Source of the DNA: Costus lasius
Taxonomy: Eukaryota > Streptophyta > Magnoliopsida > Zingiberales > Costaceae
DNA: 64,000 bases
NCBI GenBank assembly: GCA_027563935.2
Contig: JANVAS020000203.1
Span: 3,038,001-3,102,000, forward strand
Direction of reading: 5' to 3'
Below the pieces are notes generated by a model, which saw only the letters and a list, made by a program, of their open reading frames with translations, was not told the DNA's origin and made no database searches. A program made the translations under genes and the position numbers. Below are positions 1 to 64,000 of the stretch, one piece after another; the first letter of the stretch is position 1; the number at the start of each line of letters is the position of its first letter.

Positions 1-528
1 GCTTCCTTAGGGAAGGGGCAAATCCTATGTCTGTCCATTGATCTTCTCATATGGGTCGTGACATGCTCAATAACAACCGTTATGACCTCCCAGCTATGGC
101 AAGGTGTTAGGTTGTATCAAAGCAAGTCCCTAATCATATAGAATGATCAATGACCTCAAGTCAAGGGATCAATGCATCTCCTGTCACTTATGAGGATAAC
201 TCATGACACCAAGTCATAGCCTCATAGCGGGTCTATCCAGTATATCCCCAATGATATACCCATGTGTCTGCGTTAGCACCACGTGCCTAACCAGCCCAAA
301 TACCAGTCTCTCAAGTACCAGAGCTGTCCCATATCTACTCAGGTACATTGACTGGGGACAATTATTCGAGCACAGATCCAATCTGTCTCCAGGGACATTA
401 TCATGTAAGTACACAATCGCAGGTGTAGTCAAACAATGATAACGACAATGCCAGAATGATATATAAATATCAATGTCAAGTAGTACATAAGTTGACCAAA
501 ACTAGGTCCCAGGGCATATACACCAACA
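1..528 (-). mobile_element. Family-A LTR, cut by window edge
   Basis: The right end reads ...GCATATACACCAACA, the inverse of the family-A LTR start TGTTGGTGTATATGC, so the LTR runs leftward. It matches the family-A sequence at 2560-2713 plus 4637-5012 along its whole visible length. It interrupts the 5' LTR of A1: sequence from 529 on (CTTATCATTA...) matches the undisturbed A1 3' LTR at about 26836. The expected 5-bp target duplication on the right is cttat (529-533); its partner lies outside the window. Whether this is a solo LTR or the end of a longer element cannot be seen. The short ORFs here have no family signature. Confidence 0.85.
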
Positions 529-887
529 CTTATCATTAACGTTGGGATGACTCTTGCACAAGAGCAAAGATTTATCCCTGCATGGTTGTCTACACGAAAG
601 TGAGATAATCCTTTTATTCAAGTAAATTGCATCTTTGTCATGTTGAAATTAAACTGATGAAATCCCTATTCATGTCTAGTCATAAAAATTAAAGTGAACG
701 AAACCCTAGTCTGAGCTTCTCTCTCTGATAATTCCGTTTCAGCGCTTTGGTCTTCGTTTGTTAGTTTGCACTCTTTCGATTTCCTAGATAGTGAAAAATC
801 AATTATTCGGTACTCAGCAACATAGGTCCCTGTGGATTCGATACTTTCTTTATTACTTCGAGTATCCGTACACTTGCGGACACAACA
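529..887 (+). mobile_element. A1 Athila-like element, 3' part of 5' LTR
   Basis: These 359 bases match 26836-27199, the end of the A1 3' LTR, with about 14 differences by eye (about 3.9%), nearly all transitions. The LTR ends ...GGACACAACA at 887 and is followed six bases later by a tRNA-Asp primer site. The upstream part of this LTR was displaced by the family-A insertion ending at 528. Confidence 0.9.
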
Positions 888-893
888 AGTTTT

Positions 894-911
894 TGGCGCC
901 GTTGCCGGGGA
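894..911 (+). other. Primer binding site, tRNA-Asp (A1)
   Basis: TGGCGCCGTTGCCGGGGA is the complement of the 3' end of plant tRNA-Asp, the usual primer of Athila elements. It lies six bases downstream of the LTR end at 887, which fixes A1 as a + strand element. Confidence 0.9.
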
Positions 912-1017
912 CCTTAGTTTTTGTTGATATCGAAAACATTGAGATTATTGCTAGACTAGGTTTTTATTTACTGTTTTTATTTAGTTTTCTTGAAATCACT
1001 TGATCTATCTAATTAGC

Positions 1018-1139
1018 ATGCGCAGGAGTCTTAGGTCAGGACCGCTTGTTCCATTGGATGCTGAAATCAACAAAACACTTAGAGTGCGTAGGAAACTGAG
1101 ACTTGATGAAGATTTACAAGAGACATCGCAACAGGAGAT
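1018..1139 (+). pseudogene. A1 gag, N-terminal fragment
   Basis: The first ATG after the primer site (1018) opens a basic N-terminus beginning MRRSLRSGPLVPLD, as in Athila-type gag proteins. The frame runs open to 1139, where a family-A LTR (1140-5012) is inserted. If the insertion and one copy of the gagat duplication are removed, the frame continues at 5018 without a shift. I set the start at the ATG rather than at an upstream in-frame TTG. Only about 40 residues are in this piece; the assignment rests on position after the primer site and on the Gag sequence that resumes downstream. It is interrupted and cannot make full-length Gag. Confidence 0.75.
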
Positions 1140-2713
1140 TGTTGGGAAACCCCGAGGATATTTTATAAAATTTCAGAGATACAAATACATTGCGCAGCAG
1201 AAGAATACCCCCGAAACAGGCCAGTCCCAAAAACCCAGTGAAGATCACATGCAAGGGAATCGACACGATGAGATAGAAAATACCTTATGAGCGATGCGAG
1301 GCTGATGTCGTAGTAGGTGCCCAAGTGTGCGCCCTCTGCAGTCTCACACACACGGATCACCTCGAGTCCTCTTCTTCCACGCCTGGTGCTAGCCTCGGGA
1401 AGAAGATCCAAGCCTTAGGTCACCTTCTTCTCAACTTGCGCTACCTCCAAGGTATATGCGCCAAGGTTGAAGAAGGAAAAGGGAGATGCCAACAAGCACA
1501 AGTCACACTTGCACCACCTTCAATAGAAGAAGCGCCAAGGATGAAGAAGAAGAAGTGCTTGCAGCTTGGTTGATGAAGAGATGCGCCAACTCCTCTTGAT
1601 CCTCTTGCTCTCGCCCCTCCTCTTGTTCTCACGCCTTTAATAAGTTGTGTATCATGAGAGGGGGCGGCTAGGGCTTATTATATAGAGCAAGGGGCGGTTA
1701 GAGTAGTGGCTAGGAGAAGAAGTAGAAATAGGATTATTTTAATGATTTAATTAAGTCCTAATCCAATTAGGATTCTAATTAATCATTTAAATAATCAAGT
1801 CTTAATCAAATTAGGACTCTAATTAATAATTTTAATAATCAGCCCTATTAAATAGGACTCCATACAATTATTTAAATTAATTAATTAAATAACCCACAAA
1901 TAATTAATATCAAATTATATTAACCATATGTGCCGTAGGCGCCAACCCTAGTCTAACTAGGGTTAACCATGCGCCTACACATCCTTCTCCTTAAGCCCAT
2001 TACCCCCAACTTTTCAATGGGCCCAGCCCAATGTCCATTATGCATATTAACCAAGCCCTTGGATCCAATCCAATTTAACCCGAGGTCAAATTGGGCTAAC
2101 CATGGCTAATATGCCGTAAATGGAAGTTGGCTCCAATAAATCTCTTCCATCTCATCAGGCCCATTGGCGCTGATGGAATCTCCAAAATAGATCCGAGTTA
2201 TCCAATAACTCGATCATAAGGCTTCTCGATCAATACGAGAACTCGAGTATCAAGGTGTGCGACCCTATAGGTTACTCTGACGTTGGCAGTGCTGACCTAA
2301 GTTCATCACAAGCAGTGAGTGGCACCTAGCAGTGCATCGCTGCTACCCAAGTCATCGGAATGGATATCGACATCGAGATCCCTATTATCGCAAGTAGGTA
2401 CCGATGCATTACAGTCTCTTTGCCGTACTGATATCTGATTGGACAAGTGTGTCACCACTTGTTTTTCATCCAATCTCATGGCTATGACTAAATCAGGTCT
2501 AACCTGGGTATGACCATACACTTTCAGTCATAGATCCATAGAGGAGCTCCATGGATATCAAGCTTCCCTTAGGAAGGGGCAAATCCTATGTCTGTCTATT
2601 GACCTTCTCATATGGGTCGTGACATGCTCAATGACAACCGTTATTACCCCCCAACTACGGTGAGGTGTTAGGTTGTATCAAAGCATGTCCCTAACCATAT
2701 AAAATGGCCAATG

Positions 2714-4631
2714 TGTTGGGGTATGCCCTTAAGGCTAATGTTTGAGGCCTTGGGATTGTATCATGTAATAAACTCTTATGTTTATAAAGGCATGGTTGTT
2801 ATTCAGTTTGTTACATTATCTGCTGCAATAAGTGTACTTCTGAATAATGTCTCAAATGCTGTTCAGCTGGGCTGACATGCAGTAAAGTCCTTAGTCGAGA
2901 TATCTTGGTGAACATGAGACAGCCTTGATATGATTGAGACTAATATGTGTTCTAATCTTATAGGATGCTTCGAGCATGGAATAAGATGTAGACTCATGGG
3001 TACATTGGATGTATTGGACAGACCCTACTAGGATATTCAATTGCTTGTCACAATGTGAATAATCCTTGATTGTAGACAAGTGGCACTTTTCCTTTGACTT
3101 GAGATCACTTGTGTTTCTAAATGATGATTGTCATTGTTTTGAGGTAGTTCAATATCATTTGAAACATAATGATTATAGACTATCTTGGATGGTGAGCTTG
3201 AGTCATGTTAGGGCACTAGTGATAGATATAGGAATGCCGTCTCCTTAATTGGAGTGTGATGTTCTAAAGGGGCCCCCTGGATGAGATGATTGAGAAAGTG
3301 TATGGCCATACCCAGATGACTGTGTTCATCTGATCTAATCATGCTCATCATATTGGAGTTACGAGCTTGACAGGCTTGTCCAATAAAGAACATCCAGTGG
3401 CAGAGGAAGCATGTATGCCTTGTGAGTTGGATTCACACTTGTGCTGTGTTTTGGGTGTAGTCCTGGAAGACTCTTTTTCTTTATATCGGGAGACAGTGAT
3501 GTGTTGCTAGATACCCCTCACTGATCGTGATAACGTAAGTTATCGTTACCGACATTTAAAGAAAACCCTCAGGGTCACACAATTTGATGATATGGCTTAC
3601 TTAAGTCAGATCGTGTGGACTGAATTATTTAGGTTCAGTTTAAAGGGATTTAATCTCTGATTGTAAGTGAGATCTAGTCTGATCATGTTTGATTGATTAG
3701 GGCTTGAGATCGGTAAGCTTCGATCGAGAGAATGGATGCTAGATCGGTGAGATCAGAAGCATCAAGAGATCAACGGTTAGATCTGGAGCCTTAGGGTTTA
3801 ATCATGATCTAGACTGGATCGCTTGGCTTGATTGGTTTTTTGAACCGAACCGAATTGAACCAGCTCATTAAGTGAGCGCATGGTTCATTAGAAAAGAGGT
3901 TTGCGATTGGGGTAAACCCATGATCGCATATTGAGAAGTGGCATGCTATTTTTAGATAGCACTTCTCTAAACGTGACCACGCCTCACGTTTCTCCTTTTG
4001 ACGCCTCTTCTCGCCTCGCCTTCCCACTCGTCGACACAAGTTCTCTCTCGTGTGGTGAAGAAGGTGAACGCCAAGGAGAAGAAAGAAATCGCCAAGAAGA
4101 TCTCATCCCTTTCATTCGATCAGGATACTTGGACGATCCTTGCTAGCACAAGGGGCGACAAGGAGGAGCCAAGACTCATCTTGTGTGCGTCACCTCTGGA
4201 GGAAAGCCACATCGCTTTCTGCTTCCAAGTCGCCATCTAGAAATGGCATCGGTATGAATCTCATTCTTTCTATAGAATGTTTTTATGTTGATCATATAGC
4301 ATGCAATAGATCTATGAAACCCTAGCATCCGCTGCCCACATTATGTTTGTGCCACTTTAGGGTTTCGCCCCCCTTAGATTTAGGGGACTTTCAATTGGTA
4401 TCAGAGCCATGTTTGATGCATGATTCATATGATTGCTTTAAGTTATGTATTGTGATCCATGTTTGCGCAAGCTGAATACTTTTAGGGTTATCTTCATGCG
4501 AAAATTTTACATGCTTGTCTTGTCGCATGTTTAGTTATTTGTGGCGCATGAATGATGCTTCTTTGGTTGCGCTTATGGGTTAGATCTATAGTAGGTGCTA
4601 AGCGCTTATGGTTGCGCTTATGGGACTTTCA
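2714..4631 (+). mobile_element. Family-B one-LTR element (LTR + PBS + short leader)
   Basis: A complete family-B LTR (2714-4393, TGTTGGGGTATGCCC...GGACTTTCA) is followed by an initiator-Met primer site and 238 bases of leader. The leader ends at 4631 in GGGACTTTCA, the same ten bases that end the LTR. Target duplication caatg flanks the whole unit (2709-2713 and 4632-4636). No gag or pol is present. It looks like an element whose coding region and nearly all of the 3' LTR were deleted, leaving the last bases of that LTR. LTR structure and PBS match the copia elements C2 and C3. Confidence 0.85.
4396..4408 (+). other. Primer binding site, tRNA-iMet (family B)
   Basis: TGGTATCAGAGCC sits two bases after the LTR end at 4393. 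This is the usual plant LTR-element primer site for initiator methionine tRNA. Confidence 0.85.
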
Positions 4632-5012
4632 CAATGACCTCAAGTCAAGGGATCAATGCATCTCCTTTCACTTGTGACAATAACTTGTGACACCAAGTCA
4701 TTGCCTCACTGCGGGTCGGTCCAGTATATCCACCACTGATATACCTATATGTCTGCGTTAGCACCTCGTGCCTAACCAGCCCATATGCCAGTCTCACAAA
4801 TACCAGAGTTGTCCCATATCCACTCAGGTACATCGACTAGGGACAATCATTTGAGCACAGATCCAATCTGTCTCCAGGGACATTATCATATAAGCACATG
4901 TTCGCATATGTAAACAAATAATGATAACAACAATGCTAGAATGATATATATATCAATGTTAAGTAGTACAAATAATGGACCAAAACTAGGTCCTAGAGCA
5001 TATACACCAACA

Positions 5013-5603
5013 GAGATACAAGTAGAAATCTTAGAGATGGGAGATAATCAGAGAACCCTTAGGGACTATGCAGCCCCTAACCCTCAAGAGATTCACTCTA
5101 GCATTGCTAGACCAGCGATAGAGGCTATCAACTTTGAAATTAAGCCTGCTTTTATTTCCATGATTCAACAAAATCAGTTTGGAGGATCTCCACTGGAAGA
5201 TCCAACCCAACACTTGTCTTTATTCTTAGAATTATGTGATACTATCAAAATTAATGGTGTTTCTAACTACGCTTTGAAATTAAGAATTTTTTCCTTTTTC
5301 TCTTAGAGATTGGGCGAAATCATGGCTACAATCACAACCTACTGGAACCTTCACAACTTGGAATCAACTTTCAAATTCCTTCTTGACGAAATACTTCCCT
5401 CCAAGCAAGACAATTCGACTAAGAAATCAAATTACAAGCTTTCAACAAAAAGATGGGGAGTCATTCAGTGAGGCATGAGAGAGATTTAATGAAATATAAT
5501 GGAAGTGTCCTCACCATGGCATTGAAGATTGGGTTTTATTGCATACTTTTTATAATGGATTATTGTATAATACCAAATTAACTATGGATGCTGCTGCAGG
5601 TGG
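5013..5603 (+). pseudogene. A1 gag, middle fragment (frameshift and stops)
   Basis: This continues the A1 Gag frame after the insertion at 1140-5012. It includes residues near NPQEIHSSIARPAIEA and the retrotransposon gag core (LEDPTQHL; then DWAKSWL and TFTTWNQL after a frame change). The frame breaks near 5288-5293: the run ATTTTTTCC has one T too many, and dropping one T restores the Gag reading. Two further stops follow near 5478 (TGA where aligned Gag proteins have Trp) and 5496 (TAA). The fragment ends at ...DAAAGG, split by the G1 insertion, and the frame resumes at 16326 when one copy of ggtgg is removed. No functional Gag can be made. Confidence 0.8.
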
Positions 5604-8573
5604 TGTAACATCCCACATTCTTAACCCCAAACAAATGGCACAATTCACAAATGATACAGGATGTTTCATATAAGATCGATCATATGCTAGGTAAAACCGA
5701 GTTCAAGAAAACACGATCTGAAAAATTTCATAAATCCATACACACAAATTCACAAAACTCAAATCTCATAAGGGTACCTGCCACCACGCAATCCTTGCAC
5801 TAGACATATGCAAGGCAACAGTTATATCAAATCCGATGGCATAAATACAATTCGATTCGAAATTCAAAACAAAGCCACAAAGTCGATTTTATAAACTCAT
5901 ACCAAACACCGAAACCAGGCTGAAGCCCGCGGTGACACAAAAATCAAACTCATAAGACTGCCATAGCCGGCAACACAATTCACATAATTCACATGGTTCA
6001 CATAGTTCATATAATTCATGTTAAGGCCACAACCGGCCCCCAAGAATTAAGCACAAAAGTTCTTAAAACAGCAAATAGCATAATTATCCACGCCAATGCA
6101 CTCAAGAAATGCGCCCCTGCTCTATGCCTGAAAATAATGAGGGGTGAGCTACATAGCCCAGTGAGTGGATAGTCTAAACCGACCATCCAGAACATACATT
6201 CAAAAATATAGGCAGATTATTTTAAAAATCTTTAACAGGAACATTATGTCAACATATAACAAAATAAAGAAACAGAAGTCATATAGACAGTCAGATGTAC
6301 ACACTAGCATATAACAAACTCAGGTTCTAGAGTTTTACTCTAAACCAATTAAACACATATATTCTAAACCAACTAAACACACCATACTTAATTAACCTAG
6401 TTGTCCAGCATAATCAGTAGTGACCAATATGGTCTAACCCGGCTTGGCCAAAGCACTGGGAGCTGCAAAATCTCGTGCAACACATAAACATGGATAGTGA
6501 GTAGAATCAAGAGGTGGCCCCCGCCAGGTCACGACGTGGCACTTTGCTCTATCACTCCATAACACATCGATGGATTGTGTGTAGATTCAAGAGGTGGCCC
6601 CCGTCAGGTCATGACGTGGCACTTTGCTCTACGACACCCCATATCACAAAATGAGAGTGATGACATCAAGAGGTGGCCCCTGTCTGATCAAGACATGGCA
6701 CTTTGCGTCTTATATCACCCCATAACATAAAAGAGTAATGACATCAAGAGGTGGCCCCTGTCCGACCAAGACATGGCACTTTGCGTCAAAACCCGTTCTC
6801 CCAAAAGGTTCCTACTGGACAACAGACATATCTTATTTCATATTTCACAAAGGTGGACTCCTAAGTGTCAACTAGACTCTAGGATAGTCATCACAAAATC
6901 ATATCGGGCAGGCTGAACATCAACCCCCATCACAATAATCATAATAGGCAGGCTGAACATCAACCTCCTCACATGTCAAATACAGGGCTGAAATTCAAAC
7001 CCTTAACATATTACATACGGACTATCCCCTTTGAGTACACAGTTACACTTAGCCTTAGTCCTAACCATCACATAGCACATAATATCCGAATTCACATAAC
7101 CACATAATTTTCATAAGTCACATAACCACATAATATTCCAAATTCACATAACCCGTTACATAACACATATTATTCCAAAAATCTCATAACATATCACATA
7201 ATATTTCATATTCAAATAGTGTAGTCCTTAGATTTCATGCTAATTAGTTCAGTCAAAACTTGCTATGTTATCACTCAAATTTCTCAAACAATTTCTCAAC
7301 ATAGTCCTAAGTATATAACCATATACTATAAAATCAACTTAAAATTTTCAAACAATTTCTCAAACAATTTCTCAAACAACTACCACATATATGTTAACTA
7401 AAAACATCAAATTCGGCTTCCATACATATTATCAAGATTTCGGTTTAACTACAATTAACAAGGTTTCGGTTTTCATACATGCTACAAAAATCATTGATTT
7501 AATGTTACCAAAATTGATTTCGGTTTAACTATAATTAACAAGAATTTCATACTCAAAATTCAATGATTTAATGCTACCAAAATTCCTACAAAAATACCTT
7601 AAATTTCATACAAATTTTCGGTTAAATAATCATCATATAATCACCTTTGAAAAATTCGGTTTTCATGATATAATCAACTTTACAAAATTCGGTTTTCATG
7701 ATATAATCAACTTTACAAAATTCAGTTTTCATCATGGTAAAGTCTTGAATTTCGGTTTTAGCATGGTAAGATTTCCAACAAGCAAATATATCATCTAACA
7801 CATCAATTAACACAAACAAATAGATAGAAATCGATTAGACACTCCACTCACCTTGAACCGTGAATACTAATAAGAAAACCCTTCCAAAAATTCGTCTAGA
7901 GTCTTGCCACCACCAAGGGAAAAGAACGCCACCCAAATCAAAGATGCCGGCCAAGGAAAAGGAAGAGGAAGAGGAAAATCGTCCAAGCCTTCAAAGAAAT
8001 CGCCCCCTCCTTCCTAGCCGTCGCCCAAGTTTTTCTTCAAGCCCAAAAGTCGCCAACTCTCTACCCTAACCGAAATTACCTACTTAAATTTCGGTTTTTA
8101 AGGTTTTAACCCTCTAACCAATTAATTCAAAAAGGGTTTAACCCATTAACCCATTAATTTAAATTTTAAAAACCCAATAATCCCATAGTCTAAGTGAAAG
8201 TCCAATAAGAGTTAATCTAACATCCAATAAGCTAGTTAACTAATTAATTTAATTAACTTACAAATAACCAATCACTTAACCGAAATCCAATAAGGATTTA
8301 ATTAATATCCAATAAGGATTTAAATTAATTTATCCTAAATTAACAACCAATAATCAACCATTAATCTCTAATTAATTTACCATAAATTAACAACCAATAT
8401 AAATCACAAATCAAATAATTACAAATTAACAATCAATAAGCCAGTTAATTAGCATCCAATAATTTTATTTAAATCATAATAAAATATCACAGCTAATGAT
8501 TTATTTAAATCCAAATAATTTTATTTAATTCAAAAATAATGCTTACCAGGACTTAAGATCCTTGGATCTTACA
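5604..8573 (-). repeat. G1 3' LTR
   Basis: 2970 bp, the same length as the 5' LTR at 13351-16320; I noted four C/T differences between them. It contains four GAGGTGGCCCC...GGCACTTTGC repeats (about 6508-6785), a duplicated segment near 7660-7730, and AT-rich sequence at the right. Small open frames at 7571-8069 are duplicated exactly in the other LTR and have no protein-family features. Confidence 0.93.
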
Positions 8574-8586
8574 TCCCTCCCTCCTT
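8574..8586 (-). other. G1 polypurine tract
   Basis: Read on the minus strand, AAGGAGGGAGGGA lies directly before the 3' LTR, where the plus-strand primer is expected. Confidence 0.8.
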
Positions 8587-8602
8587 ATAAAGCTTTAGTC
8601 CT

Positions 8603-10084
8603 CTAAAGCTCAGCATCCATATCATCAAAGAGGTAAGCATAAAATTTCCTCAAATCAGCTTCAGTCTCCCAAGTCGCCTCCTCAATAGCCTGATTTCCCC
8701 AGATAACCTTTACCAAAGGTATAGTCTTGTTCCTCAGAACTTTATCCTTTCTATCAACAATCCGGAGAGGTCTTTCCTCGAAAGTCAAATCACTCTGAAT
8801 CTGAAGAGGTTCCAACTCCAACACATGAGATGGATCAGGATGATATTTCCTCAAAGCAGAGACATGGAATACATTATGCACATGATCCATAGCAGGAGGT
8901 AAAGCCAATCGGTAAGCCACTGGACCAACTCTCTCAATAATATCAAAAGGGCCTACAAACCTAGGGCTCAACTTGCCCTTTTTGCCAAACCTCATAACAC
9001 CCTTAGTAGGTGACACCTTCAAGAACACATGATCCCCTACCATAAACTCCAAGGAACGACGACGGTCGTCAGCATAACTCTTCTGTCTGTCCCGAGCAAT
9101 TTTCAGTTTATCCCGGATCTCTCTGACCTTATCAGTAGTCTCCTGTACTGCATCAGATCTCAAAATCATTCTGTCACCAGTTTCCTCCCAACACAAGGGA
9201 GTCCTACACCTTCTCCCATACAAAGCCTCATAAGGAGCCATCTGAATACTAGAGTGGAAGCTATTATTATAAGTAAACTCTATCAAAGATAGATCCCGGT
9301 TCCACTCAGAACTCCAATCAACCACATAGGCTCTCAACAAATCTTCTAGAGTCTGGATAGTACGCTCCGTCTGACCATCAGACTGAGGATGATATGCTGT
9401 ACTAAAACTCAACTTAGTACCCAAACCCTCCTGTAAACTCTTCCAAAATCTGGACAAAAATCGAGAGTCCCTATCAGACACAATATCGACAGGCACTCCA
9501 TGCAGTCTGACGATCTCATCAATGTACAATCTGGCCAGCCTCTCTAAAGAATAAGTCATCTTAATCGGGAGAAAATGGGCTGATTTAGTGAGTCTATCAA
9601 CAATCACCCAAATAGCATCATGACCCAATCTGGTTCTGGGCAAACCACATACAAAATCCATACTGATGCATTCCCACTTCCACTCAGGAATAGGAAGGGG
9701 CTGCAACAAACCACCAGGCTTCTGGTGTTCAGCCTTTACAGTCTGACAGGTTAAACACCTAGAGACAAAATCATATACCTCTTTCTTCATGCCCGGCCAC
9801 CAAAAACTCTTCTTGAGGTCCTGATACATCTTAGTCACACCATGATGTAGAGAATATTTGGAGTTATGGCTGTCCTCCAATATTTCTTTCCTCAAGCTCG
9901 GTTCCTCAGGGACACATACCCTTCCACGAAACCGAAGAATACCATCATCAGACAGGCTAAAATCCTGAACTGCGCCATCAACCAGACTATCCCTGATCTG
10001 ACCTAATCTCGGATCCACAGACTGCTGATCTCTGATCTTCTGCAACAAAGCAGACTGTACTCTGAGAAAAGCCACATAACCAGA
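8603..10084 (-). CDS. G1 pol, integrase part after the in-frame TAG
   Basis: This is the downstream part of the G1 polyprotein, in the same frame as 10085-13207 and separated from it only by a TAG at 10085-10087. It carries the integrase zinc domain (His70, His77 or 78, Cys107, Cys110, counting from the GTG at 10075), the catalytic core with Asp140, Asp201 and Glu237 (in ISMDF, VSDRD and GQTERT), and a basic region. A C-terminal segment (about 440-490, ending ATWETEADLRKFY) resembles the chromodomain-like tail of Tekay/Del elements, thought to guide integration into heterochromatin. No independent ATG start is apparent, so this part would be made only by stop readthrough or not at all. No other break is seen. 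Confidence 0.85.
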   Translation of the reverse strand, partial: SGYVAFLRVQSALLQKIRDQQSVDPRLGQIRDSLVDGAVQDFSLSDDGILRFRGRVCVPEEPSLRKEILEDSHNSKYSLHHGVTKMYQDLKKSFWWPGMKKEVYDFVSRCLTCQTVKAEHQKPGGLLQPLPIPEWKWECISMDFVCGLPRTRLGHDAIWVIVDRLTKSAHFLPIKMTYSLERLARLYIDEIVRLHGVPVDIVSDRDSRFLSRFWKSLQEGLGTKLSFSTAYHPQSDGQTERTIQTLEDLLRAYVVDWSSEWNRDLSLIEFTYNNSFHSSIQMAPYEALYGRRCRTPLCWEETGDRMILRSDAVQETTDKVREIRDKLKIARDRQKSYADDRRRSLEFMVGDHVFLKVSPTKGVMRFGKKGKLSPRFVGPFDIIERVGPVAYRLALPPAMDHVHNVFHVSALRKYHPDPSHVLELEPLQIQSDLTFEERPLRIVDRKDKVLRNKTIPLVKVIWGNQAIEEATWETEADLRKFYAYLFDDMDAEL

Positions 10085-13000
10085 CTAAACTTTAGGAGAA
10101 ACACTGATCCTGAGATCGCTGAACTCCTGCAGTAACCGCCACTCACTGACTCGTAAAGCAGCTACTGAAGTAACTGGATGTCTGCTCAGTGCATCCGCCA
10201 CTACATTGGCCTTTCCAGCCTGATACTGAATAGAGAAGTCATAGTCTTTGATCAACTCCATCCATCTTCTCTGTCTCATGTTCAACTCCTTCTGAGTGAA
10301 GATATACTTGAGACTCTGGTGATCAGTGAACAGATCAAACTCCTGACCCAGCAAATAGTGACGCCATATCTTCAAAGCAAAGACTACGGCCGCCAACTCT
10401 AAGTCATGAGTAGGGTAGTTCAATTCATACTCCTTCAGTTGTCTCGAAGCATAGGCTACTACAGAACCCTTTTGCATCAAGACACAACCCAACCCTTTGC
10501 CTGAAGCATCCGTATAAACAGTAAACCTTTCCCCATCACTAGGAATAATGAGGATTGGTGTACTAGTCAACCTTCTCTTCAGCTCTTGAAAGCTTTCTTC
10601 ACACTTGTCATCCCAAATAAACTTAGCCTCCTTTCTGGTTAATTTAGTTAAAGGACCCGCCAGCTTGGAGAATCCCTCAACAAATCGCCGGTAGTAACCT
10701 GCCAAACCCAGAAAACTCCTGATCTCAGTAGCACTAGTCGGTCTTCCCCAATTAAGGATGGCTTGCACTTTAACTGGATCCACAGACACCCCCTGACCAG
10801 AAATCACATGCCCAAGGAAACTGATCTTCTCTAGCCAGAACTCACACTTACTAGCCTTGGCATATAATCGGTTCTTCCTCAGAACCTCCAGCACTCTGCG
10901 CAAGTCACTGACATGATCTGAAGTAGTCCGTGAGTATACCAAAATATCGTCTATAAAGACTACCACACAAGAGTCAAGCAATTCATGGAATACCCTGTTC
11001 ATCAAATCCATGAAAACAGCAGGTGCATTCGTCAGTCCAAAAGGCATAACTAAAAATTTGAAATGCCCATACCTGGTCCTGAAAGCAGTCTTAAATATAT
11101 CCTCATCCTTGACCCTCAGCTGGTAATACCCTGATCTCAGATCAATCTTAGAGAACACTGTAGCTCCCTGTAATTGATCAAATAGATCATCAATTCTGGG
11201 AAGTGGATACTTATTCTTGATAGTCACTTGGTTCAATTGCCTGTAGTCTATACACATCCTCAGGGTTCCATCTTTCTTCTTCACAAATAGCACTGGCGCT
11301 CCCCAGGGAGAAGCACTAGGCCGGATATACCCTTTCTCTAGCAATTCCTCCAGTTGTTTCTTAAGCTCGGCCAGCTCTGAAGTAGCCATGCGATAAGGAG
11401 CTCTGGAGATAGGTGCCGTACCTGGCGCCAACTCAATGCCAAACTCTACTTCTCTAATCGGTGGCAAGCCTGAAAATTCTTCAGAGAACACATCAGAAAA
11501 TTCTTTCACCACCGCCATCTGAGTCAAATCAGAAGTAGAATCATCCTGCACCTTAACATGCGCAAGATAACCCTTGCATCCACTAGCCAGTAATTTCCTG
11601 GCCTGCAGGAAAGATATCACATGCGGTCCTTGGTCTGACACTAGACCTCTCACAAAAAGCCGATTCCCATCTAGCAGATTTAAAGTGATTACTTTCTCAA
11701 AGCAATCCACAGAGGCATGATGGGAAGACAACCAATCCATACCTAGGATGACATCATAGTCTTGCATGTCTAAGAGGATTAGATCCACTAGAAACTCATA
11801 ACCCTCTACATGTACCATACAGTCAGCACACACAGTGTCTGTAGATAATGATTTTCCTAAGGGAGTACTGACAGACACAACATAATCTAGCATCTTAGGT
11901 ACAACAGGTAAACATGCAGCAAATCTAACAGATACAAAAGACAGATTTGCACCAGGATCAAATAGAATGCGAGCTAACTGATCAAATACAAATAAAGTAC
12001 CTTCCACAACGGATCGGGAAGCTCGTGTATCCTTCTCAGCCACAGCATAAACTCGTGTCTGGACTGTAGGCTTATCTGCGCCTCTAGGCTGTATCTCAGG
12101 CTCTTTGCAGTCCCTGACCATGTGCCCCGGTTTCTTACACCTGAAGCACACGCCATTCTTCTTATGACAGTCTTTCACAAGATGTCCCTTGAGCTCACAA
12201 TAATTGCAAGTCCAGTTCTCATTGTTACTGATCTTTGCCTCCCTGGCATCCCTGAACTGCTGCGGTGCATCCCTGGACTGCTGCGGTGCCTTGTAAGAGT
12301 AAGGCTTATACCTGCTCTTCTTGTAGTCCTTATGTTTAGGGTACTTCTTACCCTTGCCGCCACGACCATACTGAGGAACCGCCGCCTCAGCTGCAGGAAC
12401 CACTGTCACGGCAACATGAGAACTCCTCTCAGCTATGTATCTCTCAATGGTGCGTGCTCGCCCAACAGTCTCAACATAGGTCTCCAAATGCTGAGCACCA
12501 ACCTGCTCTCTAATGTCCCATCTGAGACCTCTGAGAAACTTAGTAGCTCTCCTCTTTTCAGTGTTTATCAGGTGAGGAGCATACTTTCCCAATTTCGTGA
12601 ACTGTAATTCATACTGGTCCACAGTCATATCACCCTGCTCCAGGTGAATGAATTCCACCTCTCGGTCCTCAACCAAGCTATCGGGGAAGTACTTCTCGTT
12701 AAATCGAGACAAGAAGTAAGGCCAATCTACAGTCTCATGTCTTTCTTCGGCAAGTCTCACCACGCCCTTCCACCACTCATCTGCGTCAGCACGCATCATA
12801 TAGGTGGTCAGACATAACTTGTCTTCGTCCGAGCAACGCATAACTTGGAAAATCTTTTCCAAGCACAACTGCCAGTTCTCTGCATTACTGGATTCTGAGC
12901 CCCCATAAAAAGAGCTGGGACCCAGTTTCTGGAATTCACTCACAAGTGAAGCATAGCGCCTGTGAGCGCCCTCCTGAGAGTCATCCCCCACTGCCCGAGT

Positions 13001-13207
13001 AGTAGTCTGGGGTCTCTCTCGAGTCAGCTGCTGCAAAAGCTGCTGTTGTGCTTCTTGGTGCTGAGTCTGCTGCTGCTGCAGCATCTGAGCTTGCCTCTCT
13101 ATCATAGCACCTTGTTGCTGAACCATGCCAGTCAGAGCCTCAAGAGTTCTCGTGAGGTTCGGGGTCTGCTCGCCCTCATCACTAGCATTTCCTCTGGTTC
13201 GCACCAT
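10085..13207 (-). CDS. G1 gag-protease-RT-RNase H polyprotein
   Basis: 1040 residues from an ATG at 13207. Gag spans about 80-290, with Gln-rich sequence before it (30-65). Two zinc knuckles follow (Cys334-Cys347 and Cys354-Cys367, CX2CX4HX4C). The aspartic protease has FDPGA at 416-420; DPG in place of DSG also occurs in other plant gypsy elements. Reverse transcriptase covers about 600-800, with Asp689 and FIDD at 751-754. RNase H has Asp900, Glu937 and Asp962. The protein ends at a TAG in the connector before integrase. The stop codon probably replaced CAG, since the frame continues cleanly on the other side. LTR near-identity implies a recent copy; only the stop prevents a complete Pol. 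Confidence 0.92.
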
Positions 13208-13350
13208 CTTAAATGTCTACACACGCATATCATAGTCACACACATATCATAGTCAGGAAAACAATCATAAACCTATTAGGTGTCTAGCAATACACAAACA
13301 TGTTTTCCCCCAAACTAAGTTTTAGCTAGCCAACTCCTCTGATACCATTC
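13208..13350 (-). other. G1 leader with tRNA-iMet primer site
   Basis: This short untranslated leader lies between the 5' LTR and the gag ATG. Read on the minus strand, TGGTATCAGAG (13337-13347) follows the LTR end after three bases and matches the initiator-Met primer site. Confidence 0.85.
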
Positions 13351-16320
13351 TGTAACATCCCACATTCTTAACCCCAAACAAATGGCACAATTCACAAATG
13401 ATACAGGATGTTTCATATAAGATCGATCATATGCTAGGTAAAACCGAGTTCAAGAAAACACGATCTGAAAAATTTCATAAATCCATACACACAAATTCAC
13501 AAAACTCAAATCTCATAAGGGTACCTGCCACCACGCAATCCTTGCACTAGACATATGCAAGGCAACAGTTATATCAAATCCGATGGCATAAATACAATTC
13601 GATTCGAAATTCAAAACAAAGCCACAAAGTCGATTTTATAAACTCATACCAAACACCGAAACTAGGCTGAAGCCCGCGGTGACACAAAAATCAAACTCAT
13701 AAGACTGCCATAGCCGGCAACACAATTCACATAATTCACATGGTTCACATAGTTCATATAATTCATGTTAAGGCCACAACCGGCCCCCAAGAATTAAGCA
13801 CAAAAGTTCTTAAAACAGCAAATAGCATAATTATCCACGCCAATGCACTCAAGAAATGCGCCCCTGCTCTATGCCTGAAAATAATGAGGGGTGAGCTACA
13901 CAGCCCAGTGAGTGGATAGTCTAAACCGACCATCCAGAACATACATTCAAAAATATAGGCAGATTATTTTAAAAATCTTTAACAGGAACATTATGTCAAC
14001 ATATAACAAAATAAAGAAACAGAAGTCATATAGACAGTCAGATGTACACACTAGCATATAACAAACTCAGGTTCTAGAGTTTTACTCTAAACCAATTAAA
14101 CACATATATTCTAAACCAACTAAACACACCATACTTAATTAACCTAGTTGTCCAGCATAATCAGTAGTGACCAATATGGTCTAACCCGGCTTGGCCAAAG
14201 CACTGGGAGCTGCAAAATCTCGTGCAACACATAAACATGGATAGTGAGTAGAATCAAGAGGTGGCCCCCGCCAGGTCACGACGTGGCACTTTGCTCTATC
14301 ACTCCATAACACATCGATGGATTGTGTGTAGATTCAAGAGGTGGCCCCCGTCAGGTCATGACGTGGCACTTTGCTCTACGACACCCCATATCACAAAATG
14401 AGAGTGATGACATCAAGAGGTGGCCCCTGTCTGATCAAGACATGGCACTTTGCGTCTTATATCACCCCATAACATAAAAGAGTAATGACATCAAGAGGTG
14501 GCCCCTGTCCGACCAAGACATGGCACTTTGCGTCAAAACCCGTTCTCCCAAAAGGTTCCTACTGGACAACAGACATATCTTATTTCATATTTCACAAAGG
14601 TGGACTCCTAAGTGTCAACTAGACTCTAGGATAGTCATCACAAAATCATATCGGGCAGGCTGAACATCAACCCCCATCACAATAATCATAATAGGCAGGC
14701 TGAACATCAACCTCCTCACATGTCAAATACAGGGCTGAAATTCAAACCCTTAACATATTACATACGGACTATCCCCTTTGAGTACACAGTTACACTTAGC
14801 CTTAGTCCTAACCATCACATAGCACATAATATCCGAATTCACATAACCACATAATTTTCATAAGTCACATAACCACATAATATTCCAAATTCACATAACC
14901 CGTTACATAACACATATTATTCCAAAAATCTCATAACATATCACATAATATTTCATATTCAAATAGTGTAGTCCTTAGATTTCATGCTAATTAGTTCAGT
15001 CAAAACTTGCTATGTTATCACTCAAATTTCTCAAACAATTTCTCAACATAGTCCTAAGTATATAACCATATACTATAAAATCAACTTAAAATTTTCAAAC
15101 AATTTCTCAAACAATTTCTCAAACAACTACCACATATATGTTAACTAAAAATATCAAATTCGGCTTCCATACATATTATCAAGATTTCGGTTTAACTACA
15201 ATTAACAAGGTTTCGGTTTTCATACATGCTACAAAAATCATTGATTTAATGTTACCAAAATTGATTTCGGTTTAACTATAATTAACAAGAATTTCATACT
15301 CAAAATTCAATGATTTAATGCTACCAAAATTCCTACAAAAATACCTTAAATTTCATACAAATTTTCGGTTAAATAATCATCATATAATCACCTTTGAAAA
15401 ATTCGGTTTTCATGATATAATCAACTTTACAAAATTCGGTTTTCATGATATAATCAACTTTACAAAATTCAGTTTTCATCATGGTAAAGTCTTGAATTTC
15501 GGTTTTAGCATGGTAAGATTTCCAACAAGCAAATATATCATCTAACACATCAATTAACACAAACAAATAGATAGAAATCGATTAGACACTCCACTCACCT
15601 TGAACCGTGAATACTAATAAGAAAACCCTTCCAAAAATTCGTCTAGAGTCTTGCCACCACCAAGGGAAAAGAACGCCACCCAAATCAAAGATGCCGGCCA
15701 AGGAAAAGGAAGAGGAAGAGGAAAATCGTCCAAGCCTTCAAAGAAATCGCCCCCTCCTTCCTAGCCGTCGCCCAAGTTTTTCTTCAAGCCCAAAAGTCGC
15801 CAACTCTCTACCCTAACCGAAATTACCTACTTAAATTTCGGTTTTTAAGGTTTTAACCCTCTAACCAATTAATTCAAAAAGGGTTTAACCCATTAACCCA
15901 TTAATTCAAATTTTAAAAACCCAATAATCCCATAGTCTAAGTGAAAGTCCAATAAGAGTTAATCTAACATCCAATAAGCTAGTTAACTAATTAATTTAAT
16001 TAACTTACAAATAACCAATCACTTAACCGAAATCCAATAAGGATTTAATTAATATCCAATAAGGATTTAAATTAATTTATCCTAAATTAACAACCAATAA
16101 TCAACCATTAATCTCTAATTAATTTACCATAAATTAACAACCAATATAAATCACAAATCAAATAATTACAAATTAACAATCAATAAGCCAGTTAATTAGC
16201 ATCCAATAATTTTATTTAAATCATAATAAAATATCACAGCTAATGATTTATTTAAATCCAAATAATTTTATTTAATTCAAAAATAATGCTTACCAGGACT
16301 TAAGATCCTTGGATCTTACA
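13351..16320 (-). repeat. G1 5' LTR
   Basis: 2970 bp, aligned without gaps to 5604-8573 at an offset of 7747. Differences noticed are all C/T (for example near 13676, 13899, 15151 and 15908). It should hold the G1 promoter, but I cannot place a TATA box with confidence. It ends in GGATCTTACA followed by the target duplication ggtgg. Confidence 0.93.
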
Positions 16321-18090
16321 GGTGGAGCCCTGATGAGCAAAACAATTGATGTTTCTTTCAGATTGCTAGAGGAGATGGCATTGAATCACAATCAATGGAC
16401 TACTGAGAGAGGAGTACTTTGCAAGCCTTCTCAAGGTAAGGGTGAAAGTGATGGATGGCGATCCGTTGCAGAGAAGGTAGACTTTTTGTGCAATAAGTTT
16501 AATTCTATGCAGACCGTTTCTATTTCTTCTTTCACTTGTGAAATTTGTGGCAATGATGGTCATACTTTTGAAAATTGTAGAATAGTTGTTGATCAGGGTA
16601 ATGAGCATGTGAATGCCATAGGGAATTATAATCAAAGTAGATCTAATGATCCCTATTCTAGTACTTATAACCCTGGATGGAGAAATCACCCCAACCTTTC
16701 ATGGAAAAACAATAACAATGTAGGGGGAAACACTGAGAATAAGGGATATCAAAGACCAAATCAGAATTCAAACATAGAATCCATGCTTGAGAAAATATTG
16801 GCCAACCAAAATCAATTCATGCAAACCACATATAAAGAAATTGAAAACCTTAAGGGAATGGTTAGTCAATTAGCTTCACAGATGGGATCCATGGAAGCTC
16901 ACACCAAAATTCTGGAAAATCAAATAACACAACAAGCGAGTGTACCTTACAGGCCCCCTGGGAAATTTCCTGCTAAACCTGAGATAAACCCTAGGGAGCA
17001 CTGTAATGCCATCATGACTAGAAGTGGAAAACAACTAGGAGAACCTAGAGGGAGGTTTGAAAAAACTGAAAAAGGGCTTGTTGATAATGAAGAGGAATTA
17101 GAGTTAGGAGAATCTTCTTCACATAAGGAATCCCAAACTTGTTTACCACCTCAAAAGGGTGATGAACCAAAAGGAGATGAATCATGTGAGAAAGACAATC
17201 CTAAACCTAATTTGTCTTCACCTTACAAGCCACCCAAAACCTTTCCCCAAAGGTTAGCTCAGAATAAATTAGACAAAAAGTTTGGCAAGTTCCTTGAAAT
17301 CCTGAAAAAGCTTTATATTAACATTCCATTTACTGAAGCTATTTCTGAAATGCCATCTTATGCCAAATTTTTAAAAGAGATTTTGTCTAACAAAAGAAAG
17401 TTAGAAGATTATGGCACTTGTACTGTTACTTTGACTGAAGATTGTAGTGCTATCATACAGAACAAACTGCCACCAAAACTGAAGGATCCAGGTAGTTTTC
17501 CTATACCATGTTCTATAGGCACTATGGCTTTTGACCGAGCCTTATGTGACCTAGGTGCTAGCGTGAGTCTAATGCCTCTTTCTATTTACAGGAAACTGAA
17601 TATTGGAGAGCTAAAGCATACATTCATATCCTTACAGCTCGCGGATTCATCGGTAAAGTATCCTGTAGGTATATTAGAAAATATCCCAATAAAAATAGGT
17701 GAGTTTTTCATTCCTGCAGATTTTGTAGTGTTAGACATGGAGGAAAATTCTAGAAATCCTATAATTCTTGGTAGACCATTATTAGCCACTGCTAAGGCAA
17801 ACATAGATGTGAAAGAGGGAAAGATTACTTTTGATATATGTGACAACAAGATTGAATTTAATCTTAATGATTCATTGAACAAACTTTCATACTCAGAATC
17901 TTGTTGTAGTGTTAAAATATTTAATGATGATATTTATGATGTGTCAAGCTTATTTGATGAAACCTCAGATTATGAATCTAACAATCTTTCTGAGGGTATT
18001 GATAAGAAATTGCAGAAGAAAAAGACAAGAAGGAAGAGAAGAAGATCAAAATTGATGGAGAGAGGAAAGAAAATTTGGAGCAAATTTTGA
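16321..18090 (+). pseudogene. A1 gag C-terminus and aspartic protease
   Basis: This is the third piece of A1 gag-pro, resuming at GGALMSK after G1. An in-frame TTG upstream lies in the G1 LTR and is not a real start. Counting from that TTG, a zinc knuckle (Cys77, Cys80, His85, Cys90) is followed by a low-complexity Asn/Gln region, a Pro- and Lys-rich linker, and a retroviral-type aspartic protease with DLGAS at 414-418 and ILGRP at 486-490. Athila proteases normally carry this DLGA form. The C-terminus is very basic (565-593) and stops at 18090, exactly where Athila Pol would go on to reverse transcriptase. RT, RNase H and integrase are absent from the whole element. The piece itself has no stop or shift. 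Confidence 0.88.
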
Positions 18091-19204
18091 GATTATTTCA
18101 AGACCGAGCTTTATGTTATTCAAAGAGATGCCCAAATCAAAAGAAAATCAGAAGGGCAATCTAGGAGTTCATGATCAAATCTGAGTGTAAAAGGGTCAAG
18201 CTAATGACCTTTCAATTAGCGCTTCTTGGGAGGCAACCCAAGCTTTCTAACTTTAGTTTTGCTTTCTTTTATTTACGTGTTTTAATTTTGTTTTAGGACT
18301 AATTTTTACAATTTTTTTTGTAGGATACAAGATTTGGCGCGAAATTACGGCACTACTGTAACCTCCTTTGCGGTACCGTAATCCCGGTTATTTTTAACCA
18401 GAGAGTTTTAACCCGTTACGGTACCGCCGTAAATTCCTTTACGGTACCGTATTTTGTGACAAAATCTTCCCGATAGTTTTTTGTTTTATGGCAGTACCGT
18501 AAACTTGTTTACGGTGCCGTTATTTTTGAATTTTTGAATTTTGAATTTTTTTTAATTTTGAATTTTTTTAATTTTGATTTTTTTTCAAAAAAAAATTTAT
18601 TTCTGATCGATATTACGGCACCACTGTAAACTTCTTTACGGTGTCGTAACCACTACTGCTTTTCAACCTGAGAGTTTTTTTTACCATCACGGCACCGTCG
18701 TAAATGTCTTTACGGCCGTAAATGTATCTGGAAGACACGATAAAGGGGTCATAACCTAAATTCTTCCGCTACCGTTTTGAGGTTTTCTTGCTCGCTCGTG
18801 CACCGATCTTGAAGCTCCGACCTTCGGAAGACTCAGGCGACCCCTCCCGTCCATTTATCGCCGCCGATCTAGTACTCTCTCGTCCGATTTCACTGTTTTA
18901 GCGAGTTTTGACCTAGTTTCCGCCCCCTTTGCTCATGTGCTTTCGTTTCTCAGTCAATTTTGGTGCTTTTTGTTTCTATCTGCTCATGAGAGGATAAGCT
19001 ACTGTTTCTTTCTTGTTTCTAGAGATTTTAACTGATATCTAGGGAGATCTGAGTTGAAAAGTGATGAACACGCTTAGGGTTTACTGTTCACCATCGCCCT
19101 TTTCGATTTTTCATTGATTTCTGAGTCCAAGCATCACTTGAAGTTGACATCTTACTTGATTATCCTTATTTGTTGCCATATACTTGCTATATCTATGTTG
19201 AATC
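18091..19204 (+). other. A1 non-coding stretch where pol is missing
   Basis: No gene is seen. GCGCTTCTTGGGAGGCAACC near 18220 is a sequence that in Athila elements usually follows the integrase end, which suggests that pol was lost by deletion between the protease and this point. A T-rich run (about 18530-18600) and the palindrome array (18344-18722) follow. A family-A LTR interrupts at 19205. Confidence 0.65.
18344..18722 (+). repeat. Palindrome array in A1 internal region
   Basis: There are about five units. Each has an imperfect palindrome of the type TTACGGCACTACTGTAA followed, after 5-8 bases, by a GGTACC-centred one such as TTTACGGTACCGTA. Starts are near 18344, 18416, 18489, 18613 and 18690, a spacing of about 72-77 bp with one longer gap. 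The same motif family recurs in the A1 LTR (25661-25915). Confidence 0.85.
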
Positions 19205-22200
19205 TGTTGGTGTATATGCCCTTGGACCCGTTGTTGGTCCATCTTGTACTACTTGACTTTGATATTTAATATATATCGTACTGGTATTGTCGTTATTATG
19301 CTGTGTTTACATCTGCGATTATGTAAATGGATAATAATGTCCCTGGAGACAGATTGTATCTGTGCTCAAATGGTGTGTCCCCAGTCGAATACCTGAGTGG
19401 ATAAGGGACAGCTCTAGTGTTTGGGTCCCCTTCAAGGGGGAGCGCAAAGGGGGAAATCCCTAAAGGTGGCGCATGTGTGATTCTTTTGCAGCGGAAGATA
19501 GGGATTCAAGATCAAAATAGCATGTCGTATGATCAACTCTTATGAGATGTATAAATCGGATGAGATTCATACCATTGCCATGAAGATTGGACTCGACTTG
19601 GAAGCAAGAGAACGATAGGGTTCTCCTCCAAAGTGTGCCACACACAAGAGGATGTTGGCCTACTCCTTGTCATCCTTGTGCTAGCAAGGCTTCAAGGTTC
19701 TTGTCGTATGAAGGAGAAGAAAAATCAACTTTCGGCAAGGGCGATGAAGCTTCTCTTTTTCGTTTTCGTCTCCGATCGATCGATCACCAAGCAAAGCCCC
19801 AACATGCGTTTAAGCGTTTTCTTCAAGAGGCGTTACATGATTTCCCAAGATGGAAAGTCATGAAGCTTTCGCCCACTCAAAGCAAACCGCCCTTTAACGC
19901 TTCCATCTTGAACCAATCCGTTCACACATGTGTGAACCGGTTCAATGGAATTCGGTCCAATGCTTTTGGTTCAAAGACCAAACCAAAACAACCCAAGCCA
20001 TGGTCTAGATCTCTCTCTGAACCAAACGGTTCAAGATCTAACCGTTGATCTCTTGATGCTTCTGATCTCACTGATCTAGCATCACTACTCTCGATCGAAG
20101 CTTACCGATCTCAAGCCCTAATCAATCAAACATGATCAGACCAGATCTCACTTACAATCAGAGTCCAAACTCCTTTAAACTGAATCAAAACAATTCAGTC
20201 CACACGATCTGACTTAAGCAAGCCATATCATCAAATTGTGCGACCCTAAGGGTTTCCTTTAAATGTCGGTAACGACAACTTACGTTATCACGATCAGTGA
20301 GGGGTATCTAGCAACACATCACTGTCTCCCGATATAAAGGAAAGAGTCTTCCAAGACTACTCCCAAATCACAGCACAAGTGTGAATCTTCTTCACAAGGC
20401 ATACATGTTTCCTTTGCCACTGGATGTTCTTATTGGACAAGCATGTCAAGCCTGTAACTCCAATACGATGAGCATGATTAGATCAGATGATCACAGTCAT
20501 CTGGGTATGGCCATACACTTTCTCAATCATCTCATATAGGGGGGCCCTAGAACATCACACTCCTTTAAACAAGGAGACGGCAATCCTGTATCTATCACTA
20601 GTGTCCTAACCTGACTCTTGATCATCATCCAAGATAGTCTATAATCATTATATTTCAAATGATATTGAACTACCTCAAAATAATGACATTCATCATTTAG
20701 AAACACAAGTGATCTCAAGTCAAAGGACATGTGCCACTTGTAGCATACAAGGATTATTCACATTGTGACAAGCAACCGAATATCCTAGTAGGGTCTGTCC
20801 AGTACATCCAATGTACCCATGACTCTACATCTTATTCCATGCTCGAAGCATCCTATAAGATTAGAACTCATATTAGTCTCAATCATATCAGGGCTGTCTC
20901 AAGTTCACCAAGATATCTCGACTAAGGACATTACTGCATGTCAGCCTAGCTGAACAGCTTTGAGACATTAATCAGAAGTACACTTATTACAGCAGACAAG
21001 GTAACAATCTGAATAACAACCATGCCTTTATAAACTTAAGAGTTTATTACATGATACTGTTACAATCCCAAGGCCTCAAACATTAGCCTTAAGGGCATAC
21101 TCCAACATCTAGTACATGTGAGACTGGTATATGGGCTGGCTACGCACGGGGTGCTAACGCAAGCATATAGGTATATCAGTGGTGGATATACTGGACCGAC
21201 CCACTGTGAGGCTTTAACTTGGTGTCATGAGTTAAGCTCATAAGTGACAGGAGATGCATTGATCTATCAACTTGAGGTCATTGACTCTTCTATATGGTTA
21301 GGGACATACTTTGATACAACCTAATGCCTCGCCGTAGCAGGGAGGTCATAACAGTTGTCATTGGGTATGTCACAACCCATATGAACAGATCAATAGACAG
21401 ACATAGGATTTGCCCCTTCCTGCGGGAAGCTTGATATCCACGCCCCCCCCCCCCCTATGGTTGCATGACTGAGAGTGTATGGTCATACCCAGGTGAAAGC
21501 CTGATCTAGTCATGACCATGAGATTGGGTGAAAACAAAGTGGTGATGCACTTTGTCCAATCGGATATCAGTCTGGCAAAGAGACTGTAATGCATCGGTTT
21601 CTTGTTGCGATGATGGGGATGTCGATGCTGATATCCATTCCAATGACTTGGGTAGCAGCAATGCACTGCTAGGTGCCAATCACTGCTTGTGATGACCTAA
21701 GTTCATCACTGCCAACGTCAGAGGAACCTACAGGGTCGCACAACTTGAAACTCGGGTTCTCGTATTGATCGAATAGCCTATTGATTAAGTTATTGGATAA
21801 CTCAGATCTGTTTGGGAGAATCCATCAGCACCACTGTGCTAGATGAGATGAAAGGAATCATTTAGAGCTAACTTGTTTTTAGGCCTAGTAGGCCAAATGG
21901 GCCCAATGGGCCATTTGGGCCAAATGGGCCCAATATACCAAGTTGGGCTAATAGGCCAAATGGGCTCAATAAGCCATTTGGGCCAATGGGTCAAATGGAA
22001 TGGCGCAAGCTACTTGGAGTGAGCTTGGCGCATTTCCTTGAGGTGGACAAATCCAAGTTGGACATCTTCTTAAGGTGAGAAGCTTGGAGCTTCTCACTTG
22101 GAGTGGGTGAATGTACTTGGGCGCATGGCACTTGGAGTGGGCGAAATGGGTTTTACCTCTTGAAGAGGTGTGTCTCTTCATGAAGAGGTGTGCCTCTTCA

Positions 22201-22791
22201 CCAGTGAAGAGGTGCACCTATTCATGGGTATATAAACCCCCTTCCTCCCTCCTCGTCACAACTCTTGAACTCTTACACCCTTGTCCCCCTTGTCGCCACT
22301 CCTGGAAAGAGGGAGAGGGATGTTCGCCCATTGCCTCTCCTCTACCCTTTAGTGAGTTCGGAACTTTGGAAGCTCCTTGGCGCCCTCCTCTCCAAAGTTG
22401 GACTTTGGCTTCGGTTGATTCCGGTTCGGATCTTGGTGGAGTGCTTCAAGAGTTGGACTCCGACGAAGCTCCACCTCCTCTCCTTGGCATCTCCTCTGGA
22501 GTTGGCACAAGTGATTGAGGAAGTCTCCCAAAGGCGTGGATCTTCTTCCCAAGGCTAGCACCGGGCGTGGAAGAAGAGTATTCGAGGTTTGGCTATGTGT
22601 GAGACCGCAGAGGGTGCACATTTGGGCGCCTGCATCGCATCAATTAATTTGCATTAAGGTATCATCTCCTACTCACCATGTCGATCTCCTCGCAAGACTC
22701 GATCTTCTGGGTTTTTGGGACTGGCCTATTTTGGGGATTGCTTCCGTTGTGCTTGTCTGTAAAATCTTAAAATCCCCGGGGTTTCCCAACA
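19205..22791 (+). mobile_element. Family-A solo LTR in A1 (TSD gaatc)
   Basis: It begins TGTTGGTGTATATGCCC and ends GGGGTTTCCCAACA. gaatc flanks it at 19200-19204 and 22792-22796. Without the nested family-B LTR it is about 1.9 kb with no internal region. A likely TATA box is GGGTATATAAACC near 22227, preceded by TGGGCC-rich repeats (about 21885-21990) and by stems such as CTCTTCATGAAGAG (near 22173). Open frames at 22111-22621 and 22515-22870 lie in the transcribed part of the LTR and match nothing. Confidence 0.9.
19418..21107 (-). mobile_element. Family-B solo LTR (TSD tctag)
   Basis: The plus strand starts TGTTTGGGTCCCCTTC and ends GCATACTCCAACA, the inverse of the family-B LTR start. 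tctag flanks it (19413-19417 and 21108-21112). At 1690 bp it matches the LTRs of C2 and C3 in length and order of modules, and its outer edge is closest to the LTR at 34441. No coding region. Confidence 0.9.
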
Positions 22792-22821
22792 GAATCTTAG
22801 TTGTAGCTTGTGATTGTAACA

Positions 22822-24243
22822 ATGCCACTAAGAACCAAGGGGCTTGTCGCCAAGAGAAAAGGAAAGGCACCAGCTAAGCCTTCCTTTCCACCCAACCCAC
22901 ATGAAATTTTGTTCAGAAATGAAATTCAAACTGCAATATATAATCAACTAGTTGAGAGAAGAGTAATTGCCACCAAGTATGCTGATAAGAGAACCTTAGA
23001 GACATTGGGTTTGCATGAAGATGTCATGTGGATGTTTGAGCAAATCAAAGCCCAGAGATTCTTCCAAATGACACCACAAACATATCTACCATTGGTGCTT
23101 GAATCTCTGAGTAGTTTTGATGTGCAGCTGTATGAGTATAGTGAAAGACATGCAGATGGTTATATCACCTTCTGCATGGCTAATGTAGAAAGGCAGCTAT
23201 CCATGCAAGACTTGAGAACCATCTTCCAGTTTGGTACAGGAGGCCGCACATCAGTTTCAGTGGGGTATGCGGAGGATGTGTTTTGGAATCAAATTACTGA
23301 AGAGACCCACTTTTTAGCACATACTGCTAGAGCTTCAAAGATTTCCAATCCTTGCATCAAGTATGTTCACAGAGTTTTGGCCCACACTGTCTTTGGTAGA
23401 GGTGACAGGGATGGGATGGTGAGGCAAGCTGAGTTGTTCTTTTTATAGAGTATGCTATTTAGATATCCCTTATATGTTGCCTTTTTCTTCATGAAACACT
23501 TGGAAAAAGTTTCTAGGGCAAAGAAAGGAGCTATTGTGATAGGTGGTTTCATTACACCTATAGCCCTGTACTTAAGAGGTGAGCCATATGGGATAGAGAT
23601 TGCAAGAGGGAGTCCAAAACTTGACATGGAATCTTGTATTGCAATGAAAATGGTGATAAGAGAAGGGGATAGTTTTTCACTGATTCTTGGACCTAGAGGA
23701 CATAAGTTACCACTTCCATGCACCGAGAAGACCACAATTAGAAACCAAGAGAACTGGAGGTTGGTTTCAGAAGATGCCGACATTGCTATGCCGCCCCCTC
23801 TTAGTACCATACCACCACCACCCTGGGGTGGTAATGATGATCTTTTTGGGATGGGCATGGAGCAGCCATCTGGAGCTGCAGATTCTTCCACCCATCAGAC
23901 TTCTGATAACAGATTCTCCAGTGCCTTCGATCCCAGATTCAGATATCTTTCCACTCAGCTGTACCGACAGGAGCAGAGGATGGAAAGAGTGATGAACACA
24001 ATGAGTGACATGAGAGGTTCCATGAGCCAGATGACTGATCCTATGCATCACATGCATAAAGACATTGAAAATCTGAGTACCTATATGGAGGAGATGGGAA
24101 ACTTCTTGTATGAACGTTTCAATTTTCAGGATCCTAGGAGGAGTGGAGAGTATGGAGGACCCTAGAGAACGCCACCTATTAATCCTATGGATGCCACAGC
24201 GCAAAGCACTGAAGAGATAGGATCTGATGACAGTGAAAATTGA
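22822..24243 (+). pseudogene. A1 Athila ORF-1-like protein (two TAG stops)
   Basis: From the ATG at 22822 the frame reads a basic start (MPLRTKGLVAKRKGK), then a conserved globular part resembling the Athila ORF-1 / plant transposon protein family found 3' of pol. In-frame TAG codons interrupt at 23446-23448 and 24163-24165, with the same frame continuing to a TGA at 24241. The second part has a Pro-rich segment (PPPLSTIPPPPWGG) and Met-rich, probably coiled sequence (MERVMNTMSDMRG, near 23980-24090). The role of this protein in Athila elements is unknown; an envelope-like role has been proposed, but I see no clear membrane segment. The first stop probably replaced TGG. It is the only non-gag gene left in A1. 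Confidence 0.75.
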
Positions 24244-25403
24244 TAGAGTCTTGTAAGTATCTCTTTCCCCTTTTATCTTTTCACTTTCATTTTCTACATC
24301 TTATTGATATTTCATGTGTTGAAGGGAAGGATGCTTCTTCTGCATATCTGTGTCCGCCGTTACTACTACTCTATTTTTCATACTTATCTTTTTGATCTTC
24401 GATGGGGTTGTATAACAATATTTTGATGATATTCTATTCTTCGATAAGGTTGTATGATAATATTTTGATGATAACCTCTTCAATTTGGTTGTACACACAT
24501 AATGATATTTTTAATGATGATGAGATGATTTGTGGCTTTGAATCACTTTTAAAATTATTGATGATTGATGTTGTTGAATGAATCCAAAATTGAGACTAGA
24601 ATAAGGCCTATCATGTCAAATTTATTTCTCTTATACATATCTACTTTTGAAATTCTTCATTGGTTGAGGAGTAGGATTTTAGGGAGATATGTTGTTTGAA
24701 AATTTTGATTTAAAAGTGAAACTACTTCTTGAATAAAATCAGCATATGAGTATGAATATTTGAATTGATATTGATTGATTAGTCTAATTGAGGTTTTGTT
24801 TATTTTACTATTTGTTGGGAAAAAGAATCCAAAATCCACAAAAATAGTGAGAGACTCCCCTACTTGGCACTATGCAAAATTGACAGTGGTACCGAAGGAC
24901 ATGGGTTGAAGCCTAAAAAGATATGAATTCTATTACACTGACTATGTGGTCAGTGTACTCCGATTTTGTCACCAGAAAAAAGTTGGTAATCGAATTAGAG
25001 AATGTGATTGATGCAAAAAGAAACAAAAAGTATGTATCTATGTGGGTACATGTCATCCAAAAACAAAAACAAAAAAGAAAAATATGAGTGGAAAAAGATT
25101 TTGAATATCCTATTCCTGTAAGCAAAAGTATGATAGACCTAAACTGAAAATTGGATAAAGTCTTGAGATTGAAATTTTTCTTTTATGCAAGTTGCAAAGT
25201 TTTATTTGACTAAGTTGTGGATCTTGAGAAATAGATCTAGAAGATGATATATCTGTTTTAAAATTTTATGACGTAATTAATGAAGATTTTTCATTGGTGA
25301 TTGTATGTTAGAAATTTATTTTCCATGAGAAAGTCTATGCCTATGATCAATTTTTGAATTTTCTTGGTTTTTGCTTGAGGACAAGCAAGGTTTGAGCCTT
25401 ATG
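24244..25403 (+). other. A1 3' untranslated region
   Basis: AT-rich and without a supported gene. GCTTGAGGACAAGCAA near 25374 is a sequence seen just before the 3' LTR of Athila elements and occurs inverted in A2 (near 63528). CCCCTACTTGGCAC near 24856 is also shared, inverted, with A2. No clear polypurine tract is visible at the LTR edge. Confidence 0.65.
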
Positions 25404-27199
25404 TGTTTGATGACACCAAAATTTATCGTAATTTCTATGCCATTTTGTTGATGGTTTTGTGTCATATTCATAGACTTTGCTTATTTTTATGCTCTTTTTA
25501 TCAATATTTGCGGAATCTACACTCTTTTCTGTTTTTAATTATTTTCAAGCAAAAAGGCATGTTTTTCAGTCGATTTCGAGCAATCCAAGTGCATAATTGA
25601 ATTCACAACATCAAAAGGAGATCACACGTCAATTTCAGAAGACTTGGAGCTTCAGAGGAAATTACGGCACCCCCAATATATTCTTTACGGTACCGTAATT
25701 TGGAGGTTTTCCGGGCAGAGAATCTCATATGATTACGGCACTACCGTAAGCATCTTTACGGTGCCGTATTTTGGAGCGTTTTTGATCAGAGGATCGATGG
25801 AGATTATGGTACTACCGTAAGGAACTTTACGGTACCGTATTTCGGGTCAATTTTCAACCCGAAAGATTTAGACATTACGGCACTACCGTAAACAACGTTA
25901 CGGTACCGTAATTACGACGCTACTCGCGACTTTCCCAGTCAACTCCGAAGCCCAATTTTTGTGCGGTTGATTGCGGATGATCCAGGCACTTATATTCGAA
26001 GTTGTAAGAAGGTGAGAGGAGTCATCACCGAGACGAAGACAAGCACACAAAAAGCCCTAATTTTCGTTCACCATAGAGAGAGAAATCGCCTCACACGCCG
26101 CCGCCCTAGGTTTCACCGCCGGGAAGCGTACAGTGCATCTCCGGCCGTGAAATTTAAATGGAAGCTATGCATAGAGGGGGAGAAGAAGCACCTAAAGTTT
26201 CAATGTGAACGGAGATCAGACGGGGGAGAAATCACCAGAAAATCGAGCGTCGCCGCTGTTCGTCCAGATTACGGCCGTACCGTAATTTTCACTCCTCCTC
26301 TGTTTTGATTTTCTTCATCATGAATCATTGTAATCTTCCCTCTATGATAGCTTAAACCTCTTTTGGGACATGGGGGAGTAATTCACTTGAGTTTTAATGA
26401 GTAGATGACTATCTTTTCTATTATTTCATCTCGTTTAATCTTAGCAAGATGATTTTACTCATGTGATGTTTTGTTCTTAGACTCTCCTTAGATCTATATT
26501 ATTATTTATGTTTTATAATTTTCGCTATTGACTGAAAAGTAATAGCTTGAGAATTCGGAACCCTAGAATTGCATGATAGGAATTCCTTTTAGGTTAGTTC
26601 TTGTTTGTTTGATTCTAGTAAGCTAACTGTCATGATAATAATATAAATCTAGGATTGAGTCTAAGCTTTCAAACGTGGAGAACTTGTGCGAAAGCAAAGA
26701 TTGGAACGTTAGAGAACCTTGAGTAAAACTAGGGTTGAGATTCGGATGCACGAAAGTAATCCTTGAAATTCCACTAGAGATTATCGACTTAGAACTCGGA
26801 TGCACGAAAGTGATTCTTGAGTTCTCAGTTTGATGATTTACTTATCATTAGCATTGGGACGACTCTTGCACAAGAGCAAAGATTTATCCCTGCATGGTTG
26901 TCTGCACGAAAGTGAGATAATCCTTTTATTCAAGTAAATTGCATCTTTATCATGTTGAAATTAAACTGATGAAATCCCTATTCATGTCTAGTCATAAAAA
27001 TTAAAGTGAACGAAACCCTAGTCCCAGCTTCTCTCTCTAATAATTCCATTTCAGCGCTTTGGTCTTCGTTTGCTAGTTTGCACTTTTTCAATTTCCTAGA
27101 TAGTGAAAAATCAATTATTCGGTACTCAACAATATAGGTCCCTGTGGATTCGATACTTTCTTTATTACTTCGAGTATCCGTACACTTGCGGACACAACA
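25404..27199 (+). mobile_element. A1 3' LTR
   Basis: It starts TGTTTGATGACACC and ends GGACACAACA, about 1.8 kb; the start could be two bases earlier. Its last 360 bases match the 5' LTR remnant (529-887). Four palindrome units (25661-25915) precede a weak TATA-like CTTATATTC near 25988. Another copy of the motif is near 26269. The right flank is ATGAC, the presumed target duplication, whose partner is outside the window. Confidence 0.88.
25661..25915 (+). repeat. Palindrome array in A1 LTR (U3)
   Basis: Four units start at 25661, 25732, 25804 and 25874 (spacing 70-72 bp). A typical unit is ATTACGGCACTACCGTAA, a few bases, then TTTACGGTACCGTA. The stretches between units are not conserved, so only the palindromic cores are shared. 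Confidence 0.9.
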
Positions 27200-28215
27200 A
27201 TGACCATACCCCAAGTGTTTACCTGGTTGAGTCATGCTTGTTAGATTGAGTTAAATAAAATGTGATACATTTTCTCTAATTAAGATATAAGTTGGTAAAG
27301 AGATTATATTATATAGATACTTTGTTGTTGACACAGTTCATATGACTTAGGTAGCAATAATGTGTTGCTAGTTACCACTCACTGCTTGTGATGAATTGTT
27401 TGGTAATCATCATTGCTAATGTTATTATAGGGTCACACACCTAGACACTTGAATTCTTATACTGATCAGATAGCTTTGGATCAAATTATGATATAATTTG
27501 AGTCCATTTGGGAGTTAGATGGATCAAGATCAAAGTAGGATCAAGATTGATTGAACCAATAGTTCATATCGATTGATTTGCATAGAGTTTAGGGCTGGGC
27601 ACCTGATCTAAATGACCTAGATATCAAGATTAATTGAACAAATGGTTCATATCAATTGATCTGTGTAGAGATCAGGGCTAGGCACCTAATCTAAATGACC
27701 TAGATCACATCATTGAGCTTTGGGCCATTGGAGCTAAGGAGAAAGCAGCCTAGGTGCTTATAGGCATCTATATATAAATGCTATTGCTAGGGCTTGACCC
27801 TGTGGCTTGTTGTCTAGTAGAGGCACCGACCATGCTACCATCTATAAATAAGTAGGCAGGTAGCCCAAGTGCATAAACATTATGTATGCCAAACCTTGAG
27901 CATCTTCCTCTACTTCCTCTTTTCTTTGGCTACCATTCCCTCCTTTATTTGTGCCTCTCACCTTCTTGTTGGTGCAAGCATTGAGGATATCCTAGGCATG
28001 GATCCACTCTCTAGGGGCTAGCACTAGGCGTGGAGTAGAAGTGATCTCAAGGAGTCCATTGTTTATACACATATAGAGGGCACATGCTTAGGTGTCTCCA
28101 TCATCGTGACCACTATCCTCGAGGCACACTTCAAAGGTATAACCTCTAAACACATCCATTTCATTCTCAGTTGGATCCTCTAGCATGGAAATTAGTTTCA
28201 GGATTACTTCCATTT
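27200..28215 (+). mobile_element. F: diverged family-A LTR, main fragment
   Basis: The order of modules matches the + strand family-A LTR at 21470-22791, including GACTTAGGTAGCAATAATG and GCTAGCACTAGGCGTGGA, with many changes. It is cut on the left by A1 and on the right by E at 28216; it continues at 60690. No coding region. Confidence 0.7.
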
Positions 28216-30136
28216 TGTTGGAAAATTGCAGGCTATTTTAAAATTTAAACAACAGTGAAAGCGAAGCCCGAAACTAATTTCCACAAAGCAATAGAGGTTC
28301 CATACGAGGGAATCAATGGATGTGTCAAAGCAATACCTTAAGAGCATGCTGAGAGGTTGTTGATGATAACTGGATGAAGTACCCAAGCATGCGCCCTATA
28401 TACATATCACACACACGGACTCCTCAAGATCTCTTCTATCCATGCCTGGTGCCCAAGCATGGTCCCTTGGGCGCCAAGTCAAAATTGAGCCTTCACTAAT
28501 GTTGATTTCTAATTGACATGAGATGCATAATGCATCAAGGTCAACCAAGGTCAAAATATGGTCACCTAGAGGTCAACAGAGGTCAAGTAAAGCCATGCCC
28601 CAAAATGATAGTAATGCAAGTATCATTTTATTCTCCCTCTCTATGATGAGCTATAGCTCATCTGATAACATTTCTCTCCCAATCAAACTCGAATCATAAC
28701 ATGACTCGATCTATGACTATCTAATTAATATGAGATCTCAAGTGTCAAGGTATGAAGCCCTATAGGTTTCATCTAACATTGGCAGTGATAATCTAATGAT
28801 CGTTACAAGAAGTGAGTGTTGGTGTATATGCCCTAGGACCTATGGCTGGTCCAATATGTGTCATATTTATTCGTGATATTCCACATATCTTGGCATTGTC
28901 GTTATTGTGCATTTGTTATATCTGTATCATATGTACATTTGTATAAGTAATGTCCTTGGAGATATATTTTATCTAATCTCAGAGATTGTCCCTGGTCGAG
29001 TACCATAGTGGATATGAGACATCTATGGTATATGTGAGATTGTATATGTGTGGGTTGAGCACGTGTTGCTAACGTAGACATATGGGTATATCAAGGTAGA
29101 TATACTGGACCGACCCGCCATGAGGATTTGACTTGGTGTCTCAAGTTAAATCTCACAATGACAGAGGTACATTTGTCCTTGCCTTGAGGTCATTGATATC
29201 TCTATATGGTTAGTGGTACACTTTGATATAACCTAACGCTCCACCATAGTAGGGGAGTCAAAATGGTTGTTATTGAGTATATCATAAGCCATAGGAGAGG
29301 TTCAATGAGCCAAGACAAGATTTGCCCCTTCCTTAATGGGAAGCTTGATGTCCTTAGCCCCCCCCCCCCCCCCCATAGAAGCATGCTTGAAAGTGTATGG
29401 TCATACTCAAGTGAGAACTTGATTTAGTCATGACTATTAGATTGGGTCAAATAAGTGTGACACACTTGTCCAATCAGGATATTAACTTCACAAAAGGACT
29501 AAAGTGTACGAGTACTTTGTCGTAGTTTAGGGGCTATCGATGATGACATCTATTTTGATGACTTGGGTAGCAATGATGTCCTGCTAGGTGTCACTCATTG
29601 CTTGTGATGATATGAGGTTATCACTGCCAACGTTTGAAGTTGAGGTCTTATACTGATCGGATAGCCTTAGATCGAATCATTGTATGATGGTTCGGATCGT
29701 TCTAGGAGACTAGTACTTTGAGATTGCTTCTATGGGGATGAGATTTTATTTAGTTCATATTTGACCAGTAGTTGACTTCTAGTGGACTACGCTTGACCTC
29801 TATTGACCTAGGTGGTCAAAATGAGTCAAATAAGGGTCTTAGTGCAAGTTTGAACTTGGCACTTGAGTCACGAATAAATAAAATTATTAATTAGTAAGAG
29901 AAATTTTCTCTTAGCTGATTAAGATGGCTAGGTGCATTTACATTAATTATATTAATATAATTAATGATAAAACTTGGTCTATTCACCTATTTGGATAAAT
30001 ATTAATATATTTATTCTAAATTAGCCTAAGCGCCTACATATATGGTCAAATATATATTATATGGTTTTATTTATGCTTGGCGCCTAATTAAATAAAATAT
30101 ATCTATTCCTAGGCTCATGCAAGATAAATAAAGACC

Positions 30137-30140
<4 letters not shown>

Positions 30141-30182
<42 letters not shown>
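30141..30182. repeat. (TA)n microsatellite
   Basis: About 21 uninterrupted TA repeats within D. Confidence 0.95.
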
Positions 30183-30188
<6 letters not shown>

Positions 30189-30290
30189 CTAAAATAACAC
30201 TATGTCTTGTTATTATAAATGTAAGAGTTATTTTGAGGATTAGACCATGCAAGTTGCGCCTATAGCATTGCTGATGGAGCATGTTATAGG

Positions 30291-30557
30291 AGGAGTGGTC
30301 CTTATATGCTGTACTCTAAGGTGGTGGAACTTATGACGCGGAAAATGTGAGAGGGGCGTTCAGAGGGAAACCAGCGATGGAAATATGATGAAAACCTATC
30401 AGAATACTTATTGAGCAATATCGAAAGCACTGAGAAACCACGGCTTAACTCAAATAAACTACTAGCCTCTCGCATGAGCCAATCTTAATCAAGTGCAGCG
30501 ATAAGCAAACACAGTGGAGTGACGGATCAAGCCTCAACCATCCGCCCTAGGCACATC
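30291..30557. other. Unassigned sequence left of C2
   Basis: It does not match family A, family B or the gypsy LTRs here. It probably belongs with 45618-46657 on the other side of C2, because C2 has exact target duplications. No gene is seen. Confidence 0.5.
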
Positions 30558-32229
30558 TGAAAGTTCCATTAAAGGGGGCAAAACCCTAATAGGCGCATAT
30601 CAGAGGTTTTGCATTGAGCGGAAGCTAGGGTTTCTAAAGGATCGGTTTGCATGTCATATAATCAACTTGAAGATTGTATAGATCAACACAAGGATCATAC
30701 CATTGCCATTGCTTGGATGGCGGCTTGGAAGAAGAGGGCGAGCGGCTCTCCTCCAAAGGTGACGCACACAAGGTGAAGATGACTACTTCCTTGGCGTCTT
30801 TGTGCTAGCAAAGCTTCAAGGTTTCCCTTCGTGAAGGAGATGAGAGATGTCTCTTGGTTTTGTTCTCTTCCCTTTGCGTGAAGTCTCACCACCACACGAG
30901 AGAGGTCGAGAGAGGAGAAGATGGCGACAAGAGAAGCGTTGCTCTTCGAATGTGGAGGCGTTCCACATTTTGGAAAAACCGATTTCCAAAAATAGCAAGC
31001 CACTACTTCAACGCAAGATGCGTTTACCCCAATCGCAACTTTCTCCCTTGACTTGAACCATGCGCTCACACTAAGTGAACCGGTTCAATTTCATTTAGTT
31101 CAAAGACCAAATTAAACCAAGCATTGGTCTAGATCAAATTAAACCATAAGGCTCAAGATCTAACCGTACATCTCTTAATGCTCTTGATCTCACCGATCTA
31201 GCATCAATTCTCTCGATCGAAGCTTACCAATCTCAAGCTCTAATCAATCAAACATGATCAGACCAGATCTCACTTACAATCAGAGTTTAAACTCCTTTAA
31301 ACTGAACCAAAACAATTCAGTCCACACGATCTGACATAAGTAAGCCATATCATCAAATTGTGCGACCCTAAGGGTTTCCTTTAAATGTCGGTAACGATAA
31401 CTTACGTTATCACGATCAGTGAGGGGTATCTAGCAACACATCACTATCTCCCGATATAAAGGAAAGAGTCTTCCAAGACTACACCCAAACCACAGCACAA
31501 GTGTGAACCCAAGTCACTTGACATATGTGTTTCCTTTGCCACTGGATGTTCTTATTGGACAAACGTGTCAAGCCTGTAATTCCAATATGATGAGAGTGGT
31601 TAGATCAGATGAACATAGTCATCTGGGTATGGCCATACACTTTCTCAACCATCTCATCCAGGGGGCCCCTTCAGAACATCACACTCCAAACAAGGAGACG
31701 GCAATCCTATATCTATCACTAGTGCCCTAACATGACTCATGCTCACTATCCAAGATAGTCTATAACCATTATGTTTCAAATGATATTGAACTACCTCAAA
31801 ACAATGCCAATCATCATTTAGAAACACAAGTGATCTCAAGTCAGAGGAAATATGCCACTTGTTTGCATATAAGGATTATTCACATTGTGACAAGCAATCG
31901 AATATCCTAAGTAGGGTCTGTCCAGTACATCCAATGTACCCATGAGTCTACATCTTATTCCATGCTCGAAGCATCCTATAAGATTAGAACACATATTAGT
32001 CTCAATCATATCAAGGCTGTCTCATGTTCACCAAGATATCTCGACTAAGGACAAAACTGCATGTCAGCCAAGCTGAACAGCATTGAGACATTATTTAGAA
32101 GTATACATATTGCAGCAGATAATGTAACAACCTGAATAACAACCATTGCCTTTATAAACATAGAGTTTATACATGATACTGATAACAACCCAAGGCCTCA
32201 AACATTAGCCTTAAGGGCATACCCCAACA
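30558..32229 (-). repeat. C2 3' LTR
   Basis: The plus strand starts TGAAAGTTCCATTAAAGG and ends CATACCCCAACA. It matches 43941-45612 throughout its length and is distinct from the inner LTR at 34441, so it belongs to C2 rather than to the inner element. AAGTGCAAGTGGGAGAT, the polypurine region, is adjacent on the minus strand (32230-32246). Confidence 0.9.
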
Positions 32230-32249
32230 ATCTCCCACTTGCACTTAAT

Positions 32250-32609
32250 CTAATGGTTGAGAAATCTCAAACCCATATTATAGCGTTCAGTCCTCGCCTG
32301 TGCAGCATACAGCATCTTGAGGTTTGCTATAATTTCTATAGTAGACATATCCTCATGCTGACGCTGCAGTGGTGGCGTCATAGACGCTAGCATCAGGCAA
32401 GCAACATCAATGCTATCATTGACATGCTTTTCATAGGCATCGCGAACCGCCCTTGCGGCGTTCGCAGCGGGTTGAGGCGGTATGGCCGTCTCGAGGACAT
32501 ACAGTTTCCTCTCAGCCTTAAGAACGATCTTAAGGTGTCCGAACCAGTCTGAGAAGTTTGGCCCAGCAAACTTCTCCCTTTCCAGTAGGGATCGTACATT
32601 GAAGCTCAT
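32250..32609 (-). pseudogene. Fused gag start and pol tail, deletion product
   Basis: 119 residues from an ATG at 32609. Residues 1-110 match the Gag N-terminus of C3. The last nine, NMGLRFLNH, match the final residues of the C3 polyprotein, so about 1175 residues between are gone. The join falls near 32273 and shares ATAAT between both parents. The frame is intact, so a short Gag-like peptide is possible, but it lacks the zinc knuckle and all enzymes. The gag part belongs to the inner element with the LTR at 34441-36159; the tail belongs to C2. Confidence 0.85.
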
Positions 32610-34440
32610 GGTGTTCGTTGCTGCAGGAATCTACAACAATGCAAGAACAGCAAGGTCAGTATCAATGTCCAGAATCAATCCAGGACTTAAGAATGATTCT
32701 TTTCTCACTATTTTATCTGGCTGAAAAATCCAGCAAAACAGCCCGAAAGAGTAACACTCTTTTAGTGAGATGGGATCCAGATTTCATACTTGGTCTCCGC
32801 GTCCCGCTCAGGCGAGATAAGATGCACAGAGAGTACAAGCACTAATTTCTGGTAGGCAATCCCTGCCAATCGCCAACCCGTGCGATTCCCCATCATCTGG
32901 GCAATCCAGCAGACTGTGCCAACTGAGTTGGTACAACACAGTCTCTGATCCCTCAGATGGCTGCCTCCATGTGCTACCATATGCGCCACATATGCAGCCC
33001 ACATGGTCAAGCTGACCTGACCTACTCCCTGGACCACCACGTGCTATGCTGAGCAACGAGAAGCGATAAATCCCTTCTCTGTAACACGCAGGTGAAATCA
33101 CACACCGTCTGAAGATAGATGGACATGCCCACTGAGTGGGTACAACACGGCTCCAACGATAGTCAGAACAGTGAGGTTTCGCGTCAGAAGGCTTACGTGC
33201 TTGATATTTTAGCATTGGATTTTAACGGTCTTTTATCCTCTTAACTATCATGCAAACCCTATGGTGATAGCAGAAGATAAATAACTCATGCAATTCTAAT
33301 TATAAACGATAAGTAGAAAACATGCTGATCTTATGTGGTAAAAGCCCATTAACCCTAAGTAAGACCTTAATTTTCACTTAAGTCTTCACTTGAGCTTCCT
33401 TCATGGGTCTTTTATCTTCTCTGGCCCAACCTAGGGCCCAAGCGCCTAATGCAGCTCAGGTGCGCCCACCAGGTGAATGCGCCTGTCATAGGGTCGAACC
33501 CTAGACCTCCCACCTGGTCAAGCCTCTGCTGCATGCGCTTCTGCCAACTGTGTTCTGTGCTCATGTCTGATTAAACTTACAATTTAATCTATCTAGACAT
33601 GCTTGACTCGCAGGTCAATTATACAATAAATTAATCAAAATGTGATGCGCAGATCACAAATATATTAATTTACAATTTTAATCCAGGCACGCAGGCCCCA
33701 GCACAGCACACATTAACACGAGCAGCCCACATAAGATTAAATAAACAAGCACATGCCATCCAATTAACATGTGATCCATTAATAAGAAAATAACATTTTT
33801 GAAAACCCCATTGGCATCAATTTTAGTTTTCTTATATGCCCTACAACCTTACAACGGTCCATTAATAGGGATCCACTCATCCATCTAGTCAGATCCACTG
33901 CCCTTGCATGCACCAAGTCCTAACTGACTTGAGTTGACCTAATGGTCAACCATGCATGCGCAAAGGGCTGAACAACCCTCATGAGTTTCGGCAAGCGGGT
34001 GTGACCCCGGGCCTAACTCATGTGCGTTCAGTAGCCGTCTCAACCAGACCTCGCTACACGCCCTTGATGCAGTCGACCTATAGCCACCTCGTGCTTGCGC
34101 ACAGGTGCTATCTGGTCAACCCATCTAGGCTGTCAGATGGTCTGATCAGACTATTTGGATCTAACCTAGAAGATGATTTCAACCCTATCAACCCATCTAA
34201 GGGTTTAAAGTAGAGGCACCTTAGATCTAATGAGGCGCGCAAGATCCTTTGTTTTGTCAAAAACAACATGTAAGAAGCGCCAACAAACATGCGCCATGAA
34301 TCATTAAACATACATCTAAGTTCTCAAACTAGCATGTAGTTTTTCGGCATGTTATTAGATCTACTCTTTGCAAACGCAAACAAGGATCACATATAAGCAA
34401 TCATATGAATCAAGCAATAACCGCATGCTCTGATACCAAT
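32610..34440 (-). other. Leader of inner copia, with tRNA-iMet primer site
   Basis: This non-coding leader is homologous to 56624-58552 in C3. Read on the minus strand, TGGTATCAGAGC (34427-34438) follows the LTR at 34441. Open frames here are not conserved as proteins. Confidence 0.8.
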
Positions 34441-36159
34441 TGTAGGGGTCCCCTTCAAGGGGGAGCGCAAGGGGGTGAAACCCTAAAGGGGCGCATATCA
34501 AGATTTTCATAGCAGAAGCTAGGGTTTCCTTGGGATCATTTGAAGAGACATATGATCAACTTGTCGAAAACTTGCAAGTATGAATGAAAGATCATACCAT
34601 AGCCATTGTGTGAGTGGTGTCTTGGAATCAAGAGAACAAAATTGATCTCCTCCAAACGGTGCGCACACAAGATGAAGTCGGCTACTCTTTGAGATCCTTG
34701 TGCTAGCAAGATTCATCAAAGGTGCTTGTCGTATGGAAGGGAAGAGAACTTCTTGCTTGGCGAGAGCTCCTTCTCTTCTTTGCGTGAATGGATCACCACC
34801 GAAAGGAGAGAGCCGTTCCCAAGAGATGATCGGCTAGAGTGTAACCTTCCACACTAATGTGGAGGCGTTACTTACATTCCATTTGGAAACCGACTTCCCA
34901 AAATGGTAAGTACTTCAAAGCCATATGCGTTCACATCAAGTGAACCATCGAATCTTCTCTTTGAACCAAGCGTTCACATAGTGAACCGGTTCATTGATTT
35001 GGTTCAAATGTATTTGGTTCAAAGACCAAATCAAACCAAGCCAAGCCATGGTATAGACCTTCTATGAACCAAATGGCTCATGATCTAACCGTTCATATCC
35101 TGATGCTCTTGATCTCACCGATCTAGCATCCAATCTCTCGATCGAAGCTTACCGATCTCAAACCCTAATCAATCAAACATGATCAGACCAGATCTCACTT
35201 ACAATCAGAGACTAAATCCCTTTAAACTGAACCCAAACAATTCAGTCCACACGATCTGACTCAAGTAAGCCATATCATCAAATTGTGCGACCCTGAGGGT
35301 TTCCTTTAAATGTCGGTAATGATAACTTACGTTATCACGATCAGTGAGGGGTATCTAGCAACACATCACTGTCTCCCGATATAAAGGAAAGAGTCTTCCA
35401 AGACTACACCCAAACCACAGCACAAGTGTGAATCCACTTCACTCGGCATACATGTTTCCTTTGCCACTGGATGTTCTTATTGGACAAGCGTGTCAAGCCT
35501 GTAGCTCCAATATGATGAGCATGATTAGATCAGATGAACATAGTCACCTGGGTATGGCCATACACTTTCTCAATCATCTCATTCGGGGGGGGGCCCTTTA
35601 GAACATCACACTCCTTAAACAAGGAGACGGCAATCCTGTATCTATAACTAGTGTCCTAACCTGACTCATGATCATCATCCAAGATAGTCTATAACCATTA
35701 TGTTTCAAATGATATTGAACTACCTCAAAACAATGACAATCATCATTTAGAAACACAAGTGATCTCAAGTCAGAGGACATGTGCCACTTGTTGCAAACAA
35801 GGATTATTCACATTGTGACAAGCAATTGAATATCCTAGTAGGGTCTGTCCAGTACATCCAATGTACCCATGAGTCTACATCTTATTCCATGCTTGAAGCA
35901 TCCTATAAGATTAGAACACATATTAGTCTCAATCATATCAAGGCTGTCTCATGTTCACCAAGATATCTCGACTAAGGACTTAACTGCATGTCAGCCTAGC
36001 TGAACAGCATTGAGACATTATTCAGAAGTATACTTATTGCAGCAGACAATGTAACAAACTGAATAACAACCATTGCCTTTATAAACATAAGAGTTTATAT
36101 ACAAGATACTGATAGAATCCCAAGGCCTCAAACATTAGCCTTAAGGGCATACCCCAACA
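34441..36159 (-). mobile_element. Inner copia 5' LTR, inserted in C2 pol
   Basis: 1719 bp; the plus strand starts TGTAGGGGTCCCCTTCAAGG and ends CATACCCCAACA. It belongs to a family-B subfamily different from the C2 LTRs. Its right edge abuts C2 pol at the codons for ASAIG (residue 1076 in C3). The partner 3' LTR and the left target duplication were removed by the deletion at about 32273. The right-hand duplication is presumably ccaat (36160-36164). Confidence 0.82.
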
Positions 36160-39100
36160 CCAATAGCCGAAGCATAAGGCGTATTGTCCATTTCATCTTT
36201 CTCAGTCTGTGTTTGTGGACACTGACTCTTTGAAAGACTCAGACCATGTCTGACTAGAAGATACCCTCTTTTAGAATTTTCTAAATGGAATCTCTCCAAG
36301 ACTTTATCGATGTAAGTACTCTGGCACAGCCCGAGAAGCCTCTTAGATCTATCTCTGTAGATCTTCACACCTAATACATAGGCTGCTTCTCCTAAATCTT
36401 TCATCTGGAAACATTTTCTTAACCATGCTTTGACAGCATGTAGTTCAGGAATATCGTTTCCAATGATTAAGATATCATCGACGTAGAGGACTAGGAAAGT
36501 AATCACGCTCCCACTAAACCTCTTATATACACACGGGTCATCTTCATTATTGATGAAATCAAATTCACAGATTGATTCATCAAAACGAATATTCTAGCTT
36601 CTTGATGCTTGTTTAAGTCCATAAATGGACTTCTTTAATTTGCATATTCTATGACGATCTGATGGATTAGTGAAACCTTCAGGTTGTGTCATATACACAT
36701 CCTCTTCTAATTTTCCATTAAGGAAAGCGGTCTTCACATCCATCTGCCAGATCTCATAATCATAATATGCCGCTATCGCAAGAATAATCCGAATAGACTT
36801 GAACAAAGCTACAGGAGAGAAAGTTTCATCATAATCTATCCCGTAGATTTGTTTGAAACCTTTCGCAACTAGCCTGCCTTTATAGGTAACCACGTTACCA
36901 TCCATGTCTATCTTCTTTTTGAAGATCCACTTACAGCCTATAGGGATTACTCCCGGAGGCGGATCAACCAAATCCCAGACTTGGTTATCTAACATGGAGT
37001 CCATCTCGGCTCGCATAGCTTCAAGCCATCTCGCTGATTCCGGTCCACTAACCGCATCCTCATAAGTGAGGGGTTCATCATCAATGATGTAGACTTCGTC
37101 ATAGCGCTCAGGCTGTCGACGGATCCTTCCCGATCTTCGTGGTTCCCGTGATATCTGAGCCTCAGGTTGATCAGTAACCTGATCTACTGGCTCAGGCTCA
37201 TCCAACTGTGCTTGACTACTTTGTCCTTCTTCTGGATTCTCATCCAGCTTTATTTCTCTCCCACTGGCCTCTTGCAGAAGAAATTCTTTCTCAAGAAAAA
37301 TAGCCGTTCGAGCAACAAATACTTTGTTCTCTTTGGGATCGTAGAAATAATAACCCTTAGTTTCTTTAGGGTAACCGACAAAGATACATTTCTCAGATCT
37401 GCTCTCTAGTTTCCCAGAGGCGAGCTTTTTGACATAAGCCTCGCAACCCCAGATCTTAATAAATGTCAAGCTCGGCTGTTTCCCATACCATAACTCATAC
37501 GGAGTCTTTGAAACGGCCTTGGATGGCACTCGGTTTAGTACCTTTGCAGGTGTTTCCAGTGCAAATCCCCAAAAGGAGTAAGGTAGAGTAGCCTGACTCA
37601 TCATAGAACGAACCATATCCAGTAAGGTTCTATTTCTCCTCTCGGACACACCATTCCATTGCGGTGTTCCTGGCGGAGTGAGCTGTGAGATAATCCCACA
37701 CTCCTTCAGATAGTCAGTAAACTCATGACTCAAGTATTCTCCACCTCGATCTGAACGAAGTGCCTTGATATTTTGGCCTAGCTAATTTTGTACTTCATTC
37801 TTGAACTCTTTGAACTTGTCAAATGATTCAGCTTATGTCTCATAAGATAGACATAGCCATATCTACTGAAATCATCAGTAAAGGTAATGAAGTATGAATA
37901 GCCACCTCTGGCATGTTTACTAAATGGCCCACACACATCACTGTGAATGAGGTCAAGTAAACCTGAAGCCCTTTGACCTTTATTAGAAAAAGGGGACTTC
38001 GTCATTTTACCTATTAAACAAGCTTTGCATGTATCCAGCTCCTCATAGGAGAATGATCCCAGCAGTCCATGGTCATGCAACCGCTTAATGCGCTTCTTGT
38101 TAATATGGCCTAAACGACTATGCCATAACAAGGTGCTGTCATCAGCATACTTGGCTTTCTTAATATCAATCTGCTGTATAGAACATTCCATGTCCAACAT
38201 GAATAACCCATTGTTAATTGACCCGGTAGCATAAACAATATTATCAAAAGAAATATAACGCTTTAAAATTTTGCATTCAAAGGAAAACCCTTTCCTGACA
38301 AGAGCAGGAATAGAGATAATATTCTTAGTTATGCTCGGTACAAAATAACAATTGTCCAGTTCTAATACAAAACCAGATGGTAAAGAGATGTGATATTCTC
38401 CTACAGCAATAGCAGCAACCCGTGCCCCGTTTCCTACTCGTAGGTCCACCTCATGCTGTCCCACCTGTCTTCTTCTCTTGAGTTCCTGTACATTTGAACA
38501 AATGTGAACTCCATATGCAGTGTCCAACACCCATGAAATAGAAGAAGAAACCATGACTTCTGTCACGAAAATACCTGAGCCAGAAGCGAAAGTCTTGCTT
38601 CCCTTCTTGTCTCCTTGGAGCGCTTTACAGTCCTTTTTCCAGTGACCCAACTGGCCACAATGGAAACATCTGTATTCCTTTGACCGCTTAATCTTTTGCT
38701 TTAGAGCCTTGTTGTAGCTCTTGATAGGGGCTTTGCCCTTCGTCCCCTTCTTCTTGTTCCTGGAAGGAACCATTAGGATAGAGGATGAAGGCTTTCCCTT
38801 CTCAAGAGTCTCCTCTGTAGTAAGGAGCATGTTCAGTAACTCCGCCGGCGTACAGTCGATCTTGTTCATATTAAAATTAATAATGAATGGATCGAAAGAG
38901 GCCGGGAGAGACTGCAGGATGATGTCTACAACAAGCTCCTGATTGATGGTGTGTCCCAGTTTCTCTAGAGCTTCTTTGTACCCAATCATCTTGAGCACGT
39001 GAGCTCCCACTGGACTCCCTTCAGTCAGTTTGCTCTGAAAGAAAAGTTTCGTCAAGTTATAGCGTTCAGTCCTTGCCTGTGCAGCATACAGCATCTTGAG

Positions 39101-39388
39101 GTTTGCTATAATTTCTATAGCAGATAAATCCTCATGCTGACGCTGCAGCTGTGGCGTCATAGACGCTAGCATAAGGCAAGCGACATCAATGCTATCATTG
39201 ACATGCTTCTCATAAGCTTCCCGAACCGCCCTTGCGGCGTTCGCAGCGGGTTGAGGCGGTATAGCCGTCTCGAGGACATACAGCTTCCTCTCAGCCTTAA
39301 GAACAATCTTAAGGTGTCCGTACCAGTCTGAGAAGTTTGGCCCAGCAAACTTCTCCCTTTCCAGTAGGGATCGCACATTGAAATTTGT
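36160..39388 (-). pseudogene. C2 gag-pol, broken
   Basis: It is closely related to C3 and keeps gag, zinc knuckle, protease, integrase and most of RT (YVDD near 36476-36487). Breaks seen against C3: the start ATG (39386-39388) now reads ACA, leaving the next possible start at a GTG at 39374-39376; a one-base deletion near 37833; CAG to TAG near 37783; TGG to TAG at 36594-36596; and loss of about the last 218 residues, including RNase H, beyond 36160. The integrase catalytic Asp and Glu regions and the RT core are still readable in pieces. No complete protein can be made. Confidence 0.9.
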
Positions 39389-42300
39389 GGTGTTCGTTGC
39401 TGCAGGAATCTACAACAATGCAAGAACAGCAAGGTCAGTATCAATGTTAGAATCAATTCAGGACTTAAGAATGATTCTTTTCTCACTATTTTATCTGGCT
39501 GAAAAATCCAGCAAAACAGCCCGAAAGAGTAAAACTCTTTTAGTGAGATGGGATCCAGATTTCATACTTGGTCTCCGCGTCCCGCTTAGGCGAGATAAGA
39601 TGCACAGAGAGTACAAGCACTAATCTCTGGTAGGCAATCCCTGCCAATCGCCAACCCGTGCGATTCCCCTTCATCTGGGCAATCCAGCAGACTGTGCCAA
39701 CTGAGTTGGTACAACACAGTCTCTGATCCCACAGATGGCTGCCTCCATATAGCTACCATATTGTCACATCCCGTTATCTTAACCCCAAACAAGCAACACA
39801 AGTCATAGAGAAACAGGATGTTATCATACAAGATCGATTCACATGCTAGGTAAAACCAAGTTCAAGAAAACACGATTTGAAAATTTTCGAGAATCCATAC
39901 ATAGAATCTCAGCGAAAACACAATTTCAGAAATGTACCTGCCACCAGGCAATACTTGCACTAGACATATGCAAGTCAACAGTTATATCAAAACCACATAA
40001 AATCCGTAAAATCCATAAATCACATAAAGGTACCTGCCACCAGGCAATACTTGCACTAGACATATGCAAGTTCACATTTATATCAAATCCGATTGCAAAA
40101 ATACCAATCGACTCAAATTGAGAACCAAAGTCACAATATCGATTTTATAAGTTCATAACTAACATCAATGATACCAAACACCGAAACCAGGCCAAAGCCC
40201 GCGGTGACACAAAAATCAAAATCTTAAAACTGCCACAACCGGCAACACAAGTTCACATAGTTCACATAGTTCGGCCACAACTGGCATCATAAGTTCACAT
40301 AGTTCACATAGTTCGGCCACAACCGGCCCCAGACAATTAAGCACAAAAGTCTTATCACAACATCCATATAAAATGCTAACTGGTAATGCGCCCCTGCTCT
40401 ACACCTGTAAATATTGAGGGAGTGAGCTACACAGCCCAGTGAGTGGATAGTCTCAAACGACCATCCATAACATACACTCAAAAATACATGCAGATTATTT
40501 TAAAAACATTTAACAGAATATCATGTCAACATATAACAAAACTAAAGGACAGAACTCATATAAAACAATCAGGTGTAAACTGCTAAGACATCATTGTCAC
40601 CAAAGAGTAACCAGGGTTCTAGAGCTATACTCTAAACCAACTAATGACTTAATTGACCTAGTTGTCCAGCATAATCAATAGTGACCATTATGGTCCAACC
40701 CGGCTTTGGCCTAAGCACTGGGAGAAGCCTGCAAATCACATGCAACATATATACATGGACAGTGTGTAGACTCAAGAGGTAATCCCCACCTGGTCAAGAT
40801 GTGATACCTTGATCTACACCACCCCATAATCACAAAAATCTAAGCGTCTAAGAGTGATAACATCAAGAGGTGGCCCCTGTCCGACCAAGACATGGCACTT
40901 TGCGCCTTATATCACTCGTTCTCCCAAAGGGTTCCTTAACTGGACAACACCAGACACATCTTATATCTTATTTCACAAAAGTGGACTCCTAAGTGTCAAC
41001 TAAACTCTAGGATAGTCATTTTTATCACAATAATCACATCAGGTAGGCTGAACAACAACCCCCTCACATATCACAATACAGGGCTGAAATCTCCAACCCT
41101 TAACATATCACATATAGACTATCCCCTTGAGTACACAGTTACACTTAGCCTTAGTCCTAACCATTCCATGACCACAACACATAATATTCGAAAATCACAT
41201 AACCACATAATATTCGAAAATCACATAACCACATAATATTCAAAAAAATCACATAATCACATAATATTCAAAAATCACATAATCACATAATAGTGTAGTC
41301 CTTAGGTTTCATGCTGATTAGTTCAGTCTAACCTTGCTATTTTATCACCCAAGTTTCTCAAACAAAGATACATGGCCATAAATATATAACCATAAATATA
41401 TAGCATGCTACACACATAAAGAAACATTCATGGATTGCATTTAACAAGCATCCATAAAATCAACATAAAATTAAAACATGTATTCTTACAAACTACTTTA
41501 CAAATTACTACATGTAACCCACGGTTTCTACAACATATTATCTACCTAAATCTTAAACCTTAGTTAACAAGAATTTCAAGAATATCTACTTAAAATTTAA
41601 AACCATAATTAATAAGAGATTCATGCAAGCTACTTAAATTCCATGTAAGAAATATCAAAATTTCGGTTTTCATAAGTAATATCAAGATTTCGGTTTTCAT
41701 AAGTAATATCAAGATTTCGGTTTTCATAAGAATATCAAGATTTCGGTTTTTAACATGGTAAAGTTTCCAAGAAATCAAATGTATCATTTAACACAAACAC
41801 AACCAAATTGATAGATCTAATAAGACACTCCACTCACCTCAACCGAGAATACCAAGATGAAGATCTCTCCAAAATTTTCGTCTAAAGCCTTGAAGTGATC
41901 CTAGAAAGACGCCAACAATGGAAAAGAAACGCCTCCAAACACCAAAGACGCCGGCCAAAAAGAAGAGGAAGAAGAAGATCGTCTCCAAGCCTCCAAGAAT
42001 CGCCAACTCTTGCCCTAGCCGTCGTCCAAGGTTTTCCTCAAGCCAAAAATCGCCAACTTTCCTTACCTAACCCCAATTACCCACTTAAAATTTGATTTTT
42101 TTAAAAATTTTTAACCCGCTAACTAATTAATTCAAATCCATCTAATTTAAGTGCAAACCCAATAACTAATTAATTCGAATTTTAAACCCAATAAGTGTAA
42201 ACCCAAAGTTAACTAATTAATTTAACCATTAACTAACAATTTAACCATTCACTTAAACGAAAATCCAATAAGGATTAACTTAACACCCAATAAGGTCTAT

Positions 42301-43940
42301 TTAATTAATTACAAATTAACAACCAATAAATTTCTAATTAATTAATTATAAATTAACAACCAATAAACTCTAATCAATTAATTACAAATTAACAATCAAT
42401 AAGCCAGTTAATTAACATCCAACAAGCTAGTTAATTAACATCCAATACTGCTTAACGTAATATCCACAGTCAATGATTTTATTTAAATCAAAAATAATAC
42501 TTACCAGGACTTAAGATCCTTGGATCTTACACATATGCTCAATATGTAGCCTACATGGTCAAGCTGACCCGACCTACTCCCTGGACCACCACGTGCTATG
42601 CTGAGCAACGAGAAGCGATAAATCCCTTCTCTGTAACACGCAGGTGTAATCACACACCGTCTGAAGATAGATGGGCGTGCCCACTGAGTGGGTACAACAC
42701 GGCCCCAACGATAGTCAGAACAGTGAGGTTTCGCGTCAGAAGGCTATCGTGCTTGATATTTAACGTTGGATTTTAACTGTCCTTTTATCTTCTTACTATC
42801 ATGCAAATCCTATGGTGATAGCAGAAGAATAGATCATGCAGTTACTAAAGCCTAAGTAAGACCTTAATTCACTTAAGTCTTCACTTGAGCTCTTCATGGG
42901 TCTTTAGCATTTCATCTGGCCCAACCCGGGCCCAAGCGCCCACTACAGCTCAGATGCGCCCACCAGGTAAAATGCGCCTGTCCTAGAGTCGAACCCTAGA
43001 CCTCCCACTGGTGAAGCCACTTGCTGCATGCGCCTCTGCCATGTGTGCTCTGTGCTCATGTCTGATTAAATTACAATTTAATCTATCTAGACATGATTGA
43101 CACGCAGGTCAATTACACTTTATAAATTAATTAAAAATGTGATGTGCAGATCACAATAAATAATTTACAATATACATCCAGGCACGCAGGCCCCAGCACA
43201 GCACACATTAAAATTGGGCAGCCCACATAAGATTAAATAGACAATCATCATGTTATACAAACATCAAGTGATCCAATCAAGAAAATAAAATTTTCGAAAA
43301 TCCCATTGGCTTCAATTTTATTTCCTTATGTGCCCTACTACCTTACAACGGTCCATTAATAGGGATCCACTCATCAGACCTAGTCAGACCCACTGCCCTT
43401 GCATGCACCAAGTCATAACCAACTTGAGTCGACCTCATGGTCAACAATGCATGCGTTAAGGGCTGAACGTCCCTCATGAGTTCTGGCAAGCGGGTGTGAC
43501 CCCGGGCCTTAATCATGAGCGTTCACTGGTTGTCTCAATCAGACATCGCTACATGCCTTTCTGCAGTCGACCAATAGCCACCACATGCTTGCGCATAGGT
43601 GCCATCTGGTCGACCCATCTAGGCTGTCAGATGGTCTGATCAGACTGTTGGGTCTAGACTGGACGATGACTTCAACCCTAATAACCCGTCTAAGTTTTAA
43701 AGTAGGCGCTTAGATCTAAATGGATGAGCGCAAGTTGTTATAAGTTTTGATAAAAATAACATTCATCATGCGCCAACAATAAACATCATACATGCGCTAA
43801 TTGTAAAACAGACATCTATTTTCGCAAACTAGCATGTAGTTTCGCATGATGATAAAAGTTAGATCTACTCATCGTAAACATGGATCACACATGTCAAGCA
43901 ATCATATGAACATACCAGAACCTATAGCTCTGATACCAAT
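39389..43940 (-). other. C2 leader with tRNA-iMet primer site
   Basis: This non-coding leader is interrupted by the gypsy solo LTR at 39762-42531. On the minus strand TGGTATCAGAGC (43927-43938) lies two bases from the 5' LTR. No gene is seen. Confidence 0.8.
39762..42531 (-). mobile_element. Gypsy solo LTR related to G1 (TSD catat)
   Basis: The plus strand starts TGTCACATCCCGTTATCTT and ends TTGGATCTTACA, and module order matches the G1 LTRs (TACCTGCCACC, GCCCGCGGTGACAC, GAGGTGGCCCC repeats). catat flanks it (39757-39761 and 42532-42536). 2770 bp, no internal region. A TACCTGCCACCAGGCAATAC segment is duplicated (39937 and 40031). Three copies of TTTCGGTTTTCATAAG lie near 41660-41730. Confidence 0.9.
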
Positions 43941-45612
43941 TGAAAGTTCCATTAAAGGGGGCGAAACCCTAATAGGCGCATATCAGAGGTTTTGCATTGA
44001 GCGGAAGCTAGGGTTTCTAAAGGATCGGTTTGCATGTCATATAATCAACTTGAAGATTGTATAGATCAACACAAGGATCATACCATTGCCATTGCTTGGA
44101 TGGCGGCTTGGAAGAAGAGGGCGAGCGGCTCTCCTCCAAAGGTGACGCACACAAGGTGAAGATGACTACTTCCTTGGCGTCTTTGTGCTAGCAAAGCTTC
44201 AAGGTTTCCCTTCGTGAAGGAGATGAGAGATGTCTCTTGGTTTTGTTCTCTTCCCTTTGCGTGAAGTCTCACCACCACACGAGAGAGGTCGAGAGAGGAG
44301 AAGATGGCGACGAGAGAAGCGTTGCTCTTCGAACGTGGAGGCGTTCCACATTTTGGAAAAACCGATTTCCAAAAATAGCAAGCCACTACTTCAACGCAAG
44401 ATGCGTTTACCCCAATCGCAACTTTCTCCCTTGACTTGAACCATGCGCTCACACTAAGTGAACCGGTTCAATTTCATTTAGTTCAAAGACCAAATTAAAC
44501 CAAGCATTGGTCTAGATCAAATTAAACCATAAGGCTCAAGATCTAATCGTACATCTCTTAATGCTCTTGATCTCACCGATCTAGCATCAATTCTCTCGAT
44601 CGAAGCTTACCAATCTCAAGCTCTAATCAATCAAACATGATCAGACCAGATCTCACTTACAATCAGAGTTTAAACTCCTTTAAACTGAACCAAAACAATT
44701 CAGTCCACACGATCTGACATAAGTAAGCTATATCATCAAATTGTGCGACCCTAAGGGTTTCCTTTAAATGTCGGTAACGATAACTTACGTTATCACGATC
44801 AGTGAGGGGTATCTAGCAACACATCACTGTCTCCCGATATAAAGGAAAGAGTCTTCCAAGACTACACCCAAACCACAGCACAAGTGTGAACCCAAGTCAC
44901 TTGACATATGTGTTTCCTTTGCCACTGGATGTTCTTATTGGACAAGCGTGTCAAGCCTGTAATTCCAATATGATGAGAGTGGTTAGATCAGATGAACATA
45001 GTCATCTGGGTATAGCCATACACTTTATCAACCATCTCATCCAGGGGGCCCCTTCAGAATATCACACTCCAAACAAGGAGACGGCAATCCTATATCTATC
45101 ACTAGTGCCCTAACATGACTCATGCTCACTATCCAAGATAGTCTATAACCATTATGTTTCAAATGATATTGAACTACCTCAAAACAATGCCAATCATCAT
45201 TTAGAAACACAAGTGATCTCAAGTTAGAGGAAATATGCCACTTGTTTGCATATAAGGATTATTCACATTGTGACAAGCAATCGAATATCCTAAGTAGGGT
45301 CTGTCCAGTACATCCAATGTACCCATGAGTCTACATCTTATTCCATGCTCGAAGCATCCTATAAGATTAGAACACATATTAGTCTCAATCATATCAAGGC
45401 TGTCTCATGTTCACCAAGATATCTCGACTAAGGACAAAACTGCATGTCAGCCAAGCTGAACAGCATTGAGACATTATTCAGAAGTATACATATTGCAGCA
45501 GATAATGTAACAACCTGAATAACAACCATTGCCTTTATAAACATAGAGTTTATACATGATACTGATAACAACCCAAGGCCTCAAACATTAGCCTTAAGGG
45601 CATACCCCAACA
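43941..45612 (-). repeat. C2 5' LTR
   Basis: 1672 bp, gap-free match to 30558-32229. Flanked on the right by acatc. Open frames inside recur in every family-B LTR and are not conserved as proteins. Confidence 0.92.
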
Positions 45613-45617
45613 ACATC

Positions 45618-46657
45618 CACAAGCAATCAACACCAAGCGTAAGCACAACAATTGGAAAGGAAGAGGTAGCGTATACCTTGTAACTTTGATTTGAAAAAAA
45701 AAATGAGGAGGATCCTCAAAGTACAAGTCACTCAGGTGGCCTGCCCGCGATGACAAGTACTCAATCCTCACTCGGAGCTACCACAACTTCATAGGCTCCC
45801 ACTCACTTAGAGGCTACCACTAAGAAGAAAACTTGGTAAGCTGAAAATAAAGGAGGGGCGCCCACTCTCTTTTATAGGAGAAGAGAGGGAGGTCACATCT
45901 TTTGCATGCACACAAGGTTGTTGGAGAAACCAACAACTCCCTAACAACCAAAAAGCTAGTCTAAGATGCTGGAATAAAATCATAACAACCACAAAAAGGC
46001 ATCTACCAACTAAAATAAAACAAAAAAAGGTGGTGGAGGGGGGTAGGCGCATGGGCTGGGTGACTTTGGCCTGTTGATTGGGCCATTGGGGCGTGCTACG
46101 CCATCTCCGAACATGCCACGATGAAACAACAGAATTGGCTGATGGTGGGTTCGTTCTACATAGTGTTAACTGATTCTTGGGCGGTGTTGAGCACTCGATT
46201 GTGGTAGTGGTCCTTTGCCAGTGCTTCGAAAGGCCTTGTTGCCAAGTTTATCAGGTGGAGAGGCCCCGAAATGGTGGTTGATGGACTGAAAACCCCCACA
46301 AAATGGTGGGGGGTGAAGAACATTGAGAGCCTCGAACGGTGTGAAAAATGGAGCTTTTCTGCATTTTTGAGCTCTTCACGAGCATGGGTGTTCATCCATG
46401 CACGGCCATGAATGAGTTTAGGACTGGGTCTAGATTTTGCGCCTAGGCTTTCATGGGCATGAAAGCGTTCACGTCTGAACTTCTAGTTTTTGCCGAGATA
46501 TTCACGGGCATGCAGCAGTGCTAGCCCTAGCCTATGCATCCATGCACGACCATGAAGATTTTAACACCTGTGGGTGTGTAGTCTGGGCCAACCTCCATTT
46601 GGGTTGAAATTTTAGGGGTGTCTTCCTTGGGTCCTGGAGAGTCTGATGGTGTGTCTT
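45618..46657 (-). other. Unassigned segment, possible LTR on minus strand
   Basis: Not coding. Read on the minus strand, CTCCTATAAAAGAG (near 45870-45883) looks like a TATA box. Upstream of it (46376-46560) lie short palindromes such as CTTTCATGGGCATGAAAG (46448-46465) and related CATGCACGGCCATGAA. This arrangement resembles the U3 regions of A1 and A2. I could not find both ends or a target duplication, so the element type is open. The last bases before 46657 repeat the D sequence at about 50105-50135. Confidence 0.4.
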
Positions 46658-46662
46658 CTTGG

Positions 46663-49600
46663 TGTAACGCCCTCGATTTTTCTGAATTATGATTTAAGGT
46701 TAGAAATTCTGTTTCTGTATTTTTTATCTGTTATTTTGGGATTTTTGCCTAAGTGTAGGAATTTTTCCTACAGGGCAAAAATAATTATTTTGGTTGGGGA
46801 TTTGAACCCTCAACCTTGATTCTTTGCTCCTGGAATTCCTTCCACCATGGTGGCGCATGTTTCTGTTGTTATTGGAGTGGCGCAGGGTGGTTAAGCCCAG
46901 GTAAGCCCATAAAACCGATTTTTCACTTAAGTTAACTGGGTTATTGGATCTTGGATCCGTTTGGGGTGGGAGAAAAAGAGGAAATTTCGTGAGAGCTCCT
47001 CTCCCTCACGACTTTGTTGGTTTCTTGCCCTAGCCGCCTGTGGTTGTCGCCCCTCACTGTGCCTGGCGCCTCCTGCAAATTTCTGACGCTGGTGGTGGCA
47101 GATTGGTGGTGGACGAATTTCCTGGAGATCCCTGATCCTCTGTTTTGGCGTTTTTCTCTGTGGACGATTTTTTCTGTGAGTAATTCGATCCTAAGGAGTC
47201 TAATCCGCTAAATTGTAGATTATCATGCAATTAAAATTTGTTATTTGCAATGATTATCTGTATGAACCAAAAATCTGCAAGTAAATCTTATTTTTGTTTT
47301 CGTTAATACAAATATTTATAAGGTTCTGCATTCTCCAATCTGACCTTTGTGTACTATAACCCCAATATCTCATGGCCTATAGATCCAAATCACACGAAAT
47401 AAATTTTGTATGAAACTAGACACATTCGGCTTTTATTTGAATATGATATCGACCATATCCGAGCTGTATTCGTATTTCAATCTGTATTGCAATCTAGCTG
47501 TACAAAATCAGTTTTCTGGGAATCTGGATTTCGACCTTTATGTGTTCGAACCATCATATCTCCCTAGGTATAGCTCGAAATCTTGTCAAATCAGTTTTAT
47601 TAGAAAGTAGACTCGAAGGGATTCATTTTGACTACCATGTCGCCTATTTTTTGTTAGTTATTGGATCTGAAATTTGTGTCGCAATTCTGATATACGAATC
47701 TGTTTTCTGGAATTCTGAAATCCCGACCTTTCTATGTTCGAACACCCATATCTCCCCGGTTATAACTCCAAATCCGACGGATTCAGTTTTATTGGAAAGT
47801 AGATTCAAATAGCTTCATTGTGAATATCATATTGCCTATTTTAGATTACTTATTTATGCATATGTGAAATTCGAAATTTACCTGTGCCGGACGAATATTC
47901 CTTTGTGAGAAAAATTTATCCTGTATGGTTTAATCTCTTAAATTGTGATCTGTAGTTCTTCTAAAATTTATTTGCTTGATGAGAAATTATAGAGAAAACA
48001 AAATTTGGGGATTTAACTAAGAACTTAGGAAATTTTCGAAAATCATGGTTCGGGCCAATTTTGGGGCTTTTGTCATTTTCCTTCACAAACGTACAATTAA
48101 AATTATCTGTAGTGGGGGACTGAAATTATTTTCATGAAATTTGTATGTTCTGCAAGGATTCTGAAAATTTCGCCCCTTGCGGTGATTTCTTTTGACTCAC
48201 GTTTTTTAGGAATTTTGGGGAAGAATATTACAATGAATATCTGTATATATTTTCCTATAATTCCTAGGCTTGTTTAATTGTTTGTTATGTGAAAAATTTC
48301 TATTCTGTACATATGTTGTGAATTTTCTGAAACTTTGAATGTGTTATAACCTTTGTGAGAACATAGAATGGTTTGACATGAATTAAGGATAGTTGCATGA
48401 AATCTAAGGAATTCACTCATATATTACTTCTGGTTGATGGTAAAAATTATGAAGTGTGTTCAGCTTTGATTTTCTGCAAATTGTAATTTGTTAAGGACTG
48501 GATATTGGGGTGTGTCATTTTCTGGTTTGTTAGACTTTGGGCATGATGTAAGAATTAAGTAGTGATTAGTTCTACTCCTCCGTTTCAGTATAATCTGTTC
48601 TGTAAAATTATGCCCTAGTGTAGCATTCTTCCGTGTCCTTACCCTCCTTCTGTGGCGCTGTAATGGTGCTGATAGTCTACTACGACCCATGAGACACTAG
48701 TGAAGGGTAGATGTGAGCTGGTCTCACCTTCCGTTCTCCCTCCACTATTTCTGTTCTGTTCTGGGTATTGGAGGCCAGAGTGCCACGTCCTGACAAGACG
48801 GGGGCCACCCACTGATACCTCCTCTACCATTCTGTTCAGGGTATTGGAGACCAGAGTGCCACGTCCTGACAAGACGGGGGCCACCCACTGATACCTCCTC
48901 TACCATTCTGTTCAGGGTATTGGAGACCAGAGTGCCACGTCCTGATAAGACGGGGGCCACCCACTGATACCTCCTCTACCATTCTGTTTCTGATATGCAT
49001 GCATGTCTCATCCTCGGCAGAGGTGGGGTCAGACCTTCTGTGGTCTTCAGGCCTTCTGTGGCCTTTCTGTTTCCGATGTAGACTATCCGTTTGGACTCTG
49101 AAAATTCTGATTTTCTGTCTGTCAGTTCTGATTTCTGTAGTTCTATTCCGATCTGTAGTATTTCGATCTGTAGTATAGATGTGTTGGGCGGTGTGATTAG
49201 TTGGAATGGGTTGGTATACTTGTATCCTACTCCATGCTTGATGCCTATTGTTATGTGATTATGTTTTATTTCTGACATGAGTGTGCATGTTAAGCTGATT
49301 TATCTTATCTGTTTTAAAAAAAAAAAATGAATTTCAACTTAAGCATGATATTTTGATGTGTACTATGGATGGCTTTTAGTGTCTTTTACTCACTGAGCTT
49401 TTTAGCTCACCTCCGTTGTTTAAATATTTTCAGGTGAGACATCAGGGCAGTGATCTCTACAGATGACTTAAATTGTTATGATGCTAATGTTTTAAGAGTT
49501 GTATTCTAAAGATTTATCAGGCCTGCGTGCCTAATTTCCTATGACTTATATGACACGTTCTATCTCCTGAGGGCTTATGCCTGTTTTCAGGATATTATAT

Positions 49601-50060
49601 TATGTTATAGTTGTCTCGTTTTAATGGTTGGATACGAGTTTTGGATTCTTATATTGAATTTGTTCTTATTCTGAAATGTCCGATTTGGGATTTATTATAT
49701 TCGAAATACTTTGAGATGTATAACCAAATTTTTATTGTATTAAGTATCTGAATAATTAGTTTCTGCAATATTTCTGAAAATTGTGTTCTCCACATATGTG
49801 TAATGTGGACATCTGTTTTGTTCCAGGATATGTGTGTCTGTGTAGCAGTAGTTTAGTATACTTGCTGCCGGATTTTTCTGGATTTCCGGATTTCTATTTC
49901 CTAGTAATCGATCCTACTCAGTTCTGTGCGGTTTTCAATTCCGTAGTAACGTCCTTCGATGCCGCTTTCTTCTTGTGTTTTAATGGAAGAGTAAAAAAAA
50001 ATTTTTAAACCCCGTATTTTACTTGTATGCGTGTGGGGTGTGATTCTGAGGGATGTTACA
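46663..50060 (+). mobile_element. S2: gypsy-type solo LTR (TSD cttgg)
   Basis: It starts TGTAACGCCCTCG and ends GGGATGTTACA. cttgg lies at 46658-46662 and 50061-50065. 3398 bp with no internal region. A 76-bp tandem repeat (48764-48991) carries, on the opposite strand, the GGTGGCCCCC...GACGTGGCAC module of the G1 LTR, so S2 is a distant relative in the opposite orientation. Repeated ATATCTCCC-type segments occur near 47360-47820. No gene. Confidence 0.88.
48764..48991 (+). repeat. 76-bp tandem repeat, three copies
   Basis: Units start at 48764, 48840 and 48916 (GGTATTGGAGACCAGAGTGC...). They are nearly identical. The open frames on both strands here are only the repeat read through. Confidence 0.95.
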
Positions 50061-50190
50061 CTTGGGCCCCAAAGTCTCTGGATGGGTCACTTTGGGCCCC
50101 AAGGCCTTCGGAGAGTTTGATGGTGTGTCTTCTTGGGCCCCAAAGTCCGTGGGTGGGTCAGTTTGGGCCCCAAGGCCTCCATGGGTTCCT
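50061..50190 (+). repeat. GGGCCC-centred short repeats in D
   Basis: CTTGGGCCCCAAAGTC and TTTGGGCCCCAAGGCC alternate (near 50061, 50091, 50133 and 50163). With GGAGAGTTTGATGGTGTGTC they form a unit of about 72-77 bp, also present once before S2 (about 46625-46660). Confidence 0.8.
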
Positions 50191-50692
50191 TTGGCTCCAT
50201 CAATTACCCTAGCCGCTCCTCCCCTTCTTGATGCCCCTCTTCTCCCTTGGTGGCGTGAGCACCATTAGTGGTGACAAGAAACCTTGTGTTGGCATGAAAC
50301 ACAAGTGAAACAACACTCAAGGCATTGGTGGAAAGTTGTAGAGGGAGGTTGTCTTTTTCTCCTTGGCGTCACCACCATCTTCTTCCTCATCTTGGCACAT
50401 CCTCGGAGGTTGGTGCAAGCAAGGAGGAACTTTCCTGAGGTGTGGGTCTCACCTCCTAAGGCTAGCACCAGGCGTGGAGGTTGAGAGACTTTGGGGAGCC
50501 CATGTGTGCATGAGCGTAGAGGACGCTCCCTTGTACGTCTCAACATCATCATCGGCCACTCCTAAATTTACAAAAAGGTACTACTCTAACACATCCGATG
50601 GTTCACTCATAAGACAATCTTGAGAATTCCTAGGAAATCTGTTTCAGGCATTGCTTCCACTCTTGTTTTAAATTTTAAATTTGCCCAGGGTT
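50191..50692 (+). other. Right end of D
   Basis: 3' part of the family-A LTR, with GCTAGCACCAGGCGTGGAGG near 50461 as in other copies, ending GGGTTTCCCAATA. No gene. Confidence 0.75.
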
Positions 50693-51027
50693 TCCCAATA
50701 GTGAGGGGTGTATAGCAACACATCACTACTACCCAAGTCATAAAAAGGTTATCATCTTTGACATCCCCTAAACAGTAATAAAGTATCTATGTGATATAAT
50801 CCTTTTGCTCACTAATATCTTGATTGGACAAAGTATGTCACACTTTGTTTAACTCAATCTAATGGTCATGACTAAATCAGGTTCACAATTGAGTATGGTC
50901 ATACACTTTCAGTCATACACCCATATAGGGCTTGTGGATATCATGTTTTCCTAAGGAAGGGGCAAATCCTCTATTAGTCACTTGAACCTCTCATATGGCT
51001 TATGACATACCCAATGACAACTCTTAT

Positions 51028-52718
51028 TGAAGGAACCCCTAACTAAGGGGGAAGAAACCCTAAGCATGCTCATCTATCATGCATAGCGGAAAGAGGGCTT
51101 CAAGTCAAGATCGGATATGAAACAATATGATCAACTTGAAACTAGAAATCATACCAATGCCATGGACTTGGATCTCGGCTTGGAAGAAGAGATCAAGATA
51201 GGTCTCCTCCAAAGTGTGCCACACACAAGATGAAGTTGGCTCACTCCTTGGGGTCGCTTGTGCTAGCAAGTCACTCAAGGAATCTTCACTTGTCGAATGG
51301 AAGGGATGATGAACTTCCTTGTTGCCGAGAGTTCCTCTTTGCCCAAGCTCTCCTTCTCGTCGTCAACCACACCTCAACCAATGTCCAAGGCGTTGATGAG
51401 AAGAGTTCCAACGCATAAGCGTTTTTGGCGTTAAGTGAAACCGGCCCCCTTTGATGACTTTCCATAAATGGAAGCTCATCAAAGCATGCGCTCAAGCCAT
51501 AACCCAAACGCATTTGAGCATTGAACCATGCGTTCACAATTGTGAACCGGTTCAAGCTAAACCGTTCGATTCAACTTTGGTTCATGAACCAAACCGAAAT
51601 GGCTCAAGCCATGTGGTCTAGACCATATTGAACCCCAAGGCTCATGATCTAACCATTCATCACCTGATGCCCCTGATCTTTCCGATCTAGCATCATCTCT
51701 CTTGATCGAAGCTTACCGATCTCAAGCCTTAATCAATCAAACATGATCAGACCAGATCTCACTTACAATCAGAGATAAAATCCCTTTAATCTGAACTCAA
51801 AGAATCCAGTCCATTCGATCTGACTCAAGTAAGCCATATCATCAAATTGTGCGACCCTGAGGGTTTCCTCTAAATGTCGGTAACGATAACTTACGTTATC
51901 ACGATCAGTGAGGGGTATCTAGCAACACATCACTGTCTCCCGATATAAAGGAAAGAGTCTTCCAAGACTACTCCCAAACCATTGCACAAGTGTGACTCCA
52001 TTCACAAGGCATACATGTGTCCTTTGCCACTGGATGTTCTTATTGGACAAGCGGGTCAAGCTTGTAACTCCAATACGATGAGCATGATTAGATCAGATGC
52101 ACATTGTCATCTGGGCATGGCCATACACTATCTCAATCATCTCATATAGGGGGCCCATTAGAACATCACACTCCTTAAACAAGGAGACGGCAATCCTATG
52201 TCTATCACTAGTGCTCTAACCTGATTCAAGCTCACCATCCAAGATAGTCTATAATCATTATGTTTCAAATGATATTGAACTACCTCAAAACAATGACAAT
52301 CATCATTTAGAAACACAAGTGATCTCAAGTCAAAGGACATGTGCCACTTAGTGCTCACAAGGATCATTCACATTGTGACAAGCAATGGAATATCCGAGTA
52401 GGGTCTGTCCAGTACATCCAATGTACCCATGAGTCTACATCTTATTCCATGCTCGAAGCATCCTATAAGATTAGCACTCATATTAGTCTCAATCATATCA
52501 AGGCTGTCTCATGTTCACCAAGATATCTCGACTAAGGACATATAGCCTGTCAGCCTAGCTGAACAGCTTTGAGACATTATTCAGAAGTACACTTATTACA
52601 GCAGACAAGGTAACAACCTGAATAATAACCATGCCTTTTATAAACACAAGAGTTTATTACATGATACTTATACAATCCCAAAGGCCTCAAACATTAGCCT
52701 TAAGGGCATACCCCAACA
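51028..52718 (-). repeat. C3 3' LTR
   Basis: 1691 bp; the plus strand starts TGAAGGAACCCCTAAC and ends CATACCCCAACA. It matches 58553-60243 at a constant offset of 7525. AAGTGGGAGAT on the minus strand (52719-52729) is the adjacent polypurine tract. Confidence 0.95.
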
Positions 52719-52738
52719 ATCTCCCACTTGCACTTAAT

Positions 52739-55700
52739 CTAATGGTTGAGAAATCTCAAACCCATATTATTACAGTGCTTCTCATGCTTCTGCTGCGCCA
52801 GAGGCATGGTAAGCGGGTCTGCCAGATTGTCATCTGTATGAACCTTGCAAATCTTGATCTCGCCACGATCAATGATCTCCCGGATCAAGTGAAAACGTCT
52901 TTGTATGTGCTTGGACTTCTGGTGTGACCGCGGTTCCTTTGCTTGTGCTATAGCTCCAGTGTTATCACAGAAGATAACCAAAGGATCTGCACTCGAAGGA
53001 ACGACACCAAGTTCTCTCACGAACTTACGAATCCACACTGCCTCCTTGGATGCTTCCGAGGCTGCAACATACTCGGCTTCTGTTGTGGAATCAGCAACAG
53101 TTGACTGTTTGAAACTTTTCCACACCACAGCACCTCCATTCAAGCTAAAAACATAGCCTGATTGCGATCGGAAATCATCCTGGTCCGACTGGAACGAAGC
53201 GTCAGTATATCCCTCTATACTGAGTTCTTCCTGACCACCATATATCAAGAACATATCTTTGGTCCTCCGCAGATATTTTAAGATGTTCTTGACCGCAATC
53301 CAGTGCGCCAAACCTGGATTACTTTGGAATCGACTGGTCACGCTTAACCCGTAAGCGACGTCTGGGCGAGTACACAACATCGCATACATAATGGACCCAA
53401 TAGCCGAAGCATAAGGCGTATTGTCCATTTCATCTTTCTCAGTCTGTGTTTGTGGACACTGACTCTTCGAAAGATTCAGACCATGTCTGACTGGAAGATA
53501 TCCACGTTTAGAATTCTCTAAATGGAATCTCTCCAGGACCTTATCGATGTAGGTACTCTGGCACAACCCGAGAAGCCTCTTAGATCTATCCCGGTAGATC
53601 TTCACACCTAATACATAGGCTGCTTCTCCTAGATCTTTCATCTGAAAACATTTTCCTAACCATGCCTCAACAGCATGCAGTTCAGGAATATCGTTTCCAA
53701 TGATCAAGATATCATCGACGTAGAGGATTAGGAATGTAATCACGCTCCCACTAAACCTCTTATATACACACGGGTCATCTTCGTTCTTGATGAAACCAAA
53801 CTCAGAGATTGATTCATCAAAACGAATATTCCAGCTTCTTGATGCTTGCTTCAATCCATAAATGGATTTCTTTAACTTGCATATTTTATGACGATCTGAT
53901 GGATTAGTGAAACCCTCAGGTTGTGTCATATACACATCCTCATCCAGATTTCCATTGAGGAAAGCTGTCTTCACATCCATCTGCCAGATCTCATAATCGT
54001 AATATGCAGCTATCGCGAAAAGAATCCGAATAGACTTAAACATGGCTACAGGAGAGAAAGTTTCATCATAATCTATCCCGTAGATTTGTTTGAAACCTTT
54101 CGCAACTAGCCTGCCTTTATAGGTAACCACGTTACCATCCATGTCAATCTTCTTCTTGAAGATCCATTTACAGCCTATAGGGATTACTCCCGGAGGCGGA
54201 TCAACCAAATCCCAGACTTGGTTATCTGACATGGAGTCCATCTCGGCTCGCATAGCTTCATGCCATCTAGCTGACTCCGGTCCACTGACCGCATCCGCAT
54301 AAGTTAGGGGTTCATCATTATCCATGATGTAGACTCCGTCATAGCGCTCAGGCTGTCGACGGATCCTACCCGATCTTCGCGGTTCCCGTGATATCTGAGC
54401 CTCAGGTTGTTCAATAACCTGATCTACTGGCTCAGGCACATCCAACTGTGCTTGACTACTTTGTCCTTCCTCTGGATTTTCATCCAGCTTTATTTCTCTC
54501 CCACTGGCCTCTTGCAGAAGAAACTCCTTCTCAAGAAATATGGCCGTCCGAGCAACAAAAACCTTGTTCTCTTTGGGATCGTAGAAATAATAACCCTTAG
54601 TTTCCTTAGGGTAACCGACAAAGATGCATTTGTCAGATCTGCTCTCTAGTTTCCCAGAGGCGAGCTTTTTGACATAAGCCTCGCAACCCCAGATCCTGAT
54701 AAATGTCAAGCTAGGCTGTTTCCCATACCATAACTCATATGGCGTCTTTGAAACTGCCTTGGATGGCACTCGGTTTAGTACCTTTGCAGCTGTTTCCAGT
54801 GCAAAACCCCAAAAGGAGTATGGAAGAGTAGCCTGACTCATCATAGAACGAACCATATCAAGTAACGTTCTATTTCTCCTCTCGGACACACCATTCCATT
54901 GCGGTGTTCCTGGCGGAGTGAGCTGTGAGATAATCCCACACTCTTTCAGATAGTCAGTAAACGCATGACTCAGGTATTCACCACCTCGATCAGAACGAAG
55001 TGCCTTGATATTTCGGCCTAACTGATTCTGTACTTCATTCTTGAACTCTTTGAACTTGTCAAAAGATTCATTTTTATGTCTCATTAAATAGACATACCCA
55101 TACCTACTGAAATCATCAGTGAAGGTAATGAAGTACTGATAGCCACCTCTGGCATGTTTACTGAAAGGCCCACACACATCACTGTGTATAAGGTCCAGTA
55201 AACCTGAAGTCCTTTGACCTTTGTGAGGAAAAGGAGACTTCGTCATTTTACCCATTAAACAAGCTTTGCATGTCTCAATCTCCTCATAGGAGAATGATCC
55301 CAGCAGTCCATGTTCATGCAACCGCTTAATGCGCTTCTCGTTTATATGGCCTAAACGACTATGCCATAGCAAGGTGCTGTCATCAGCATACTTGGCTTTC
55401 TTATTATCAATGTTTTGTATAGAATTTTCCATGTCCAACATGTATAACCCATTGTTAATTGAACCAGTTGCATACACAATATTATCATAAGTTAAAACAC
55501 ACTTTGAAATCTTGCATTCAAAGGCAAATCCTTTCCTGACAAGAGCAGGAATGGAGATAATATTCTTGGTAATACTGGGTACAAAATAACAATTGTTTAA
55601 TTCTAATACAATGCCAGATGGTAAAGTAATGAAATAGTCTCCTACAGCAACAGCAGCAACCCGTGCCCCGTTTCCAACTCGTAGGTCTACCTCATGCTGT

Positions 55701-56623
55701 CCCACCTGCCTTCTTCTCTTGAGTTCCTGCACATTTGAACAAATGTGAACTCCACATGCAGTGTCTAACACCCATGATATAGAAGAAGATGAAACCATGA
55801 CTTCCGTCACGTATATACCTGAGCCAGAAGCAATGCTTCCCCTCTTATCTCCTTGGAGCGCTTTACAGTCCTTTTTCCAGTGACCCAGCTGGCCACAGTG
55901 GAAACACCTGTTGTCCTTCGACCGCTTCACCTTCTGTTTCAGGGCCTTACTGTAATTCTTGACAGGGGCCTTGCCCTTCTTCCCCTTCTTCTTGTTCCTA
56001 GAAGGAACCATCAAGACAGAGGTTGAAGGCTTACCCTTCAGAGTTTCCTCAGTTGTCAAGAGCATATTCAGCAGCTCTGCCGGCGTACAATCGATCTTGT
56101 TCATATTAAAGTTAATAATGAACGCATCGAAAGAAGGCGGGAGAGACTGCAGAATAATATCCACAGCAAGCTCCTGGTTGATGGTATGCCCCAGTTTCTC
56201 CAGAGCCTCCTTGTGCCCAATCATCTTGAGCACGTGAGCTCCCACTGGGCTCCCCTCAGCCAGTTTGCTCTGAAAGAAGAGCTTCGTCAGATTATAGCGT
56301 TCAGTCCTCGCCTGTGCAGCATACAGCATTTTGAGGTTTGCTATAATCTCTATAGCTGACATATCCTCATGCTGACGCTGCAGCGGTGGCGTCATAGACG
56401 CTAGCATCAGGCAAGCGACATCAATGCTATCATTGACGTGCTTTTCGTAGGCTTCCCGAACCGCCCTTGCGGCGTTCGGAGCGGGCTGCGGCGGTATCGC
56501 CGTCTCGAGGACATACAGTTTCCTCTCTGCCTTAAGAACAATCTTAAGGTGTCCGAACCAGTCAGAGAAGTTCGGCCCAGCAAACTTCTCCCTTTCCAGT
56601 AGGGATCGCACATTGAAGCTCAT
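52739..56623 (-). CDS. C3 gag-pol polyprotein (Ty1/copia)
   Basis: 1294 residues from an ATG at 56623, with no stop or shift. Gag covers 1-230, with a zinc knuckle at Cys240, Cys243, His248 and Cys253. The protease active site is DTA at 287-289, where many copia elements have DSG. The integrase zinc domain has His421, His426, Cys452 and Cys455; its core has Asp482, Asp545 and Glu581. Reverse transcriptase (about 800-1030) has Asp883 and YVDD at 968-971. RNase H (1137-1270) has Asp1141, Glu1182 or Glu1184, and Asp1220. Order protease-integrase-RT-RNase H defines copia. The paralogue in C2 supports this start codon (SFNVRSLLE follows). All catalytic residues appear present, so the protein could be active. 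The copia lineage was not resolved. Confidence 0.96.
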   Translation of the reverse strand: MSFNVRSLLEREKFAGPNFSDWFGHLKIVLKAERKLYVLETAIPPQPAPNAARAVREAYEKHVNDSIDVACLMLASMTPPLQRQHEDMSAIEIIANLKMLYAAQARTERYNLTKLFFQSKLAEGSPVGAHVLKMIGHKEALEKLGHTINQELAVDIILQSLPPSFDAFIINFNMNKIDCTPAELLNMLLTTEETLKGKPSTSVLMVPSRNKKKGKKGKAPVKNYSKALKQKVKRSKDNRCFHCGQLGHWKKDCKALQGDKRGSIASGSGIYVTEVMVSSSSISWVLDTACGVHICSNVQELKRRRQVGQHEVDLRVGNGARVAAVAVGDYFITLPSGIVLELNNCYFVPSITKNIISIPALVRKGFAFECKISKCVLTYDNIVYATGSINNGLYMLDMENSIQNIDNKKAKYADDSTLLWHSRLGHINEKRIKRLHEHGLLGSFSYEEIETCKACLMGKMTKSPFPHKGQRTSGLLDLIHSDVCGPFSKHARGGYQYFITFTDDFSRYGYVYLMRHKNESFDKFKEFKNEVQNQLGRNIKALRSDRGGEYLSHAFTDYLKECGIISQLTPPGTPQWNGVSERRNRTLLDMVRSMMSQATLPYSFWGFALETAAKVLNRVPSKAVSKTPYELWYGKQPSLTFIRIWGCEAYVKKLASGKLESRSDKCIFVGYPKETKGYYFYDPKENKVFVARTAIFLEKEFLLQEASGREIKLDENPEEGQSSQAQLDVPEPVDQVIEQPEAQISREPRRSGRIRRQPERYDGVYIMDNDEPLTYADAVSGPESARWHEAMRAEMDSMSDNQVWDLVDPPPGVIPIGCKWIFKKKIDMDGNVVTYKGRLVAKGFKQIYGIDYDETFSPVAMFKSIRILFAIAAYYDYEIWQMDVKTAFLNGNLDEDVYMTQPEGFTNPSDRHKICKLKKSIYGLKQASRSWNIRFDESISEFGFIKNEDDPCVYKRFSGSVITFLILYVDDILIIGNDIPELHAVEAWLGKCFQMKDLGEAAYVLGVKIYRDRSKRLLGLCQSTYIDKVLERFHLENSKRGYLPVRHGLNLSKSQCPQTQTEKDEMDNTPYASAIGSIMYAMLCTRPDVAYGLSVTSRFQSNPGLAHWIAVKNILKYLRRTKDMFLIYGGQEELSIEGYTDASFQSDQDDFRSQSGYVFSLNGGAVVWKSFKQSTVADSTTEAEYVAASEASKEAVWIRKFVRELGVVPSSADPLVIFCDNTGAIAQAKEPRSHQKSKHIQRRFHLIREIIDRGEIKICKVHTDDNLADPLTMPLAQQKHEKHCNNMGLRFLNH

Positions 56624-58552
56624 GGTGTTCGTTGCTGCAGGAATCTACAACAAGCAAGAACAGCAAGGTTAGTATCAATGTTTCAGAATCAATCCAGGAC
56701 TTAAGAAAGATTCTTTTCTCACTATTTTGTCTGACTGAAAAATCCAGTAAACAGTCCGAAAGAGTAACACTCTTTTAGTGAGATGGGATCCAGATTTCAT
56801 ACTTGGTCTCCGCGTCCCGCTCAGGCGAGATAAGATGCACAGAGATGACAAGTACTAATTTCTGGTAGGCTGTGCCAGCCAATCGCCAACCCGTGCGATT
56901 CCCCTTCATCTTGGCAATCCAGCAGACTGTGCCAACTGAGTTGGTACAACACAGTCTCTGATCCCAGAGATGGCTGCCTCCATGTGCTACCATATGCGCC
57001 ACATATGTAGCCAACATGGTCAAGCTGACCTGACCTACTCCCTGGACCACCACGTGCTATGCTGAGCAACGAGAGGGGATAAATCCCAACTCTGTAACAC
57101 GCAGGTGAAATCCAGCACCGTCTGAAGATAGGTGGACGTGCCCACTGAGTGGGTTCAACACGGCTCCAACGATAATCAGAAAGGTGAGGTTTCGCGTCAG
57201 AAGGCTTACGAGCTTGATATGTTAGCGTTGGATTTTATCGGTCTTTTATCTTCTTAACTATCATACAAGTCCTATGGTGATAGCAGAAGATAAACTTAAA
57301 CATGCAATTCTAATTATAAGCAATAAGAAGAAAGCATGATCTTATGTGGTAAAAGCCCATGAACCCTAGTAAGACCTTAATTTACTTAAGTCTTCACTTG
57401 AGCTCCTTGCATCTCATCTGGTCCAACCCAGTGCCCTAGCGCCAAGAGCACCTCAGGTGCACCACCAGATGAATGCCCCTCTTGGATGTGTGCACTTGTC
57501 TAATCAAAGTACATTTGATCTATCTAGACAAGGTTGACTCGCAGGTCAACTACATATTATAAATTAAGTACAATGTGATTCGCAGATCACAAATTAATTT
57601 ACAACTTATCCAGGCTCGCAGGCCCCAGCACAGCACACAATAGGGCAACCCACATAAGACTAAATAAACAAGCATATGATTCAATCAACATGTGATCCAT
57701 TCAAGAAATTAAATTTTGGAAAAACCCATGGCATCAATTTAATTTCCTTATGAGCCCTACAACCTTACAATGGTCCATTGATGGGGATCCACTCATCCAT
57801 CTAGCTAGATCCTTTGCCCTTGCATGCACCGAGTCCTAACTGACCCGAGTTGACCTAATGGTCAACCATGCATGCCCCAAGGGCTGAACCACCCCATGAG
57901 TTTTGGCAAGCGGGTGTGACCCCGGGCCTAACTCAAGTGTGTTCAGTAGTTGTCTCAACCAGACCTCGCTACACGCCCTAGATGCAGTCAACCTATAGCC
58001 ACCTTGTGCTTGCGCATAGGTGCTATTGGGTCAACCCATCTGAGCTGTCAGATGGTCTGATCAGACTTGGATCCAACCTAGTGGTGACTTCAACCTCATC
58101 AACCCATCTAAGGGTTTAATGTAGTGGCACCTTAGATCTAATGAAGCGCGCAAGAGGTAAGTTTTAGAAAACTTTTATAACATGCGCAATGTTACAAACA
58201 AACAACATGCTTGATAACCCTTAGATCTAAGGGGGTCCCCTTCAAGGGGGAGCGCATACTTTAGGAGGTCCCCTTCAAGGGGGAGCGCATACTTCAGGAA
58301 CATATGATACAAGCGCAACATCATGAACATATAAGCGCAACATCATGAACATATGATACAAGCGCAACATCATGAACATATAAGCGCAACATCATGAACA
58401 TATGATACAAGCGCAACATCATGAACATATAAGCGCAACATCATGAAAACAAAGCATGCCTCAAGGAAACAGTAAGCGCAACATCATGTATGGATCACCA
58501 ATACTTAAAGCAATCATATCGATCATATCATGAGCCTAGCTCTGATACCAAT
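56624..58552 (-). other. C3 leader with tRNA-iMet primer site
   Basis: 1.9 kb non-coding, homologous to 32610-34440. On the minus strand TGGTATCAGAGC (58539-58550) lies two bases from the 5' LTR. Tandem repeats occupy 58234-58450. Confidence 0.9.
58234..58450. repeat. Tandem repeats in C3 leader
   Basis: Two copies of GGTCCCCTTCAAGGGGGAGC at 33-bp spacing (58234 and 58267) precede alternating units of AAGCGCAACATCATGAACAT (about 58310-58450). The first motif is the LTR edge of a sister family-B group (compare 34446 and 19425). Confidence 0.85.
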
Positions 58553-60243
58553 TGAAGGAACCCCTAACTAAGGGGGAAGAAACCCTAAGCATGCTCATCT
58601 ATCATGCATAGCGGAAAGAGGGCTTCAAGTCAAGATCGGATATGAAACAATATGATCAACTTGAAACTAGAAATCATACCAATGCCATGGACTTGGATCT
58701 CGGCTTGGAAGAAGAGATCAAGATAGGTCTCCTCCAAAGTGTGCCACACACAAGATGAAGTTGGCTCACTCCTTGGGGTCGCTTGTGCTAGCAAGTCACT
58801 CAAGGAATCTTCACTTGTCGAATGGAAGGGATGATGAACTTCCTTGTTGCCGAGAGTTCCTCTTTGCCCAAGCTCTCCTTCTCGTCGTCAACCACACCTC
58901 AACCAATGTCCAAGGCGTTGATGAGAAGAGTTCCAACGCATAAGCGTTTTTGGCGTTAAGTGAAACCGGCCCCCTTTGATGACTTTCCATAAATGGAAGC
59001 TCATCAAAGCATGCGCTCAAGCCATAACCCAAACGCATTTGAGCATTGAACCATGCGTTCACAATTGTGAACCGGTTCAAGCTAAACCGTTCGATTCAAC
59101 TTTGGTTCATGAACCAAACCGAAATGGCTCAAGCCATGTGGTCTAGACCATATTGAACCCCAAGGCTCATGATCTAACCATTCATCACCTGATGCCCCTG
59201 ATCTTTCCGATCTAGCATCATCTCTCTTGATCGAAGCTTACCGATCTCAAGCCTTAATCAATCAAACATGATCAGACCAGATCTCACTTACAATCAGAGA
59301 TAAAATCCCTTTAATCTGAACTCAAAGAATCCAGTCCATTCGATCTGACTCAAGTAAGCCATATCATCAAATTGTGCGACCCTGAGGGTTTCCTCTAAAT
59401 GTCGGTAACGATAACTTACGTTATCACGATCAGTGAGGGGTATCTAGCAACACATCACTGTCTCCCGATATAAAGGAAAGAGTCTTCCAAGACTACTCCC
59501 AAACCATTGCACAAGTGTGACTCCATTCACAAGGCATACATGTGTCCTTTGCCACTGGATGTTCTTATTGGACAAGCGGGTCAAGCTTGTAACTCCAATA
59601 CGATGAGCATGATTAGATCAGATGCACATTGTCATCTGGGCATGGCCATACACTATCTCAATCATCTCATATAGGGGGCCCATTAGAACATCACACTCCT
59701 TAAACAAGGAGACGGCAATCCTATGTCTATCACTAGTGCTCTAACCTGATTCAAGCTCACCATCCAAGATAGTCTATAATCATTATGTTTCAAATGATAT
59801 TGAACTACCTCAAAACAATGACAATCATCATTTAGAAACACAAGTGATCTCAAGTCAAAGGACATGTGCCACTTAGTGCTCACAAGGATCATTCACATTG
59901 TGACAAGCAATGGAATATCCGAGTAGGGTCTGTCCAGTACATCCAATGTACCCATGAGTCTACATCTTATTCCATGCTCGAAGCATCCTATAAGATTAGC
60001 ACTCATATTAGTCTCAATCATATCAAGGCTGTCTCATGTTCACCAAGATATCTCGACTAAGGACATATAGCCTGTCAGCCTAGCTGAACAGCTTTGAGAC
60101 ATTATTCAGAAGTACACTTATTACAGCAGACAAGGTAACAACCTGAATAATAACCATGCCTTTTATAAACACAAGAGTTTATTACATGATACTTATACAA
60201 TCCCAAAGGCCTCAAACATTAGCCTTAAGGGCATACCCCAACA
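58553..60243 (-). repeat. C3 5' LTR
   Basis: 1691 bp, same as the 3' LTR. It should carry the C3 promoter. Open frames inside are shared with the other family-B LTRs and are not genes. Confidence 0.95.
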
Positions 60244-60689
60244 CTTATGACCCCTCCACTACGATGAGGTATTAGGTTGTATGAAAGTATATCACTTACC
60301 ATATAGTGGTCTCAATAACCTTAAGTCAAAGGATCTAAGCACCTCCATCACATGTGAGATTAACTTATGACCCACAAGGTAAATCTCATGGTGGGTCGAT
60401 CTAGAATATTCAATACTGATATACCTATATGTTTGCATTGGCACCTCGTGCCCAACCAGAACACATATCAGTCTCAGGTGCACCAAAGCTGTCCCTTATC
60501 CACTAAGGCACTCGACTAGAGACAATCCTTGAGACTAGATAAAATCTATCTTTAGGGACATTATTTTGCAAATATACATTAACATAGATGCAACAAAAGC
60601 ACAATAATGATAATGTCAATAAAGGATGTGAACATAGTACATGAATGGACCAAACAACTGGTCCTTAGGGCATATACACTAACACATTT

Positions 60690-60726
60690 ATGGTAAAAAT
60701 TTTATTTTGCTTGAGATTTCCTGACA
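60690..60726 (+). mobile_element. F: right end of diverged family-A LTR
   Basis: Removing E and one cattt joins 28215 to 60690, giving sequence like the end of the family-A LTR at 22740-22791. The last bases GATTTCCTGACA match GGTTTCCCAACA. The end is set by this similarity only. Confidence 0.55.
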
Positions 60727-61354
60727 CAAAGCATAATAGAGTGCCACTCAAGGGCGCACGTACAAAATCAATACCAGTCGAGAGGGGAAGAGCAAGAGGA
60801 GGCACAACTAGGATAATGCAACAATTACACATGTGCGAGAACTCTTACACTACATAACCCAATGATGCTAGAGATTACATTTGATGCATGCCTCACTCAC
60901 AATAGCTCTAAGCTACTTGACATTGCCTCTTTGTTGCCCTAGCCTCCTTGGAACGCTTAGCTGAACACCTTCACACCAATGGAAGGTGTGGACACGTAGA
61001 ACTAGGGTTGGATCTCAGCTGATCCTCTCCCTCACCTAAGTCATTAGTGACAGTAGGGAACCTCAGTCCCTACCCATAGCATAGGGCACCACTAATGATG
61101 CTCATGCTCAATGGTTGTCCCTCATGTCATTGAAGAGTAGTGCACAACCTAGATTCATCAATGATTTGACACCACCCTAGGGCATTGCCACTCGGCCTTC
61201 CTACACACTTGAGGTTCATTGGGTCGAATCTCTCAGCCGACGCACTCCCTTCCTTGTGCACCCACCGTGTCCCTAGCTCGGGGGATCGTGCCTTGCATGT
61301 CCCTGTGCATGTGCCTTGCCTCTCGTGCACCCATGCTCCTGCATATGCATGCCC
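60727..61354. other. Unassigned, no feature seen
   Basis: No match to the other repeats here and no convincing gene. A 119-residue frame at 61185-61544 runs into the next LTR and has no family features. Confidence 0.6.
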
Positions 61355-61937
61355 TGTTGGTGTATATGCCTTGAGACGTAGTATTGGTCCATCTTCGTAC
61401 TACTTAACTCTGATATTTATATATCTTTCTGGCATTGTCATTATCTATGTTTGTTTACATCTGCGATTATGTACTTACATGATAATGTCCCTGGAGACAG
61501 ATTGGATCTGTGCTCAAATAATTGTCCCTAGTCGATGTACCTGAGTGGATATGGGACAGCTCTGGTACTTGTGAGACTAGTATATGGGCTAGTTAGGCAC
61601 AATGTGCTAACGCAAACATATGGGTATATCAGTGGTGGATATACTGAATAGATCCACTGTGAGGTAATGACTTGGTGTCATGAGTTATCCTCACAAGTGA
61701 CATGAGATGTATTGATCCCTTGACTTGAGGTCATTGACCATTCTATATGGTTAGGGATATGCTTTGATACAACATAACACCTTGCCATAGTTGGGAGGTA
61801 ATAATGGTTGTCATTAAGCATGTCATGACGCATATGAGAAGGTCAATGGACAGACAGAGGATTTGCCCCTTCCTGAGGGAAGCTTGATATCCATGGAGCT
61901 CCTCTATGGTTCTATAACTGAAAGTGTATGGTGACAC
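61355..61937 (+). mobile_element. Family-A LTR, 5' part
   Basis: It starts TGTTGGTGTATATGCC and follows other + strand family-A copies through GGGACAGCTCTGGTACTTG to GAAAGTGTATGGT, where A2 interrupts. The last five bases, gacac, may be the A2 target duplication. Confidence 0.8.
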
Positions 61938-63511
61938 TGTCCGTAAGTGCACGGAAATGTCGCAGTAATACAAAAGATATCGATCCCACAGGGAGCAAGG
62001 TGAGTACTAGAAAGTCTAATTTTTCAGAATCCAAGCTAATCGAATCGTGGTTTTTAGAACTTTAAAAACTAAAATTAAGCGAAATCGTAAGCAAGAAATC
62101 AAACAACTATGGCAGGGAAAATATATGAGAGAGAATTTTAGGGCAAAGGTTTCCACCACTCTGACGATCTTATATGCGCTATGAAATAAATAACGGCTAT
62201 TTGGATTTACAGGTCTGCATAAGGAATCTACCTTATTGTACGAAGGTGCCCTCTTTCGAGTGAACACCCCGGTGTTTGCCTAGAACGTCTCCTACTTTCA
62301 CGGTGGACCGTTTTCGACAAACCCAATGGGTTCCGTGGTAGATTATGGATCCTCGAGCGAAGGGCAAGCACTTTCGCGTAAAGCCTTCACAAGATTCACA
62401 TAGAGGTTCGGTCGTTACGGTCCTACTCTCGTTATGAACCGTAACAACTATAACATGATAATACTTGGCTAGAGTACAAATCAAGAAATCAATACATCAA
62501 GTGAAATATGCTAAAGATATGATCTAAATAACAAAGTTATTACAAGAGTTGCATATAAAGATCGTCAGAGGGCTTTAACCTAGCCCTAAAAATAGGTTTA
62601 CGCTACAACCATCGTTACAACGCTCAAAATCCTCTCTTTAATCATGTGAAAATCACAGGAAAAGGTTTCTAAGAGGGAGGAGAAGATAAACCGAACAGAA
62701 CAAGCAAGAATCGCGAGGTTCCGATGATCCAATTTTCAAAAATCCACTTGAAGTCGCCGAATCATCGTGTCCGTCCGCCCTAGCCGCTTTGTCACCTGAT
62801 TGATTGATGATTAGGTCACGGAAATTGGGGCTTTTATATTCCATCTGTTCGTCTTCGAGTCAGCTTTCCAAAAAATCCTCACTTGCTGAATTTGGAGTTG
62901 AATCGGCCGGGAATCAGCGAAAGACCGAGTGGAGGTCGTGCTGTTCCGACGCCTTCACGGGTGAACCCCGCGGGGTTCACCAGCTGGTGAAGTGCTCGGA
63001 ACTCTTTTGTTGCAAAATAATCACAGGTGAACCCCGTGGGGTTCACTACCGGTGAAAGCCTCAACGTACTTCTGTGCAGGTATCTTCAGATGAGATCACG
63101 GGTGAATCCCATGGGGTTCACCTACCAGTGAAGTGTGCAGCAGCTTTCAGAAATCTCGACATCATCGGTGAATCCTGCCGGGTTCACCATGTAGTGACAT
63201 GCGCGCTGAAATCCTTCCTTCGGCAAGATCATGGGTTCACCTGGCCGTGAAGTCCAGAGAAGGCTCCGATTGAGCCCAAATTTTACGGGCAGCTTCGTCT
63301 TCTCATAAGGAATCACCTCATGCTTTTAGATTCTTCAAAAAGGCTTCAAAATTGGGTGATTTTACCTGAAATTCAATAAGACAGATGAAAAGTGAAGATT
63401 CTGAAGTTTTTAACTAAATAAGTCTTAAAGGAGTATGAAATCTTTAAAATAGGCCTAAATTAATCATGGAATAATAGTAAAAATCACTACTAAAATGCAA
63501 GGTGTCAAATA
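61938..63511 (-). mobile_element. A2: Athila-like 3' LTR
   Basis: Read on the minus strand the LTR starts near TATTTGACACC (TG probably decayed to TA) and ends CACTTACGGACA; compare TGTTTGATGACACC and CACTTGCGGACACAACA in A1. Inverted GCTTGAGGACAAGCAA (near 63528) lies just outside, as before the A1 3' LTR. A TATA-like ATATAAAAGCC (minus, near 62829-62839) lies downstream of the palindrome array. The ends are approximate. Confidence 0.75.
62960..63250 (-). repeat. Palindrome array in A2 LTR (U3)
   Basis: Four units and one half unit. The first (62960-62981) is a perfect 22-bp palindrome made of GGTGAACCCCG and its reverse complement. Others at 63026, 63101 and 63167 carry a few changes, and a half site lies near 63233. 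Spacing is 66-75 bp. Each is followed by a short CAGTGAAG or TGGTGAAG-like half site. Confidence 0.92.
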
Positions 63512-64000
63512 CTCCTTGACTTAAATCTTTGCTTGTCCTCAAGCAATAAAATAAGTTGAAATATAGCTTGGTATAAGAATAATCTTTTGTGTTGAAGTTC
63601 GCACCCAAGTTTAGAAAAAATACTTTTAGCAATCCAAGATCTAATCAGAAGAAATCAACTAGAAGGAGTGTTTTAAGTATTCACCAGTTTGGTCCCACAG
63701 TTTCTAGATATCAATCAATTCAGAAAGCAGTAAACATGGGATTCAATCAAGCATACACAACATTCATTTCATTCTTATCCTTCCAATTCATAATATTGGG
63801 GTTAACTCATATGTCTCATTCAGGATATAAGATACTGATTATTGCACTAGACTTCAACTCATATCCTTAGGTACCATTGCCAATTTTTTGCAATGCCAAG
63901 TAGAGGAGTCTTTTTATTGAATTTTCAATTCACATTTCTTAGATTTCAACTCATATCCTTAGGTACCACTGCCAAGTAGAGGAATCTAAGTGTGATAATA
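63512..64000 (-). other. A2 internal 3' region
   Basis: No gene is seen. A segment with TCATATCCTTAGGTACCA is repeated at about 63850 and 63950. CCAAGTAGAGGAGTC matches, inverted, the A1 region near 24855. The element continues beyond the window. Confidence 0.6.

Follow-up and report, generated by a model that had tools for sequence, protein, structure and literature searches.

An Athila-like LTR of Costus lasius, referred to here as A2, carries an array of compound palindromic units upstream of its TATA-like box, and a second Athila-like element, A1, carries the same design in a different sequence at the same place in its LTR and again before its env-like ORF. Both elements lie in the window, the whole stretch of 64,000 nucleotides that was analyzed. 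The arrays are probably (with a probability of roughly 0.6) family-specific, multi-copy candidate sites for a dimeric factor, at the promoter of the LTR and perhaps at that of env. The units, their geometry and position, the second A1 array, and the better preservation of half-sites than of the gaps within the cores and the spacers between them are direct observations. The evidence comes from a single A2 LTR, a single full LTR of A1, and a single internal array of A1 (Table 1).

Table 1. Features of the two Athila-like elements and of the C3 insertion, in positions of the window
Feature	Position	Strand	Remarks
A2 Athila-like 3' LTR	61932..63507	-	TGACAC...GTGTCA ends; end in common with A1 LTR
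A2 half unit	63236..63251	-	Single dyad; half-sites at 63251 and 63241
A2 unit 1	63161..63198	-	Decayed
A2 unit 2	63095..63132	-	
A2 unit 3	63020..63056	-	One base shorter
A2 unit 4	62954..62991	-	Contains two perfect palindromes
A2 TATA-like box	62831..62838	-	TATAAAAG
A1 gag-protease-like ORF, 3' part	16309..18090	+	Plant homologues
Second A1 array	18345..18723	+	Five units, starts 18345, 18416, 18486, 18613, 18687
C3 LTR-type insertion	19205..22791	+	Separates second A1 array from env-like ORF; target duplication GAATC
C3 LTR dyads	22155-22226		TGAAGAGGTG...CCTCTTCA; run up to C3 TATATAAA at 22229
A1 env-like ORF piece	22822..23448	+	Pfam ATHILA ORF-1, PF03078, E 2.6e-25 (scanned from 22810)
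A1 Athila-like 3' LTR	25404..27199	+	
A1 LTR array	25662..25911	+	Four units, starts 25662, 25733, 25804, 25875; TTACGG/CCGTAA
A1 TATA-like sequence	25991..25998	+	TATATTCG; weak

Anatomy of the arrays

The A2 LTR is 1576 bases long, with the array at bases 257-554 and the TATA-like TATAAAAG at base 670. The coding part of the element lies beyond the window, and A2 is seen here as one LTR. The original prediction described four units and a half unit upstream of a TATA-like box, and both parts of the description are borne out. Starts of the GTGAAC half-sites on the minus strand fall at 63240, 63187, 63121, 63046, and 62980, giving a pitch of 53, 66, 75, and 66 bp with the half unit first, and the minus-strand array precedes TATAAAAG at 62838, with 116 bp between the end of the array and the box.

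Each full unit is not a single palindrome; it consists of four half-sites that alternate in orientation within 37-38 bp. The half-sites of A2 are TTCAC(C) in the forward and (G)GTGAA in the reverse orientation, at offsets 0/10/26/32 with slight departures in unit 3, which has one base fewer, and in the decayed unit 1. The palindrome on which the A2 units had been centered corresponds to the two inner half-sites and the run of C/G between them. Unit 4 holds a perfect palindrome of 22 bp (62960-62981), overlapped by another of 16 bp (62976-62991).

The half-sites of A1 are TTACGG forward and CCGTAA reverse, at offsets 0/11/23/31. A1 is taken as the element whose 3' LTR spans 25404-27199; in this LTR of 1796 bases, the array occupies bases 259-508 at a pitch of 71 bp throughout, one half-site of its first unit is lost, and the TATA-like sequence is at base 588. 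The offsets recur in four of the five units of the second A1 array (0/11/23/29 in the fifth), where the unit starts are spaced 71, 70, 127, and 74 bp apart. Departures from the half-site consensus among the nine A1 units comprise six C-to-T and zero G-to-A changes on the sense strand, a tiny sample.

The two LTRs have little sequence in common. Comparison by blastn aligns the terminal 57 bp at 79% identity (E 3e-8), and the remaining matches are 10-21 bp long with E values of 0.1 or worse. The claim that the palindromes of A1 and A2 share no sequence agrees with this result, as only the last 57 bp rise above noise. Descent of the two arrays from a common sequence by divergence is rejected, as blastn gives no U3 match. 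Judged by sequence, A2 is related to A1 outside the array, through the LTR end and through TTGCTTGAGGACAAGCAA, which precedes both LTRs. The likeness of design and place is tighter than had been claimed: the arrays start at nearly the same base (259 in A1 and 257 in A2), and both are built from units of four alternating half-sites.

Coding regions of A1

The second A1 array follows the gag-protease-like ORF and precedes the env-like ORF. The gag-protease-like ORF yields no Pfam match; its homologues occur in many flowering plants (120 listed of 5163), and the listed ones carry gag (PF03732) and protease (PF13650) domains. No pol lies between this ORF and the second array. The downstream gene of A1 is ATHILA ORF-1 (PF03078), as is characteristic of Athila elements, and the env-like piece has zero homologues among 123 candidates. 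When the C3 insertion is removed, the second array lies ∼500 bp from the env-like ORF. The element is fragmented by nested insertions across the first 27 kb of the window. An A1 5' LTR end, 96% identical to the end of the 3' LTR, is located at 528-887 and is followed by TGGCGCCGTTGCC (feature 528-906), which we take to be primer-binding-site-like.

Searches for relatives of the coding and non-coding parts were directed at several sequence collections. Neither the gag ORF and env-like ORF of A1 nor the unit patterns of A1 and A2 have a relative in viral contigs, an alignment of 16 gag rows (15 of the 120 listed homologues and A1) finds none in viral and genome contigs, and the A2 U3 finds none in plasmids.

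Chance and conservation

The number of perfect dyads in the A2 U3 with arms of 6 or more is ordinary (three, reached by 81 of 500 shuffles), and the longest arm of 11 bp is reached by none of the 500. With mismatches allowed and 300 dinucleotide shuffles per stretch, there are four dyads in the A2 U3 against a shuffle mean of 0.42, six in the A1 U3 against 0.38, and five around the second A1 array against 0.71, and none of the 300 shuffles reaches any of these counts; two of the five dyads at the second A1 array are A/T-rich and do not belong to the motif. In the R-U5 and the 3' internal stretches of A1 and A2, dyads are at ordinary levels when compared with 300 shuffles. A scan of the whole window for clusters ranks C3 first, the A1 LTR array second, and the A2 array third, with an A2 score of 36, no higher than the top score from 20 shuffled windows; the 12 leading clusters listed do not include the second A1 array.

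The units are tandem relatives and therefore not independent events, which makes the sequence that was kept a better test. The A2 cores are 74-89% alike, and in alignment the A2 spacers do not rise above shuffled letters (as good in 274 of 500 shuffles). The nine A1 cores have a mean identity of 74% versus 34% for the spacers in ungapped comparison; with gaps allowed, the A1 spacers keep some similarity (as good in 0 of 200 shuffles). Inside the cores, half-site columns score 0.93 versus 0.74 for gap columns in A1 (permutation p 0.0003) and 0.96 versus 0.74 in A2 (p 0.0004), the half-sites having been defined after looking. The fifth unit of the second A1 array (18687) was excluded from the pair counts and from the A1 column test because its last dyad is shortened, and was retained in the comparison of cores and spacers. 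The A2 half unit was excluded from the A2 tests.

Palindromes in other LTR families

The suggestion that the arrangement itself matters, with a putative recognition sequence particular to each family, survives in part. It is favored by the preservation of half-sites and not of A2 spacers, while its framing as an Athila peculiarity does not stand, as dyads also precede the TATA of the C3 LTR. The idea of palindrome clusters as an Athila-specific feature is rejected on this ground and on a comparison of LTR stretches from five families, and an Athila-only framing is too narrow. Several LTR families may have in common that each carries a palindrome of its own in front of its promoter.

The best 350-bp cluster was evaluated in 10 LTR stretches of five families. 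In six stretches 0-2 of 200 shuffles attain it, against 16-65 of 200 in the other four, which include both Gypsy2 LTRs. The C3 dyads GAAGAGGTG/CACCTCTTC overlap at a pitch of 20-24 bp and end 3 bp before TATATAAA (22155-22236), and two related LTR stretches in the window (1140-2713 and 28817-30300) have dyads that are different or weaker. Two identical copia LTRs, at 51026-52718 and 58551-60243, contain the perfect palindromes GTTCACAATTGTGAAC and TTTGGTTCATGAACCAAA at 51532-51593 and 59057-59118. In a copia protein search, the top matches have ∼50-56% identity and come chiefly from Hibiscus and Trifolium.

A proposed role at promoters

Multi-copy sites of two-fold symmetry at fixed spacing upstream of TATA resemble the clustered sites of dimeric factors, an argument from anatomy. 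The A2 array would be a cis-regulatory module within the U3 of its Athila-like LTR, made up of four full copies and a half copy of a compound site, with TTCAC/GTGAA half-sites over ∼38 bp in each full copy. Each unit would be occupied by a dimeric or tetrameric DNA-binding factor, and the copies would jointly drive or gate the LTR promoter ∼116 bp downstream. A1 would carry the same module made from TTACGG/CCGTAA at the same LTR position, with a second set before the env-like ORF that would serve an env promoter. As A1 has sites both at the LTR and before the env-like ORF, one factor could control genome-length and env transcripts.

The envisaged env promoter has a precedent in Athila6A of Arabidopsis, for which a promoter of the ENV ORF is reported (PMC4977677). 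Athila6A resembles A1 as a member of the Athila lineage whose env ORF has a promoter of its own, putative in A1, and differs in that the portion of the publication available describes no palindrome array (PMC4977677). A 2020 review that places the transcription of env-like genes at the 5' LTR promoter counts against an env promoter (PMC7264820).

Alternative explanations

An alternative that we consider unlikely is that the palindromes act as RNA. Hairpins in the transcripts (in the 3' U3 and before env) would yield small RNAs and give the host a handle for silencing, or would perform a function in the RNA of the element. All arrays fold far better than their shuffles, none of which is as good; the folding z is -4.35 for the A2 sense strand, -5.75 for the other A2 strand, -7.19 for the A1 LTR, and -6.22 for the second A1 array. 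Small-RNA production is therefore a serious rival to the binding-site explanation, or a by-product of the palindromes, and the palindromes of maize Sireviruses are described as small-RNA hotspots (PMC10760457, PMC5311732). The retention of the half-site letters argues against an RNA reading, as does a genome-wide search in Arabidopsis in which targets of DCL3-RdDM showed no correlation with palindromes (PMC4977677). No pair is changed on both sides in the three structures tested, in few sequences with little variation, and there is therefore no sign of covariation. Conserved pairing as a demonstrated property was set aside, the tested pairs being without double change and the sequences too few to decide.

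LTRs readily gain tandem repeats, and a chance palindrome may have been duplicated by slippage or unequal exchange without any function. Such neutral expansion appears improbable. It is consistent with the residual similarity of the A1 spacers and with the number of Athila-like LTRs seen, which is two only. It is opposed by the agreement in LTR position and in the layout of the units between two LTRs with no other likeness in U3, by half-sites that are kept while A2 spacers are at background, and by the recurrence of the offsets in the second array of A1.

A narrower version of the binding-site explanation, in which a factor encoded by the element (ATHILA ORF-1, the env-like protein, or a different one) would mark its own family in the manner of VANC, is improbable. 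In its favor, family-specific repeated non-coding motifs parallel the targets of VANC (PMC5735166, PMC10398659), and the LTRs of a sunflower Athila clade show a drop in methylation that is not linked to palindromes there (PMC12844716). Against it, the motifs of VANC are described in a single orientation and not as palindromes (PMC5735166, PMC10398659), Pfam gives only ATHILA ORF-1 and no DNA-binding domain is recognized in the two env-like pieces, their comparison with PDB sequences yields nothing below E 0.18, and a structure model of the env-like piece built without an alignment has a pLDDT of 35 and is uninformative.

Comparison with known systems

The design of a repeated palindrome before a promoter is already known from Sireviruses and is found here in Athila-like LTRs; no account of palindrome arrays in Athila LTRs was found among the titles and abstract openings listed in searches of the open-licence PMC literature. 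A 2016 study reportedly described clusters of palindromes in the LTR regulatory region of maize Sireviruses, with strong predicted folding and small RNAs mapped to them. The arrays of A1 and A2 are alike in their clustering in the LTR regulatory region and in their strong folding, with small RNAs mapped in maize and folding alone observed here. Ty3 elements of maize are reported generally to have no obvious structure peak (PMC10760457).

Bousios et al. in 2010 described palindromic repeated motifs (RM boxes) in 13 Sireviruses, 12 of which have a CGG-CCG core, the one without it being Tnd-1 (PMC2829016). Within LTRs, 92% of RM copies lie in the first half, starting 200-400 bp in and upstream of TATA, and nine env-bearing Sireviruses have extra copies before ENV (PMC2829016). 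Both A1 and A2 display this LTR layout, and A1 has the extra copies upstream of ENV in its array at 18345-18723. The CGG-CCG core is present in A1 (TTACGGTACCGTAA and TTACGGCACTACCGTAA) and absent from A2 (TTCACC/GGTGAA). RM boxes mostly form CpG islands (PMC2829016). The A1 arrays are rich in CpG, with an observed/expected ratio of 1.71 and 1.87 (GC 44% and 36%) against 0.54 in the window, and in the A2 array it is 0.74, below the 1.15 of its own R-U5. Palindromes of its own sequence in each element, with conserved boxes and diverged flanks, are common to the Sirevirus motifs and to A1 and A2 (PMC2829016). Unlike RM boxes, the unit of A1 and A2 comprises four half-sites whose offsets are fixed, and units follow at a pitch of 66-75 bp.

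Sireviruses are Ty1/copia elements and A1 and A2 are Athila-like (Ty3); A1 and A2 are therefore not Sireviruses, and the design alone is common. Pfam scans detect no copia domain in the A1 ORFs covered, with ATHILA ORF-1 found instead. The assignment of A1 to the Sireviruses was rejected on these grounds, together with the gag and protease homologues of A1. RM boxes were called Sirevirus-specific in 2010 from a Ty1/copia data set (PMC2829016), a label that contrasts with the presence of the design, including a CGG-CCG core, at an Athila-type LTR promoter and before an env-like ORF.

Env-bearing elements from two superfamilies that are unrelated, Sireviruses of the Ty1/copia type and Athila elements of the Ty3/gypsy type, might have converged on, or exchanged, a family-private compound palindrome at LTR and env promoters, read by a cognate factor that is encoded by the element or recruited; we consider this conceivable but improbable. 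The comparison raises the question of whether a single regulatory logic with family-private keys operates in env-bearing plant retroelements, and whether the key belongs to the host or to the element. If such a logic exists, each family would recognize its own copies, as VANC does for VANDAL. The VANC/VANDAL system shares with the arrays short, family-specific, repeated non-coding motifs with little sharing between families, and differs in that VANDALs are DNA transposons, their motifs have one orientation, and the binder has been shown to be encoded by the element (PMC5735166, PMC10398659).
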